From Clostridiales bacterium DTU073 (GTDB lineage: Bacteria; Bacillota; Peptococcia; DRI-13; DTU073), in NCBI GenBank assembly GCA_001512665.1, contig LFSF01000015.1, positions 27,951-81,204 of the forward strand: a DNA stretch of 53,254 nt, in the 5' to 3' direction. Shown one piece after another: positions 1-53,254 of the stretch; the stretch's first letter is position 1; the number at the start of each line of letters is the position of its first letter. The notes below the pieces were generated by a model, which searched no databases, was not told the DNA's origin, and was given only the letters and a program-made list of their open reading frames with translations. Made by a program: the position numbers and the translations under genes.

Positions 1-1626
1 GCTGACGGCAGTGGCAGTGCGTTTACAGCCACAACAACAGTAACAGGAAATACAACCCTATACGCAAAGTGGACAATCAAGCAGTATACACTAACTTATA
101 CAGCGGGTTCCAATGGCAGTATTACTGGGACCAAGACCCAGACCGTCAATCATGGTGCCAGCGGGTCGGCAGTAACAGCAGTGCCGAATACGGGTTATCA
201 CTTTGTGAAATGGTCTGACGGCTCAACTGCTAACCCGCGTACAGATACCAATGTAACCGGTGATATATCAGTGACGGCAGAATTTGCGATTAATACCTAT
301 ACAGTTACTTTTGACAAAAACGGGGGAGATACAGAAGCAAATCCGCAAACCAAGACAGTGACACATGGCGGGAATGTGGGCACTCTGCCCACCGCACCCA
401 CCAAAACAGGCTGTACCTTTACCGGCTGGAATACTCAAGTTAACGGCAGTGGTGACGAATTTACAGAAGATACACCGGTGACAGGTAACATTACCGTATA
501 TGCGCAGTGGGTAGTTAATGTAACCGGAGTTAGCCTGAATAAGAGTTCGATAACCTTGGCGGTAGGGGCGTCAGAGACGTTGGTGGCGACAGTATCGCCC
601 TCTAATGCGACGAATAAAAATGTGACATGGAGTAGTAGTAATACAAATGTTGCTACGGTAAATAGTAGTGGAACAGTGACGGCAAAAGCTGCCGGAACAG
701 CAACGATTACTGTAAAAACAGTTGATGGAGGAAAAACTGCGACCTGTACTGTGTCAGTACCATATGTAATGGGTGCATCTTGGACAGTAGGACCAGACAC
801 TCCTTTAACCAGACTTGGTGATGCAGTAGGAAAAACTCCGGGAGCTGACTTTGATAATATCTATCCGTGGAGTGAGATGACGACACTTACACAAAATGGA
901 CAGACTGTAGTAAAAATACCAAAATTTTATTATAAGCGTACCTATGATGGGACAAAGCATGAATTTTGGATAACGAATACACCCTTGCCAGAATTTAAGC
1001 TACATCCGGCCTTTTTGCGTAATGGTGTTGAAAAACCTTATATTTTCGTCGGGGTAGGCAAATTTTCTGATCCAGGTGGATACACGTCGTGGCAGTGGTG
1101 TCGTCAAACAGCCCAAAGTTACGGCACAGGTTGGGACCTAATGGATATTCAAACCTGGAGTGCTATTCAAATACTTTGGTTGGTTGAATATGCTGATACC
1201 AATAGTCAAAAATTTAGTGCTAATTATCGCGGGATAAATGGATTATGGACTAATCCGGGGCAATATCTTAATGGGATTTATATTAGGAGCGGTAGTGTTT
1301 ATGTTGCGGGGACAAATACAGGCTTAATTGTGGATTATGGAGACTTTATTAAGAACTGGCAATATTCTTCTGATTATGATTGGCTTTTCATACCTAGTGC
1401 CTATAATCCGGATTACCCAACTCATTTTTATACATATATACCTGATATCTTTAACCATGCTAAACAATATTCAACACCGCAGGTGGTCCATGTAGGCTTC
1501 GATTACTACTGCACTCTCTCTAATGAATCTGCCCAATATGAAGCCGGTTTGTTTAAAATGGGAGCAGTTTACGAAGAAAGAAATGGAATCAAGAACCTAG
1601 GCGGGCGTGCCCAATATATCCCTTAA
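1..1626 (+). CDS. Surface protein with InlB-type repeats, Ig-like Big_2 domain and C-type-lectin-like tail (5' partial)
   Basis: The frame is open from the first base, so the GTG at 181 in the ORF track is internal and the gene begins outside the window. The visible part starts with Listeria-Bacteroides/InlB-type beta repeats (units ending in LYAKW and VYAQW, with GYHFVKWSDGS and FTGWNTQVNGSG). A bacterial Ig-like Big_2 domain follows (VTGVSLNKSSITLAVG to ATITVKTVDGG), then about 280 residues opening with IPKFYYKR and containing SAIQILWLVEYADTNSQ. That last part resembles phage/DGR-associated proteins with an FGE-sulfatase/C-type-lectin fold, and it ends GLFKMG...LGGRAQYIP. Inference: an exported adhesin or ligand-binding protein displaying a lectin-like domain at its C-terminus. 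No LPXTG anchor or transmembrane tail is present. The last 45 or so codons are unusually rich in C-ending codons (TTC, TAC, TAC, TGC, CTC), as in DGR variable regions. Confidence 0.7.
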   Translation, partial: ADGSGSAFTATTTVTGNTTLYAKWTIKQYTLTYTAGSNGSITGTKTQTVNHGASGSAVTAVPNTGYHFVKWSDGSTANPRTDTNVTGDISVTAEFAINTYTVTFDKNGGDTEANPQTKTVTHGGNVGTLPTAPTKTGCTFTGWNTQVNGSGDEFTEDTPVTGNITVYAQWVVNVTGVSLNKSSITLAVGASETLVATVSPSNATNKNVTWSSSNTNVATVNSSGTVTAKAAGTATITVKTVDGGKTATCTVSVPYVMGASWTVGPDTPLTRLGDAVGKTPGADFDNIYPWSEMTTLTQNGQTVVKIPKFYYKRTYDGTKHEFWITNTPLPEFKLHPAFLRNGVEKPYIFVGVGKFSDPGGYTSWQWCRQTAQSYGTGWDLMDIQTWSAIQILWLVEYADTNSQKFSANYRGINGLWTNPGQYLNGIYIRSGSVYVAGTNTGLIVDYGDFIKNWQYSSDYDWLFIPSAYNPDYPTHFYTYIPDIFNHAKQYSTPQVVHVGFDYYCTLSNESAQYEAGLFKMGAVYEERNGIKNLGGRAQYIP

Positions 1627-1628
1627 AA

Positions 1629-1674
1629 CAAGTAGGGGACGGGAGGTGTTCAACCCCCTCCCCACTTTTGTTTT
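1629..1674 (+). terminator. Hairpin with T-rich tail after the surface-protein gene
   Basis: An imperfect GC-rich stem (AAGTAGGGGACGGGAGG paired with CCCCCTCCCCACTT) sits three bases after the stop codon and is followed by TTTTGTTTTATTT. It reads as an intrinsic terminator. Because it directly follows a DGR-like variable tail, it could also serve as the hairpin often found downstream of DGR target regions. Confidence 0.65.
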
Positions 1675-1781
1675 ATTTCAAACCTTGTGTGTGTAATGGC
1701 TGAGCAAATAAGTTTTGCTTGATTTTTTATATTAAAGTGATATCATTATTATATAAAAATGATAAAAGAGGAGTGCTATCT

Positions 1782-2624
1782 ATGAAGGAAAAAATAGTAT
1801 GGAGGATTAATGGTTTTGTTGCCCTCGTCTTGATGTTGCTGCTTTTAGCCGGTTTGATTTACAGCTTTATCAGATTAGAGTTTGTTTTGGGTAGTGTCTT
1901 GACGTTTGTTTTTATTGTCGTTGCGGCGGGATTGCAAATAGTTCAACCTAATCAATCCGCAGTATTAACCTTTTTCGGGAGATATGTGGGGAGTATACGT
2001 GAAGCAGGTTTTTGGTTTACGATTCCTTTTTGTGTAAGTAAAAAAGTATCCTTACGCGTCCGCAATTTCAATACCGAAAAAATCAAGGTCAATGATGTGG
2101 AGGGAAATCCCATTGAGATTGCGGCGGTGAATGTCATTAAAGTTGTAGATGCTGCTAAGGCTGCCTTTGATGTAGATGACTATGAGGAATTTGTGAAGAT
2201 TCAAAGTGAGGCTGCTTTAAGACATGTGGCCACAAAGTATCCCTATGATATTTTTGAGGAAAATGGCAGTTCATTAAGAGCAAACACCGAAGAAGTTGCT
2301 GCGGAAATTGCCACTGAATTGCAGAATCGTCTAGCTTTAGCAGGTGTTGAAGTAATTGAGGCTCGTCTAACTCATCTTGCTTATGCTACGGAAATTGCTA
2401 GTGCCATGTTACAACGTCAACAGGCCACAGCAATTATTGCTGCCCGTCAGAAGATTGTGGAAGGCGCAGTAGGGATGGCTCAGATGGCGATTGAGCAATT
2501 ACTGCGGGATGGGACGGTAGAACTTGACGAAGAACGGAAAGTAGCGATGGTTAACAACTTATTAGTAGCAATTGTTTCCGACCGGTCTGCCCAACCAGTA
2601 CTTAATACCGGTTCATTATATTAA
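1782..2624 (+). CDS. SPFH/Band 7 domain membrane protein
   Basis: The start is the ATG at 1782, eight bases after AAAGAGGAG; the ORF-track start at 1719 adds 21 residues without a ribosome site. The 280-residue product has two adjacent hydrophobic segments at the N-terminus (around [18 protein letters not shown] and [16 protein letters not shown]). An SPFH/Band 7 domain follows ([29 protein letters not shown]), then a helical C-terminal half rich in Ala, Gln and Glu ([20 protein letters not shown]). Proteins of this family oligomerise on membranes and organise microdomains or regulate proteases; the specific role here is unknown. The next gene, 23 bp on, encodes a small ribbon-helix-helix protein, and this pairing appears to recur in Bacillota and Bacteroidota, so the two probably work together. 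Confidence 0.85.
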
Positions 2625-2647
2625 TGAGCTATTGATGAGTTGGTCTT

Positions 2648-2845
2648 ATGGCTAAAAAAAAGAGCTTTTTGATTAGGATAGAACCGCAATTATATGAGGT
2701 CTTGGAGCGCTGGGCAGCAGATGAATTTCGCAGTGTGAATGCACAGATAGAATACCTTTTACGGGAAAGTGTACGAAAAGCAGGACGTTTGTCTGTAGGA
2801 AGCAAAAAACAGGAAAGAGATGACCTGGGAGAAAAGGATAAATAA
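2648..2845 (+). CDS. Arc-like ribbon-helix-helix small protein
   Basis: A 65-residue protein with an Arc/MetJ-type ribbon-helix-helix pattern: a beta strand ([15 protein letters not shown]) followed by [27 protein letters not shown]. The C-terminal tail is charged ([13 protein letters not shown]). It follows the SPFH gene by 23 bp and shares its terminator. Known members of the fold bind DNA as dimers. Proteins of this type beside SPFH genes are often annotated as toxin-antitoxin-like, but no toxin is present. Inference: a DNA-binding regulator or an adaptor of the SPFH protein. The ribosome site is weak (GATGAG), which suggests translational coupling. Confidence 0.75.
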
Positions 2846-2852
2846 GATAAAG

Positions 2853-2887
2853 AAAAATAGACCGGTACTGGTACGGGTCTATTTTTT
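2853..2887 (+). terminator. Intrinsic terminator of the SPFH-RHH operon
   Basis: AAAATAGACCGGTAC pairs with GTACGGGTCTATTTT (one mismatch), and the right arm runs into a T tract, eight bases after the stop codon of the RHH gene. Confidence 0.85.
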
Positions 2888-2966
2888 ATGGAATCAGTAA
2901 TTAAAAACAGTGAATAATAATAGAAAAATAAAGGATTAATAATTCAAGAGAATGAAGGAGAAAAAA

Positions 2967-3662
2967 ATGGCCTGTTATATCGGGATTACTTGCGGCTGGG
3001 AGGAAAAAAAGAACTGGCATAAGCTCCATGATGAGTACGTCTGTGCGGTAAATGCAGTGGGCGGAGTGCCTTTTTTGTTACCTAGTCTTGATTCTCCGGA
3101 ATTAGTTGCTGTATATTATAACCAGTTGGATGGCTTTATTTTTACCGGGGGGAGTGACCTTGATCCTCATTATTTTGGCGAGGAACCACAGGAGAATTTG
3201 GGTGAGATAACTCCTCAGAGGGATGCTTTTGAAATGGCTTTAGTGCGTCTGGTTTTAGCAGGAAACAAACCGGCGTTGGGTGTCTGCCGGGGGCTTCAGC
3301 TTTTAAATGTGGCAGCAGGCGGCACATTATATCAGGACTTAAAAGGTGTTAGTGATTTAATGCATAATCAGCAGGCACCTCGTTGGTATCCTGTTCATAC
3401 AGTGCAGGTAGAGCAAGATAGCAGGTTGTTCAGATTGGCTGGGCAGGAATCTTTCTTAGTGAATAGTTTTCATCATCAGGCGATTCGTCAGTTGGGGCAA
3501 GGTTTTAGAGCTGTAGCTTGGAGTAAAGACGGTTTAATTGAGGCGATGGAGTCTACCGGCGATAAAAAGATTATGGCTGTACAGTGGCATCCTGAATGCA
3601 ATTGGTCCAGTGACCGCATTTCTTTGTCACTATTTAAAAATCTTGTAGAGAGTGCTCGTTAA
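2967..3662 (+). CDS. Class I glutamine amidotransferase-like hydrolase (peptidase C26, PuuD type)
   Basis: The ATG at 2967 is chosen because AAGGAG lies six bases upstream; the ORF-track ATG at 2952 would put that site inside the gene. The 231-residue protein has the C26 triad: nucleophile Cys in GVCRGLQLLN, and His and Glu in VQWHPE. Other family signatures are FTGGSDLDPHYFGEEP and NSFHHQAI. Relatives hydrolyse gamma-glutamyl-gamma-aminobutyrate or related gamma-glutamyl compounds. The next gene, an L-asparaginase II, begins 27 bp later, so the pair may release ammonia and dicarboxylic amino acids from amides for catabolism. The exact substrate cannot be read from the sequence. Confidence 0.85.
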   Translation: MACYIGITCGWEEKKNWHKLHDEYVCAVNAVGGVPFLLPSLDSPELVAVYYNQLDGFIFTGGSDLDPHYFGEEPQENLGEITPQRDAFEMALVRLVLAGNKPALGVCRGLQLLNVAAGGTLYQDLKGVSDLMHNQQAPRWYPVHTVQVEQDSRLFRLAGQESFLVNSFHHQAIRQLGQGFRAVAWSKDGLIEAMESTGDKKIMAVQWHPECNWSSDRISLSLFKNLVESAR

Positions 3663-3689
3663 TGGAGAGAATAAGGAGGATATACGAAT

Positions 3690-4703
3690 ATGGAAACCGT
3701 AAAATTAGCAGAAGTAACCAGAGGCAGCCTGGTAGAAAGCATCCATCGCGGGGCTGTTGCGGTGGTGGATACAAAAGGTAAACTCTTGGCTTCAGCAGGT
3801 AATCCGCAATATCTTACTTATTTTCGTTCTGCCGCGAAACCGATACAGGCTATACCTGTGCTTGAAAGTGGTGCTGCTCAGTATTTTGGTCTTGACTTAC
3901 AAGAGCTTGCCATTTTGACCGGATCACATAATGGTGAAGTGCAGCATACGGATACAGTTTTGGCGATTTTACGAAAAATAGGCTTAGGTGAGGAATATTT
4001 GCAGTGTGGGGTCCATGAGCCTTTACATAAACCCAGTCGGGATGCGTTGTTGTCTAAAGGATTAAAGCCGACATCATTACATAATACATGCTCAGGTAAG
4101 CATGCAGGAATGTTGACTTTGGCTAAATATCGGGGTGTATCTTTAGAGAATTATTTTCGACCGGAACACCCGGTTCAACAGGAAATGTTGAGAACGGTAG
4201 CGGAAATGGCCGGCGTAACACCTGAGCAAATACCGGTGGGAATTGACGGATGTGGAGTTCCTGTTTTCGGACTGCCCTTGGAGAAAATGGCCTATGCCTA
4301 TGCCCGGATATCTGCATCGGAGGATAACGGTTTAACGGAGACCAGAAAGGAAGCATGTCATCTCATCAAAAAAGCAATGACTACACATCCTTTCATGGTG
4401 GGCGGTACGAATCGTTTTGATACGGAGTTACTTGCAGTTGCCGGAGGGAAACTAATTGCGAAGTTTGGGGCAGAGGCTGTATATTGTGTAGGTATAGCGG
4501 AAAAAGGCTGGGGGATAGCCATAAAGGTGGAAGATGGTAACTTAAGGGCCTTGCCTCCTGTAGTTCTTGCCGTCTTAGAACAGTTAGAGGTATTAACAAG
4601 CGAGGAAAAAGAAATACTCTCTGATTATCGGCAAAGGAGGTTAACTAACCATCGGGGAGATATTATTGGTGAAATAAGAGCAGTTGTTTCACTGGAACAC
4701 TGA
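3690..4703 (+). CDS. L-asparaginase II family protein
   Basis: 337 residues matching the thermolabile (Rhizobium etli type) asparaginase II family rather than the AnsA/AnsB fold. Motifs include RSAAKPIQAIPVLESGA, SHNGEVQHTD, NTCSGKHAGMLTLAK and GIDGCGVPVFGLPL. It should convert L-asparagine to aspartate and ammonia in the cytoplasm; no signal peptide is seen. The ATG at 3690 has AAGGAGG about ten bases upstream. It is cotranscribed with the C26 hydrolase (27-bp gap). No clear terminator separates it from tex, which starts 110 bp later. Confidence 0.88.
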   Translation: METVKLAEVTRGSLVESIHRGAVAVVDTKGKLLASAGNPQYLTYFRSAAKPIQAIPVLESGAAQYFGLDLQELAILTGSHNGEVQHTDTVLAILRKIGLGEEYLQCGVHEPLHKPSRDALLSKGLKPTSLHNTCSGKHAGMLTLAKYRGVSLENYFRPEHPVQQEMLRTVAEMAGVTPEQIPVGIDGCGVPVFGLPLEKMAYAYARISASEDNGLTETRKEACHLIKKAMTTHPFMVGGTNRFDTELLAVAGGKLIAKFGAEAVYCVGIAEKGWGIAIKVEDGNLRALPPVVLAVLEQLEVLTSEEKEILSDYRQRRLTNHRGDIIGEIRAVVSLEH

Positions 4704-4813
4704 ACTTAACACTAAATCAGATAATAAGAGTAAATGTTTAAAAAGATTAAATGATAAAGAGATTTAAATGATTAGTTTTGTTAGTCAATAATTTAAATAT
4801 TAAGGAGAAGCAA

Positions 4814-7000
4814 ATGGTACTGGAGATAAATTTTACAGAAAGACTGGCTCAAGAATTGAATTGGTCACTGCAGGGAATTAGACAGGCTGTGCAGTTATTG
4901 GAGGAAGGGAATACAATTCCTTTTATCGCTCGCTATCGCAAAGAAGCTACGGGCGAAATGGATGAAGAAACATTGCGTCGCTTGGCGGAAAGACTGGAGT
5001 ATCTACAAAACTTAGCTAAACGTAAAGAAGAGGTAGTTCGTTTAATTGGTGAACAAGGGAAACTAACAGCGGAATTAGAAAAGGAAATCGTGTCTGCAGA
5101 AACATTGCAGGTTATAGAGGACCTTTATCGACCTTTTCGACCGAAAAGGACTACCCGGGCAAGTGTGGCCAGAGAAAAGGGTTTAGAACCTTTAGCCAAG
5201 TTAATTGCAGATCAGAATTTAAGCAAAACAAAGGATAGTTCGGACATAGCCACTTTAGCGCTTGAGTACATTAATCCGGATTTAGAGGTAAATACTGTGG
5301 AAGAAGCTTTAGCCGGGGCGAGAGATATTCTCGCCGAAGAGATTGCTGATGACCCGGGATTGCGAGGAATTGTAAGAGAAATAATTTCTAAACGAGGGCT
5401 TGTAGTGACTAAGGCGCTATTAAAAGAAGAAGAATTCAATTTAACACCTTATGCGATGTATGCAGAGTATCAAGAGCCACTGCGGACTATACCACCACAC
5501 CGTATTTTGGCGCTTAATCGGGGGGAAAAGGAGAAAGTACTTCAGGTTAAACTTGCTCTTCCCGAAGAGGAAATCATCTCAAAATTATGGCAATGTGTTC
5601 TTACTAATCCGGCAAGTTTGGGAACTGAGCAGTTTAAGGAAGCTGTAGCTGATGGCATACGTCGCTTACTTTTGCCCAGTTTGGAAAGGGAAGTTCGTAA
5701 AGAACTGACGGAAAAGGCAGAAGAACAGGCAATAATGGTGTTTTCCCGAAATTTAAGAAATTTATTATTACAGCCACCGGTAAGAGGACAGGTTGTTTTA
5801 GGGATAGATCCAGGCTTCCGTACCGGGTGTAAATTAGCAGTAGTTAATGATACCGGTAAACTGCTGGAAATTGGGGTAATCTATCCCCATCCGCCTCAGA
5901 AACAGGAACAGGCAGCGAGACAAAAGTTAAAGGAATTGCTTAACAAATGGCAGGTTACGGCCATTGCTATAGGTAATGGGACAGCTTCACGAGAGACAGA
6001 GGTATTTGTGGCGAAATTTCTTAAGGAGGAAGGCTTGGACATAAAATATACTATTGTCAGTGAAGCGGGTGCTTCGGTTTATTCAGCGTCAAAACTAGCG
6101 CGCGAAGAATTTCCGGATCTTGATTTATCTTACCGGAGTGGTGTTTCTATCGCTCGGAGAGTTCAGGATCCTTTGGCTGAATTGGTAAAGATTAATCCTC
6201 AATCGATTGGTGTGGGGCAATATCAGCATGATGTGAATGCCAAAAAACTCAGTCAGGCTTTGGAAGGTGTGGTAGAATCTTGTGTTAATACGGTAGGTGT
6301 AGAATTAAATACCGCTTCCCCTGCTTTATTACAGTATGTAGCAGGGTTAAGCCCGTCTGTGGCTAGAGCAATTGTGGAGAGACGTGAGAGTAAAGGCAAA
6401 TATCGGTTGAGGAAAGAATTATTGTCCGTTCCGCGTTTGGGGGAGCGTACCTTTCAGCAATGCTCCGGTTTTTTGAGGATCGCTGAGGGAGATAATCCTT
6501 TGGAAAACACACCTGTTCACCCGGAGTCGTATGAATTGGCTGAGCAAATATTGTCTATGGTTGGTTTTAAGGTAGAGGACCTTTTAAATAAAGAAACAGA
6601 GATTCGGGAAGCTTTAGAAGCATTAGATTATCAGGAAGTTGCGCAAGAACTAGGAGCGGGGGTTCCTACGGTAAAAGATATTATTGAGGCTTTACAAAGA
6701 CCGGGACGTGATCCGCGAGAAGATTTGCCACCCGTATTCTTTCGTCAAGATGTCCTTTCTTTGGAGGATCTTACGGATGGAATGATCTTAATGGGGATAG
6801 TTAGAAATGTTGTAGATTTTGGAGCTTTTGTAGATATTGGGGTAGAGCAAGATGGACTCATCCATTTGTCTCAGTTAAGTCATAAATTTATTAAACATCC
6901 CTTGGAGGTAATCTCCGTAGGTGATGTGGTAAAGGTAAAGGTTATACAGATAGATCGTGCGAGAAGCAGGATTGGGTTGACCATGAAAAATGTGGAGTAG
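4814..7000 (+). CDS. tex: Tex family S1 RNA-binding transcription accessory protein
   Basis: The start is the ATG at 4814 with TAAGGAGAAG just upstream; the ORF-track start at 4778 adds 12 residues with no ribosome site. The 728-residue product has the full Tex layout: an N-terminal helical region (EEGNTIPFIARYRKEATGEM), a YqgF/RNase H-like domain (VVLGIDPGFRTGCKLAVV), helix-hairpin-helix repeats (LLQYVAGLSPSVARAIVERR) and a C-terminal S1 domain (GMILMGIVRNVVDFGAFVDI). Tex binds nucleic acids and influences transcription elongation. Length and domain order are normal for the family. Confidence 0.95.
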   Translation: MVLEINFTERLAQELNWSLQGIRQAVQLLEEGNTIPFIARYRKEATGEMDEETLRRLAERLEYLQNLAKRKEEVVRLIGEQGKLTAELEKEIVSAETLQVIEDLYRPFRPKRTTRASVAREKGLEPLAKLIADQNLSKTKDSSDIATLALEYINPDLEVNTVEEALAGARDILAEEIADDPGLRGIVREIISKRGLVVTKALLKEEEFNLTPYAMYAEYQEPLRTIPPHRILALNRGEKEKVLQVKLALPEEEIISKLWQCVLTNPASLGTEQFKEAVADGIRRLLLPSLEREVRKELTEKAEEQAIMVFSRNLRNLLLQPPVRGQVVLGIDPGFRTGCKLAVVNDTGKLLEIGVIYPHPPQKQEQAARQKLKELLNKWQVTAIAIGNGTASRETEVFVAKFLKEEGLDIKYTIVSEAGASVYSASKLAREEFPDLDLSYRSGVSIARRVQDPLAELVKINPQSIGVGQYQHDVNAKKLSQALEGVVESCVNTVGVELNTASPALLQYVAGLSPSVARAIVERRESKGKYRLRKELLSVPRLGERTFQQCSGFLRIAEGDNPLENTPVHPESYELAEQILSMVGFKVEDLLNKETEIREALEALDYQEVAQELGAGVPTVKDIIEALQRPGRDPREDLPPVFFRQDVLSLEDLTDGMILMGIVRNVVDFGAFVDIGVEQDGLIHLSQLSHKFIKHPLEVISVGDVVKVKVIQIDRARSRIGLTMKNVE

Positions 7001-7089
7001 AATAGTGTAACGTGTTATAATTTAAATACTATTTAATGGTTATGAAAAATTATTAAAGCTGTGGAATTTAGACTGGAGGAATAAGTTTG

Positions 7090-8250
7090 ATGATTACGGC
7101 GTTAATTAATGGCCGAATTTATACAATGGCGGGAAAAGTATGGGAAAAAGGGATGCTACTTTTTGAGAAGGGCAAGATAACGGCAGTTGGTGATGTGGTT
7201 AAGATACCTCAGGAGGCAGAAGTAATTGATTTACAAGGAAAAACTGTTTTGCCTGGTTTTATTGATGCTCATACTCATTTAGGCGTTTTAGAAGAAATAT
7301 ATCAAGAAGAGGGCGATGATTTAAACGAATACACGGAACCTGTTACTCCAGAGTTGAGAGCACTTGATGCAGTTAATCCTCTGGATATTGCATTCCGGGA
7401 CGCGGTTAGCGGAGGGGTAACTACAGTGATGACCGGGCCCGGTAGTGCCAATGTCCTCGGGGGAACTAATCTGGTCATGAAAACGGCAGGACAAAGTTTT
7501 GAGGAAATGATTTTGTTGGCTCAGGCCGGTTTGAAAACAGCTTTTGGTGAGAATCCAAAGCGGATATTCAGTGAGCAAAAAAAAGCACCATGTACACGGA
7601 TGGGAATAGCAGCCCTTTTACGTCAAGCATTGACTGATGCTCAAGATTATCAAGCAAAGAAGGAAAAAGCCGCTTCGTCCGGAGAGGTTTTTGAGCGGGA
7701 TTTAGGTTTGGAAAATTTAACTTTAGTGTTGGAGAAAAAAATCCCCTTAATTGTTCATGCACATCGTGCCGATGACATTCTTACGGCGATGCGCATTACT
7801 GATGAATTTGGTGTAGAGATGGTTTTGGTGCATGGTACGGAAGCCCAAAAAGTTATTTCCGAATTAAAAAAAAGAAATATCTCTGTAGTAGTGGGACCAA
7901 CTCTCTCCGGCAGATCAAAGGTGGAACTGGCGGAAATTACTTGGCAGACTGCAGTTAGTTTATATCAGGCGGGAGTTTTGGTAGGGATCACTACGGACCA
8001 TTCAGTAATTCCGGTACAATATTTGCCGCTTTGTGCTGCTTTGGCGGTCAGGAACGGGATGGCAGAAGAAGCGGCTTTAGAAGCAATTACAATTAATCCC
8101 GCACGCATACTAAAATTAGACAAGAGAATTGGCAGTTTGGAAGTAGGTAAGGATGCGGATATAGTAGTAATGTCGGGACATCCCTTAGATTGGCGTACAG
8201 TTGTAGAAAGGGTATATATTAATGGGAAAATAGTTTATGATAAGATATAA
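7090..8250 (+). CDS. Metal-dependent amidohydrolase
   Basis: 386 residues. Two adjacent starts are possible (TTG 7087, ATG 7090) after GGAGGA at 7075-7080; the ATG has the better spacing. Metal ligands of the amidohydrolase superfamily are visible: HTH in LPGFIDAHTHLGV, His in LIVHAHRADDI, His in VLVHGTEAQ and Asp in GITTDHSVIPV. A C-terminal composite-domain segment (NPARILKLDKRIGSLEVGKDADIVV) completes the fold. Close relatives are imidazolonepropionase- or dipeptidase-like hydrolases of unknown substrate. It lies between tex and tsaE, all on the plus strand. Confidence 0.85.
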   Translation: MITALINGRIYTMAGKVWEKGMLLFEKGKITAVGDVVKIPQEAEVIDLQGKTVLPGFIDAHTHLGVLEEIYQEEGDDLNEYTEPVTPELRALDAVNPLDIAFRDAVSGGVTTVMTGPGSANVLGGTNLVMKTAGQSFEEMILLAQAGLKTAFGENPKRIFSEQKKAPCTRMGIAALLRQALTDAQDYQAKKEKAASSGEVFERDLGLENLTLVLEKKIPLIVHAHRADDILTAMRITDEFGVEMVLVHGTEAQKVISELKKRNISVVVGPTLSGRSKVELAEITWQTAVSLYQAGVLVGITTDHSVIPVQYLPLCAALAVRNGMAEEAALEAITINPARILKLDKRIGSLEVGKDADIVVMSGHPLDWRTVVERVYINGKIVYDKI

Positions 8251-8273
8251 TCAATTTATTTTAAAGGAAGTAG

Positions 8274-8768
8274 ATGGTGATATTGTATAGTTTTGAATCG
8301 TATTCAACAGAGGATACGGTGGCTTTGGCCGAAAAACTAGGGAGAAAACTACAAGGTGGAGAAGTATTAGCCCTGGAAGGTGATTTAGGGGCAGGTAAAA
8401 CTCATTTTGTGAAAGGCTTGGCTAAGGGTTTAGGGGCGAAGGATACTGTAACGAGTCCCACTTTTACTCTGCTTCACCTTTATGAGGGCAGAATACCTTT
8501 AGCTCATTTTGATGTTTACCGATTACCTTTCCCTGAGGCTTTTGAAGAATTAGGCTACGAAGAATATTTTTCAGGGTCCGGTGTCACAGCAATTGAGTGG
8601 AGTGATTTGATTGCTCCTTTTTTACCGGCTGAATATTTACAGATTAAGATTACTCGTGTGTATCGGCAGGAGACGGGTGAAGGTCGTTTGATTAGCTTTA
8701 ATCCACATGGTGAGTCTATGGAAACGCTGGTAAAGGAGTTGGTTTTAAATGAAAGTTCTGGGCATTGA
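8274..8768 (+). CDS. tsaE: tRNA threonylcarbamoyladenosine (t6A) biosynthesis ATPase TsaE
   Basis: 164 residues with a P-loop GDLGAGKTHFVKGLAKGLG, the switch-like SPTFTLLHLY and HFDVYRL, and EWSD near the C-terminus, all typical of TsaE/YjeE. It hydrolyses ATP to drive the TsaB-TsaD complex that makes the N6-threonylcarbamoyl modification of A37 in ANN-decoding tRNAs. A ribosome site AAAGGAAG precedes the ATG. Its 3' end overlaps tsaB by 20 bp, so the two are probably translationally coupled. Confidence 0.95.
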   Translation: MVILYSFESYSTEDTVALAEKLGRKLQGGEVLALEGDLGAGKTHFVKGLAKGLGAKDTVTSPTFTLLHLYEGRIPLAHFDVYRLPFPEAFEELGYEEYFSGSGVTAIEWSDLIAPFLPAEYLQIKITRVYRQETGEGRLISFNPHGESMETLVKELVLNESSGH

Positions 8769-9453
8769 AAGTTCGTCACCTGTGGCTTCGGTAGCCTTGG
8801 TCTCTGAGGAGAAGCTGTGGGGAGAGATGACCTTAAATATTGGTTTGACTCATTCCGAACAACTCTTACCCTTAATTGATGAACTGTTACACCAGGTCAA
8901 GGTTGACATTTCTGAAATAGAGGGGATTGCTATTTCCGGAGGTCCTGGCTCTTTTACCGGTTTAAGGATTGGGATGGCTACAGCTAAGGGTTTGGCGCAA
9001 GGTCTCAATAAACCGCTGGTTAGTATTCCTACCTTATTAGCTTTAGCTTATCAGCAGGTAGGTTGTTCGGGATTAGTAGCACCGGTCTTGAATGCCCGCA
9101 GAAATGAGGTATATACGGCGTTATTTAGATTTAGCGGTGTGGAATATCAGCAGGTGGAGGATGATCAGGCGATTAATCCTCAATTATGGGCAGAAAAGCT
9201 TGCTGATTATGGAGAGCCTATTTTATTTACAGGCGATGGAGCAACAATTTATGCAGATGTTTGGCAGGAGAGTCTCGGGGAAAAGGCTGTAATTATTCCC
9301 GGTATTTTTCAATTGGCACGGGGAGCAAGCGTTGCTGAGCTAGGTCTGCGCAAGTTATTAAAAGGAGAAGAGGATGAAGTTTTTACGCTGAAGCCTCTGT
9401 ATATTCGTTCTTCTGAGGCTGAAAGGAAGTTGAAGACATCTGTTAAGTCTTGA
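8749..9453 (+). CDS. tsaB: t6A biosynthesis protein TsaB
   Basis: 234 residues beginning MKVLGIESSSPVASVALV, with the ASKHA-fold signature ISGGPGSFTGLRIGMATAKGLA. TsaB is the catalytically inactive paralogue that dimerises with TsaD. AAGGAG lies inside tsaE, ahead of the ATG at 8749. Gene order tsaE-tsaB-rimI-tsaD is the common bacterial arrangement. Confidence 0.95.
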   Translation: MKVLGIESSSPVASVALVSEEKLWGEMTLNIGLTHSEQLLPLIDELLHQVKVDISEIEGIAISGGPGSFTGLRIGMATAKGLAQGLNKPLVSIPTLLALAYQQVGCSGLVAPVLNARRNEVYTALFRFSGVEYQQVEDDQAINPQLWAEKLADYGEPILFTGDGATIYADVWQESLGEKAVIIPGIFQLARGASVAELGLRKLLKGEEDEVFTLKPLYIRSSEAERKLKTSVKS

Positions 9454-9526
9454 ACAGACACATTATTTGTGTTAGGTTTAAGCATAGTGTTGTAGATTTT
9501 GCAAGTAAAATTTTGCTGTGTGGATT

Positions 9527-9558
9527 TAAGTAAAGAGGTGCAGGTAAGTAAAGAGGTG
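9527..9558 (+). repeat. 18-bp tandem duplication carrying the rimI ribosome site
   Basis: TAAGTAAAGAGGTG occurs at 9527-9540 and again at 9545-9558, separated by CAGG, giving 1.8 copies of an 18-bp unit. Each copy contains GAGGTG. Only the second is correctly spaced from the rimI ATG at 9564. Confidence 0.9.
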
Positions 9559-9563
9559 TATTT

Positions 9564-10031
9564 ATGGCTCTGAATACAAAGTATCTTTTGCGACCGATGG
9601 AAGAGAAAGATATACCGCAGGTTGTAGAGATTGAAAAACAGTCGTTCTCCTGTCCCTGGTCACCGTATGCTTTTAAGTGTGAATTAGCAGACAATGAATT
9701 TGCGTATTATTTAGTCGTAACTACAGAAGATAACCAAGAATTAGTCTTAGGTTATGGTGGGATGTGGCTGATCATTGATGAGTCCCATATTACGAATATT
9801 GCTATTGCTCCGGAGCATCGTGGGAAAAAATTGGGTGAGCTTCTTATGGGGGGGTTGGAGGCATTAGCGTTGCAAAAAGGTGCGTTACGAATGACATTAG
9901 AGGTACGGGTTTCTAACGAAAAAGCTCAGACCCTTTATAAAAGAAGAGGATTTGTTCCTTCCGGGATTCGTCCTAATTATTATGCTTTGGAAAATGAAGA
10001 TGCCCTTATTATGTGGAAGGAATTTTTCTGA
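9564..10031 (+). CDS. rimI: Ribosomal protein bS18-alanine N-acetyltransferase RimI
   Basis: 155-residue GNAT acetyltransferase. Visible motifs are the N-terminal EIEKQSFSCPWSPYAF, the acetyl-CoA loop IAPEHRGKKLGELLMGGL and EVRVSNEKAQTLYKRRGF, all typical of RimI. It acetylates the N-terminal Ala of ribosomal protein S18 and sits in its usual place between tsaB and tsaD. It starts 110 bp after tsaB, downstream of a duplicated ribosome site. Confidence 0.92.
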   Translation: MALNTKYLLRPMEEKDIPQVVEIEKQSFSCPWSPYAFKCELADNEFAYYLVVTTEDNQELVLGYGGMWLIIDESHITNIAIAPEHRGKKLGELLMGGLEALALQKGALRMTLEVRVSNEKAQTLYKRRGFVPSGIRPNYYALENEDALIMWKEFF

Positions 10032-10112
10032 TCTTTTTTCGTTTTTAGTTAAACATATTATTTAATAATAATGATGATGATGATGGTATGTAAGGCAAAG
10101 TGAGGTTAGATT

Positions 10113-11135
10113 ATGTTGGGACAAGATAAGGAAATAATTATGGCTGTAGAAACAAGTTGTGATGAGACAGCAGTAGCTATTTTGGCGGAAGGCAAAGATC
10201 TGTTGACCAATATAGTATCTTCGCAGATCAAAGTACATCAGCAATATGGCGGAGTTGTTCCTGAAATTGCTTCGCGTAAGCATTTGGAACAGGTTAATGG
10301 CTTAATAAGCTTGGCTTTAAAAGAGGCTAAGCTTAACTTTTCGCAGTTATCAGCCCTTGCGGTAACATATGGGCCCGGTTTAGTAGGTGCGTTATTAGTC
10401 GGAGTTAGTACAGTTAAGGCCTTGGCGTATAGTCTCAAACTTCCTTTGCTTGCTGTTAATCACATCGAAGGACATATTTATGCTAATTGGCTTACTCATA
10501 AGCACATTGAATTTCCGTTGATTGGTTTGATTGTTTCCGGTGGTCATACAGCTTTGGTGGAAATGCGTGGGCATGGAGAATATGTTTTGTTGGGACAAAC
10601 TCAAGATGATGCAGTTGGTGAAGCCTATGATAAGGTAGCTCGAGCTATGGGTTTGTCTTATCCAGGGGGACCGTTGTTGGATAGACTGGCTCAGGAAGGT
10701 AATCCTGAAGCGGTAAAATTGCCACGTGCTTGGTTGGGAGAAAACAGTTATGATTTTAGTTTTAGTGGGTTGAAGACGGCGGTTTTAAATTACTTGAATA
10801 GAGCTTCTCAAAAGGGAGAAAAGGTAATTCAAGCTGATCTTGCGGCGAGTTTTCAGGCTAGTGTAGTTGAAGTTTTAGTAGAAAAAACAGTTCGTGCTGC
10901 TAAACAAAAAGGCATACTATCAGTTTTGATGGCCGGCGGGGTTTCCGCCAATAGTTCACTGAGGGAGGAAATGCAAAAACGGTGTGGGCAGGAAGGTTTA
11001 AAGCTTTATTATCCACCGTTGGAGTTTTGTACTGATAATGCGGCTATGATTGCCTGTGCTGCTCATTATCGCTATTTAAAAGGGGAATTTGCCAATTGGA
11101 GCTTGAATGCAGTGCCGCAGTTAAGGTTATATTAG
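10113..11135 (+). CDS. tsaD: tRNA N6-adenosine threonylcarbamoyltransferase TsaD
   Basis: 340 residues of the Kae1/TsaD family. Motifs are VETSCDETAVAIL, the metal-binding HIEGH in VNHIEGHIYANW, IVSGGHTALVEM, SFSGLKTAVLNYL and CTDNAAMIACAAHYRY. It transfers the threonylcarbamoyl group from threonylcarbamoyl-AMP to A37 of tRNA together with TsaB and TsaE. Start ATG 10113 follows GTGAGGTT. The 81-bp spacer before it carries five consecutive ATG triplets (10071-10085) with no ribosome site. Confidence 0.96.
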   Translation: MLGQDKEIIMAVETSCDETAVAILAEGKDLLTNIVSSQIKVHQQYGGVVPEIASRKHLEQVNGLISLALKEAKLNFSQLSALAVTYGPGLVGALLVGVSTVKALAYSLKLPLLAVNHIEGHIYANWLTHKHIEFPLIGLIVSGGHTALVEMRGHGEYVLLGQTQDDAVGEAYDKVARAMGLSYPGGPLLDRLAQEGNPEAVKLPRAWLGENSYDFSFSGLKTAVLNYLNRASQKGEKVIQADLAASFQASVVEVLVEKTVRAAKQKGILSVLMAGGVSANSSLREEMQKRCGQEGLKLYYPPLEFCTDNAAMIACAAHYRYLKGEFANWSLNAVPQLRLY

Positions 11136-11276
11136 ATCGGTATCTTAAAGGGTTCACAAAAGGCAAATTTTGGGTTATGATTAAGCAAATAGAACCTTCA
11201 GAAAAAAATTAAAGGTTGTTGTAAATTAAGTTTAAATATGGGACTTCTTTAGGAAATTTTATGAAGAGGGAGGAGA

Positions 11277-11702
11277 ATGGGTAGAGTGAAAAGTTTTATG
11301 CAGTTTAGTAAGAATGACCAAAGTGATATTATGCGGAATGGAAGAACGATAGAAGAATTATTAAGACGTGAATTAATCATTTATGCTAAATCAGCTTTAG
11401 ATAATGTGGATAGATTTATAGAAATCGCGAGAGAAGAATATAGTAATAGAAATTTTAGAGAATTAAAAGGGAAATATCTAGAAACATTAGAAGTAAGGGC
11501 AAAAAAACTAAGATCAATGGCAGAAATTTTAAGTGAAGTAGTAGTAGAATTAGAAAATTATGTGAACAAATTAGGTGAAAGTAGAGGTCTGGTGGATAGT
11601 TTTAAGAAGGTGTTTAGTGGAATTAATATATTTAATGATGAATTGAAAGCAAAAATTAAGAGAGAACCAGCTCATATTAAAACAAACTTATCATTAAGAT
11701 GA
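11277..11702 (+). CDS. Unknown charged helical protein, copy 1 of a tandem pair
   Basis: I do not recognise this 141-residue protein. It is almost entirely predicted helix, rich in Arg, Lys and Glu, with no membrane segment or signal peptide (RTIEELLRRELIIYAKSALDNVDRFIEIAREEYSN, then VVVELENYVNKLGES). The ATG at 11277 lies only three bases after GGAGG, so the GTG at 11286 is an alternative start. The next ORF is clearly a diverged copy: it shares IEELL, EEYSN/EEHSN, NRNF, ELEN and LG in the same order. The region is much more AT-rich than the tsa genes. Copy 1 ends in TGA at 11702, and the copy-2 frame is already open at 11698. Confidence 0.6.
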   Translation: MGRVKSFMQFSKNDQSDIMRNGRTIEELLRRELIIYAKSALDNVDRFIEIAREEYSNRNFRELKGKYLETLEVRAKKLRSMAEILSEVVVELENYVNKLGESRGLVDSFKKVFSGINIFNDELKAKIKREPAHIKTNLSLR

Positions 11703-11784
11703 ATCTGAGGGGCAGCTTAGTAAGATTGACCTAAGTGATATTATCATAAAAGGAAGAAAGATAGAAGAACTATTAAAAAATGAA

Positions 11785-12141
11785 TTGCTAATTGATGCAG
11801 AATTAGCTTTAAAAAATGTGAACCGACTTATAATAGCAAAAGAAGAACATAGTAATAGCAATAGAAATTTTAAAAAAGTAAAAAGAGAATATATTGAGGA
11901 ATTAGAAAAACATGTACAAAAATTTAAAACTACGGTAGAATTGTTTAGAGAAACAGTAATAGAATTGGAAAATGAACTAAGTATATTAGGAAAAAATAAA
12001 GATAATGAAAGAGGAGATTTAAATAAGCGGAAAAATTTACAAGTTATTTATGATGGAATAAAGGGAATGAGACCGAATAGTCAGGAAATATCTGTAACAA
12101 ATGCGAGAGGGCTTTTTGCACCAAATAGGGACGTGCACTGA
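11785..12141 (+). CDS. Unknown charged helical protein, copy 2 of the tandem pair (5' end unclear)
   Basis: 118 residues if read from the TTG at 11785, but the frame is open back to 11698. The upstream codons (GQLSKIDLSDIIIKGRKIEELL) match the N-terminal part of copy 1 (FSKNDQSDIMRNGRTIEELL). There is no ATG, GTG or TTG in that homologous stretch and no good ribosome site before 11785. GAGGGG at 11707 could serve a rare ATT start at 11725. Either the gene has lost its start, or it was fused to copy 1 before a one-base frame change near 11700. The C-terminal tail (VTNARGLFAPNRDVH) is not shared with copy 1. Function unknown. Confidence 0.5.
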   Translation: MLIDAELALKNVNRLIIAKEEHSNSNRNFKKVKREYIEELEKHVQKFKTTVELFRETVIELENELSILGKNKDNERGDLNKRKNLQVIYDGIKGMRPNSQEISVTNARGLFAPNRDVH

Positions 12142-12308
12142 CTTTTTAATAATATAAGAAATTAGAGAAAAACCGTTTTTGCGTTAATAGCTAGGGACAG
12201 TGTTTATTTTTTTTATAAATCTAGTATAATTAGAGAAGAATTAAAAATTTTTATCCTTATTTTACAAGAGGGGAAAAAGAATTTTAAAATTGAGGAGTTG
12301 GTTATACA

Positions 12309-13622
12309 TTGGACCCTGATAGTAGTCCTTATTTAATTCATGTGTTGTTTTTTGTTCTGCTTTCTTTCTTTTGTGTAACTTGTGAAAAGGCATTATGTAC
12401 ACTTAGCAAAAGGATAATACCCAAGGTAAATAGTGAAGAAGCGGGTAGTGAAGGTAATTCTAGTATTGCTTTGGTGAAGAAAGTATTAGAGGATCCTTCT
12501 GATGTATTTATTACACTTTTCTTTGTCAATTTAGTTAGTTGTATAGTCGCTGCCGGTTTAGGTATAGTAACAGCTCTAAAATATTGGGGTGAAGGCTGGG
12601 GATTTTTAGGTGCGGTAGCCGTTTTTATTGTTGTATTTATGCTGATTGGGGAAATTATTCCCGAGGTATTAGGGAAAAAATATGCTCAGGAAATTAGCTG
12701 TTTGTTTATTAGAATCATAGTGCTGTTTAAGTATTTGTGCTATCCTTTGACGAAACCATTTACTTTAATAAAGCAGTTTCTTAATAGAATAGTAGGTATA
12801 CCAAAAGATGAAGCAGAGAATGAGTTTACTGAAGAAGCAAAAGAGATCATTAATATGGTAACTTCTGGTTTAGCTGTTACGGGCGAAAACGAGGAAATGA
12901 TTAATCAAGTGGAAAAAACCATATTACATGGGGTTATTGAGTTTGCTGATATGGTAGTCAATGATGTTATGACACCTCGTCCGGATATTATTGCGGTAGA
13001 GAAAAATATTTCTTTTGATGATTTAATTACCATAATTAAAGAAGAAAAATTTTCTAGAATACCTGTTTATGAAAAGACAGTTGATAATATTATCGGAGTT
13101 GTGCATATTAAAGATTTGATTCTTCTATTGCCCGAACAAAGAGAGAATTTCTTTCTTGAAAAACATGTGCGCCAGACAATTTATATACCTGAAACAAAAA
13201 AAATCTCCGAATTATTTATGGTAATGAAAAAAGAGAAGATTCATATGGCTATTGTTTTGGATGAATACGGTAGTACTGCTGGGATTGTTACGTTAGAAGA
13301 TCTTATTGAAGAAATCATGGGTGACATACAAGACGAACATGACCGGGAGGAACCGTTATTGCGGCATATTGATGAGGATACAGTAGAGGTTAAGGCTAGT
13401 ATGAGGATTGAGGAGCTAAATGAAGATTTGAATCTTAACTTGAGTTGTGAAGAAGCAGATACGCTCGGCGGATTAGTCTTTGCGACTTTAGATCGTATAC
13501 CTGTAGAAGGTGATAAGATAGAAATAGCGGATCTTGAACTTTCTGTTTTGGAAATGGAAGGTCATCGCATTGAAAAGGTACGTTTAAATAAATTGCCAAG
13601 TGTTAAAGAAATAGAGGCTTAA
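12309..13622 (+). CDS. CNNM/CorC (HlyC) family transmembrane protein with CBS domains
   Basis: 437 residues read from the TTG at 12309, chosen because GAGGAG lies 11 bases upstream and no ATG is nearby. The N-terminal CNNM/DUF21 part has about four hydrophobic segments (LIHVLFFVLLSFFCVTCEKAL, VFITLFFVNLVSCIVAAG, LGAVAVFIVVFMLIGEIIPE, FIRIIVLFKYLCYPL). A CBS pair follows (VNDVMTPRPDIIAVE, SRIPVYEKTVDNIIGVVHIKDL, AIVLDEYGSTAGIVTLEDLIEEIMGDI), then a C-terminal CorC_HlyC domain. Family members are linked to Mg2+ or Co2+ efflux and metal homeostasis. A TATAAT at 12225-12230 is a possible -10 element. A strong terminator follows. Confidence 0.88.
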   Translation: MDPDSSPYLIHVLFFVLLSFFCVTCEKALCTLSKRIIPKVNSEEAGSEGNSSIALVKKVLEDPSDVFITLFFVNLVSCIVAAGLGIVTALKYWGEGWGFLGAVAVFIVVFMLIGEIIPEVLGKKYAQEISCLFIRIIVLFKYLCYPLTKPFTLIKQFLNRIVGIPKDEAENEFTEEAKEIINMVTSGLAVTGENEEMINQVEKTILHGVIEFADMVVNDVMTPRPDIIAVEKNISFDDLITIIKEEKFSRIPVYEKTVDNIIGVVHIKDLILLLPEQRENFFLEKHVRQTIYIPETKKISELFMVMKKEKIHMAIVLDEYGSTAGIVTLEDLIEEIMGDIQDEHDREEPLLRHIDEDTVEVKASMRIEELNEDLNLNLSCEEADTLGGLVFATLDRIPVEGDKIEIADLELSVLEMEGHRIEKVRLNKLPSVKEIEA

Positions 13623-13646
13623 AAAGAAAATAATAAAAGTAAGAAT

Positions 13647-13694
13647 AAAAAATACGTTTATTTTTTCTACAGTGAGGAAAATAAACGTTTTTTT
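13647..13694 (+). terminator. Intrinsic terminator after the CNNM gene
   Basis: AAAAAATACGTTTATTTT pairs with AAAATAAACGTTTTTTT around a 13-base loop, ending in a T tract, 25 bases after the stop codon. Confidence 0.8.
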
Positions 13695-13739
13695 AATTTA
13701 GAGGGTTTTAAGAGGGGTTTAAAATGAAGGAAAAGGTTT

Positions 13740-13922
13740 TGTGGATTAAAAATCTGTGGATAATGTGAGCAACTTTGTGAATAACTGCTATATGGGGTTT
13801 ACTAATGTGGACAAAAAACTGAGTAAAAAAATTTCCAAATCTGTGGATAATGTGGACATTATAAGAAAAACGCTGTACAATATGTAAAAATCTGTGTATA
13901 AGTTTGTGGATTTTGTGGATAG
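13740..13922 (-). repeat. Array of DnaA-box-like 9-mers in one orientation
   Basis: On the plus strand TGTGGATAA (reverse complement of the DnaA box TTATCCACA) occurs exactly at 13755 and 13842. One-mismatch versions lie at 13740, 13776, 13806, 13893 and 13914, and two-mismatch versions at 13851 and 13905. All point the same way within 183 bp of AT-rich, apparently non-coding DNA. This occupies most of the 425-bp gap between the CNNM gene and the accessory cluster. dnaA and dnaN are not in the window. Possible roles are a DnaA-titrating cluster, an origin of an integrated element, or a coincidental tandem repeat. Confidence 0.65.
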
Positions 13923-13968
13923 GTAGCACATATGTTCTGGGAAAAATTTTAAAAAAATGTAAAAACAT

Positions 13969-13997
13969 TTGCAATAAATTTCTGAATAGAATATAAT
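13969..13997 (+). promoter_or_regulatory. Sigma-A-type promoter ahead of the accessory cluster
   Basis: TTGCAA (13969-13974) and TATAAT (13992-13997) are separated by 17 bp, just downstream of the DnaA-box-like array and about 50 bp before the ATG at 14048. Confidence 0.55.
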
Positions 13998-14047
13998 ATA
14001 CTTAAGATATCTGGAAAAGTAAATAAATATAAAGGGGATTACTTGAA

Positions 14048-14254
14048 ATGTTGAATGGTATATATGAAGCAAATAGAGTAATAAGGAGAGATTTAGCAAT
14101 AAATATTATAAAAAACAGTTCCAGTGAGTTTCTTAATTTACTCATTGAAGATAATGGAGTCTATAAGTTATCTAAGATGTTTAATGTTTATAAAGAAGCA
14201 GAAAATAATTTGATTAGAGTTTTTGAAAGTATAAAAATGGAGATAGATTTATAA
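14048..14254 (+). CDS. Unknown helical protein, N-terminal piece of a frame-disrupted gene
   Basis: 68 residues starting at an ATG preceded by AAAGGGGAT. No recognised domain; helix-forming and charged (MLNGIYEANRVIRRDLAIN). It stops at 14254, but from 14227 the neighbouring frame is open and reads RFIRDSKEWQMFRNELYLRY straight into the next ORF. I read 14048-14938 as one ancestral gene of about 297 codons broken by two opposite one-base frame changes. If so, this ORF is its first fragment and is probably not functional alone. Confidence 0.45.
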   Translation: MLNGIYEANRVIRRDLAINIIKNSSSEFLNLLIEDNGVYKLSKMFNVYKEAENNLIRVFESIKMEIDL

Positions 14255-14274
14255 GGGATTCTAAAGAATGGCAA

Positions 14275-14778
14275 ATGTTTCGTAATGAATTATATCTGAG
14301 ATATGATGCAGCCAGAGAAGCTGTAGCTATCATGGAAAAATCAGAGATAACAAGAAATGATGTGATAGCTTATTTAAAAATTTGTCAGTCTTTAGGAGGA
14401 AATATTAATAAAAATCAATCAGAACTTCTGCAAACATTAAAAGCAATAAATTTAACAGAACGGGGCTTAGATAGTCTAATTCATGAGGTAAATGAAGCGG
14501 AAAAATTATCAGTTACAGAGTGGTTAGACAAGATGGGAACTAAAGATTTGAATTCATTAAATAAAAATGATTATGAAGATATGTTGAGTGAGGCGTGGAA
14601 ATTAAGAAAAGATTCTTTTAATCAAATGTTTGATAACAAACAGGAAAAAATTAATGTTGCCGAATTTAGTAATCCTCATAAAGATTGGATTACTAATAGT
14701 GTGAGAGATGAGGTAATGTTTGAGGCAGCTTTGCGGGACAATGTCAATAAGGATGATTTAATGGCGAGAATTATTTAA
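14275..14778 (+). CDS. Unknown helical protein, middle piece of a frame-disrupted gene
   Basis: 167 residues if started at the ATG at 14275, which lacks a convincing ribosome site. The frame is open from 14227, overlapping the end of the previous ORF. The product is acidic, soluble and helical (YLRYDAAREAVAIMEKSEITRNDVIAYLK) and I recognise no family. Near its 3' end (14762-14778) the coding signal seems to pass to another frame, which continues ELFKGDSRELLEMNELLNLE to a stop at 14938. Confidence 0.45.
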   Translation: MFRNELYLRYDAAREAVAIMEKSEITRNDVIAYLKICQSLGGNINKNQSELLQTLKAINLTERGLDSLIHEVNEAEKLSVTEWLDKMGTKDLNSLNKNDYEDMLSEAWKLRKDSFNQMFDNKQEKINVAEFSNPHKDWITNSVRDEVMFEAALRDNVNKDDLMARII

Positions 14779-14938
14779 AGGCGACAGCAGAGAATTATTA
14801 GAAATGAATGAATTATTGAATTTAGAAGATGTTTGCTATAAAGATTTAGATCTTGAAAAAATTAGTAATAATAAAATTAAAAATATAAAACAGAAAAATA
14901 CAAAAAACAGAGATTGGGATGATAAGAGGGGAAGATGA
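14762..14938 (+). pseudogene. C-terminal remnant in a shifted frame after the 14275 ORF
   Basis: This 58-codon frame opens after a TAA at 14759 and reads WRELFKGDSRELLEMNELLN, then a Lys/Asn-rich tail ending KNRDWDDKRGR. It overlaps the end of the preceding ORF by 17 bp. It has an internal ATG at 14803 but no ribosome site. It is in the same frame as the 14048 ORF, so two compensating frame changes would join all three pieces. Sequencing error is an alternative to true decay. Confidence 0.4.
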
Positions 14939-14963
14939 CTTCTTTTCCAGAGTGGGCTAGAGT

Positions 14964-14991
14964 TTAACAAATGTTTATTAACAAATGTTTA
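14964..14991 (+). repeat. Perfect tandem 14-bp repeat upstream of the 15009 gene
   Basis: TTAACAAATGTTTA occurs twice, end to end, just before the ribosome site AAGGAGGGG of the next gene. Its placement suits an operator, but no cognate regulator is evident. Confidence 0.85.
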
Positions 14992-15008
14992 AATAAGGAG
15001 GGGTTGTG

Positions 15009-15725
15009 ATGGCACGTTTACCTTGGAGAAGACCGGAAGAAAGAAAGGAAGCTGAAAACAGATTAAAAAATGGGTCTGTTTTTGGTATTGTAAGAAACGG
15101 ATTTATGGAATTGCCCCAAAATAGAGAAGTTGAAGAAGAACGTTATGCTCCACAGAGTGAGTTAATTCTTGAAGGACGACAATCCCGACAATCAGTGGAA
15201 ATAGACAAAGGAGTAAATGGTGGTAGTAGAACGGTTGAAGATTTCTTAGCTGCAGCCAAAGCAAATAAGAATAAAGAACAGCAAGTAAGCATAGTAAATA
15301 CTCCTAATGAAGAAATTGTAATAACATCAAGAGCAAGAACTCCGAGAATGAAAGTACCAGGTTATACGGAAAAGGTAATGCCTGATGGTTCAATAATAAG
15401 CACTAAGGACAAAGGAGTAAATGGTGGTGGTAGAACGGTTGAAGATTTCTTAGCTGCAGCCAAAGCAAATAAAAATAAAGAACAGCAAGTAAGCATAGTA
15501 AATACACCTAATGAAGAAATTGTAATAACATCAAGAACAAGAACTCCGAGAATGAAAGTACCAGGTTATACGGAAAAGGTAATGCCTGATGGTTCAATAA
15601 TAAGTGTTAAGGAACAAAGCATAGCGGGAAGAAAGTTACCAAATGACATTTCTGAACAGTCGAAAGCTCAGGGCGTAAAACCAGTGAGACAGGTAAGAAC
15701 AAATGACGACAGAGAGTTTTGTTAA
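15009..15725 (+). CDS. Unknown protein with a near-identical 68-residue tandem repeat and a C-terminal Cys
   Basis: The ATG at 15009 follows AAGGAGGGG (the ORF track uses the GTG at 15006). The product has 238 residues and no recognised domain. A basic N-terminus (MARLPWRRPEERKEAENRLK) precedes two adjacent 68-residue units containing RTVEDFLAAAKANKNKEQQV and TPRMKVPGYTEKVMPDGSII. These differ at only a few positions, pointing to a recent duplication. The protein is hydrophilic, without membrane segments or signal peptide, and ends DDREFC, a terminal Cys shared in kind with the next two genes. It heads a four-gene run (15009-18920) with gaps of 34-64 bp, probably one operon. Confidence 0.65.
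   Translation: MARLPWRRPEERKEAENRLKNGSVFGIVRNGFMELPQNREVEEERYAPQSELILEGRQSRQSVEIDKGVNGGSRTVEDFLAAAKANKNKEQQVSIVNTPNEEIVITSRARTPRMKVPGYTEKVMPDGSIISTKDKGVNGGGRTVEDFLAAAKANKNKEQQVSIVNTPNEEIVITSRTRTPRMKVPGYTEKVMPDGSIISVKEQSIAGRKLPNDISEQSKAQGVKPVRQVRTNDDREFC
15204..15611 (+). repeat. Two direct 204-bp repeats inside the 15009 gene
   Basis: Unit 1 is 15204-15407 and unit 2 is 15408-15611. Differences are few and mostly synonymous or conservative (for example AATAAGAAT/AATAAAAAT and GCAAGA/ACAAGA), and one Ser codon becomes Gly. The unit length is an exact multiple of three, so the reading frame is kept. Confidence 0.95.
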
Positions 15726-15745
15726 AGGCTTTCTTTCTTATTCTT

Positions 15746-15759
15746 TAACTATATAGTTA
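15746..15759. promoter_or_regulatory. 14-bp perfect palindrome between the 15009 and 15790 genes
   Basis: TAACTATATAGTTA is self-complementary and lies about 30 bp before the ATG of the next gene. It may be a regulator-binding site. It is too AT-rich and short of T residues to act as a terminator. Confidence 0.4.
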
Positions 15760-15789
15760 GTTAAAAGAGAAGAGAAAGGGGAGATTAGG

Positions 15790-17235
15790 ATGGCAATTAA
15801 CGAGCATGAAATTGATGAATATGGCGAAATAATAGTACAGGGGGAGAGCGGGCAGCAGGATTTGGAAACAAGTGAGAATAGTGTCGCAGAAAAAGAAGTG
15901 CTGGCTAAGCATAATAGAGGCGAACAGGTTGCCCGACAATTGGAAACCAATCCGCCTCAAAACGAAACAAAAGGTATAATAGGCTGGTATAGGGATTGGC
16001 GAAAAAATAGAATATACAAAAAAATGGATAAAGAAATTCGCAAATTATTCAGGGAGCTTAATAATGAAGGGTTAGAGTATTTGCCTCATATTTATCCTAC
16101 ATCTAAAAGTGATAATGCTAAAGAAATGGCGAGAGAAATGCATGCAATTGAGACAGTACTTGAGAAATATGGAAATAAGTTGTCACCTGAAGAAAGGAGA
16201 TATGCAAGGGAAGCTTTTTATGAACGCGTAATAGCCGCAGCTGTGGTAAGGCATAAAGGAGAAGCATGTGAATTAGGTGAGTTTGCACGTTTTGAAAATG
16301 CAGAGAATATGTTTAGACCTTCTCCGTATCAAAAAATCTTTATTCCTAATTTTAAGAATCATATTGCCGAACTAAAAGCAGAGAATAAATATAAAGAAGC
16401 AAATCCACGAGAAAATAGAGTTTTAGAAATAGAACTAAAATTACTATCGGAAAGAGCATATAATCTTCGTTATAACGAAAAATATAAAGGATATCTTAGA
16501 AAAAGTAAGGATACGGAGAAAAACCGTTATTTCGAAAAGCTTGATAAAGAATGGATAGAGGATGCATTCAATAAGATACAAAATGGTTTAAAGGATGAAT
16601 TTGAACGTGATCCGGAGTTAAAAAAGGAAATTGATAAATTACGCGAAAAGATGGAATATGAGGCTCTAAAGGCTAAATGTAAGAGATTAGGTATAAAGCC
16701 TCCTGAAAAAAATGCGTCTAAGCAGACACCTAAGACGCCAGACAAACCTAAATTTAGGGTAAGTAGAACTAAAGTTGGTAATGAGTTAAGAATTAAAAGA
16801 AAAAACAAACAGGAACCCCCTAAGGTACAGGCAGAGGGACTCAAACCACTTAAAGTATGGGAAAATAATGCTAAAACATTCGCTAAATCAGAGCAACAGA
16901 AAATGATTGATGAGTTTCGTACAAAGTATCCGGAACAATATAACAGAGCTATGGGTAATATAGAAAAAGAGCAAAGAGAAGCAAGGAAAATGGCTGATGA
17001 ATTAAGCACATTGTATCCGGTATATTTTGATAGAGCTATGGCTAAAAATACAGTAGTGGATAATTCACTAATAACTAATGAACAGCAAAATAGACAGATG
17101 ACTTTAGATGAATGGCAGAATAATGTAGATATTATTAAAAAAGAAGAGCATGCGAATACCAGGACTTTATATGCAGGCAAATCTCCATTTGGTGAATCAA
17201 GCAATAAGAGAAAAAGTGCACCAGAACGTTGTTAA
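15790..17235 (+). CDS. Unknown highly charged helical protein ending in PERC (paralogue family)
   Basis: 481 residues, ATG after GGGGAGATTAGG. No known domain. Visible parts: an acidic N-terminus; a helical core (GIIGWYRDWRKNRIYKKMDKE, then DNAKEMAREMHAIETVL and PEERRYAREAFYERV) that aligns with cores of the 17270, 19681 and 20214 products; and a Lys/Pro-rich linker near residue 310 (PPEKNASKQTPKTPDKPKF). Two 30-residue repeats lie at residues about 368-425 (MIDEFRTKYPEQYNRAM and MADELSTLYPVYFDRAM). The protein ends KSAPERC. It has no signal peptide or membrane segment. Long antisense ORFs here are shadows. Probably an intracellular multi-protein assembly component; function unknown. Confidence 0.65.
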   Translation: MAINEHEIDEYGEIIVQGESGQQDLETSENSVAEKEVLAKHNRGEQVARQLETNPPQNETKGIIGWYRDWRKNRIYKKMDKEIRKLFRELNNEGLEYLPHIYPTSKSDNAKEMAREMHAIETVLEKYGNKLSPEERRYAREAFYERVIAAAVVRHKGEACELGEFARFENAENMFRPSPYQKIFIPNFKNHIAELKAENKYKEANPRENRVLEIELKLLSERAYNLRYNEKYKGYLRKSKDTEKNRYFEKLDKEWIEDAFNKIQNGLKDEFERDPELKKEIDKLREKMEYEALKAKCKRLGIKPPEKNASKQTPKTPDKPKFRVSRTKVGNELRIKRKNKQEPPKVQAEGLKPLKVWENNAKTFAKSEQQKMIDEFRTKYPEQYNRAMGNIEKEQREARKMADELSTLYPVYFDRAMAKNTVVDNSLITNEQQNRQMTLDEWQNNVDIIKKEEHANTRTLYAGKSPFGESSNKRKSAPERC

Positions 17236-17269
17236 GAGTATAAGAAAGGAGAAGTATTTAATAATATGA

Positions 17270-17989
17270 ATGTTACCAGATTTTTCTTTGCTTGAAAATA
17301 TAAAGTATAGCATAGATATAGATATTAAGGAAACCAGACCTTCTGAATACTATAAAATGTATTTACATCCTTCGTTTAATAAAGAATTATATGAAAAGGA
17401 ATTGCAAGCTATTGAAAAAAATTTTGCTGAACGGGAAAAAGATTTGCAAGAATTTTGCAAGCAAAATCCCGAATTGAAAGAACAAATAAAAAATTTAAAA
17501 GTTGGTTTTAAACAAAGGGCAAAGGATAGGTATGATTTTACAGATTACTGTACTCAAATTATGGATGATAATAGAGCACAAAGAGATGATATACCTGAAC
17601 CTCCTCAAGAAATGATTGAAAGGTTTCTTAAAGAAGAGTATAATCCTTATTTTGCAGAAGGATTCATTAGATTTGAGAGTATGAGGGCTGAACTGGAGAC
17701 AAGGTGGGAAAGTAGATTAGCAAAGTTAGAAAGAAGAAGAAGGAAACAGGAAAATTTAGAAAATAACCCCAGACTTCAATTGCCTGAGAAATTTAAACGG
17801 GATCGAAGTGATCAGAGAAGTATTGATTCTATTTTATCTGAGTATGGATATGGCAATAAAGCAAAAAAAGAAACGGCTGAGCCTGAAAAAACTATTGATG
17901 CTGGAATGTCAGCTAATAAGGATGGACAGATTACACGAAATGGCAATTCTTCTCCGAGAGAAAAAAGTAGTGAGCCTGAACGTTGTTAA
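17270..17989 (+). CDS. Unknown helical protein ending in PERC (paralogue family)
   Basis: 239 residues, charged and helical. The segment EYYKMYLHPSFNKELYEKEL, followed by QAIEKNF, aligns with the 20214 product (INKDLYKEEIELINYEF) and the 19681 product (INDKIYKQEIYIIENMI). A basic coiled-coil stretch (RLAKLERRRRKQENLE) precedes a disordered tail ending SSEPERC. The tail matches that of the preceding gene at DNA level too (GAACGTTGTTAA at both ends). The frame has a TGA directly before the ATG at 17270, so that start is forced. AAAGGAG lies 18 bases upstream, which is unusually far. Function unknown. Confidence 0.65.
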   Translation: MLPDFSLLENIKYSIDIDIKETRPSEYYKMYLHPSFNKELYEKELQAIEKNFAEREKDLQEFCKQNPELKEQIKNLKVGFKQRAKDRYDFTDYCTQIMDDNRAQRDDIPEPPQEMIERFLKEEYNPYFAEGFIRFESMRAELETRWESRLAKLERRRRKQENLENNPRLQLPEKFKRDRSDQRSIDSILSEYGYGNKAKKETAEPEKTIDAGMSANKDGQITRNGNSSPREKSSEPERC

Positions 17990-18029
17990 ATTGTAAGAGA
18001 ATGTTTTTAACAGAAAGGAAAGGTTCAAA

Positions 18030-18920
18030 ATGGGATTGACAGGTGGAGTAATAAAATGGTTAATAGACAGGAATCAGTCCAGACTTAAAGAGATGAGCAA
18101 GGATAGTTTGGAGATTGATTTTCAGTTAAGGTATGGATATTTGGAAGGTTTATGCTCGAAAAAACAACTTGAAGGTATCAAGAAGATTTATCAAGAATTG
18201 GAAGAACTAAAAACTAGCCTTGGACAAGTTTATGAAATAACACCTGCTCCTTTAGAGAAAATAGAGAGGAGAAATGAATTAGAGCTTTTTTTCAATGACA
18301 TAGATAGAATTATTAACCAAGGTAAGCTTGATGTAGCAATTATGGCGATTGAGCTGGATACCCAACAAAAAATAAATGAGGCTATAAAGAGGATGGTCAT
18401 GGCACGTGAAGATTTTATTCAAACTTGCCCTGATTATTTAAGTATGAATATCGAGTATGGACAAAATGTATATATCTTAAATGAAGCGAGGAATAAGATT
18501 AACTGTGCATATTATGAAAGCCTGGATATATATAAAAACAGCCCTGATTTCCCTATAATTAATAATAAGCTTAATGAGATAAGAGATAAAATGTTTTTAT
18601 GTGAAAAGCATATGTATAATTATAGAGAAAAAGGCTTTGATTTTTCTGAAGATAAAAAGACTGAATTATATGAACTGGAAGCTGAATTCAGTAATTTCGG
18701 TTCTGAAAGACTAGCTGGTTTAAAAACTATTGATGAAGGATTTCATGAAATTAGAAGAAAAATGGCGGAAGAGGCCTTAAAAAAACGAGAAGAGCAAAGA
18801 GAATTTGATAAATTTGCTGAACGTGTTGATGAAGTATATGAACAAACGAAAGAATTAGCTGAGGCAAGTATTCCGATTAGAAGTTCGCATGTGAGCATAA
18901 ATGAACGGATGTCTCGGTAA
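18030..18920 (+). CDS. Unknown helical protein overlapping the cyclo-ligase gene tail to tail
   Basis: 296 residues, ATG after AAAGGAAAGG. It begins MGLTGGVIKWLIDRNQSRLKEM and continues as long charged helices (KQLEGIKKIYQELEELKTSL, FDKFAERVDEVYEQTKELAE). I recognise no family. It may be a distant member of the neighbouring paralogue group but lacks the clear LYxxE core. It is last in the 15009-18920 run. Its final 15 codons are antisense to the end of the minus-strand cyclo-ligase gene (overlap 18877-18920), so its C-terminus may have been acquired by read-in. No terminator separates the two genes. Confidence 0.6.
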   Translation: MGLTGGVIKWLIDRNQSRLKEMSKDSLEIDFQLRYGYLEGLCSKKQLEGIKKIYQELEELKTSLGQVYEITPAPLEKIERRNELELFFNDIDRIINQGKLDVAIMAIELDTQQKINEAIKRMVMAREDFIQTCPDYLSMNIEYGQNVYILNEARNKINCAYYESLDIYKNSPDFPIINNKLNEIRDKMFLCEKHMYNYREKGFDFSEDKKTELYELEAEFSNFGSERLAGLKTIDEGFHEIRRKMAEEALKKREEQREFDKFAERVDEVYEQTKELAEASIPIRSSHVSINERMSR

Positions 18921-19458
18921 TAATTGTATCAACCGGTATATCGAACTTTGTTCGAGGTAGACAATCGAGAATCTGAAAATCGTAAGCTAAGGCTATTTTA
19001 AGACAATCTGTACGGAGTTTTGGGAGAAAACGATCAAAATAGCCACCACCATAACCAAGTCTGTAACCTTGGCGGTCAAAGGCGACACCGGGAAGAATAC
19101 AGATATCCACGTTGTCCGGATTAACCGGACGTAAGTATTCTGGTTTTGGTGTAAGAATATTATATATTCCTCGGGTTAACTCATTAAGATTTTTCAGTCT
19201 CGACGGAATTAAGCTATTATTTTCTGCTTGAGTTACGGGAATTAATACTTGTTTTTTTTGTTCCCAAGCATTATTAATCAATGGTAGTGTGTCTGGTTCA
19301 TTTTTTATGGGAAGGTATGTGAGGATAGTTTTAGCCGTTTGATAAGCAGAAAAAAAGATAAGCTGTTGATTTATTTGATGGCTTTTCCCTTGTACTTCTA
19401 ATAAGGAAAGCATTTCTCTCTTTTCCAGCATATATTTGCGTAATTCTTGTTTGTTCAA
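18877..19458 (-). CDS. 5-formyltetrahydrofolate cyclo-ligase (MTHFS)
   Basis: Read on the minus strand. The TTG at 19458 is the likely start because AGGTGG lies eight bases upstream and it gives the usual opening MNKQELRKYMLEKRE; the GTG at 19470 in the ORF track would overlap that site. The 193-residue protein has the family motif LPGVAFDRQGYRLGYGGGYFDRFL. It converts 5-formyl-THF to 5,10-methenyl-THF using ATP and so feeds one-carbon units into purine synthesis. It is the only recognisable housekeeping gene inside the accessory block, and its 3' end overlaps the convergent 18030 gene by 44 bp. Confidence 0.92.
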   Translation of the reverse strand: MNKQELRKYMLEKREMLSLLEVQGKSHQINQQLIFFSAYQTAKTILTYLPIKNEPDTLPLINNAWEQKKQVLIPVTQAENNSLIPSRLKNLNELTRGIYNILTPKPEYLRPVNPDNVDICILPGVAFDRQGYRLGYGGGYFDRFLPKLRTDCLKIALAYDFQILDCLPRTKFDIPVDTIITETSVHLCSHANF

Positions 19459-19486
19459 TTTATTTACCACCTACACTTAGATATTT

Positions 19487-19516
19487 TTGACATATTAATA
19501 TTGAAGATATTATAAC
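19487..19516 (+). promoter_or_regulatory. Promoter for the 19681-20909 gene pair
   Basis: TTGACA (19487-19492) is followed after 18 bp by TATAAC (19511-19516), facing the 19681 gene in the spacer that separates it from the divergent cyclo-ligase gene. Confidence 0.55.
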
Positions 19517-19680
19517 ATGGATTTAAAAGATGGAATGATTCAGAAGCAAATTTAAAGATAAATTTACAAAAATGAAATTTAGAGCTTGATAAATTTGAAA
19601 AGGAGGTTGATACTATTATTAGTTTTATAAAAAAACTAGGAGAATATTTAAGAAAAAGACGCGCAGAAAAAATTGAAAAC

Positions 19681-20178
19681 ATGTTAAGAAATCTGATGCA
19701 AGACATTAAAGAAAGCTCTCGTTTTCCGGAATATTACAAGACAGATAATAGTCCAGAAATAAATGATAAAATATATAAGCAAGAAATTTATATTATTGAA
19801 AATATGATAAGCAAATATAAACATGATATAGTTAGCTATCTGGATATTAATCAAATTAAAAAACTTAATAAGCTCTTATATGAGCGAGCAGCTCTTTGGC
19901 ATCAGTTTAGAAATGAAGGTTTGAATATGCCTAAAGAAAAATTTGAGAGATTAATAATCTTAGAAGAAAATTTATACGGCGGAGAAGTTGATAAGATTTG
20001 GGGAATGGTAGAAGAATTGAAAAGAAAAGAAAACAAGCACGTATACTTAAGTCCTCAAAATTCAACAGGCGATACATTAAAGAAAACAGAAGATATACTG
20101 ATGACATATTCAGATAACCATAGAATACAGGTTGAACCTAGGAATAGACATAGACAAGAATTAGAATTAATGCGTTAA
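19681..20178 (+). CDS. Unknown helical protein of the paralogue family (true start probably upstream)
   Basis: 165 residues from the ATG at 19681, which has no ribosome site. The same frame is open back to 19576 and reads IISFIKKLGEYLRKRRAEKI just upstream. A strong AGGAGG at 19601-19606 is correctly spaced for an ATT codon at 19615, so initiation at ATT giving 187 residues is plausible. The core (EYYKTDNSPEINDKIYKQEI, then FERLIILEENLYG) aligns with the next product (FNRLRELEEMYG) and with the 17270 product. It is soluble, charged and helical; function unknown. It is followed after 35 bp by its paralogue. Confidence 0.6.
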   Translation: MLRNLMQDIKESSRFPEYYKTDNSPEINDKIYKQEIYIIENMISKYKHDIVSYLDINQIKKLNKLLYERAALWHQFRNEGLNMPKEKFERLIILEENLYGGEVDKIWGMVEELKRKENKHVYLSPQNSTGDTLKKTEDILMTYSDNHRIQVEPRNRHRQELELMR

Positions 20179-20213
20179 TTTTTATTTTATAAAAATAGGG
20201 GTGTGTGATCCTA

Positions 20214-20909
20214 ATGAGTTATTCAGATGATATTACGAGACGTAAGTTAAATCATCGTTTAAATGACTTGAATATGACTGAATTGAAAATGTCTAGGCAA
20301 AATCTTGCAGATTCTTTAAATGATATCATTAGAAAGATTAATAATTTTCAACAAGAGCATAGTGCAATATATTATCAATTGCGTTTTAATTATTCTTATA
20401 TCAATAAAGATTTGTATAAAGAAGAAATAGAGTTAATAAATTATGAATTTGCCGAATTAGAAAAGAAGTTTGCCAATGTCTTAAACGAAGATCCAAAATT
20501 AAAGGAAGATATTATGCTGATTAAGAAGGATCTGTTAGAAAAGGTAAAACTGTGGGGTAGGGCCAGAACTGAAGTTGAAAAGGATTTGATTGAAAGAAGA
20601 CGTGCTGCATTTTGGAAAAAAACAGATAAAATAAAACAGCTATTTACAGAAGCAGATTTCAACCGACTAAGAGAACTTGAAGAGATGTATGGCAATGAAA
20701 AAGGGATAGAATGCTTGCAGAATATTAAAAATATGATGTCAGTTGAGAATCCTTCATTTAATCCGGAACAGGTTAATAATGATCATAAACTATCTGCACA
20801 TAGTATCTTAGATAGATTTAATGAATTAATAAAACGAAAGGGTAGTTGGCGACTAAATGACAGAGGATTTATGGGAAGTAAGGAGGTTAATAGAAGGGAA
20901 CGGGTGTAA
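20214..20909 (+). CDS. Unknown helical protein of the paralogue family
   Basis: 231 residues from the ATG at 20214, which is well spaced from AGGGGTG; the GTG at 20205 in the ORF track sits almost on the ribosome site. The core INKDLYKEEIELINYEF aligns with the 17270 and 19681 products, and KLKEDIMLIKKDLLEKVKLW continues the similarity. The C-terminal part FNRLRELEEMYGN matches the 19681 product. No membrane segment, signal or known domain. It ends RRERV, and the stop codon lies inside the terminator hairpin. It forms a two-gene unit with the preceding ORF. Confidence 0.62.
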   Translation: MSYSDDITRRKLNHRLNDLNMTELKMSRQNLADSLNDIIRKINNFQQEHSAIYYQLRFNYSYINKDLYKEEIELINYEFAELEKKFANVLNEDPKLKEDIMLIKKDLLEKVKLWGRARTEVEKDLIERRRAAFWKKTDKIKQLFTEADFNRLRELEEMYGNEKGIECLQNIKNMMSVENPSFNPEQVNNDHKLSAHSILDRFNELIKRKGSWRLNDRGFMGSKEVNRRERV

Positions 20910-20925
20910 ACCTGTTCCTTTTTTA
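20896..20925 (+). terminator. Intrinsic terminator overlapping the stop codon of the 20214 gene
   Basis: GGAACGGGT pairs with ACCTGTTCC (one mismatch) around a GTAA loop that contains the stop codon, followed by TTTTTT. Confidence 0.85.
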
Positions 20926-21136
20926 GGCTTTTATAAAATAAAAGCTATTATAATTAAGCTGTTATCATGATTTAGTGTATAAACTAAGTTTTAAGTGGAG
21001 ATATAAATAATGTAAAGGCAGAGAAGATAAAACTTAATCCATAACAAAATTTGAAGAAATATGGAGTAATAATAAGATATTTATAAATACAAGATAAAAA
21101 TGAAAGATAATTATTAAAAATAGCCTTATACGAAAT

Positions 21137-21165
21137 TTGCCTTCTTTATCTGCCTTTACTATTAT
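21137..21165 (+). promoter_or_regulatory. groES-groEL promoter
   Basis: TTGCCT (21137-21142) and TATTAT (21160-21165) are 17 bp apart, immediately before the CIRCE element. The rest of the 330-bp gap from 20910 holds no gene I can support. It contains an inverted repeat TAAAGGCAGA (21013) / TCTGCCTTTA (21149). Confidence 0.5.
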
Positions 21166-21177
21166 TATTTATAAATG

Positions 21178-21204
21178 TTAGCACTCAACGAAGTAGAGTG
21201 CTAA
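21178..21204. promoter_or_regulatory. CIRCE element (HrcA operator)
   Basis: A perfect TTAGCACTC-N9-GAGTGCTAA lies 38 bp before groES. HrcA binds it and represses groESL until heat or misfolding stress. hrcA itself is not in the window. Confidence 0.97.
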
Positions 21205-21242
21205 CAAAAGAAAATAAAATAATTAATAAGGAGGATGTCATA

Positions 21243-21527
21243 ATGAATATTAAGCCTCTTGGCGACAAAGTTGTTGTAAAACCTTTAGCGCAAGAAGAAA
21301 AAACAAAAAGTGGTATCGTACTTCCTGATACAGCTAAAGAAAAGCCTCAACAGGGTGAGATTTTGGCTGTAGGCTCAGGAAAAACGTTGGAAAACGGTCA
21401 AAAGGTACCCTTGGAAGTAAAAGTAGGCGATAAAGTCATTTACTCCAAATATGCCGGAACTGAAATTAAAATTGATGGTGAAGAAGTATTAATTCTAAGT
21501 GAAAGAGATATTCATGCAATTATCTAA
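21243..21527 (+). CDS. groES: Co-chaperonin GroES
   Basis: 94 residues from the ATG at 21243, eight bases after AAGGAGG; the ORF-track start at 21198 lies inside [20 protein letters not shown], the mobile-loop region [19 protein letters not shown] and [16 protein letters not shown] are typical. It forms the heptameric lid of GroEL. It is controlled by the CIRCE element and cotranscribed with groEL (66-bp gap). Confidence 0.98.
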
Positions 21528-21581
21528 GTAATTAAGTAATAAGGAAGTAAGTCAAGGTTATTAAAGTAAGATAAATATTAG

Positions 21582-23219
<1,638 letters not shown>

Positions 23220-23244
23220 TTAAGCTATTAATATTAAACAAAGA

Positions 23245-23290
23245 GATAAGAGAAGCTCGATTTTTTACTAGCTTCTCTTATCTTTTTTTT
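23245..23290 (+). terminator. groESL terminator
   Basis: GATAAGAGAAGCT pairs perfectly with AGCTTCTCTTATC, followed by eight T residues. The 165 bp from here to the next gene are AT-rich with no feature I can support. Confidence 0.95.
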
Positions 23291-23455
23291 ATAGATATAG
23301 AAGGGTTTATCATTTTTTTGTTGAAATAATTAATAAAAAGCAAATAAACTAGAATTTTAGCAGGAAATTACAAGAATCAACAGAAATATATATTTATCAA
23401 ATAAATTATAGAATAATTTGTATTTAACTAACATAATTGAAAGGGAGATAAAATT

Positions 23456-24325
23456 ATGCGAGAATTAACGATGCTGGACCATTTACTTAAAGTAGCTCCA
23501 CTTATTAATCAGATTTCGTTGGCTGATATGGGTGTGGGAATTTGTAACTTGGAAAAATGGCTATTATACATACCAGCCAAATCCCTTGATGTGAAGATAA
23601 AGGCAGGTGATCCTGTTTTACCCGGTGGCGCAGCTTATTTAGCTATGCAAAGGAAAGAAAAAATTACAATGGAAATTGACGAAGATTTATACGGTGTTTC
23701 TTATATAGCAACTGGTTTACCAATATATAATAATGAAGGAGATGTTATTGGGGCTATAGTTACCTCCGAAAATTTACAACGTCAGGAGATTTTGTTTAGT
23801 ACTGCTCGGGAGATTCAAGGGTTTTTGCAAAATATTCAGGGTTCAATTCAAGAAATTGTTGCTGAAGCTCAAGAGTTATCAGCAACTAGTGAGGAATTAA
23901 GGTCTGTCACCGAAGATGCTACTATAAAAGTAGAATCAACAGCGGGAATTCTTGATACGGTTAAACAAATATCTAAGAGAACAAACTTAATTGGTCTTAA
24001 TGCTTCAATTGAGGCAGCTCGAGTTGGTGAATATGGTAAGGGTTTTAACGTTGTAGCTAATGAAGTACGTAATCTTTCTCAAATGACGAATAATTCTACT
24101 GCGGAAATAGGTCATATTATTAATTTGATTAAAGAAGCGATAGATTCTATAGATAGTGCTACGCAAATGGTAAGTGAGGTATCTCAATCACAAGCAGAAA
24201 AGCTTTCAGGCATTAACGTTATTTTAGAGGAATTTGGTGGATTGGCAGAAAAGCTTGTTCAAGCTGCAGACGGTTTGTTAGAAAACAAGCAAGTAATAAA
24301 AGCTAGTAAAAATAATAAACTTTAA
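23456..24325 (+). CDS. Soluble methyl-accepting chemotaxis-type signalling protein
   Basis: 289 residues without any membrane segment. Residues about 1-110 form a small sensory domain (VAPLINQISLADMGVGICN, GVSYIATGLPIYNNEGDVIGAIVTSE), Cache/PAS-like in feel. The rest is a short MCP signalling domain with the conserved hairpin tip (IGLNASIEAARVGEYGKGFNVVANEVRNLS). It would act on CheA/CheW or a similar cytoplasmic cluster. No che genes are nearby. GGGAGA precedes the ATG. The hairpin after the stop may serve both as its terminator and as an SD blocker for the next gene. Confidence 0.85.
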   Translation: MRELTMLDHLLKVAPLINQISLADMGVGICNLEKWLLYIPAKSLDVKIKAGDPVLPGGAAYLAMQRKEKITMEIDEDLYGVSYIATGLPIYNNEGDVIGAIVTSENLQRQEILFSTAREIQGFLQNIQGSIQEIVAEAQELSATSEELRSVTEDATIKVESTAGILDTVKQISKRTNLIGLNASIEAARVGEYGKGFNVVANEVRNLSQMTNNSTAEIGHIINLIKEAIDSIDSATQMVSEVSQSQAEKLSGINVILEEFGGLAEKLVQAADGLLENKQVIKASKNNKL

Positions 24326-24345
24326 TAATTTAATAAATGGATGCA

Positions 24346-24392
24346 AAAAACCTCCTTTTTGGGGCATGCTAAAAAGATGAAAGGAGGTTTTT
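24346..24392 (+). promoter_or_regulatory. Hairpin that can hide the SD site of the CBS gene
   Basis: AAAAACCTCCTTT (24346-24358) is perfectly complementary to AAAGGAGGTTTTT (24380-24392), which contains the ribosome site of the ATG at 24395. The 21-base loop is otherwise unstructured. The stem ends in T residues, so the same structure could end transcription of the upstream chemoreceptor gene. Confidence 0.75.
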
Positions 24393-24394
24393 GT

Positions 24395-24826
24395 ATGAAA
24401 TTAAGAGATATTATGACCAGAGAGGTAATTGCTGTTTCGCCGGATACTTCAGTTTTTGATGCTGCTCAGATTATGAAGGACAAAAACATAGGTGCAATTC
24501 CGGTATGTAAGGATAATATGAATGTTGATGGCATTATTACTGACCGTGATATTGTCCTAAGAGTAGTCTGCGCAGAAAAAGATCCTAAATCAATCAAGTG
24601 TAAGGAGATCATGACTGATAAGTTGGTTGTAGGTAAGACCGATATGGAAGTCGAATCTGCGTTAGATTTAATGGGTGATGTGCAAGTTCGACGCTTACCT
24701 GTGGTGGAGAATGGTAAATTAGTTGGGTTTGTATCCTTGGGAGATATGGCGGTAAATAACCGTTTTAATCGGTCTGCGGAACAAGCTTTATCAGATATCT
24801 CTGCACCAAGTCGTCCTTTAATGTAA
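24395..24826 (+). CDS. CBS-domain-pair protein
   Basis: 143 residues from the ATG at 24395, seven bases after AAAGGAGG; the ORF-track start at 24341 precedes the SD hairpin. It consists of two CBS domains: MKLRDIMTREVIAVSPDTSV with GIITDRDIVLRVV, then CKEIMTDKLVVGKTDMEVES with LPVVENGKLVGFVSLGDMAV. Stand-alone CBS pairs bind adenine nucleotides and modulate partner proteins; the partner here is unknown. Confidence 0.88.
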   Translation: MKLRDIMTREVIAVSPDTSVFDAAQIMKDKNIGAIPVCKDNMNVDGIITDRDIVLRVVCAEKDPKSIKCKEIMTDKLVVGKTDMEVESALDLMGDVQVRRLPVVENGKLVGFVSLGDMAVNNRFNRSAEQALSDISAPSRPLM

Positions 24827-24881
24827 ATTTATTAGCTAGTTTTATCCTATGGAGATTTAATAGTTTATGTAGTTTATTTGT

Positions 24882-24949
24882 AAACTTAAAGTGCATTTTG
24901 GTGATATTATAGTTCTATACAATTCGCAAAATGTACTTTAAGTTTTTTT
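24882..24949 (+). terminator. Long-stem terminator after the CBS gene
   Basis: AAACTTAAAGTGCATTTTG pairs with CAAAATGTACTTTAAGTTT over 19 bp with one mismatch around a 26-base loop and ends in a T tract. The near-symmetry means it could also work on the other strand. Confidence 0.8.
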
Positions 24950-24985
24950 ATTAAACCATAGAGAGAAGTGGGGGTTGACGTTTTA

Positions 24986-27385
24986 ATGCACCGTTGTGAA
25001 ATAAAGCCGGAAAAACTTCGTAAAATTTGTGATTATAGTAATTTTCCATTTGATTCTACCGCTGATATTCCGCCTTTAGAAGGAATTATTGGTCAAGAAA
25101 GAGGCGTAAAAGCTTTGGAGTTTGGGTTAAAGGTAAATAAGCATGGCTATAATATTTTTATTGCAGGTGTACCGGGTACCGGTAGAAGCAGTTATACCAG
25201 CTCTTTAGTAAATAATATTGCCAAAACCGGAGAAAAACCTTTAGATTGGTGCTATCTCTATAATTTTGATGATCCTGATCGACCGAGAGCTGTATCTTTT
25301 CCCGCAGGTAAAGCTATAGAATTTCGGAAAGATATGCAGGAATTATTAGCTAAGGTAACAACGGAAATTCCGTTGGCTTTAGAATCTGAAGAATATCAGG
25401 ATGCTAAAACGGTAATTTTTCAAAAATTACAGGCTAAACAAAATGAGGTGCAAGCTTATATTAATAATATTTCGAAAGAACTGGGCTTTGCCCTAAAATC
25501 AGCCGAAAAAGGTTTAGTTACAGTACCTTTAAATAGTGAAGGGAAACCGATGGATGAAGATGAATTCCAAAACCTTTATGGTGAAAAGAAAGAGCTTATT
25601 GATGAAAATTCAAAGAAATTAAATCTTTTGGTTTTAGAGGCATTTAAAGAGTTACGTGAATTTGAAAGAGAAATTGAGAAAGAAGTGCAAAAACTGGAGA
25701 ATAAGATTATTTTAAATAATATTGAACCTTTCTTTCAAGAATTAGTTCAAAAATATTCCGCTTACTCTGCGATCAAAGAATACTTAGAAAAGGTAAAAGA
25801 GGATTTACTAAAAAATACTAAAGAATTTAAAAATTATAGCTCTGGTTCGGAATTATTCTTTTTGCAGGAGAATCGTTTTAAAAAGATTATTCAGAGGTAT
25901 CAGGTTAACGTTTTAATTGATCATAGCAAAACACAGGGAGCTCCGGTAGTTATTGAAGCAAATCCTACCTATTATAATCTTTTAGGCAGAGTTGAATATG
26001 AAAGTCATTTAGGAGTGTTGTCAACAGATTTCACGAAGATTAAGCCTGGCTCTTTGCACCAAGCTAATGGTGGGTACCTAATTCTTAAATGTCGGGATGT
26101 TTTAACTAGTCCACTATGTTGGGACGGTTTAAAAAGAACCTTAAAAACCGGTGAGATTCAGATAGAAAGTATAAGACATCAGCTGGGTACGATTACGACA
26201 TCTACTCTAAGGCCTGAGCCCATTCCGCTACAGATTAAGGTGATAATGATTGGCAGTTATTATGAATATCAGTTACTACATTATTATGATGAGGATTTTG
26301 GCAAGCTTTTTAAAATAATGGTTGATTTTGATGTGGAAATGCAGCGCTCTGAAGATCATATTTATAAATTAGCACGTTTTATTAGTGATCATTGTGAAAA
26401 GCAAAAGCTACGTCATTTTTCCAAAGATGCTGTAGCCCAAATTGTCGAATATAGTTCGCGTTTGGCTGACAGTCAGGATAAATTATCTACTCGTTTTAAT
26501 GAATTAGTAGAGATCATCTATGAAGCTGATGCTTGGGCAGGGTTAGAAGATGCGGATTTGGTAACAGGTAAATATATAAATAAAGCTATTGAGGAAAAAA
26601 CATATCGTTCCAATAAATATGAAAAGAAACTCTTAGAAATGATGAGAGAGGGGCAAATTCTGGTAGAGGTAGATAATCAGGTTATCGGACAGGTTAATGC
26701 GCTGGCGGTCTTGGATACTGGGAATTATACCTTTGGTAAGCCCAATAAGATTACGGTAAACACTTTTTTAGGTCGGAAAGGTATTATTAATATTGAACGA
26801 GAAGTAAAAATGAGTGGCTCAGTACATGATAAAGGAGTGTTAATTTTAAGCGGCTATTTAGGTGAAAAATTTGGACAGAAATTCCCAGTTTCTTTTTCAG
26901 CGAGTATCTGTTTTGAACAGCTATATAGTGGTGTAGATGGGGACAGTGCCTCCAGTGCAGAGTTATATGCTCTTTTCTCTAGTTTAGCCGATTTGCCTAT
27001 TGAGCAGGGAATAGCTGTAACCGGGTCTGTAAATCAAAAAGGTTTTATTCAACCAATAGGTGGAGTTAATCAGAAAATAGAGGGCTTTTTCCAGGTCTGT
27101 AAAGCGAAAGGCCTTACAGGTAAGCAAGGGGTTATCATTCCGGCACAAAATGTAGTTAATCTAATGCTTGACCAAGAGGTAATTACAGCGGTAAAAGAAA
27201 ACAAATTTCATCTCTATGCGGTTACGACCGTAGAGGAAGGAATTGAAATCCTCACAGGCGTTCCGGCGGGTAGAGCAGATAAACAAGGGAATTACCCTCC
27301 CAATACGGTATTCGGGCGGATTCAGAAAAAATTACGTACGTATTATTCTTTGGTAAAAGAAGAGCAGAAGGACGAAAATAAGTAA
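24986..27385 (+). CDS. LonB-like ATP-dependent protease
   Basis: 799 residues from the ATG at 24986 (the ORF track begins at a GTG 18 bases earlier; the ATG gives the family's usual N-terminus). An N-terminal AAA-type part has Walker A GVPGTGRSSYTSSLV. A long coiled-coil insert (around KKELIDENSKKLNLLVLEAF) follows, then a second ATPase part with ANGGYLILKCRDVL. The C-terminal Lon protease domain has Ser in DGDSASSAELYALFSSL and Lys in GGVNQKIEGFF, forming the Ser-Lys dyad. No transmembrane segment is seen, so it is the soluble Lon-like type found in many Bacillota. The next gene begins 89 bp downstream. Confidence 0.9.
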   Translation: MHRCEIKPEKLRKICDYSNFPFDSTADIPPLEGIIGQERGVKALEFGLKVNKHGYNIFIAGVPGTGRSSYTSSLVNNIAKTGEKPLDWCYLYNFDDPDRPRAVSFPAGKAIEFRKDMQELLAKVTTEIPLALESEEYQDAKTVIFQKLQAKQNEVQAYINNISKELGFALKSAEKGLVTVPLNSEGKPMDEDEFQNLYGEKKELIDENSKKLNLLVLEAFKELREFEREIEKEVQKLENKIILNNIEPFFQELVQKYSAYSAIKEYLEKVKEDLLKNTKEFKNYSSGSELFFLQENRFKKIIQRYQVNVLIDHSKTQGAPVVIEANPTYYNLLGRVEYESHLGVLSTDFTKIKPGSLHQANGGYLILKCRDVLTSPLCWDGLKRTLKTGEIQIESIRHQLGTITTSTLRPEPIPLQIKVIMIGSYYEYQLLHYYDEDFGKLFKIMVDFDVEMQRSEDHIYKLARFISDHCEKQKLRHFSKDAVAQIVEYSSRLADSQDKLSTRFNELVEIIYEADAWAGLEDADLVTGKYINKAIEEKTYRSNKYEKKLLEMMREGQILVEVDNQVIGQVNALAVLDTGNYTFGKPNKITVNTFLGRKGIINIEREVKMSGSVHDKGVLILSGYLGEKFGQKFPVSFSASICFEQLYSGVDGDSASSAELYALFSSLADLPIEQGIAVTGSVNQKGFIQPIGGVNQKIEGFFQVCKAKGLTGKQGVIIPAQNVVNLMLDQEVITAVKENKFHLYAVTTVEEGIEILTGVPAGRADKQGNYPPNTVFGRIQKKLRTYYSLVKEEQKDENK

Positions 27386-27474
27386 ACATTTAAACATTAT
27401 GTTGTTAGGCATATTACCTTACTTTCTGTAGTAAAGATATAGAAAATGAAAAGTATTACGGGAAGTGAAGGTAA

Positions 27475-28212
27475 ATGAAGTTAAATGCTATGTATAATTT
27501 TAAACACAAACACAATTTAAAAAGTATTAAGTGGAAATGGATTATTCTTGCTTTTTTGTTGATAGTTATTCTTTACGGAGGGGTTTATTTCTTTGAGGAG
27601 CTTACAAAGCTTCCACCTCAAGAAGCCATAAAGCAAAGCTTGTTTAATACCATGCATGCTCAAAATTATCGGTTTGAGGTTAAAGCTACGCGGATATATG
27701 AGGGGAAGGAAACACTTTTATCTGATTTACATGGGGAAAAAGGAGCACAAGGTATTTATTTAAAAGGGACGATCCCTTTAATTAAAGCCGATGTAGAAAT
27801 CTATCATTTAGGGACTACTCTTTATAGAAGAGATCCTTTTACTAAAGGTTGGGTTGTGGTACCGACGGAAGGGCGTGTTGGTATTGAACAATTGATTACG
27901 GAATTGAATCCACTGGGTGTTTTCAATTTCCCTGAGGAAAATCTTGATGTTAAGTATGTTGGTGTGGAAAGAGTACAAGGGAAGAAATGTCGTGTTTATG
28001 AAATTATGACCAGAGGAGAAAATAGATATCTACAGCTTTTTTGGCAGGATTTTAACTATATAATTTGGATAGATCGCAAAGAAGGTCTAATTAGGCAAGC
28101 ACAGATTTCTGCTGAACACCGAGATGATTCTCAATATAATTTAAAGTTGCTTGTATCATTTTATGATTTTAATAAGGAGATTGAGTTAAAACCGCCAATA
28201 CCAACAGAGTAG
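27475..28212 (+). CDS. Membrane-anchored extracytoplasmic protein, LolA/LppX-like in shape
   Basis: 245 residues. One N-terminal hydrophobic segment (WIILAFLLIVILYGGVYFF) follows a basic stretch, so it should be anchored with the remainder outside. The outer part is mostly beta (YRFEVKATRIYEGKETLLSD, RVYEIMTRGENRYLQLFWQ), reminiscent of LolA/LppX-type lipid-binding folds, but there is no lipobox Cys. I do not recognise a named family. The ribosome site GGAAGTGAAGG precedes the ATG. It follows the Lon-like protease, and a strong new promoter starts right after its stop. Confidence 0.6.
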   Translation: MKLNAMYNFKHKHNLKSIKWKWIILAFLLIVILYGGVYFFEELTKLPPQEAIKQSLFNTMHAQNYRFEVKATRIYEGKETLLSDLHGEKGAQGIYLKGTIPLIKADVEIYHLGTTLYRRDPFTKGWVVVPTEGRVGIEQLITELNPLGVFNFPEENLDVKYVGVERVQGKKCRVYEIMTRGENRYLQLFWQDFNYIIWIDRKEGLIRQAQISAEHRDDSQYNLKLLVSFYDFNKEIELKPPIPTE

Positions 28213-28216
28213 GTTG

Positions 28217-28245
28217 TTGACACTTTTGGGACACGTTGATATAAT
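28217..28245 (+). promoter_or_regulatory. Consensus sigma-A promoter before hpt-guaA
   Basis: A perfect TTGACA (28217-28222) and TATAAT (28240-28245) with an ideal 17-bp spacer. It lies 135 bp before the hpt ATG, leaving a long leader. Confidence 0.92.
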
Positions 28246-28295
28246 CAGAAACGGAAAAGATATGGGTTTTGCTTGAAATGTAATAGTGATATTTT

Positions 28296-28331
28296 AAGGT
28301 AAGTCTGGTCATAGTAGACTTTCCTTTTTTT
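28296..28331 (+). terminator. Terminator hairpin inside the hpt leader (possible attenuator)
   Basis: AAGGTAAGTCT pairs with AGACTTTCCTT (one mismatch), followed by seven T residues. It lies between the perfect promoter and the hpt start. Transcripts would end about 80 nt after initiation unless read-through is allowed, so it is an attenuator or the end of a small RNA. I do not recognise a known riboswitch core. Confidence 0.75.
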
Positions 28332-28380
28332 CTTAATTCGTGTAGAGACGAGCTATAAATGTGAAAGGGGCAAATTAAAA

Positions 28381-28920
28381 ATGCATGAACATCTTTGCAA
28401 GATTCTTTTTTCGGAACAACAAATACAGAGTAAAGTGCAAGAACTTGGGGTGCAGATAACCTCTGATTATCAAGGAAAGGAATTAGTTATTGTGGGCATC
28501 TTAAAAGGAGCGGTTGTTTTTTTCGCGGATTTGATTAGAGAGATTAAATTGCCGTTAGAATTGGATTTTATGGTTATCTCCAGTTATGGAATGTCTACTC
28601 GTGCTTCCGGGGTTGTGCGTATTCTTAAAGATTTAGAAAAGGATATTGCAGGCAAGGATGTTTTAATCGTAGAGGATATTGTTGATACCGGTTTAACATT
28701 AAGCTATTTAAAAGATAATTTGCGTGCGCGTGGTCCTGCTAGTTTGAAAGTTTGTTCGTTTTTAGATAAGCCTAGTCGTAGAAAAGTAACGCTGGATCCT
28801 GATTACATGGGTTATACTATACCTGATGAATTTGCCGTTGGGTATGGGTTGGATTTTGCGGAAAAATACAGGAATTTGCCCTATATTGGAGTTCTCAAGC
28901 CTGAATTTTATGAGAATTAA
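28381..28920 (+). CDS. hpt: Hypoxanthine phosphoribosyltransferase
   Basis: 179 residues of the HPRT family. The PRPP-binding motif is [31 protein letters not shown] and [11 protein letters not shown] are also typical. It salvages hypoxanthine and guanine to IMP and GMP with PRPP. The ATG follows AAAGGGG. Its stop codon overlaps the guaA start (TAATG), so the two are coupled, linking salvage to GMP formation. Confidence 0.96.
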
Positions 28921-30227
28921 TGAGTAATTTTAATAAAGGTGAGGCGATAGATTTGCATAGACGACAAGAAAAAGTTTTGGTTCTCGATTTTGGTGGACCG
29001 GATCTTCAAATCTTAGCGCGGAAAATCCGGGAGTTAGGGGTATATTCTGAAATAATCCCTTATAATACCTCCTTGGAAGAAATAAAGCGCCAAAACCCCA
29101 GAGGGCTCGTTTTGGCCAGTGTTTCTGCAGACGAAGGTGTGAACTCTGCCGTACGGGACGAAGTTAGGTCTAAGCTTAGAACAATAGGTGTGCCACTTTA
29201 TGTGCTGAGGGAAGATGCGGAAAAAGAGATGTCTGCTTTAAAAGATTTTTTATTTCAGGATTGCCGGTGCTCCAAGGAATGGTCGATGCAGTATTTTATT
29301 CAGGAACAAGTAAAGACAATCAGAGAAAAAGTAGGAGACAAGAGAGTACTATGTGCTCTCAGCGGCGGGGTTGATTCTTCAGTTGCTGCGGTTTTGGTAC
29401 ATAGAGCAATCGGCGAACAGCTTACTTGTGTTTTTGTCGATCATGGTTTTATGCGTAAGGGTGAACCGGAACAGGTTAGAGCTACTTTTAAGGAACAATT
29501 CCAGATGAATCTGGTTTTTGTCGATGCTCGGGAACGATTTTTACAAAAAGTAGCGGGAGTAACAGACCCGGAGCAAAAGAGAAAAATCATTGGGACTGAA
29601 TTTATTAGGGTTTTTGAGGATGAAGCGGCAAAACTCGGTAAAATTGATTTTTTGGTGCAAGGGACGATTTATCCGGATATTGTGGAAAGTCAGACAGCCA
29701 GCGGAAAAATTATTAAATCTCACCACAATGTGGGCGGCTTGCCCGAGGATTTAGAATTTCAGTTAATTGAGCCTTTGTGGCAGCTTTTTAAGAACGAAGT
29801 GCGTGAGGTTGGCAGAGAACTTGGTTTAGCAGAGGAAATTGTCGGCCGTCAGCCCTTCCCCGGTCCGGGGTTGGCTGTGCGTATAATCGGAGAAATTACA
29901 GCGGAGAAACTGGATATTCTTCGTGAGGCAGATGCTATTGTGATGGAAGAAATCCGTAATGCCGGTTTATATGAGTCAACTTGGCAGTCTTTTGCCGTGC
30001 TTCCTTCTATTAAGAGTGTAGGCATGCAGGGAGAAGAGAGAACTTATGCCTATCCCATTATTTTACGGGTAGTCAATAGTATTGATGCGATGACTGCCGA
30101 GTGGGTGCGCTTACCATATGATTTGTTAGACCAAATTTCCAGTAGAATTGTGCGGGAGGTACCGAAAGTGAACAGGGTAGTCTATGATATTACCTCCAAG
30201 CCGCCCGGAACCATTGAATGGGAGTAA
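28920..30227 (+). CDS. guaA: GMP synthetase with a truncated, catalytically dead glutaminase domain
   Basis: 435 residues, against about 510 for standard GuaA. The ATP pyrophosphatase and dimerisation parts are intact ([49 protein letters not shown], ending [12 protein letters not shown]). The N-terminal class I glutaminase begins normally ([21 protein letters not shown]) but jumps from about residue 60-90 to the domain end ([20 protein letters not shown]). The segment with the GICYG-type nucleophile Cys and the HPE-type His/Glu is missing. It should make GMP from XMP with free ammonia or ammonia from a separate glutaminase subunit. Translation is coupled to hpt. The frame is uninterrupted and the rest well conserved, so it is probably functional. 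Confidence 0.93.
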
Positions 30228-30260
30228 AGAAAGAGCAATAAAAAACGCGAAAAATATTAC

Positions 30261-30289
30261 TAGACGAATAAAACGTGTTTTGCTATAAT
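30261..30289 (+). promoter_or_regulatory. tRNA-Ala promoter
   Basis: TAGACG (30261-30266) and TATAAT (30284-30289) are separated by 17 bp; the tRNA begins 12 bases after the -10. Confidence 0.6.
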
Positions 30290-30300
30290 ATGCATAATAT

Positions 30301-30376
30301 GGGCGAATAGCTCAGTTGGGAGAGCGCCGCGTTCGCAACGCGGAGGTCGAGGGTTCGAACCCCTTTTCGTCCACCA
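30301..30376 (+). tRNA. tRNA-Ala, anticodon CGC
   Basis: A complete 76-nt cloverleaf with encoded CCA. The acceptor GGGCGAA/TTCGTCC contains the G3-U70 pair that identifies alanine tRNA. The anticodon stem CCGCG/CGCGG holds the loop TTCGCAA, anticodon CGC. The T arm is GAGGG-TTCGAAC-CCCTT. Confidence 0.96.
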
Positions 30377-30412
30377 ATTTCAATCTTAATTAGATTGTAG
30401 TTGGTATTTTTG
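30373..30412 (+). terminator. tRNA-Ala terminator
   Basis: ACCAA and CAATCT pair with AGATTG and TTGGT around TAATT, followed by ATTTTT. The stem uses the last bases of the tRNA. The remaining 150 bp before the symporter show nothing I can support. Confidence 0.65.
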
Positions 30413-30561
30413 TTGATTTATTGATGCTGTGGGTAGTTGAAGGCAGGAGAATGTGTAGGTAGTAAAAGCAGCATGGTAGTATTTCAATTTCCTTTGTGGG
30501 TTGTTAAATGGGGCTGTGAAAGCCTCGTAAAAAAGTAGTATGGAAGGATGGTAGAATTAAT

Positions 30562-32049
30562 ATGTTTAAATTTGTTATGCTTGGTACCTTTGTGGCTATT
30601 TTATTGGCGAGTGGTTTTTTGGCAATGAAAAAAACCAAAACCATAGGGGACTTTTTTCTCGGAGGGAGAAATATTGGTCCTTGGTTGTCTGCCTTTGCCT
30701 TTGGTACCACTTATTTTTCTGCGGTAATTTTTGTCGGTTATGCCGGAAAAATTGGTTGGAGTTTCGGTATTGCCGGTCTATGGGTCGGTATTGGTAATGC
30801 TCTTGTGGGCAGCTTATTAGCTTGGAAACTTCTCGCTAAACCGACGCGGGAAATGACGGAAAAGCTTGGGGCGATGACTATGCCGGAATTTCTCCAGGCA
30901 CGTTATGACAGTCATTCTTTGAAGATTTACGCAGCTTTAGTGATTTTTGTGTTTATGGTTCCGTATTCTGCTTCGGTTTTTATGGGTCTAAGTTATGTTT
31001 TTGAACAAGTCTTTCAAATAAACTACAACTTCGTGCTGGTTGCAATCACTGTAATCACAGCCATATATCTCTTGATGGGTGGTTATAGAGCGGTTGCGAT
31101 TACAGATTTTATTCAGGGAATGGTTATGATTTTTGGCGTTTGTATCCTTATTTATTATGTCTTTGGTCATCCTGCTGTGGGAGGCTTTGCTCAGGTTCTG
31201 CCGAAACTGGCTCAGATTGATTCGGGATTAGCTTCATTCTTTCCAACCGGTCATAACGGTGTAGCATTATTCTCGGTGGTTCTGCTCACAAGTTTGGGAA
31301 CCTGGGGTTTACCACAAATGGCACAGAAATTCTATGCTATTAAAGATAAAGAAAAGATTAAGGCTGCTACGGTAATTTCTACTTTGTTTTGTATAATTAT
31401 CGGTCTTGGGGCATATGGTGTAGGAGCTGTGAGCCATTTGTATTTTGCTGAACTTCCTATGGATCCCGCAACAGGAAAGGCTACTGTTGACTTGTTAGTA
31501 CCGCAAATTTTAGAGATTGCATTGCCTGAGTTCGCTGCTGTAATAATTTTGTTGCTTGTATTGGCTGCCTCTATGTCTACCTTGTCTTCTCTGGTTTTGA
31601 TTTCCAGTTCCAGTATTACGATTGATTTGGTTAAAGGATATTTGAGACCACAAATGCAGAAAAAAAATGAACTATTATTGATGCGTAGTTTTTGTTTGCT
31701 CTTTATTATGCTTTCGGCAGTACTGGCTCTGCTCAAACCCGCGATAATTCTTACTTTAATGGCACTTTCTTGGGGAACAGTAGCCGGAGTATTTCTCGGT
31801 CCTTATCTCTGGGGATTGTTTTGGAAGGGCACAACGAAAATGGGAGCTTGGAGTGGAGCGTTGGTTGGTTTGATTTTTAGCCTTGGGTTTTCCTGGTTTC
31901 ATCATTTTGATGCCGGATATGTACCAATTGGTGGGGCTTTAGCGATGCTGCTGTCTTTGGCGGTAGTACCGGCTGTAAGCTTAGTAACTGAGAGGTTTTC
32001 TCAAGAGCATTTACTCAAAGTATTTGTAGAACAACCTGAAACTAGATAA
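30562..32049 (+). CDS. Sodium:solute symporter (SSS family)
   Basis: 495 residues with about 13 hydrophobic segments. Family marks are an N-terminal TIGDFFLGGRNIGPWLSAFA and YLLMGGYRAVAITDFIQGMVM. The region GLPQMAQKFYAIKDKEKIKA matches the sodium-symporter signature area. It should couple Na+ entry to uptake of an organic solute such as pantothenate, proline or a carboxylate; the substrate cannot be read. GGAAGGATGG precedes the ATG. It is a single-gene unit between the tRNA and a terminator. Confidence 0.88.
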   Translation: MFKFVMLGTFVAILLASGFLAMKKTKTIGDFFLGGRNIGPWLSAFAFGTTYFSAVIFVGYAGKIGWSFGIAGLWVGIGNALVGSLLAWKLLAKPTREMTEKLGAMTMPEFLQARYDSHSLKIYAALVIFVFMVPYSASVFMGLSYVFEQVFQINYNFVLVAITVITAIYLLMGGYRAVAITDFIQGMVMIFGVCILIYYVFGHPAVGGFAQVLPKLAQIDSGLASFFPTGHNGVALFSVVLLTSLGTWGLPQMAQKFYAIKDKEKIKAATVISTLFCIIIGLGAYGVGAVSHLYFAELPMDPATGKATVDLLVPQILEIALPEFAAVIILLLVLAASMSTLSSLVLISSSSITIDLVKGYLRPQMQKKNELLLMRSFCLLFIMLSAVLALLKPAIILTLMALSWGTVAGVFLGPYLWGLFWKGTTKMGAWSGALVGLIFSLGFSWFHHFDAGYVPIGGALAMLLSLAVVPAVSLVTERFSQEHLLKVFVEQPETR

Positions 32050-32059
32050 GTATAAAAAG

Positions 32060-32094
32060 ATGCCCCTTGGCTAAACAAGTGGGCATTATTTTTT
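32060..32094 (+). terminator. Symporter terminator
   Basis: ATGCCCCTTG pairs with CAAGTGGGCAT around GCTAAA, followed by TATTTTTT. Confidence 0.75.
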
Positions 32095-32108
32095 CCGGCT
32101 TATTTTGT

Positions 32109-32194
32109 GGTATGGGGACGTTTCATCTGCCACATTAGTATGCCATCCAAATTTTACCTGGTTGCTAATGTGGCAGATGAAACGTCCCCATGCC
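32109..32194. repeat. REP-like palindrome with 30-bp arms
   Basis: GGTATGGGGACGTTTCATCT... (32109-32138) is repeated in reverse complement at 32165-32194 with 29 of 30 bases paired around a 26-base centre. A partial third copy of the outer end follows (GTCCCCGTGCCAC near 32212). GC-rich in an AT-rich spacer, it resembles the GGGGACG-type intergenic repeats seen in several clostridial genomes, some associated with REP transposases. No transposase is adjacent. Confidence 0.8.
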
Positions 32195-32228
32195 ATATGT
32201 CGTCCCCGTGCCACATGTTGAAAAGCTG

Positions 32229-32257
32229 TTGACAAAATAAGAAGATAAAGATATAGT
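32229..32257 (+). promoter_or_regulatory. cysK promoter
   Basis: TTGACA (32229-32234), a 17-bp spacer, then TATAGT (32252-32257). The following ATCATATCATACCAATCATG, between promoter and gene, is partly repetitive and could be an Rrf2-type operator. Confidence 0.8.
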
Positions 32258-32312
32258 TTATCATATCATACCAATCATGTATGAATAAAAGTAATTGAAT
32301 GGAGGTTCAAAC

Positions 32313-33245
32313 ATGTCAAAAGTTTATCAGAGTATAGGCGATCTAATTGGGAATACCCCTTTGTTAGAATTAGTGAATTATCAGAGAAAACATAACCTTA
32401 AAGCTACTGTGCTGGCAAAGTTGGAATATTTCAATCCGGCGGGAAGTGTCAAGGATAGGGTCGCCATGGCGATGATTGAGGCTGCAGAAGCTAAGGGCTT
32501 GTTAAAACCTGATGCGGTGATTATTGAGCCTACCAGTGGCAATACAGGTATCGGTCTTGCTGCAGTTGCAGCTTCTAGAGGTTATCGGCTTATTCTTACT
32601 ATGCCGGAAACAATGAGCATAGAACGCCGGAAATTGCTCAAAGCCTATGGGGCTGAAATTGTGCTGACAGACGGAGCTAAAGGGATGAAAGGGGCAATTG
32701 CCAAGGCCGAAGAGCTTGCTCAGGAAATTCCGCATGCTTTTATTCCCGGTCAATTCGTTAATCCGGATAATCCGGCTGTACACAGGGAAACGACTGGTCC
32801 TGAAATATGGAGGGATACTGATGGAAAGGTAGACTTTTTTGTGTCCGGTGTGGGTACCGGGGGGACTATTACAGGAGTTGGGGAATTTTTGAAAGCGCAA
32901 AAGCCACAGATTAAAGTAATTGCGGTAGAGCCGTTTGACTCTCCGGTATTATCCGAAGGTAAAGCCGGTGCACATAAAATACAAGGTATTGGTGCGGGAT
33001 TTGTACCGCAGGTTCTGAATACAACTATTTATGATGAAGTCATTAAGGTAAAAAACGAAGATGCTTTTGCCGTTGGGCAAGAGTTGTGCAAAACTGAAGG
33101 TTTACTCGTCGGTATTTCTTCGGGTGCGGCGGTATGGGCAGCAACCGAGCTGGCCAACAGGTCTGAAAATGATGGTAAGACTATCGTTGTACTCTTGCCG
33201 GATACTGGCGAAAGGTATCTTTCCACTCCACTATTTTCCGAATGA
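32313..33245 (+). CDS. cysK: Cysteine synthase (O-acetylserine sulfhydrylase)
   Basis: 310 residues from the ATG at 32313, seven bases after GGAGG; the ORF-track start at 32295 would include the SD. Motifs are the PLP lysine in [14 protein letters not shown], the substrate loop [12 protein letters not shown], the PLP phosphate loop [12 protein letters not shown] and [12 protein letters not shown]. It makes L-cysteine from O-acetylserine and sulfide. An Rrf2 regulator gene follows at 21 bp, a common pairing for cysteine or Fe-S control. Confidence 0.95.
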
Positions 33246-33266
33246 TCAAGAGAGGATGGTGATTTG

Positions 33267-33686
33267 ATGAAGATATCTACAAAGGGGCGTTATGCCTTAC
33301 GTTTGATGCTTGATTTAGCGCTAAATAATACCGGTGAGTATGTATCTATTAAAAATATTTCTGAACGTCAGGGGATTTCCGGTAAATATCTGGAGCAAAT
33401 CGTTTCCGTTTTAAATAGGGCAGGATATGTAAAAAGTATTCGTGGTGCACAGGGAGGATATAAACTGGCCAAACCTGCCGAGGCGTACACAGTTGGTATG
33501 ATTTTAAGATTGATAGAAGGTGATCTTGTACCGGTTGCGTGTATGGCTGATAAGCCTAACCAATGTGAACGTAGCGAATCATGTGTTACCCTAGCAGTGT
33601 GGAAAAAGCTTGACGAAGCGATCAGAGGTGTAGTAGATCATCTTACTCTTGCTGACCTTGTGGAAATGAGCGAAAAGCCCGAATGA
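33267..33686 (+). CDS. Rrf2 family transcriptional regulator
   Basis: 139 residues from the ATG at 33267 (a TTG three bases earlier is possible). It has a winged-helix N-terminus (MKISTKGRYALRLMLDLAL, IKNISERQGISGKYLEQIV, RGAQGGYKLA) and three Cys residues spaced as in IscR-type Fe-S regulators (VACMADKPNQCERSESCVTL). It lies directly after cysK. It could be an IscR-like Fe-S sensor or a CymR-like cysteine regulator; the Cys pattern favours the former. No isc/suf genes follow; the purine operon does. Confidence 0.9.
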   Translation: MKISTKGRYALRLMLDLALNNTGEYVSIKNISERQGISGKYLEQIVSVLNRAGYVKSIRGAQGGYKLAKPAEAYTVGMILRLIEGDLVPVACMADKPNQCERSESCVTLAVWKKLDEAIRGVVDHLTLADLVEMSEKPE

Positions 33687-33720
33687 TAAGGGGAATTTAT
33701 TTAATAATGTTCGCCTTTTC

Positions 33721-33749
33721 TTGACAAAGAAGTTGTATGGTTATATAAA
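33721..33749 (+). promoter_or_regulatory. pur operon promoter
   Basis: TTGACA (33721-33726), a 17-bp spacer, TATAAA (33744-33749). The roughly 90-nt leader to purE contains a small stem TTAATCAT/ATGATTAA. I see no purine riboswitch core. Confidence 0.75.
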
Positions 33750-33849
33750 TATATTATAAATTCCTAAAATGTTTTAATCATGGTATTATAATGATTAAGA
33801 GTTTGTTTTTTAACAAATGCTACCGGTAGAGGAAGGAAGGGAGATATTT

Positions 33850-34371
33850 TTGAAGAATAATCAAGTATTAGTAATCATGGGCAGTGATTCAGATTGGCCG
33901 ATCATGCAGAAGGCGTTAGCAACTTTAAATGAATTTGCCATAGGTTATGAGGTTCATGTGGCCTCTGCTCATCGTACTACGGATCGTGCTCTTGCTTTAG
34001 CTAGACAGGCTCATTACGATGGTTTTGATGTGATTATTGCCGGAGCAGGTGCAGCAGCTCATTTACCTGGAGTGTTAGCTGCAGTAACTCCTTTGCCGGT
34101 CATAGGAATACCGATTAATGCTACTGCGTTGCAGGGGTTGGATGCTCTTTATGCGATAGTACAAATGCCTTCGGGAATTCCTGTAGCTACAGTTGCTATT
34201 GACGGAGCAAAAAATGCAGCATTGTTGGCTATACAAATCTTAGGTGTAAAGGATAACGCTTTACGACAAAAATTAATAGAATATAAAAAACAGCTGGCTG
34301 AGGAAGTAGCAATAAAAGATGAGAAAATTCAAGAGTCCGTTAGGGAAATGCAAAAACCCCAAAATGCTTAA
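33850..34371 (+). CDS. purE: N5-carboxyaminoimidazole ribonucleotide mutase PurE
   Basis: The TTG at 33850 is the likely start (MKNNQVLVIMGSDSDWPIM); GGAAGGGAGA lies just upstream, whereas the ORF-track ATG at 33817 has no ribosome site. 173 residues. The nucleotide-binding MGSDSDWPIM and SAHRT motifs are present. Class I PurE needs PurK to make its substrate, but purK is not in this operon. It is the first gene of the pur run. Confidence 0.94.
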   Translation: MKNNQVLVIMGSDSDWPIMQKALATLNEFAIGYEVHVASAHRTTDRALALARQAHYDGFDVIIAGAGAAAHLPGVLAAVTPLPVIGIPINATALQGLDALYAIVQMPSGIPVATVAIDGAKNAALLAIQILGVKDNALRQKLIEYKKQLAEEVAIKDEKIQESVREMQKPQNA

Positions 34372-34391
34372 ATTTAAAGGAGGGAAAAAGG

Positions 34392-34646
34392 TTGTTTAAA
34401 GCGATTATTACGATTACATTTAAAAAGAGTATTTTAGACCCTCAGGGAAATGCTGTACATAAGGCTCTAAAGTCTTTAGGTTATGAAGATGTAGAAGATG
34501 TGCGTATGGGTAAACATGTGGAAATATTATTAAGAGGGGATGAACCTCAAGAAGCTGAAACCAAGATTAAGGAAATGTGTTCAAACCTCCTGGTCAATCC
34601 GGTTATTGAAGAGTATCAAGTAGAATTAGTGGAGGTAGAGGTATGA
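34392..34646 (+). CDS. purS: FGAM synthase subunit PurS
   Basis: 84 residues starting with TTG after AAAGGAGGG. FKAIITITFKKSILDPQGNA and the C-terminal [16 protein letters not shown] are typical. PurS is the small structural subunit joining PurQ and PurL in the FGAM synthetase complex. Its stop overlaps the purQ ATG by four bases. Confidence 0.95.
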   Translation: MFKAIITITFKKSILDPQGNAVHKALKSLGYEDVEDVRMGKHVEILLRGDEPQEAETKIKEMCSNLLVNPVIEEYQVELVEVEV

Positions 34647-35347
34647 AATTTGGTGTAGTGGTCTTCCCTGGTTCTAGTTGTGAAGCAGACTGTTATTACA
34701 TAATTGATCAGATTTTGCAGGAACCGGTAAGTTATTTGTGGCATGCAGAACAGGATTTACGAGGCGTAGATTGTTTAATAATTCCGGGTGGTTATGCTTA
34801 TGGTAATTATTTGCGTGCCGGCGCAATTGCTAGTAATTCTCCGATCATGGAGAAGGTAATTGCTTTCGGCAAAAAAGGCGGTTTGATTTTAGGTATCTGT
34901 AATGGTTTCCAAATTCTTACGGAAGCAGGGCTTTTACCCGGTGCCTTAATTAAAAACCGGAGTTTGCGTTTTCAGTGCGAAAATACTTTGTTGCGTGTGG
35001 AACAAACAAACACGCCTTTTACCAGTACATATACACAGCATGAAGTGATTAAAATCCCTATTGCTCATGAGGAGGGCGCATACGTTGCTGATAAGGAAAC
35101 CTTGGAACGACTAGAGAAGGAAGGACGTATTGTTTTCCGTTATTGTAATGAACAAGGTGAGATTACTCCGGAAACTAATCCTAATGGTGCGTTGAATAAT
35201 ATTGCCGGCATAATTAATGAACAGGGAAATATTCTGGGAATGATGCCTCATCCGGAAAGATGTGCGGAAGCTATTTTAGGTGGTGAGGATGGGGAGAGAA
35301 TTTTTAGCTCCCTGCTCGCATGGTGGCAAGGAGGTGCAGGACGATGA
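34643..35347 (+). CDS. purQ: FGAM synthase glutaminase subunit PurQ
   Basis: 234 residues of class I amidotransferase. The nucleophile is in [14 protein letters not shown] and the His/Glu in [10 protein letters not shown]. It supplies ammonia to PurL. It overlaps purS by four bases and purL by four, indicating tight coupling and equal synthesis of the subunits. Confidence 0.96.
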
Positions 35348-37542
35348 AAGAAGATTTTTGGAAAGAAGTGGGATTATCAGAGAGTGAGTATGAATTAATT
35401 AAAGAGATTTTGCAAAGGGAGCCTAATGAAGTAGAACTGGGAATGTTCGGGGTTATGTGGTCTGAACATTGTAGTTATAAAAACTCGCGTAATGTTTTGA
35501 AACAGTTTCCTACTGAGGCTCCTTGGGTTTTACAAGGTCCTGGTGAAAATGCAGGGGTTATCGATATAGGTGACGGTCAGGCAGTTGCTTTTAAAATCGA
35601 GAGTCATAATCATCCCTCAGCTATAGAACCGTATCAAGGTGCAGCTACCGGCGTGGGAGGCATTATTCGCGATATTTTTACAATGGGGGCAAGACCTATT
35701 GCTTCCTTAAACTCTTTACGCTTTGGTTCTTTAAAGAGTAAGAAAACACAATACCTTTTTAGTGGAGTTGTATCAGGTATCGCCGGTTATGGCAATCGGA
35801 TAGGAGTACCTACAGTTGCAGGGGAAGTATATTTTCATCCCTCTTATGAAGATAATTGTCTGGTCAACGCTATGAGTGTTGGCTTAATGAATCATGAAGA
35901 ATTAGCGAAAGGATTTGCCAGTGGCCCCGGAAATCCAGTATTTGTTGTTGGTGCGCGTACGGGTAGAGACGGAATTCACGGGGCTACTTTTGCTTCGGAA
36001 GAATTAAGTGAGGCCACGGAGGAAAAACGACCGGCCGTTCAAGCAGGTGACCCCTTTATGGAAAAACTTTTAATGGAAGCTTGTTTGGAAGTAATTAAGA
36101 CCGGTTATGTTGTAGGTATGCAAGATATGGGTGCTGCCGGTATCACTAGTTCTGCTTGTGAAATGGCTTCACGGGCGGGTACAGGGATTGAAATAGATGT
36201 AGCGAAAGTACCGTGTCGTGAAGAGGGGATGAGTGCTTATGAAATCCTCTTATCAGAATCTCAGGAAAGAATGCTTATTGTCGTACAAAAAGGGAAGGAA
36301 AAAGAAGTACAGGATATCTTTACGAAGTGGGATTTAGAGGCTACTGTGATCGGGCAGGTTACTGCTGATGGGCAGATGACGATTAGGGAAGGTAAAGAAA
36401 TTGTTGCACAGATTCCGGCAAAGGCTTTGACAGAATTATGTCCACGTTATGATCGTGAAGCTAAAGAACCTGAATATTTGGCTCAAGCTCAAGGGTATGA
36501 TTTAGCTTCTTTACCGGAGATGGAGGATTATGGCAAAGTCTTGGTGACTTTATTAGGAACGCCCACGATTGCCAGTAAAGAATGGGTATACAGTCAGTTT
36601 GACTATATGGTGGGTACAAATACTGTTGTACCGCCGGGCAGTGATGCTGCTGTGCTAAGAATTAAAGGATACAATAAAGGTATTGCGATGAAGGTAGACG
36701 GTAATTCTCGCTATGTTTACCTGGATCCTTATCGGGGAGGGCAAATTGCAGTAGCAGAAGCTGCGCGTAATATTATTTGCACCGGTGGTAAACCTTTAGC
36801 GATAACAGATTGCTTGAATTTTGGTAATCCGGAAAAACCGGAGATTTTCTGGCAGTTTAAACAAGCTGTAGCGGGAATGAGCGAAGCTTGTCGAGTCTTA
36901 GGGACTCCTGTTGTGGGTGGAAATGTTAGTTTATATAACGAAACAAATGGGGAAGCGATCTATCCTACACCGATTGTGGGAATTGTCGGTTTAGTTGAAG
37001 ATTTGGCGCATGTAACCACACTTGGTTTTAAACAGGAGGAAGATATAATAATTCTCTTAGGTATAACTAAGGATGAGTTAGGTGCCAGTACCTATCTTAG
37101 TGTAATTCATGGATTGGAAGCAGGAAAAACGCCGGAAATTGATTTGGAATTAGAGAAACAGGTTCAACAGGCGACTTTAGAATTAATTAAAATGGGTTTA
37201 GTTGTTTCTGCTCATGATTGTTCTGAGGGGGGGCTGGCTGTTGCCTTAGCGGAATGTTGTATACAGGGTAAAATCGGCGCAGATGTAGCTTTGACCGAAA
37301 ATATTCGCCCGAGCAGTATTCTTTTTGGGGAATCTCAGTCCAGAATAATCATTTCCATTAACAAGAGTAAAATTGATTTGGTTTTACAACAATTGAAAAA
37401 GTTCCAGGTTCCTTATAAAGTTTTGGGAAGTGTAGGAGGAGATTCATTAAACATTGCCGGTTCCGGTTGGAAGGTTAATGTTGATGTAGCTGAGATGGAG
37501 GAAAAATATCGGGAGGCAATAGCATGCTTAATGAAGGGATAG
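35344..37542 (+). CDS. purL: FGAM synthase subunit PurL (small type)
   Basis: 732 residues from the ATG at 35344, eight bases after AAGGAGG; the ORF-track start at 35320 lies well inside purQ. Motifs are [33 protein letters not shown], and [14 protein letters not shown] near the C-terminus. It performs the ATP-dependent amidation of FGAR to FGAM with PurS and PurQ. Its 3' end overlaps purF by 19 bp. Confidence 0.97.
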
Positions 37543-38999
37543 AACATGGTTTGACGGAGGCAGATAATCTTTGGCAGAAAGATAAGATGGAAGAAGCTTG
37601 TGGGGTTTTTGGCATTTATGCTCCCGGAAAAGATGTAGCACGATTGACTTATTATGCTTTATATGCTCTGCAGCATCGTGGGCAGGAAAGCGCCGGAATT
37701 GGTGTTACCGAGGGTAACGGGATCAAGATACATAAGGCAATGGGCTTGGTTTCAGAGGTTTTTACCGAGCAAATCATTTCCGGTTTAAAAGGAGATATCG
37801 GTATTGGCCATGTCCGGTATTCGACCATGGGCTCTAATTTAGCTGTTAATTCCGAGCCACTGGTTTGTCATTATTTAAAAGGTGATTTGGCAGTTGCTCA
37901 TAACGGGAATGTGATCAATGCCCAGGAGTTGAAGAAAAAGTTAGCGGCCAATGGGGCAGTATTTCAATCAACCATTGATTCAGAACTTATCGCTAATTTA
38001 ATTGCCCGTTACGCACAGGATACATTGGAAGAAGCATTAACCAAAACGATGATAGATCTTAAAGGAAGCTACGCTTTAGTAATCATGACGGAAGATAAAT
38101 TGGTTGGGGTGAGAGATCCCTATGGAAATCGACCGCTTTGTCTTGGTAAATTGGATAATGCGTATCTTCTTGCTTCCGAATCTTGTGCTTTTGATGTGCT
38201 GGGAGCTGAATTTATCAGGGATGTTGCTCCCGGGGAAATAGTGATCATTGACCGGCAAGGAGTACATTCACATCAATTTTTATCTTCAGTTGAACGTGCT
38301 CTATGTGCTTTTGAATTTGTTTATTTTGCCCGTCCTGATTCTAATATTGACGGGATTAATGTGATGGAAGCACGGAGGAACATGGGCAGAGAATTAGCTA
38401 AGGAAAGTCCGGTTGATGTAGATATTGTTATTCCTGTACCTGATTCCGGGATAGCCGGTGCCCTTGGTTATGCTGAAGCTCGGAATATCTTTTATGATAT
38501 GGGATTAATGAAAAATCGTTACATCGGGAGAACTTTTATTGGCCCGCAACAGAAAGATCGGGATTTAGCGGTGCATTTAAAGTTAAATCCGGTAAAAAGG
38601 TTAATAGAAGGGAAAAAAGTTGGTATTGTTGATGATTCGATAGTCAGAGGAACTACAAGCAAGCGGATTGTCCAACTACTACGAGAAAAAGGAGCCAAAG
38701 AGGTGCATATGTTGATTACTTCACCTCCGGTTATTGCTCCTTGCTATTATGGGATAGATACTTCCGAGAGGGCTCAACTTATTGCCGCACAGAAATCATT
38801 AGATGAAGTAAGAGCATATATTAATGCGGATTCCTTGTCATATTTAAGCATGGAAGGGCTTTATCGTGCTTTGGGACAAGAATGCGGATTTTGTACAGCT
38901 TGTCTTAGTGAGAATTATCCTTTAGGGTTACCTGTCGGTGGAAAGTTGGGTAAACATATTACGGAGATTTCCACACCAAAGCGAAAGGAGGTCCGGTAA
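37524..38999 (+). CDS. purF: Amidophosphoribosyltransferase PurF
   Basis: 491 residues from the ATG at 37524 (GGGAGG eight bases upstream, inside purL). Residues 1-25 are a propeptide ahead of the nucleophile Cys in [12 protein letters not shown], longer than the 11 residues of the Bacillus subtilis enzyme. The PRPP motif is [19 protein letters not shown]. Cys residues at [16 protein letters not shown] and [13 protein letters not shown] match the [4Fe-4S] type of Bacillus PurF. It commits PRPP to purine synthesis. The stop shares one base with the purM start. Confidence 0.96.
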
Positions 39000-40048
39000 T
39001 GGAGGCTAAACAGAGCTGGACTTATCGGGAAGCAGGAGTAGATATTGATCAGGGTAATAAAGCGGTTGAATTAATAAAACCAATCGTTGCCAAAACGATG
39101 CGACCGGAAGTATTAGGTGGTATAGGTGGGTTTGGGTCTTTATTTGCTTTAGATATAGGAAAATATCAACAGCCTGTTTTAGTTTCCGGAACGGATGGTG
39201 TGGGAACAAAACTGGCGGTGGCGCACAAAATAGGGAAACATGATACCATTGGGATTGATTGTGTGGCCATGTGTGTCAATGATGTGCTGGTATTGGGCGC
39301 AGAACCGCTTTTCTTCTTAGATTATTTGGCTGTAGGTAAATTAGACCCGGAGCAGGTAGCGGCGATAGTAACCGGAATAGCAGAAGGCTGTCAACAGGCC
39401 GGATGTGCTTTAATTGGGGGAGAAACAGCGGAAATGCCGGGTTTTTATCGACCCGGTGAATATGATGTGGCCGGATTTACTGTGGGTATTGTGGATCGGG
39501 ATAAAATAATTGACGGACAGACCATTAGACCTGGAGATGTTCTGGTGGGCTTGCCTTCTAATGGTTTACATTCCAATGGTTTTTCTCTGGCCCGTAAAAT
39601 ATTCTTTGAGGTTTATGGTTGGGATCCTGAGAAGTATGTGCCGGAACTTGGTTGTACATTAGGTGAAGAATTATTAAAATCCACTAGAATTTATGTGAAA
39701 TTAGTACAACAGATTATGCAGAAATTTACAATTAAGGGGATGGCTCATATTACCGGGGGAGGACTTATGGAGAATCTGCCTCGTATTTTGCCTCCCGATT
39801 GTCATTTGGAAGTGGAATATGGAAGTTGGCCGGTTCCTACTGTTTTTGATCTATTGGCACAAGGTGGAAAAATAGAGACTTTAGAAATGCTTCGTACTTT
39901 CAACATGGGAATAGGGTTTGTTTTAATTCTCGATGCTGAAAGCGGGAATAGTTTAATTAAGTGGTTAAAACAAAAGGGAGAAGAAGCCTATATAATAGGA
40001 CAGGCTGTGATAGGTATCCCCGGGGTATCGGTGAGGGGGCTAAAATAG
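38999..40048 (+). CDS. purM: Phosphoribosylformylglycinamidine cyclo-ligase (AIR synthase) PurM
   Basis: 349 residues. AAAGGAGGTCC precedes the ATG. Motifs are GGFGSLFALDIGKYQQPVL, SGTDGVGTKLAVA, LIGGETAEMPGFY and HITGGGLMENLPRILP. It converts FGAM to AIR with ATP. It overlaps purF and purN by one base each. Confidence 0.97.
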   Translation: MEAKQSWTYREAGVDIDQGNKAVELIKPIVAKTMRPEVLGGIGGFGSLFALDIGKYQQPVLVSGTDGVGTKLAVAHKIGKHDTIGIDCVAMCVNDVLVLGAEPLFFLDYLAVGKLDPEQVAAIVTGIAEGCQQAGCALIGGETAEMPGFYRPGEYDVAGFTVGIVDRDKIIDGQTIRPGDVLVGLPSNGLHSNGFSLARKIFFEVYGWDPEKYVPELGCTLGEELLKSTRIYVKLVQQIMQKFTIKGMAHITGGGLMENLPRILPPDCHLEVEYGSWPVPTVFDLLAQGGKIETLEMLRTFNMGIGFVLILDAESGNSLIKWLKQKGEEAYIIGQAVIGIPGVSVRGLK

Positions 40049-40677
40049 TGGATAAACGGCGCTTAGCTGTGTTTGTTTCCGGTAGAGGATCAAACATGCA
40101 GAGCATTATAGATGCTTGTAAAGATGGCAGAATAAATGGTGAGGTAGTTGTAGTAATCAGTGATAAAGAAAATGCTTTTGCTTTGACACGGGCAAAGAAG
40201 GAGGGGATTAGTTCTTTTTGTCTTGATCCGTCCAGATTTGCGACAAAACAGGAATACGAAGAAAAATTAGCACAAGCTATAAGTGAATATGCGGTGGACT
40301 ATTTACTCTTGGCCGGTTTTATGCGGGTGCTCTCGCCTGTTTTTATTAACGCAGTAAGGATTCCAATCTTGAATATTCACCCTTCGCTTTTGCCGGCTTT
40401 TACAGGGCTTCATGCTCAACGGCAGGCTTTGGAGTATGGGGTGCGTTTTAGTGGTTGTACTGTACACTTCGTGGATCAAGGTGTGGATACAGGACCGATT
40501 ATTTTGCAGGCGGTAGTACCGGTCTATCCTGATGATACAGAAGAAAGTTTGTCACAACGTATTCTTCAAGAAGAACATCAACTTTATCCTCAAGCAGTTC
40601 AACTCCTTTGTGAGGGGAGAATTCGTTGTGAAGGCAGAAAGGTGATTATAACAAAGGAGGAACAGAAGGTTGAGTAA
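40048..40677 (+). CDS. purN: Phosphoribosylglycinamide formyltransferase PurN
   Basis: 209 residues from the GTG at 40048, which overlaps the purM stop and follows GAGGGGG; the ORF-track start at 39961 is inside purM. Motifs are VFVSGRGSNMQSIIDA, the catalytic Asn/His in ILNIHPSLLPAFTG and the catalytic Asp in VDTGPIILQA. It uses 10-formyl-THF. The folate cyclo-ligase at 18877 and this gene both depend on one-carbon units. Confidence 0.96.
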   Translation: MDKRRLAVFVSGRGSNMQSIIDACKDGRINGEVVVVISDKENAFALTRAKKEGISSFCLDPSRFATKQEYEEKLAQAISEYAVDYLLLAGFMRVLSPVFINAVRIPILNIHPSLLPAFTGLHAQRQALEYGVRFSGCTVHFVDQGVDTGPIILQAVVPVYPDDTEESLSQRILQEEHQLYPQAVQLLCEGRIRCEGRKVIITKEEQKVE

Positions 40678-42211
40678 ATGTGCCCTGATTAGTGTATCGG
40701 ATAAAAATGGGGTCGTGGGTTTTGCGCAAGGACTTCAGGAGTTAGGATATAAAATTATTTCTACGGGGGGAACCGCACAAATTCTCCGCGAGGCAGGGGT
40801 AAAGGTTTTAGGTGCCTCTGAAGTGACAGGCTTTCCGGAAATTCTCGATGGGAGAGTAAAAACATTACATCCCAAAATTCATGCCGGTATCTTGGCACGG
40901 AATACGGCAGAGCATTTAGCACAAATAGCAGAGCTGGGGATAGAAGCTATTGATTTGGTCGTGGTTAATCTTTATCCCTTTAGAGAAACGGTAGCAAAAA
41001 AGGGAGTTACTTTGGCAGAGGCCATTGAAAATATTGATATTGGCGGACCGTCAATGGTGCGTGCGGCAGCCAAAAATTACGAACGGGTTACCGTTGTTGT
41101 TGATCCGGCAGCTTATGAGGATATCTTAGAACAGTTGCGGGAGCAGGGCGAGATTTCTTTGGAAACAAGAGCAAGATTGGCACTGGAAGCTTTTGCTCAC
41201 ACAGCTTCTTATGATGTGGCGATTACTCAATATCTAAGTAAAACTTTAGAGGATACAGCATTTCCGCGACATTGGTTTTTAGAGGGCGAAAAAATCCAGG
41301 ATTTACGTTATGGAGAAAACCCCCACCAAAAAGCGGCTTTTTATAAGTTTAAAGGAAATCAGCAGGGAACTTTGACAGGAGCAAAAAAATTGCAGGGAAA
41401 AGAATTATCATATAACAACCTCGTTGATGTGGAATCAGCCTGGTCGATTGTTAATGAGTTTTCGGAACCGGCTGCAGCTATTATTAAGCATACTAATCCC
41501 TGCGGGGCTTCTATTGGCAAAGATATTCATGAGGCATATGTACGGGCTTATGAATCTGATACTCTTTCAGCTTTTGGGGGTATTGTCGGATTAAACCGAG
41601 AAGTGGATAAAGCTACTGCAGAAGAAATTAAGAAAATATTTATGGAAGTGATTATAGCGCCTTCTTTTAGTGCAGAAGCACGGGAAATTTTAGCAACAAA
41701 GAAAAACCTGCGGCTGATCGAGATGGGTAATCAGCCACAGTTTGGAGAGAAGATGGATTACTGGCTGGAACCGGTTAGTGGTGGTTTTCTTCTTCAGGAA
41801 AAGGATAGAGCTAAGGTTGTGGTTGCGGATTTAAAGGTGGTTACGAAGAGACAACCAACGGCAGAACAAATCGATGAGCTTCTTTTTGCTTGGAAAATCG
41901 TGAAGCATGTGAAATCAAATGCTATTGTTTTGACTAAGAATAAACAAATTTTAGGTGTTGGCGCCGGTCAGATGAATCGAGTGGGTGCAGCTGAGATTGC
42001 CCTGAAACAAGCTAAGGACAAGGTTAGAGGTGCAGTTTTGGCTTCTGATGCCTTCTTTCCTTTTTCCGATACTGTAGAGATAGCGGCTAAAGCAGGAATT
42101 AGTGCAATTATTCAGCCGGGTGGTTCTATTAAAGATGAGGATGTAATTGCTAAAGCAGATGAATATGGGATTACGATGGTCTTTACCGGCATACGGCATT
42201 TTAAGCATTAA
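40670..42211 (+). CDS. purH: Bifunctional AICAR transformylase/IMP cyclohydrolase PurH
   Basis: 513 residues starting with TTG after AAAGGAGGAAC and overlapping purN by eight bases. The N-terminal MGS-like cyclohydrolase part has [17 protein letters not shown] and [13 protein letters not shown]. The C-terminal transformylase has [18 protein letters not shown] and [15 protein letters not shown]. It completes the last two steps to IMP. Confidence 0.97.
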
Positions 42212-42224
42212 GAGGTGAGAGAGT

Positions 42225-43499
42225 ATGACCAAGTTGAAAATTTTAGTTGTGGGTAGTGGCGGACGTGAACATACTCTAGTATGGAAATTAGCTCAAAGTA
42301 AATTAGTTGAGAAAATCTATTGCGCTCCCGGAAATGTAGGGATGATTCCCTTAGCGGAGCTTGTTCCGCTTCAGGTAGATGATCTAAGCGGTATAGTTAA
42401 TTTTTGTGAGAAAGAAAAAGTGGATTTGGTAGTTGTCGGACCGGAACTGCCTCTTACTTTAGGACTTGTTGATGCTTTAGAGGAAAAAGGAATAAAAGCA
42501 TTTGGACCGAAGAAGAAAGCGGCAGAGCTTGAAGGCAGTAAGGTTTTTGCTAAAGATTTAATGCATCGTTATGGAATACCTACCGCTCGTTATGGTGTAT
42601 TTCGTGAGGTACAGACTGCTCGAGATTTCGCTCGTGAATTAGCAGGACCATGGGTAGTAAAGGCTGATGGGCTTGCTGCCGGGAAGGGTGTATTGATTTG
42701 TTCTACACTGGAAGAAACAGATGTTGCCATTGAAAAAATTTTAGTGGAGAAAATTTTTGGAACAGCAGGAGAAAAAGTAATAATTGAGGAATTTATAGAG
42801 GGTGAAGAGTTAAGTCTGATGGCTTTCAGTGATGGGCAAACTGTGATTCCGATGGTTTCCGCTCAGGATCATAAAAGAGTTTTTGATGGCGATCAAGGTC
42901 CCAATACCGGAGGTATGGGGGCGTATTCTCCTGCACCGGTTGCTACGCCTGAACTATGTAAAGTAATTGAAGAGCAGGTATTACAACCGACAATTAAGGC
43001 AATGGCGCAAGAGGGACGCACCTTTAAAGGAGTATTATATGCCGGGTTGATGATTACGGCACAGGGACCACGTGTATTAGAGTTTAATGCTCGTTTTGGT
43101 GATCCGGAAACTCAAGTGATTTTACCCAGATTAAAAAGTGATCTGGTGGAGATTATTTTAGCGGTATGTGAGGAGAGATTGGCTGAGCAGGAAATTGTTT
43201 GGCGGGAAGAGGCATGTGTTAGTGTAGTTATGGCTTCTCAAGGGTATCCTGGCAGCTATAAAACCGGGTTACAAATTAAAGGATTGACAGATGTGGAGGA
43301 TGATATTTTCGTTTTTCACAGTGGTACTGCTTTGAAGGATGGGGAGATTGTAACGGCAGGCGGCAGAGTTTTAGCTGTTACTGCTTTAGGAGAAAATTTG
43401 CGCCAAGCTGTAGATTCTGTCTATCGTGCAGTCAAGAAAATAAATTTCTCAGGAGCTCATTATCGCCAAGATATAGCATATCGCGCTTTCCTTCGTTAA
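42225..43499 (+). CDS. purD: Phosphoribosylamine-glycine ligase PurD
   Basis: 424-residue ATP-grasp enzyme. Motifs are VVGSGGREHTLVWKLAQS, the ATP loop VVKADGLAAGKGVLI, EEFIEGEELSLMAF, GPNTGGMGAYSPAP and EFNARFGDPETQVIL. It joins phosphoribosylamine and glycine. It is the last gene of the pur operon, 13 bp after purH. No strong terminator follows before the next gene at 43540. Confidence 0.97.
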   Translation: MTKLKILVVGSGGREHTLVWKLAQSKLVEKIYCAPGNVGMIPLAELVPLQVDDLSGIVNFCEKEKVDLVVVGPELPLTLGLVDALEEKGIKAFGPKKKAAELEGSKVFAKDLMHRYGIPTARYGVFREVQTARDFARELAGPWVVKADGLAAGKGVLICSTLEETDVAIEKILVEKIFGTAGEKVIIEEFIEGEELSLMAFSDGQTVIPMVSAQDHKRVFDGDQGPNTGGMGAYSPAPVATPELCKVIEEQVLQPTIKAMAQEGRTFKGVLYAGLMITAQGPRVLEFNARFGDPETQVILPRLKSDLVEIILAVCEERLAEQEIVWREEACVSVVMASQGYPGSYKTGLQIKGLTDVEDDIFVFHSGTALKDGEIVTAGGRVLAVTALGENLRQAVDSVYRAVKKINFSGAHYRQDIAYRAFLR

Positions 43500-43539
43500 A
43501 AAATAGATAATTTTATTTATATAGGGGGACCAAGGACGC

Positions 43540-45144
43540 ATGCTGGATAAAAAGGTAGATAAACTTGCAAGTGTTTTAAAAAAGTATTTTCTTGTGTTTA
43601 GTTTGTTGGGATTGGTTACAGGTTTGTCTATCTACAGTATTTTGTCGTATAATTCATTATTGAAAAGTTCTTGGATTAATATAGCTAAAATTAGAGATGA
43701 GCAAGCTAGATATCTTGATAATTGGTTTAAAGAGCGAGCCATGATTATCAATAATATTGCTTTTAGTAAGGCGGTAAAGGAAAATGATTTAACAGAGATG
43801 AAAGCTGTGTTTAAAGAACAGCTGGGATTAACGACAGGGTTTGAGAATTTAGGTTATATTGACCGGGAGGGTAATGTTTTACTTTATGGACAAGTTGAAT
43901 ATACTGATGTTAATGTAGCGGACCGAGATTACTTTAAGGAAGCGATGCGGGGAAAAAGTTGTATTAGTGAGCTTATAATCAGTAGATTTACTAATAATCA
44001 AGTTGTAAACGTATCGTGTCCGGTTATCTCTGATCAAGGGGAAATTTCCGGGGTTGTTTTTGCACCATTAAGATGGTCGAAAATAATAGGGATAATTTCC
44101 TTTTATCATTTTGATAATACGGTAAAAAGTTATCTTGTGGATAGAAAAGGGGCAATTTTTACCAGTTCATCCGAAGTAAGTGAAGAGGAGTTAGCAATTA
44201 GAGCATCAGTAATAGACATGCTTAAGAATGAGGGAAAAAGTTCCGGTGAATACCAAAACAGCCAAGGTGCACAAATTTTCGGAACTTATAAAAAATTAGA
44301 TAATTACGTTTGGGGTTTGTTGGTAGAAGTTGAGAAGTCTACGGTAGTTGAAAAATTTCATCAGGAAATGTGGTATATTATTTTATTTGTTTTTTTAATT
44401 TATCTATTGCTCATTTATCCTTTGTCCCGATTTGTTGCCGGAAACATTGTGCATCCTCTAGAGCAGTTGGTGAAAGGTATAATTCAGTTTGTGAATAATT
44501 GTGAAAAAGAGACAAATTTGCAATTAGTAGAAGAAGGATTATGTTATGAAGAAATGGCTGTTATTAAAGAATCTCTCGGAGAAATAGGACAAAAATTTAG
44601 TAATATGCAACGTCTTTTACAGAGCCAGGTTTTTTATGAACCTTTGACCGGTTTAGCTAACAAACGCTATTTTTTGTTAAGAACTCAAGAAATTACGGAA
44701 TTGGCCTTTAGAAAGCGTACACCTTGTTCATTAATTAGTTTTAGTATTGATAATTTTATGCAGATTAAAGAGAAGTTCGGGCTAGAGTTTTCGGAAAAAG
44801 TTTTAGTACATACTGCTGATATATTAGGGGAAACCGCTCGGCTCGGGGATTTTTTAAGCCGAACGGAGGAAGAAAGGTTTGCGTTGATTTTACCGGAGAC
44901 AGATGCTCAGGAAGCTATGCAGATGGCAGAGCTTTTAAGGAAGAAAATTATGGAAAATCCTGTAGAAGTAGGTTATGACAGTGTTTCTTTTACTATAAGT
45001 GTAGGTATAGCAACTTTCTTAGGCGATTCGGAAAAATATGAAAACAGTTTAGATTTACAGGAAGAACTTTTTGCTGAATCAACGAAAGGGATGTTAACTG
45101 CACAAAAAAATGGTGGAAATACTGTTAAATTTACTGGCTTATGA
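43540..45144 (+). CDS. Membrane Cache sensor with a degenerate GGDEF domain
   Basis: 534 residues. A first membrane segment (FLVFSLLGLVTGLSIYSIL), an extracellular dCache-like domain (NLGYIDREGNVLLYGQVEY, VADRDYFKEAMRGKSCISEL), a second membrane segment (MWYIILFVFLIYLLLIYPL), a HAMP-like linker and a C-terminal GGDEF domain (YEPLTGLANKRYFLL to AQKNGGNTVKF). The signature RWGGEEF is replaced by RTEEERF, and the usual LDxFKxxND is IDNFMQIKEKF. Diguanylate cyclase activity is therefore unlikely. It may act as a ligand sensor or c-di-GMP/GTP-binding regulator. The intact cyclase at 46007 is nearby. Confidence 0.88.
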   Translation: MLDKKVDKLASVLKKYFLVFSLLGLVTGLSIYSILSYNSLLKSSWINIAKIRDEQARYLDNWFKERAMIINNIAFSKAVKENDLTEMKAVFKEQLGLTTGFENLGYIDREGNVLLYGQVEYTDVNVADRDYFKEAMRGKSCISELIISRFTNNQVVNVSCPVISDQGEISGVVFAPLRWSKIIGIISFYHFDNTVKSYLVDRKGAIFTSSSEVSEEELAIRASVIDMLKNEGKSSGEYQNSQGAQIFGTYKKLDNYVWGLLVEVEKSTVVEKFHQEMWYIILFVFLIYLLLIYPLSRFVAGNIVHPLEQLVKGIIQFVNNCEKETNLQLVEEGLCYEEMAVIKESLGEIGQKFSNMQRLLQSQVFYEPLTGLANKRYFLLRTQEITELAFRKRTPCSLISFSIDNFMQIKEKFGLEFSEKVLVHTADILGETARLGDFLSRTEEERFALILPETDAQEAMQMAELLRKKIMENPVEVGYDSVSFTISVGIATFLGDSEKYENSLDLQEELFAESTKGMLTAQKNGGNTVKFTGL

Positions 45145-45274
45145 TTACTTAGATACACAATTAACAAGAATAGTATGAGTATTTTTGCTTAGATATTATT
45201 TGACAAAAAGAGCTATTTTGGTTAAAATAATAATTGCGTTGTAGTAGTAGATTTTGAATTTTTTGCTTTATTAT

Positions 45275-45308
45275 AAAAGCTACTACCCGGAAGCGGGAGT
45301 AGCTTTTT
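45275..45308. terminator. Bidirectional terminator between convergent genes
   Basis: AAAAGCTACTACCCG pairs with CGGGAGTAGCTTTTT (one mismatch) around GAAG, with A residues on one side and T on the other. It serves the Cache gene (plus) and the XRE regulator (minus). Confidence 0.9.
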
Positions 45309-45320
45309 ATTTGCAGAAAA

Positions 45321-45707
45321 TTAATCTTTTATATAGGGAAGAATGGTTTTTAAAAGCTTTTTTATTAACTTTAGTTCTTTTGCAGAGCATTTATTGAGTA
45401 ACATATTTATTTCATCGTATTGATTATTTGCTTCTGTTTTATAGTGATTGTGAATATCGTGAGCATAATAAGCTTGTGGAGTTTTATGCCCAAAAATTAA
45501 GTAATCTAAAGAGACATGTAAGCAATTGGCTATCTTAACTAACACGTTCAGACTCATTTGCCGCTCACCTCGTTCCAGTTGTCCGACATAATAATCAGAA
45601 AGCTTAACGATTTCGGCAAATTCTTCTCGTGATAGTTCCAGCAGTTCTCGTTGCTCTCGTATTCTTTGTCCTACAGCCTTGCTGTCTATTAAAGTAGTTA
45701 ATTTCAT
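45321..45707 (-). CDS. XRE-family HTH transcriptional regulator
   Basis: Minus strand; start ATG at 45707, ten bases after AAGGAG (the GTG at 45716 in the ORF track is too close to that site). 128 residues. The Cro/C1-type HTH covers about residues 11-66 (IREQRELLELSREEFAEIV, YYVGQLERGERQMSLNVLVK, LHVSLDYLIFGHK). The C-terminal helical part may dimerise or sense a signal (NQYDEINMLLNKCSAKELKL). It diverges from the Spo0E-like gene and could regulate it. Confidence 0.88.
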   Translation of the reverse strand: MKLTTLIDSKAVGQRIREQRELLELSREEFAEIVKLSDYYVGQLERGERQMSLNVLVKIANCLHVSLDYLIFGHKTPQAYYAHDIHNHYKTEANNQYDEINMLLNKCSAKELKLIKKLLKTILPYIKD

Positions 45708-45822
45708 TTTTTTCACTCCTTAAGCAATACTTTATCCAACTTTAGGCTGTAGTAGAATTTGCCGTTAGCACATATTTATTGTTTGCAATACGCCGATTTA
45801 ATGTTAGAATAAATAAAAAGAT

Positions 45823-46041
45823 ATGTTTATTAAGAAGAAAGAGATGAGTAGAAAAATGAAGGATAAAATTGAATTAGTACGGAATATACTTTATAACGCT
45901 TCTGAGATGAATGCTAAAGAGGAAACGCTTTTGAAATTAAGTCAAAAGTTTGATCAATATATTGTGAAATTCCTGCAAGAAAGTTTACATCAAAAGGGTG
46001 ATAAAGATGAACGGCAACAAGATGATAGAAAAGATTTATAA
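45823..46041 (+). CDS. Spo0E-like aspartyl-phosphate phosphatase
   Basis: 72 residues as drawn from the ATG at 45823; in-frame ATGs at 45844 and 45856 are alternatives and none has a clear SD. It shows the two-helix Spo0E pattern (MKDKIELVRNILYNASEMNA, LLKLSQKFDQYIVKF), with SQKFD in place of the typical SQxLD. Such proteins remove phosphate from Spo0A-P and hold back sporulation. The end overlaps the following diguanylate cyclase gene by 35 bp, so the two are probably translationally coupled. Confidence 0.75.
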   Translation: MFIKKKEMSRKMKDKIELVRNILYNASEMNAKEETLLKLSQKFDQYIVKFLQESLHQKGDKDERQQDDRKDL

Positions 46042-46696
46042 TTATGCCCCTGCCATTTTCCTTGTGGTGGGTCTAATTTTATGGTTAATAATATTTTATG
46101 TAGCTAAACAATATAGTATTTATTCTTCTGGTTCAGTTTGGTCGGTTTTATCAATAATTTTCATTCTAGTTTATATAGTGAGTGGGGTTATGATTAGAAA
46201 TTTATATCATCAGGTACATACAGATACCTTAACCGGCTTGCATAATCGCAAATATCTTTTTGCAAAATTGTCGGAAATCAAAGCTAATGGTGGTTTTTCT
46301 TTGATTCTTATCGATCTTGATGATTTTAAAAATGTAAATGACACTTATGGACATATTGCCGGCGATCAAGTTCTTCAGCAATTTGCGGAAATTTTACTTC
46401 ATAATACAAGAAAGGATGATATTATTGCCCGTTGGGGCGGGGAGGAATTTGCGATAATTTTACCGGATACCCAATGTGAGGTAGCTTATAAAATTGCCGA
46501 TAGAATCAGAAAAGTTGTAGAACAACATGTTTTTTCTTATCAAGGAATTACTTGTAGGATTACCATAAGTATAGGGTTAGGGTCTGCGAAAAAAGAGTTA
46601 GATTTTAAGACGGAAAATTTTATTAAAACTGTAGATGAAGCCTTATATAAAGCTAAAGAGAAAAAAAATAGCATTGTTTGTTGTAGTAATGATTGA
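46007..46696 (+). CDS. Membrane diguanylate cyclase (GGDEF)
   Basis: 229 residues from the ATG at 46007, eight bases after AAGGGTG. Two N-terminal membrane segments (APAIFLVVGLILWLIIFYVA, SVWSVLSIIFILVYIVSGVM) lead to a GGDEF domain with an intact active site (RWGGEEFAIILPDTQ), LIDLDDFKNVNDTYGHIAGD, and an RxxD inhibitory site (RKDD) five residues before GGEEF. It should make c-di-GMP with product inhibition. It overlaps the Spo0E-like gene. Confidence 0.92.
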   Translation: MNGNKMIEKIYNYAPAIFLVVGLILWLIIFYVAKQYSIYSSGSVWSVLSIIFILVYIVSGVMIRNLYHQVHTDTLTGLHNRKYLFAKLSEIKANGGFSLILIDLDDFKNVNDTYGHIAGDQVLQQFAEILLHNTRKDDIIARWGGEEFAIILPDTQCEVAYKIADRIRKVVEQHVFSYQGITCRITISIGLGSAKKELDFKTENFIKTVDEALYKAKEKKNSIVCCSND

Positions 46697-46720
46697 TTAA
46701 TTTTGAAAAGGGTGTAGCTG

Positions 46721-47977
46721 ATGATCAGATTTTTACATTTAGCTGATGTTCATTTGGATACGGTTTTTCTAAACCGTGATGCTCAGTTGCGGTCTATGCT
46801 TAGAGAAGCGTTACGGGATACTTTTAAGGCGGGGGTTGATTTGGCCCTTGCTTCAGGTTGCCATGCTATGTTAATAGCCGGCGACCTTTTTGATAATCAG
46901 ACCTTGAGTTTTATGACAGAAAAATTTTTACTTTCTGAAATGGAGCGATTGTCTCAGGGGCAGGTTCAGGTTTTTTATGCTACAGGGAATCATGATCCTT
47001 CTGAAAGCAGAGGCCGTGTCAGTCAGTTGAGGTGGCCAGATAATGTACATATTTTTACATCGCATACACCTGAGTCCTATCCTCTTGTTGATCAGGATGG
47101 GCAAGTGTTGGCCCGGATAGTCGGGGGCGGTCATGAAAATTCCAGAGTAGGTGAAAATTTAGCTTCTCGGTTTCCTCAGGTGACTGATCATCAGAGCGTT
47201 CCACAAATTGCTCTATTGCATGCTATGGTTACGGGAAGCAGTGATGATACGGAGCATGAACGCTATGCTCCTTGCTCACTACAGGATTTATGCGAAAAAG
47301 GCTATAGCTATTGGGCTTTAGGGCATGTACACAAACGGGCTGTTCTTTCGGAAAATCCATATGTAGTTTATCCGGGCAATTTGATGGGCAGAAATGCCAA
47401 AGAAAGCGGTAGCAAAGGGGCTTATCTTGTAGAAATAGATGATTATGGACAAGTAAAGTTATCTTTCCGCACTTTAGCACCACTTTGTTGGCTTAATTTG
47501 ACACTTAATAATTTAGAGGAAGCCGATAGTTTAGAAAAATTGGAACAGTTAATCGTAAACTCGGTAGAAAAGCATCTGCAGGACTATCCGGTGGAGGGTA
47601 AGTTGTTTCTTCGTTTGAAATTGGAAGGTCGATGTCCTATGTATCGGGAATTAGCTGCTCCGGAAAATCTGCTTACCCTGGAGGAAAATATAAGAGCTTT
47701 CTTGTTAGTGGAGTATTTGGAATTGGAGTATGAGGGGCTTACTCCTCCCCTTTGTCCGGAGAATTATAAGCAGGGGCCTCATATTTTAAGTGAGGTTCTG
47801 ACCCTTCTCGAAAAGGCAGAACATGATGACGATATATTATTACAATTAGCTCCTGAGAATTTAGCAGGATTACCCGGTAACATTGAGTTTAAGGAGAGAG
47901 TTAAGTATTTACGTTCTCTTCTTCAGGGTCTGGATTATGAAGCTGTAGCTCGTCTTGTGGAGGTGGACGAGCAATGA
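46721..47977 (+). CDS. yhaO: SbcD/Mre11-like metallophosphoesterase YhaO
   Basis: 418 residues. Calcineurin-type phosphoesterase motifs are FLHLADVHLDTVF, LIAGDLFDN, YATGNHDPSE, and GHVHKRAVL later. It is the nuclease partner of the following SMC-like ATPase, overlapping it by four bases (ATGA), as in Bacillus yhaO-yhaN. The pair is thought to process DNA ends, similar to SbcCD. Confidence 0.9.
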   Translation: MIRFLHLADVHLDTVFLNRDAQLRSMLREALRDTFKAGVDLALASGCHAMLIAGDLFDNQTLSFMTEKFLLSEMERLSQGQVQVFYATGNHDPSESRGRVSQLRWPDNVHIFTSHTPESYPLVDQDGQVLARIVGGGHENSRVGENLASRFPQVTDHQSVPQIALLHAMVTGSSDDTEHERYAPCSLQDLCEKGYSYWALGHVHKRAVLSENPYVVYPGNLMGRNAKESGSKGAYLVEIDDYGQVKLSFRTLAPLCWLNLTLNNLEEADSLEKLEQLIVNSVEKHLQDYPVEGKLFLRLKLEGRCPMYRELAAPENLLTLEENIRAFLLVEYLELEYEGLTPPLCPENYKQGPHILSEVLTLLEKAEHDDDILLQLAPENLAGLPGNIEFKERVKYLRSLLQGLDYEAVARLVEVDEQ

Positions 47978-50661
47978 AAATAAAGTCAATTCAAGCTTCC
48001 GGCTTTGGGTGTTTTAAAGATTGGCAAACTGAGCAGTTGGATAGTAATACAATTGTGGTCTGTGGACCTAATGAGACCGGGAAAAGTACTTTTTTTAATT
48101 TAATTGAAACTTTATTTTACGGGTGGCGACCGGTGACCGATAATCCTTATTTACCTTGGGAAGGAAATCCTGCTGTTGTTTCAGCAGTAATAGAGGAGCA
48201 GAGCGGAGAGGAATATACCGTACAAAGAAGCTTGCGCAATCGGGCGCAGGGTACAATAATTAAAGGGCAAACCAGCTTTAATTTAGGTAATCATAGTCTC
48301 GAGAGTTTAGCCTTTTTACCGCGGGTAGTTTTTGCAGAGGTCTATTTTTTAACCGTGGATCAGTTATGTTTCCCCAATGTTAATGCTTGGCAAGAATTAC
48401 AGGACCAACTACTGGGCGGACAGTATGCTTCATTTTTGAAACCTGTCTCCGGGGTTATTGCGGATTTAGAGAGTGAGGTTAATAGTTTATGGCGTCCTGA
48501 CAGGCGAGGGAAGCCTGTAGCCAGGTTATTAGATGAGGAAATCTTAAAATTAACACAACAAAGAAGATTAGCTTATGAAAACGAGCAGAAGTTACGGGAG
48601 ATAGAGCAGCAATTATTTACTCTTCGTGAAGAACAAGAGAAGCTCAAACAAGAAAGAATACAGCTGTTGGCAGAGCTTAATTGTATAGAACGTTTGTTAC
48701 CGGTGAAGAAAAAGTTGGAGCGGATCAAAGAACTTTTAGAAATGGCCGGAGATATAGAGGCTTATCGGCAATTGCCTGCGGATCCTCAAAAGACTTTGGC
48801 ACTAATTGCCGAGGATTTAATAACGTTAGCGGAAGAAATAAAGAAAGCAGAGCAAAAAAGAGAGCAGTATTCTCTACAAAAGACTGCCTTTGGTACTATG
48901 GAGCAGTTATTTATCGCTCAGGCTGATGAGATTGGCGAAATAACTAAAGCTTATGCCCAGATCGTCTCCGATCAGTTAGCCGTAAGTACATGTCGGGAAG
49001 AAATTAAACGGGGTGAACAGCGTCTTCAAGATTATGCGGCGAATTTCCTTTTAGGTGGTTGGCAGCCACAGTTGGAGGCAATAATAAAAGAAATTGACGA
49101 AGTAGCGTTACGCTCAGAGATTGTTGATTTTAAGAGCTTGGAAACTCAGTATCAACAAAAAGATAGTCAACTGGAGGGGTTAAGGGCACGGATAGGAACT
49201 GTAGGGACAGTAGATAATTGGCGATCTATAACTTTGCTAGCAGGGATATCTATTGTGCTGGGTTTGTTAGGTATAATATGGTTAGGTAACACACCTTTAG
49301 GTTTTGCAGCTGCTTTGATTTTACTGTTAGGTGTGGGCACTGCAATGTATCGGATATTGTTGAAAGGGAAAAAGTCTGTAGGGTCTGAAGTAGCTGTAGT
49401 TGAGCAAGAAGTTGCTCGGCTTAAAACTGAATGTGAACAAAAGCGTGCGAAGATCAGAAAGGTGTTGCAGGGACTTCCGGTAACAGAGCTGAGTTTGGTA
49501 ACACCTGATGAAACATTATTGGTTGATCTGAAAAATATGAAGATGATTTTAACGGAAAAAGATAACTCTAAGGATAAGTTAGCACAGCTAGAAAAAAGAT
49601 TAGCTGCTTATCAATTTAGAGTAGAGAGACTCTTGGACACACTTCAGCTAAAATCATCAGGAGATATACTTAAGGATTTACGGCACTTGGAAAAAGGATT
49701 AATTACGTCTAGGGAATGCCAAATTACTGCGCAGCATGCAACCGACAGTCTGGCTGAGGTTGAGACACAGTGGGCAGAGTTTATTCGTAAACAAAATAAA
49801 CTTATTGAGGAAAGGGAGTTATTACTCAACAGTTTACAAAATTTTACGGGTGAGACCTTAGAGGAAAAAATTAATAATCTCGTACTAAGGCGAGATTATT
49901 GGCAACAGGCGCAAACCTTAAGGAAGGATTTAGAGAGTGATTATCCCGATTTAAAGGTCCTGGAAAAGGAGATCGAAACTAAATTCTTTGCTGAAAATTG
50001 GTTTAATGGAGATAATGAATTAGCGGCAAAGAAGATAAGGTTTGTGGAGTTAGAGGAGAAAAAAGAGGAAATTAAAGAAAATATAGCGCGATTAGAAACG
50101 GAATTACAGCATTTAGTCACTTTACAAAGAGTAGATGATGTGGAAGGGGCTATTCAACAGTTACAAATAGAGCGAAAATCTGTAGCATTAAAACGGGATC
50201 GGTTGGTGGTTTTACAAAAATTACTTAAGGAAGCGGATCGTCGTTTCCGTGATGAGCATCAACCGGATGTTTTACAGAAAGCCGGACATTATTTGGAGTT
50301 AATTACCGAAGGACGTTATGACCGATTGTTTATTAAGGACGACGGGAGTGGCTTAATGGTTCGCGGTAATTATGTAGAGCAACTGTTAAATGTGGCCCCC
50401 CCTTTAAGCCGGGGAACTTTAGAACAAATTCATCTTGCTTTACGTTTAGCCTTAGTAGAACATGTGGATTCCGGAAGAGAAACGGTACCTTTATTCTTAG
50501 ATGAAGTTTTGGTTAATTGGGATAACATGCGATTACATAAGTGTTTAGAAATATTACATGAGCTTGCCGGACAAAGACAGATTTTCCTTTTTACTTGTCA
50601 TGACTGGCTAGTTAATAAGATGCAAGAGATGATGAATGCAAAGGTAATAAAGCTGGGTTAA
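47974..50661 (+). CDS. yhaN: SbcC/SMC-like AAA ATPase YhaN
   Basis: 895 residues. Walker A is VVCGPNETGKSTFFNLIETL. Two long coiled-coil arms follow (for example EQLFTLREEQEKLKQERIQL). In the middle lie two hydrophobic segments (SITLLAGISIVLGLLGIIWL, FAAALILLLGVGTAMYRILL) where SMC proteins have a hinge. The C-terminal half has the signature LSRGTLEQIHLALRLALVEH and Walker B VPLFLDEVLVNWD. The central membrane segments occur in YhaN relatives and would tether the complex to the membrane. Partner of YhaO. Confidence 0.9.
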   Translation: MKIKSIQASGFGCFKDWQTEQLDSNTIVVCGPNETGKSTFFNLIETLFYGWRPVTDNPYLPWEGNPAVVSAVIEEQSGEEYTVQRSLRNRAQGTIIKGQTSFNLGNHSLESLAFLPRVVFAEVYFLTVDQLCFPNVNAWQELQDQLLGGQYASFLKPVSGVIADLESEVNSLWRPDRRGKPVARLLDEEILKLTQQRRLAYENEQKLREIEQQLFTLREEQEKLKQERIQLLAELNCIERLLPVKKKLERIKELLEMAGDIEAYRQLPADPQKTLALIAEDLITLAEEIKKAEQKREQYSLQKTAFGTMEQLFIAQADEIGEITKAYAQIVSDQLAVSTCREEIKRGEQRLQDYAANFLLGGWQPQLEAIIKEIDEVALRSEIVDFKSLETQYQQKDSQLEGLRARIGTVGTVDNWRSITLLAGISIVLGLLGIIWLGNTPLGFAAALILLLGVGTAMYRILLKGKKSVGSEVAVVEQEVARLKTECEQKRAKIRKVLQGLPVTELSLVTPDETLLVDLKNMKMILTEKDNSKDKLAQLEKRLAAYQFRVERLLDTLQLKSSGDILKDLRHLEKGLITSRECQITAQHATDSLAEVETQWAEFIRKQNKLIEERELLLNSLQNFTGETLEEKINNLVLRRDYWQQAQTLRKDLESDYPDLKVLEKEIETKFFAENWFNGDNELAAKKIRFVELEEKKEEIKENIARLETELQHLVTLQRVDDVEGAIQQLQIERKSVALKRDRLVVLQKLLKEADRRFRDEHQPDVLQKAGHYLELITEGRYDRLFIKDDGSGLMVRGNYVEQLLNVAPPLSRGTLEQIHLALRLALVEHVDSGRETVPLFLDEVLVNWDNMRLHKCLEILHELAGQRQIFLFTCHDWLVNKMQEMMNAKVIKLG

Positions 50662-50680
50662 GGGCGCTAAATCAATTATG

Positions 50681-50713
50681 CTACCGTTAGTGAAAGCTGA
50701 CGGTAGTATTTTT
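50681..50713 (+). terminator. Terminator after yhaN
   Basis: CTACCGT pairs with ACGGTAG around a 12-base loop, followed by TATTTTT. Confidence 0.65.
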
Positions 50714-50834
50714 ATGAACTTTTTGTCATAATTTACGTCTATAGTTAAAGAACAATTAATGTAAGTGATAACCATCAGAAGATAAGACATTATTGTAAGA
50801 ATAAGAGAGTTTTTTATAAAGTGGGTGATTCCAT

Positions 50835-51755
50835 ATGGTTGTTGAAGAATTGTTGGCAAAGAGACGGGAAAAGAAAAAAAGGTATAAGCGGATACAAAGA
50901 TGGCGAAAACTAGTTTTTCTCGCAGTTTTTTTACTGACCTTTTTGGTCTTTCCTAGTTTTATTAATATGGAAACAATGGGTGGAAGTATGGAAATATTAG
51001 AAAATGCAGATACTTATGAGGATGAAGTCTCTTTAAACATTGATGAAAAGGTTGGAATGCCAGATGATCAGCAAAATGTTCAAGAGGCAAATAATGAAGC
51101 AGATCAGCAAGAGAATCATGAAACAAATCATGCGGCGGTTCCAGAAACAAATCAAGAGGAGAAAATAGTTTATTTAACATTTGATGATGGTCCTACAGAT
51201 TCTCTGACAAATATATTGGACATTTTAGCAGAGTATGATGTTCAAGCTACTTTCTTTATGTTGGAACCATTAATGAGCTGTCATGTAAATACTCTAAGCA
51301 GAATGAAAGACGAAGGTCATGCTTTCGGATTACATGGGGTTAGTCATGATCGTAACCTTTTTTATGCTTCAGAGGAAAGTGTATTATGGGAAATGAAGAC
51401 TGCTCAAGCGAAATTATTAGAAATAATTGGCTTAAATACTGTATTAATCAGAGTACCTTATGGTAGTAATCCGGGTATGACTCCTGCATATAAGGAAGCT
51501 GTAAAGGCTGCCGGTTTTAAAATGTGGGACTGGAATGTTGATAGTAAGGATTGGTTATATCGTGATGAACGATTTGTAGATTATACGATTATGCAAATTG
51601 AAGCTTTAGAAAAGAAGAAAACGGCCCCGGTTATTTTATTGCATGATCGTAAGGAAACGGTCGCGTTTTTGCCGCAATTGCTAGAGTATTTGCGTAGTAA
51701 TAATTATCTTTTTAAGGTTTTGACAGCGGAGATGGAGCCTGTACAGTTAAGATAA
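50835..51755 (+). CDS. Membrane-anchored polysaccharide deacetylase (NodB domain)
   Basis: 306 residues. A basic N-terminus, one membrane anchor (LVFLAVFLLTFLVFPSFI), and an acidic Glu/Asn/Gln-rich linker (around residues 55-110) precede a NodB domain. Motif 1 TFDDGP and motif 2 HGVSHDRN hold the metal ligands Asp-His-His; RVPYGSNPG is motif 3, WNVDSKDW motif 4 and LLHDRKET motif 5. It should remove acetyl groups from peptidoglycan or another surface glycan outside the cell. The catalytic set is complete. Confidence 0.92.
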   Translation: MVVEELLAKRREKKKRYKRIQRWRKLVFLAVFLLTFLVFPSFINMETMGGSMEILENADTYEDEVSLNIDEKVGMPDDQQNVQEANNEADQQENHETNHAAVPETNQEEKIVYLTFDDGPTDSLTNILDILAEYDVQATFFMLEPLMSCHVNTLSRMKDEGHAFGLHGVSHDRNLFYASEESVLWEMKTAQAKLLEIIGLNTVLIRVPYGSNPGMTPAYKEAVKAAGFKMWDWNVDSKDWLYRDERFVDYTIMQIEALEKKKTAPVILLHDRKETVAFLPQLLEYLRSNNYLFKVLTAEMEPVQLR

Positions 51756-51825
51756 CAAATGTAGTATAATAGGTTTATGATTTTTAATTTGTGTAGTATA
51801 TAAGCTAAGGGTTGGGTAAAGAGAA

Positions 51826-53061
51826 ATGGGTGCAAAAAAGCAGGTTATCATTGTAGGTGGTGGTGCTTCCGGAATGGTCGCGGCGATTTCGGCAAAACGA
51901 AAGGGTGCCGATGTGACCATTTTGGAAAGAAATCCGCGTATAGGGAAGAAGATTTTGGCGACGGGAAATGGGCGTTGTAATTTTACCAATATTAATCTAG
52001 ATGCCGCTTGTTATCATGGTAGTAATCCACAATTTGTGGAGAGTGTTTTCTCTGCATTTGGGGTGCAGGAAACAATTGAGTTTTTTGAGGAATTGGGGAT
52101 TGCTTATAAGGTGGAGGACGCAGGTAAGGTTTTTCCTATGTCGGATCAGGCGTCCAGTATCTTAGATGTATTGCTCTATGAATTAAAGAAATTAGGTCCC
52201 CGGATTGTTTGTGATGCTTATGTCCAAAATATCAAAAAAGAGCAAGGCAGATTTAGGGTAGAGTTAGCGGATGGGACTTGTTTTTATGGTGATAGGGTGA
52301 TTCTTGCCACCGGGGGTAAAGCTATGCCGGCAAGCGGTTCTGACGGTAATGGCTATTCACTTGCGGAAAGACTAGGTCATACCATTATCCCTATTTTTCC
52401 GGCTTTGGTTCAATTGATGTTGGAGGGAGATTATTTCCGACAAATTCAAGGAGTGAAGTTCGTAGGTACTGCTGAGCTTTTACATAATCAGAAGGTCGTA
52501 GCTAGGGAGAGAGGAGATATCCTTTTTGCTAATTATGGGGTCTCCGGTCCGCCTATTTTACAAATCAGCAGGAAAGCAGGGGAACTTTTACAGGCACAGA
52601 AAGAGGCTTTATTAAAGATAATCTTGATTGACAGTATGTCCAGAGGAGAATTGTCTGAGCTTTTGTGTAAGCGTTGGCAAGTCAGACCGGAGAAAACTGT
52701 GGAATTTAGCTTGGTAGGGTTAATTAATAAAAGGCTGATTTCCGTTGTTTTGAAGGAAGCCGGGATTAGTGATTTGCGCTGTCCAGTGGTTAATCTTTCA
52801 GCTAAAGAACGGGAAAAGATTGTCAAGATTTTAACTGATTGGCGTTTTAAGGTGCGCAGGACTAAAGGTTGGTCTAGTGCACAGGTTACAGCAGGGGGAG
52901 TGTCTACGGCAGAAATAAATGAAAAAACGTTGGCTTCGAAAATTATTCCGGGCTTATATTTTGCCGGTGAAATAGTTGATGTTGACGGGCAGTGTGGGGG
53001 TTTTAATTTGCAGTGGGCCTGGTCTTCTGGTTATCTTGCCGGACAAGATGCGGCTTTATGA
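51826..53061 (+). CDS. BaiN/HI0933-type NAD(P)/FAD-dependent oxidoreductase
   Basis: 411 residues of the HI0933/YhiN flavoprotein family. FAD motif VIIVGGGASGMVAAISAKRK, signature NPRIGKKILATGNGRCNFTN, RVILATGGKAMPASGSDGNG, and the C-terminal TAGGVSTAEI with GLYFAGEIVDVDGQCGGFN. Relatives are flavin reductases of various unsaturated substrates. A TATAAT at 51765-51770 in the short spacer may be its -10. Confidence 0.92.
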   Translation: MGAKKQVIIVGGGASGMVAAISAKRKGADVTILERNPRIGKKILATGNGRCNFTNINLDAACYHGSNPQFVESVFSAFGVQETIEFFEELGIAYKVEDAGKVFPMSDQASSILDVLLYELKKLGPRIVCDAYVQNIKKEQGRFRVELADGTCFYGDRVILATGGKAMPASGSDGNGYSLAERLGHTIIPIFPALVQLMLEGDYFRQIQGVKFVGTAELLHNQKVVARERGDILFANYGVSGPPILQISRKAGELLQAQKEALLKIILIDSMSRGELSELLCKRWQVRPEKTVEFSLVGLINKRLISVVLKEAGISDLRCPVVNLSAKEREKIVKILTDWRFKVRRTKGWSSAQVTAGGVSTAEINEKTLASKIIPGLYFAGEIVDVDGQCGGFNLQWAWSSGYLAGQDAAL

Positions 53062-53119
53062 TAGGCTCTATACAAATAGAAAATTTTAGGGTAAAATATT
53101 GTCGTGGAGGTGTCCGGAT

Positions 53120-53254
53120 ATGAGTAGCCAGGATTTTGAAAGTAAGGTTTTAGGTTATCTAGCTCAATTTGCTGAGAACATGAACGGAATGCAGCAAGAT
53201 ATAACGGGAATGAAGCAAGATGTAACAGGATTAAAGCAAGATATAACGGGAATG
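53120..53254 (+). CDS. Heptad-repeat coiled-coil protein (3' partial)
   Basis: The ATG at 53120 follows GTGGAGGTG. 45 codons are visible before the window ends: MSSQDFESKVLGYLAQFAEN, then exact seven-residue units MQQDITG, MKQDVTG, LKQDITG. The 21-bp unit repeats in DNA as well. Such proteins form long parallel coiled coils; the function and full length lie beyond the edge. Confidence 0.7.
   Translation, partial: MSSQDFESKVLGYLAQFAENMNGMQQDITGMKQDVTGLKQDITGM

Follow-up and report, generated by a model that had tools for sequence, protein, structure and literature searches.

The first gene of the window, by which we mean the whole 53,254-nucleotide stretch of DNA analysed here, raises the question of whether its 3' end is, or once was, the variable region (VR) of a DGR target, and if so what became of the element that rewrote it. 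The window begins inside the gene, directly 3' of a 170-N run in contig C18 of its own genome (G000), a draft of 1.67 Mb in 52 contigs that is 96.4% complete. According to Pfam and a reading of the upstream sequence, positions 1-1626 (plus strand) are the 3' part of a gene for a surface protein with SLH, Big_2 and List_Bact repeats, while the 5' part, which contains an in-frame TAA, precedes the window on the far side of the assembly gap (C18, L002:18350-19780). With L002 included, the Pfam order is SLH domains, Big_2, List_Bact/InlB repeats, a second Big_2 and the C-terminal domain. Within the window, InlB-type/List_Bact repeats (Flg_new_2 and Flg_new by Pfam, 85-507, plus strand) and a Big_2 Ig-like domain (520-753, plus strand, Pfam, 9e-18) presumably form a stalk. 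They are followed by a C-type-lectin-like domain at the C-terminus, of the type found in DGR variable proteins (763-1623, plus strand), recognised from RT-adjacent homologues, an AlphaFold2 model and a PDB fold match. The 3' end of the ORF codes ...AGLFKMGAVYEERNGIKNLGGRAQYIP* and closes with a TAA stop codon (1624-1626, plus strand).

The 170 N (L002:19781-19950) fall in the repeat region of the gene and abut the window start. Approximately 1.1 kb upstream of the window the TAA (L002:18869-18871) splits the third SLH domain, with the frame open on both sides; because it stands in frame within that domain, the surface-protein gene is either a pseudogene or affected by an error in the assembly consensus. 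A prophage origin of the gene was considered and ruled out, because the neighbouring genes are chromosomal (an alanine racemase fusion, a MazEF-like pair, SPFH, peptidase C26, asparaginase II and Tex) and the protein has SLH domains. At the syntenic site, mazF and the peptidase gene have nothing between them in G003 and G004, G005 has other genes there, and in G008 (L178, contig C12) an SLH protein runs towards the contig end; the comparison is compatible both with loss of a cassette from the window site and with no such loss.

The C-terminal domain carries no Pfam family name. Its relatives occur in four genomes of the same bacterial family and on viral and bacterial contigs; G000 has a single copy, whereas the genomes of relatives have several paralogous targets each. 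Tail-protein families in PHROGs also span the domain (phrog_5302, 3e-19). Of the fetched homologues, 46 have a complete 3' end, and in 17 of these a reverse transcriptase (RT) like P0001 lies no more than 3 kb away. P0001, the intact RT of G004 and the reference for RT-linked loci, has its best PDB match in 8ub7 ('Reverse transcriptase', 6e-31), which we take to be the BPP-1 DGR RT. A PDB sequence search with the domain gave no match and a fold search alone gave one: the AlphaFold2 model (pLDDT 87, pTM 0.90) is best matched by TaqVP of Thermus aquaticus (5vf4; E 7e-7, probability 1.00), a DGR variable protein, yet at 15% identity and a TM-score of 0.52 over the query, and all other matches are at E >=0.098. 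The window gene, like a DGR target, ends in a domain of C-type-lectin type that has known variable proteins as relatives.

Members of the same bacterial family provide the closest comparison. The DGRs of G008 (L117 and L118) and G004 (L119 and L120) have a lectin domain and a VR homologous to those of the window, but possess their own template repeat (TR) and RT (truncated in G008, intact in G004), neither of which is detectable in the window's genome. At L118 the SLH-anchored architecture is also shared: an SLH-Big_2-List_Bact-lectin protein with its VR at 9485-9599 is followed by the TR (9841-9955, 88.7% identity) and then by an N-terminally truncated RT from 9967. Mutagenesis at adenines was assessed over a 60-nt core containing 16 template adenines and 44 other bases, and in G008 the VR and TR differ at 8/16 of the former and 1/44 of the latter (p=4e-5). 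Phage-borne DGRs with homologous targets also exist, and that of Psychrobacillus phage Perkons (MT325768, ORF176 and ORF175) served as a positive control. Its protein, homologous to the window's C-terminal domain, adjoins an annotated RT and, unlike in the window, RT and TR are both present and all mismatches (32/32) fall at template adenines. ORF176 (L159:2818-3882) is annotated as 'hypothetical protein' and is the DGR variable protein, with the template downstream.

The initial annotation had described a tail resembling those of DGR variable proteins and enriched in C-ending codons, and both descriptions hold. The tail (1480-1623, plus strand) is homologous to the VRs of genuine DGRs, both phage-borne ones and those of its own bacterial family: global alignments to the VR tails of G004 and G008 give z=7.0 and 6.5, with 0/500 shuffles as good, and a further tail-to-VR alignment gives z=4.8. 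The segment that aligns with the VRs of bona fide targets lies at the extreme C-terminus, and it retains GLF-x15-GxR-xx-IP as its frame, 7 residues being inserted ahead of GLF. A profile of distant, confirmed DGR VR tails did not, when used alone, recognise it. The last 45 codons of ORF 1-1626 include 14 ending in C, which is 14/28 of those ending in C or T compared with 25/123 in the 224 codons before (Fisher p=0.003, uncorrected). None of 899 overlapping 45-codon stretches in the window's other long ORFs reaches 14, and three neighbouring genes have a C3 of 9-13% and at most 8-10 C-ending codons per 45; within the gene's own ORF, 30/497 stretches reach that number, some of them upstream of the tail. 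The codon string quoted in support of the enrichment was nevertheless selective, as it skips GAT and ACT. A run of ten C/T-ending codons at 1495-1524, the longest in the ORF, was discounted, as at a C/T-ending frequency of 0.53 it is not unusual enough. Raised C3 and GC are a general trait of VR segments in the window's bacterial family, and what the window tail shows is no more than a remnant of this.

The same annotation had attributed the C-ending codons to adenine mutagenesis of AAC codons, a reading that direct comparison with the templates of two relatives refutes. The G000 assembly contains no template of its own, and the test of the window is a cross-genus one. Over the core segment from LF to GGR (1549-1608, plus strand, placed by alignment), the tail differs from the G008 and G004 templates at 7/16 adenines and at 26/44 or 28/44 other bases (p=0.91 and 0.95), whereas genuine VRs in the same test against the G008 template give p=4e-5, 5e-4 and 3e-5. 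Mismatches in the window tail are not concentrated at template adenines as they are under an active DGR. Between GLF and GGR, 5/15 core codons end in C or T compared with 11/15 in three test-passing VRs and, unlike in live VRs, several are A-rich (AAA, GAA, GAA and AGA). As the adenine pattern is absent and the core has so few C/T endings, the C-ending bias is not the print of recent adenine mutagenesis.

The sequence immediately downstream also bears on a DGR past. RT-linked relatives have the motif GGGGG-NNN-GGGGGC-GRYCA-GCCCCC just 3' of the target stop, G008 among them, with a family consensus of stem GGGGGC, loop GRYCA and stem GCCCCC and paired changes at two positions. The motif is found at 15/17 RT-linked targets and at 0/26 RT-less homologues whose downstream sequence extends to 1 kb or more (p=9e-10, related loci not being independent). 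When a covariance model of this hairpin, built without the window sequence, was used in cmsearch, its best match in the window was 1634-1661 (plus strand, 20.4 bits, E 0.028), which is also its sole match at E<=10 in the whole of G000. The genome-wide E of 0.87 is not significant by itself, and the match is convincing because of its position, 8 bases past the stop, rather than its score. The GC-rich hairpin noticed beyond the stop in the initial annotation is real and, by the family model, of the DGR post-VR type. It is a degenerate copy, a relic with 2/7 pairs non-standard and the loop GTTCA. An Rfam scan of 1-4000 gave no match. BPP-1 likewise has a GC-rich stem just 3' of its VR, but with a 4-nt GRNA loop compared with the 5-nt GRYCA of the window family (PMC3240598). 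Three DGR-type targets have a second, weaker post-VR hairpin ~90 bases past the first (L118:9704-9729, L117:5705-5730 and L123:4047-4072). A perfect post-VR hairpin at a G005 target (L123:4126-4159), with no RT or template found nearby, marks a candidate remote or recently orphaned target.

The hairpin also bears on the simplest alternative, that the gene was never a target in this lineage and encodes an ordinary lectin-like surface protein sharing ancestry with DGR targets, the hairpin being a transcription terminator. A T-rich stretch does lie 3' of the stem, the tail has no adenine pattern and many homologues have neither RT nor hairpin, all of which this reading would accommodate. We nonetheless consider it unlikely: a terminator scan does not list the hairpin, none of the 26 RT-less homologues has one whereas the window gene has the only match to the DGR-hairpin model in its genome, and the tail retains VR-like C3 and GC.

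No RT or template repeat had been seen in the window, and that absence extends to the whole assembled genome. Searches with PF00078 and the G004 DGR RT found no RT in assembled G000, although the same query matches G003, G004 and G008. No second copy of 1200-1640 was found in G000, nor any TR downstream of the gene, nor any match to the TR or TR-RT spacer of relatives; no template repeat matching the tail is present. Avd-type PF05635 matched no genome searched and none of 14 control genomes. The window gene thus lacks, as an active DGR, all of the tested defining features that gave a clear answer. These absences are limited by the fact that assemblies break at TR/VR repeats; in G004, for example, a contig ends at the TR.

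This limit leaves some room for a live remote target, with a DGR RT and template in the unassembled ~4% of the genome or on an unbinned element still rewriting the tail. The draft state of the assembly and the location of the G004 template are compatible with such an arrangement, and remote targets are known in Treponema denticola (PMC4891356). It is quite unlikely here because RT, template and spacer are all missing from 1.67 Mb of a 96% complete assembly; moreover, the few C/T endings and several A-rich codons of the core are unlike those of live VRs, and two hairpin pairs are non-standard, where BPP-1 requires its post-VR hairpin for efficient homing and shows no detectable homing once the stem is disrupted (PMC3240598). 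Of the two possibilities originally proposed, a remote or an orphan target, it is the orphan that best explains the data and the remote target of a live DGR that is disfavoured. Diversification of the tail by other means, either through gene conversion between copies or through a phage- or plasmid-borne DGR working in trans, might be suggested by the paralogous targets of relatives and the DGR-bearing phages with homologous targets, but is extremely improbable as the single domain copy in G000 leaves no donor for conversion and the adenine pattern is absent.

Probably, then, the window tail is a VR that was orphaned by loss of its DGR and is now frozen, a leftover of a kind known from other bacteria. 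Absence of RT, TR and adenine pattern had been named at the outset as grounds for abandoning a DGR interpretation; it does argue against an active target, but leaves an inactive relic unaffected, because the relic rests on homology, fold and hairpin. The protein would be anchored to the cell wall by its SLH domains, which bind the envelope, with the Ig-like repeats as a stalk and the C-type-lectin-like tip available to bind ligands; a role as an adhesin, present or past, is probable. The DGR variable region of relatives occupies the final ~40 codons of the tip: the RT copies a template RNA from close by, making mistakes at adenines, the cDNA replaces the VR, and the GC-rich hairpin just past the stop aids that replacement. 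In G000 the RT, template and spacer appear to have gone, or are at least absent from the assembly; the target gene would have remained while its tail and hairpin drifted and diversification ended. The tail itself was presumably once diversified, and hairpin and tail together suggest that G000 once had a cassette and lost it, an undated event viewed through the one genome of the genus compared.

Other members of the family appear to be at different stages of the same process. G004 has an intact RT and a template that runs off the end of its contig, the RTs of G008 are truncated and G003 has RT fragments. In G005 (L124:4300-5064) a TR-RT spacer match lies beside a target gene, with a degenerate template relic and an RT 3' end that were read by eye. 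At G008 L117:3000-5825 the template start occurs twice, the second directly before the N-terminally truncated RT, with a DUF1016/PDDEXK-like gene between them; this is either a rearranged DGR or an assembly artefact. Across the bacterial family, DGRs seem to form a gradation between intact and lost, part of which assembly errors could mimic.

Orphaned targets are already known as a kind, having been described in T. denticola isolates without the core DGR, where target genes remain with neither RT nor TR and are read as leftovers of lost DGRs (PMC4891356). The window gene resembles these in being a surface-protein target without RT and TR; in the T. denticola VRs, however, most differences from known templates still fall at adenines, whereas in the window tail, in a cross-genus comparison, the pattern is gone. 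The window gene is therefore a further, more eroded orphaned target, in a different bacterial group. An open-access literature search for DGR, S-layer homology and 'variable protein' found no match, which is weak evidence on novelty. Orphaned targets tend to stay unseen because the RT is the starting point of most DGR surveys, and a large metagenome survey notes that targets lying away from the RT escape it (PMC8144416).

What is new here is that, in the protein family of the window, the post-VR hairpin marks targets independently of the RT. Its near-perfect division of RT-linked from RT-less members therefore offers a handle for finding orphan or remote targets without an RT. Also new is a series of DGR decay states within one bacterial family. 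It is a highly speculative extension, and probably wrong as it stands, that this family of Clostridia-like bacteria repeatedly loses its DGRs while keeping the hypervariable surface proteins, whose frozen repertoire might serve as ordinary adhesins or might be re-diversified by a DGR whose template matches and which enters the cell on a phage or plasmid. The decay series itself could be useful for asking what becomes of a hypervariable binding protein once its diversification stops.
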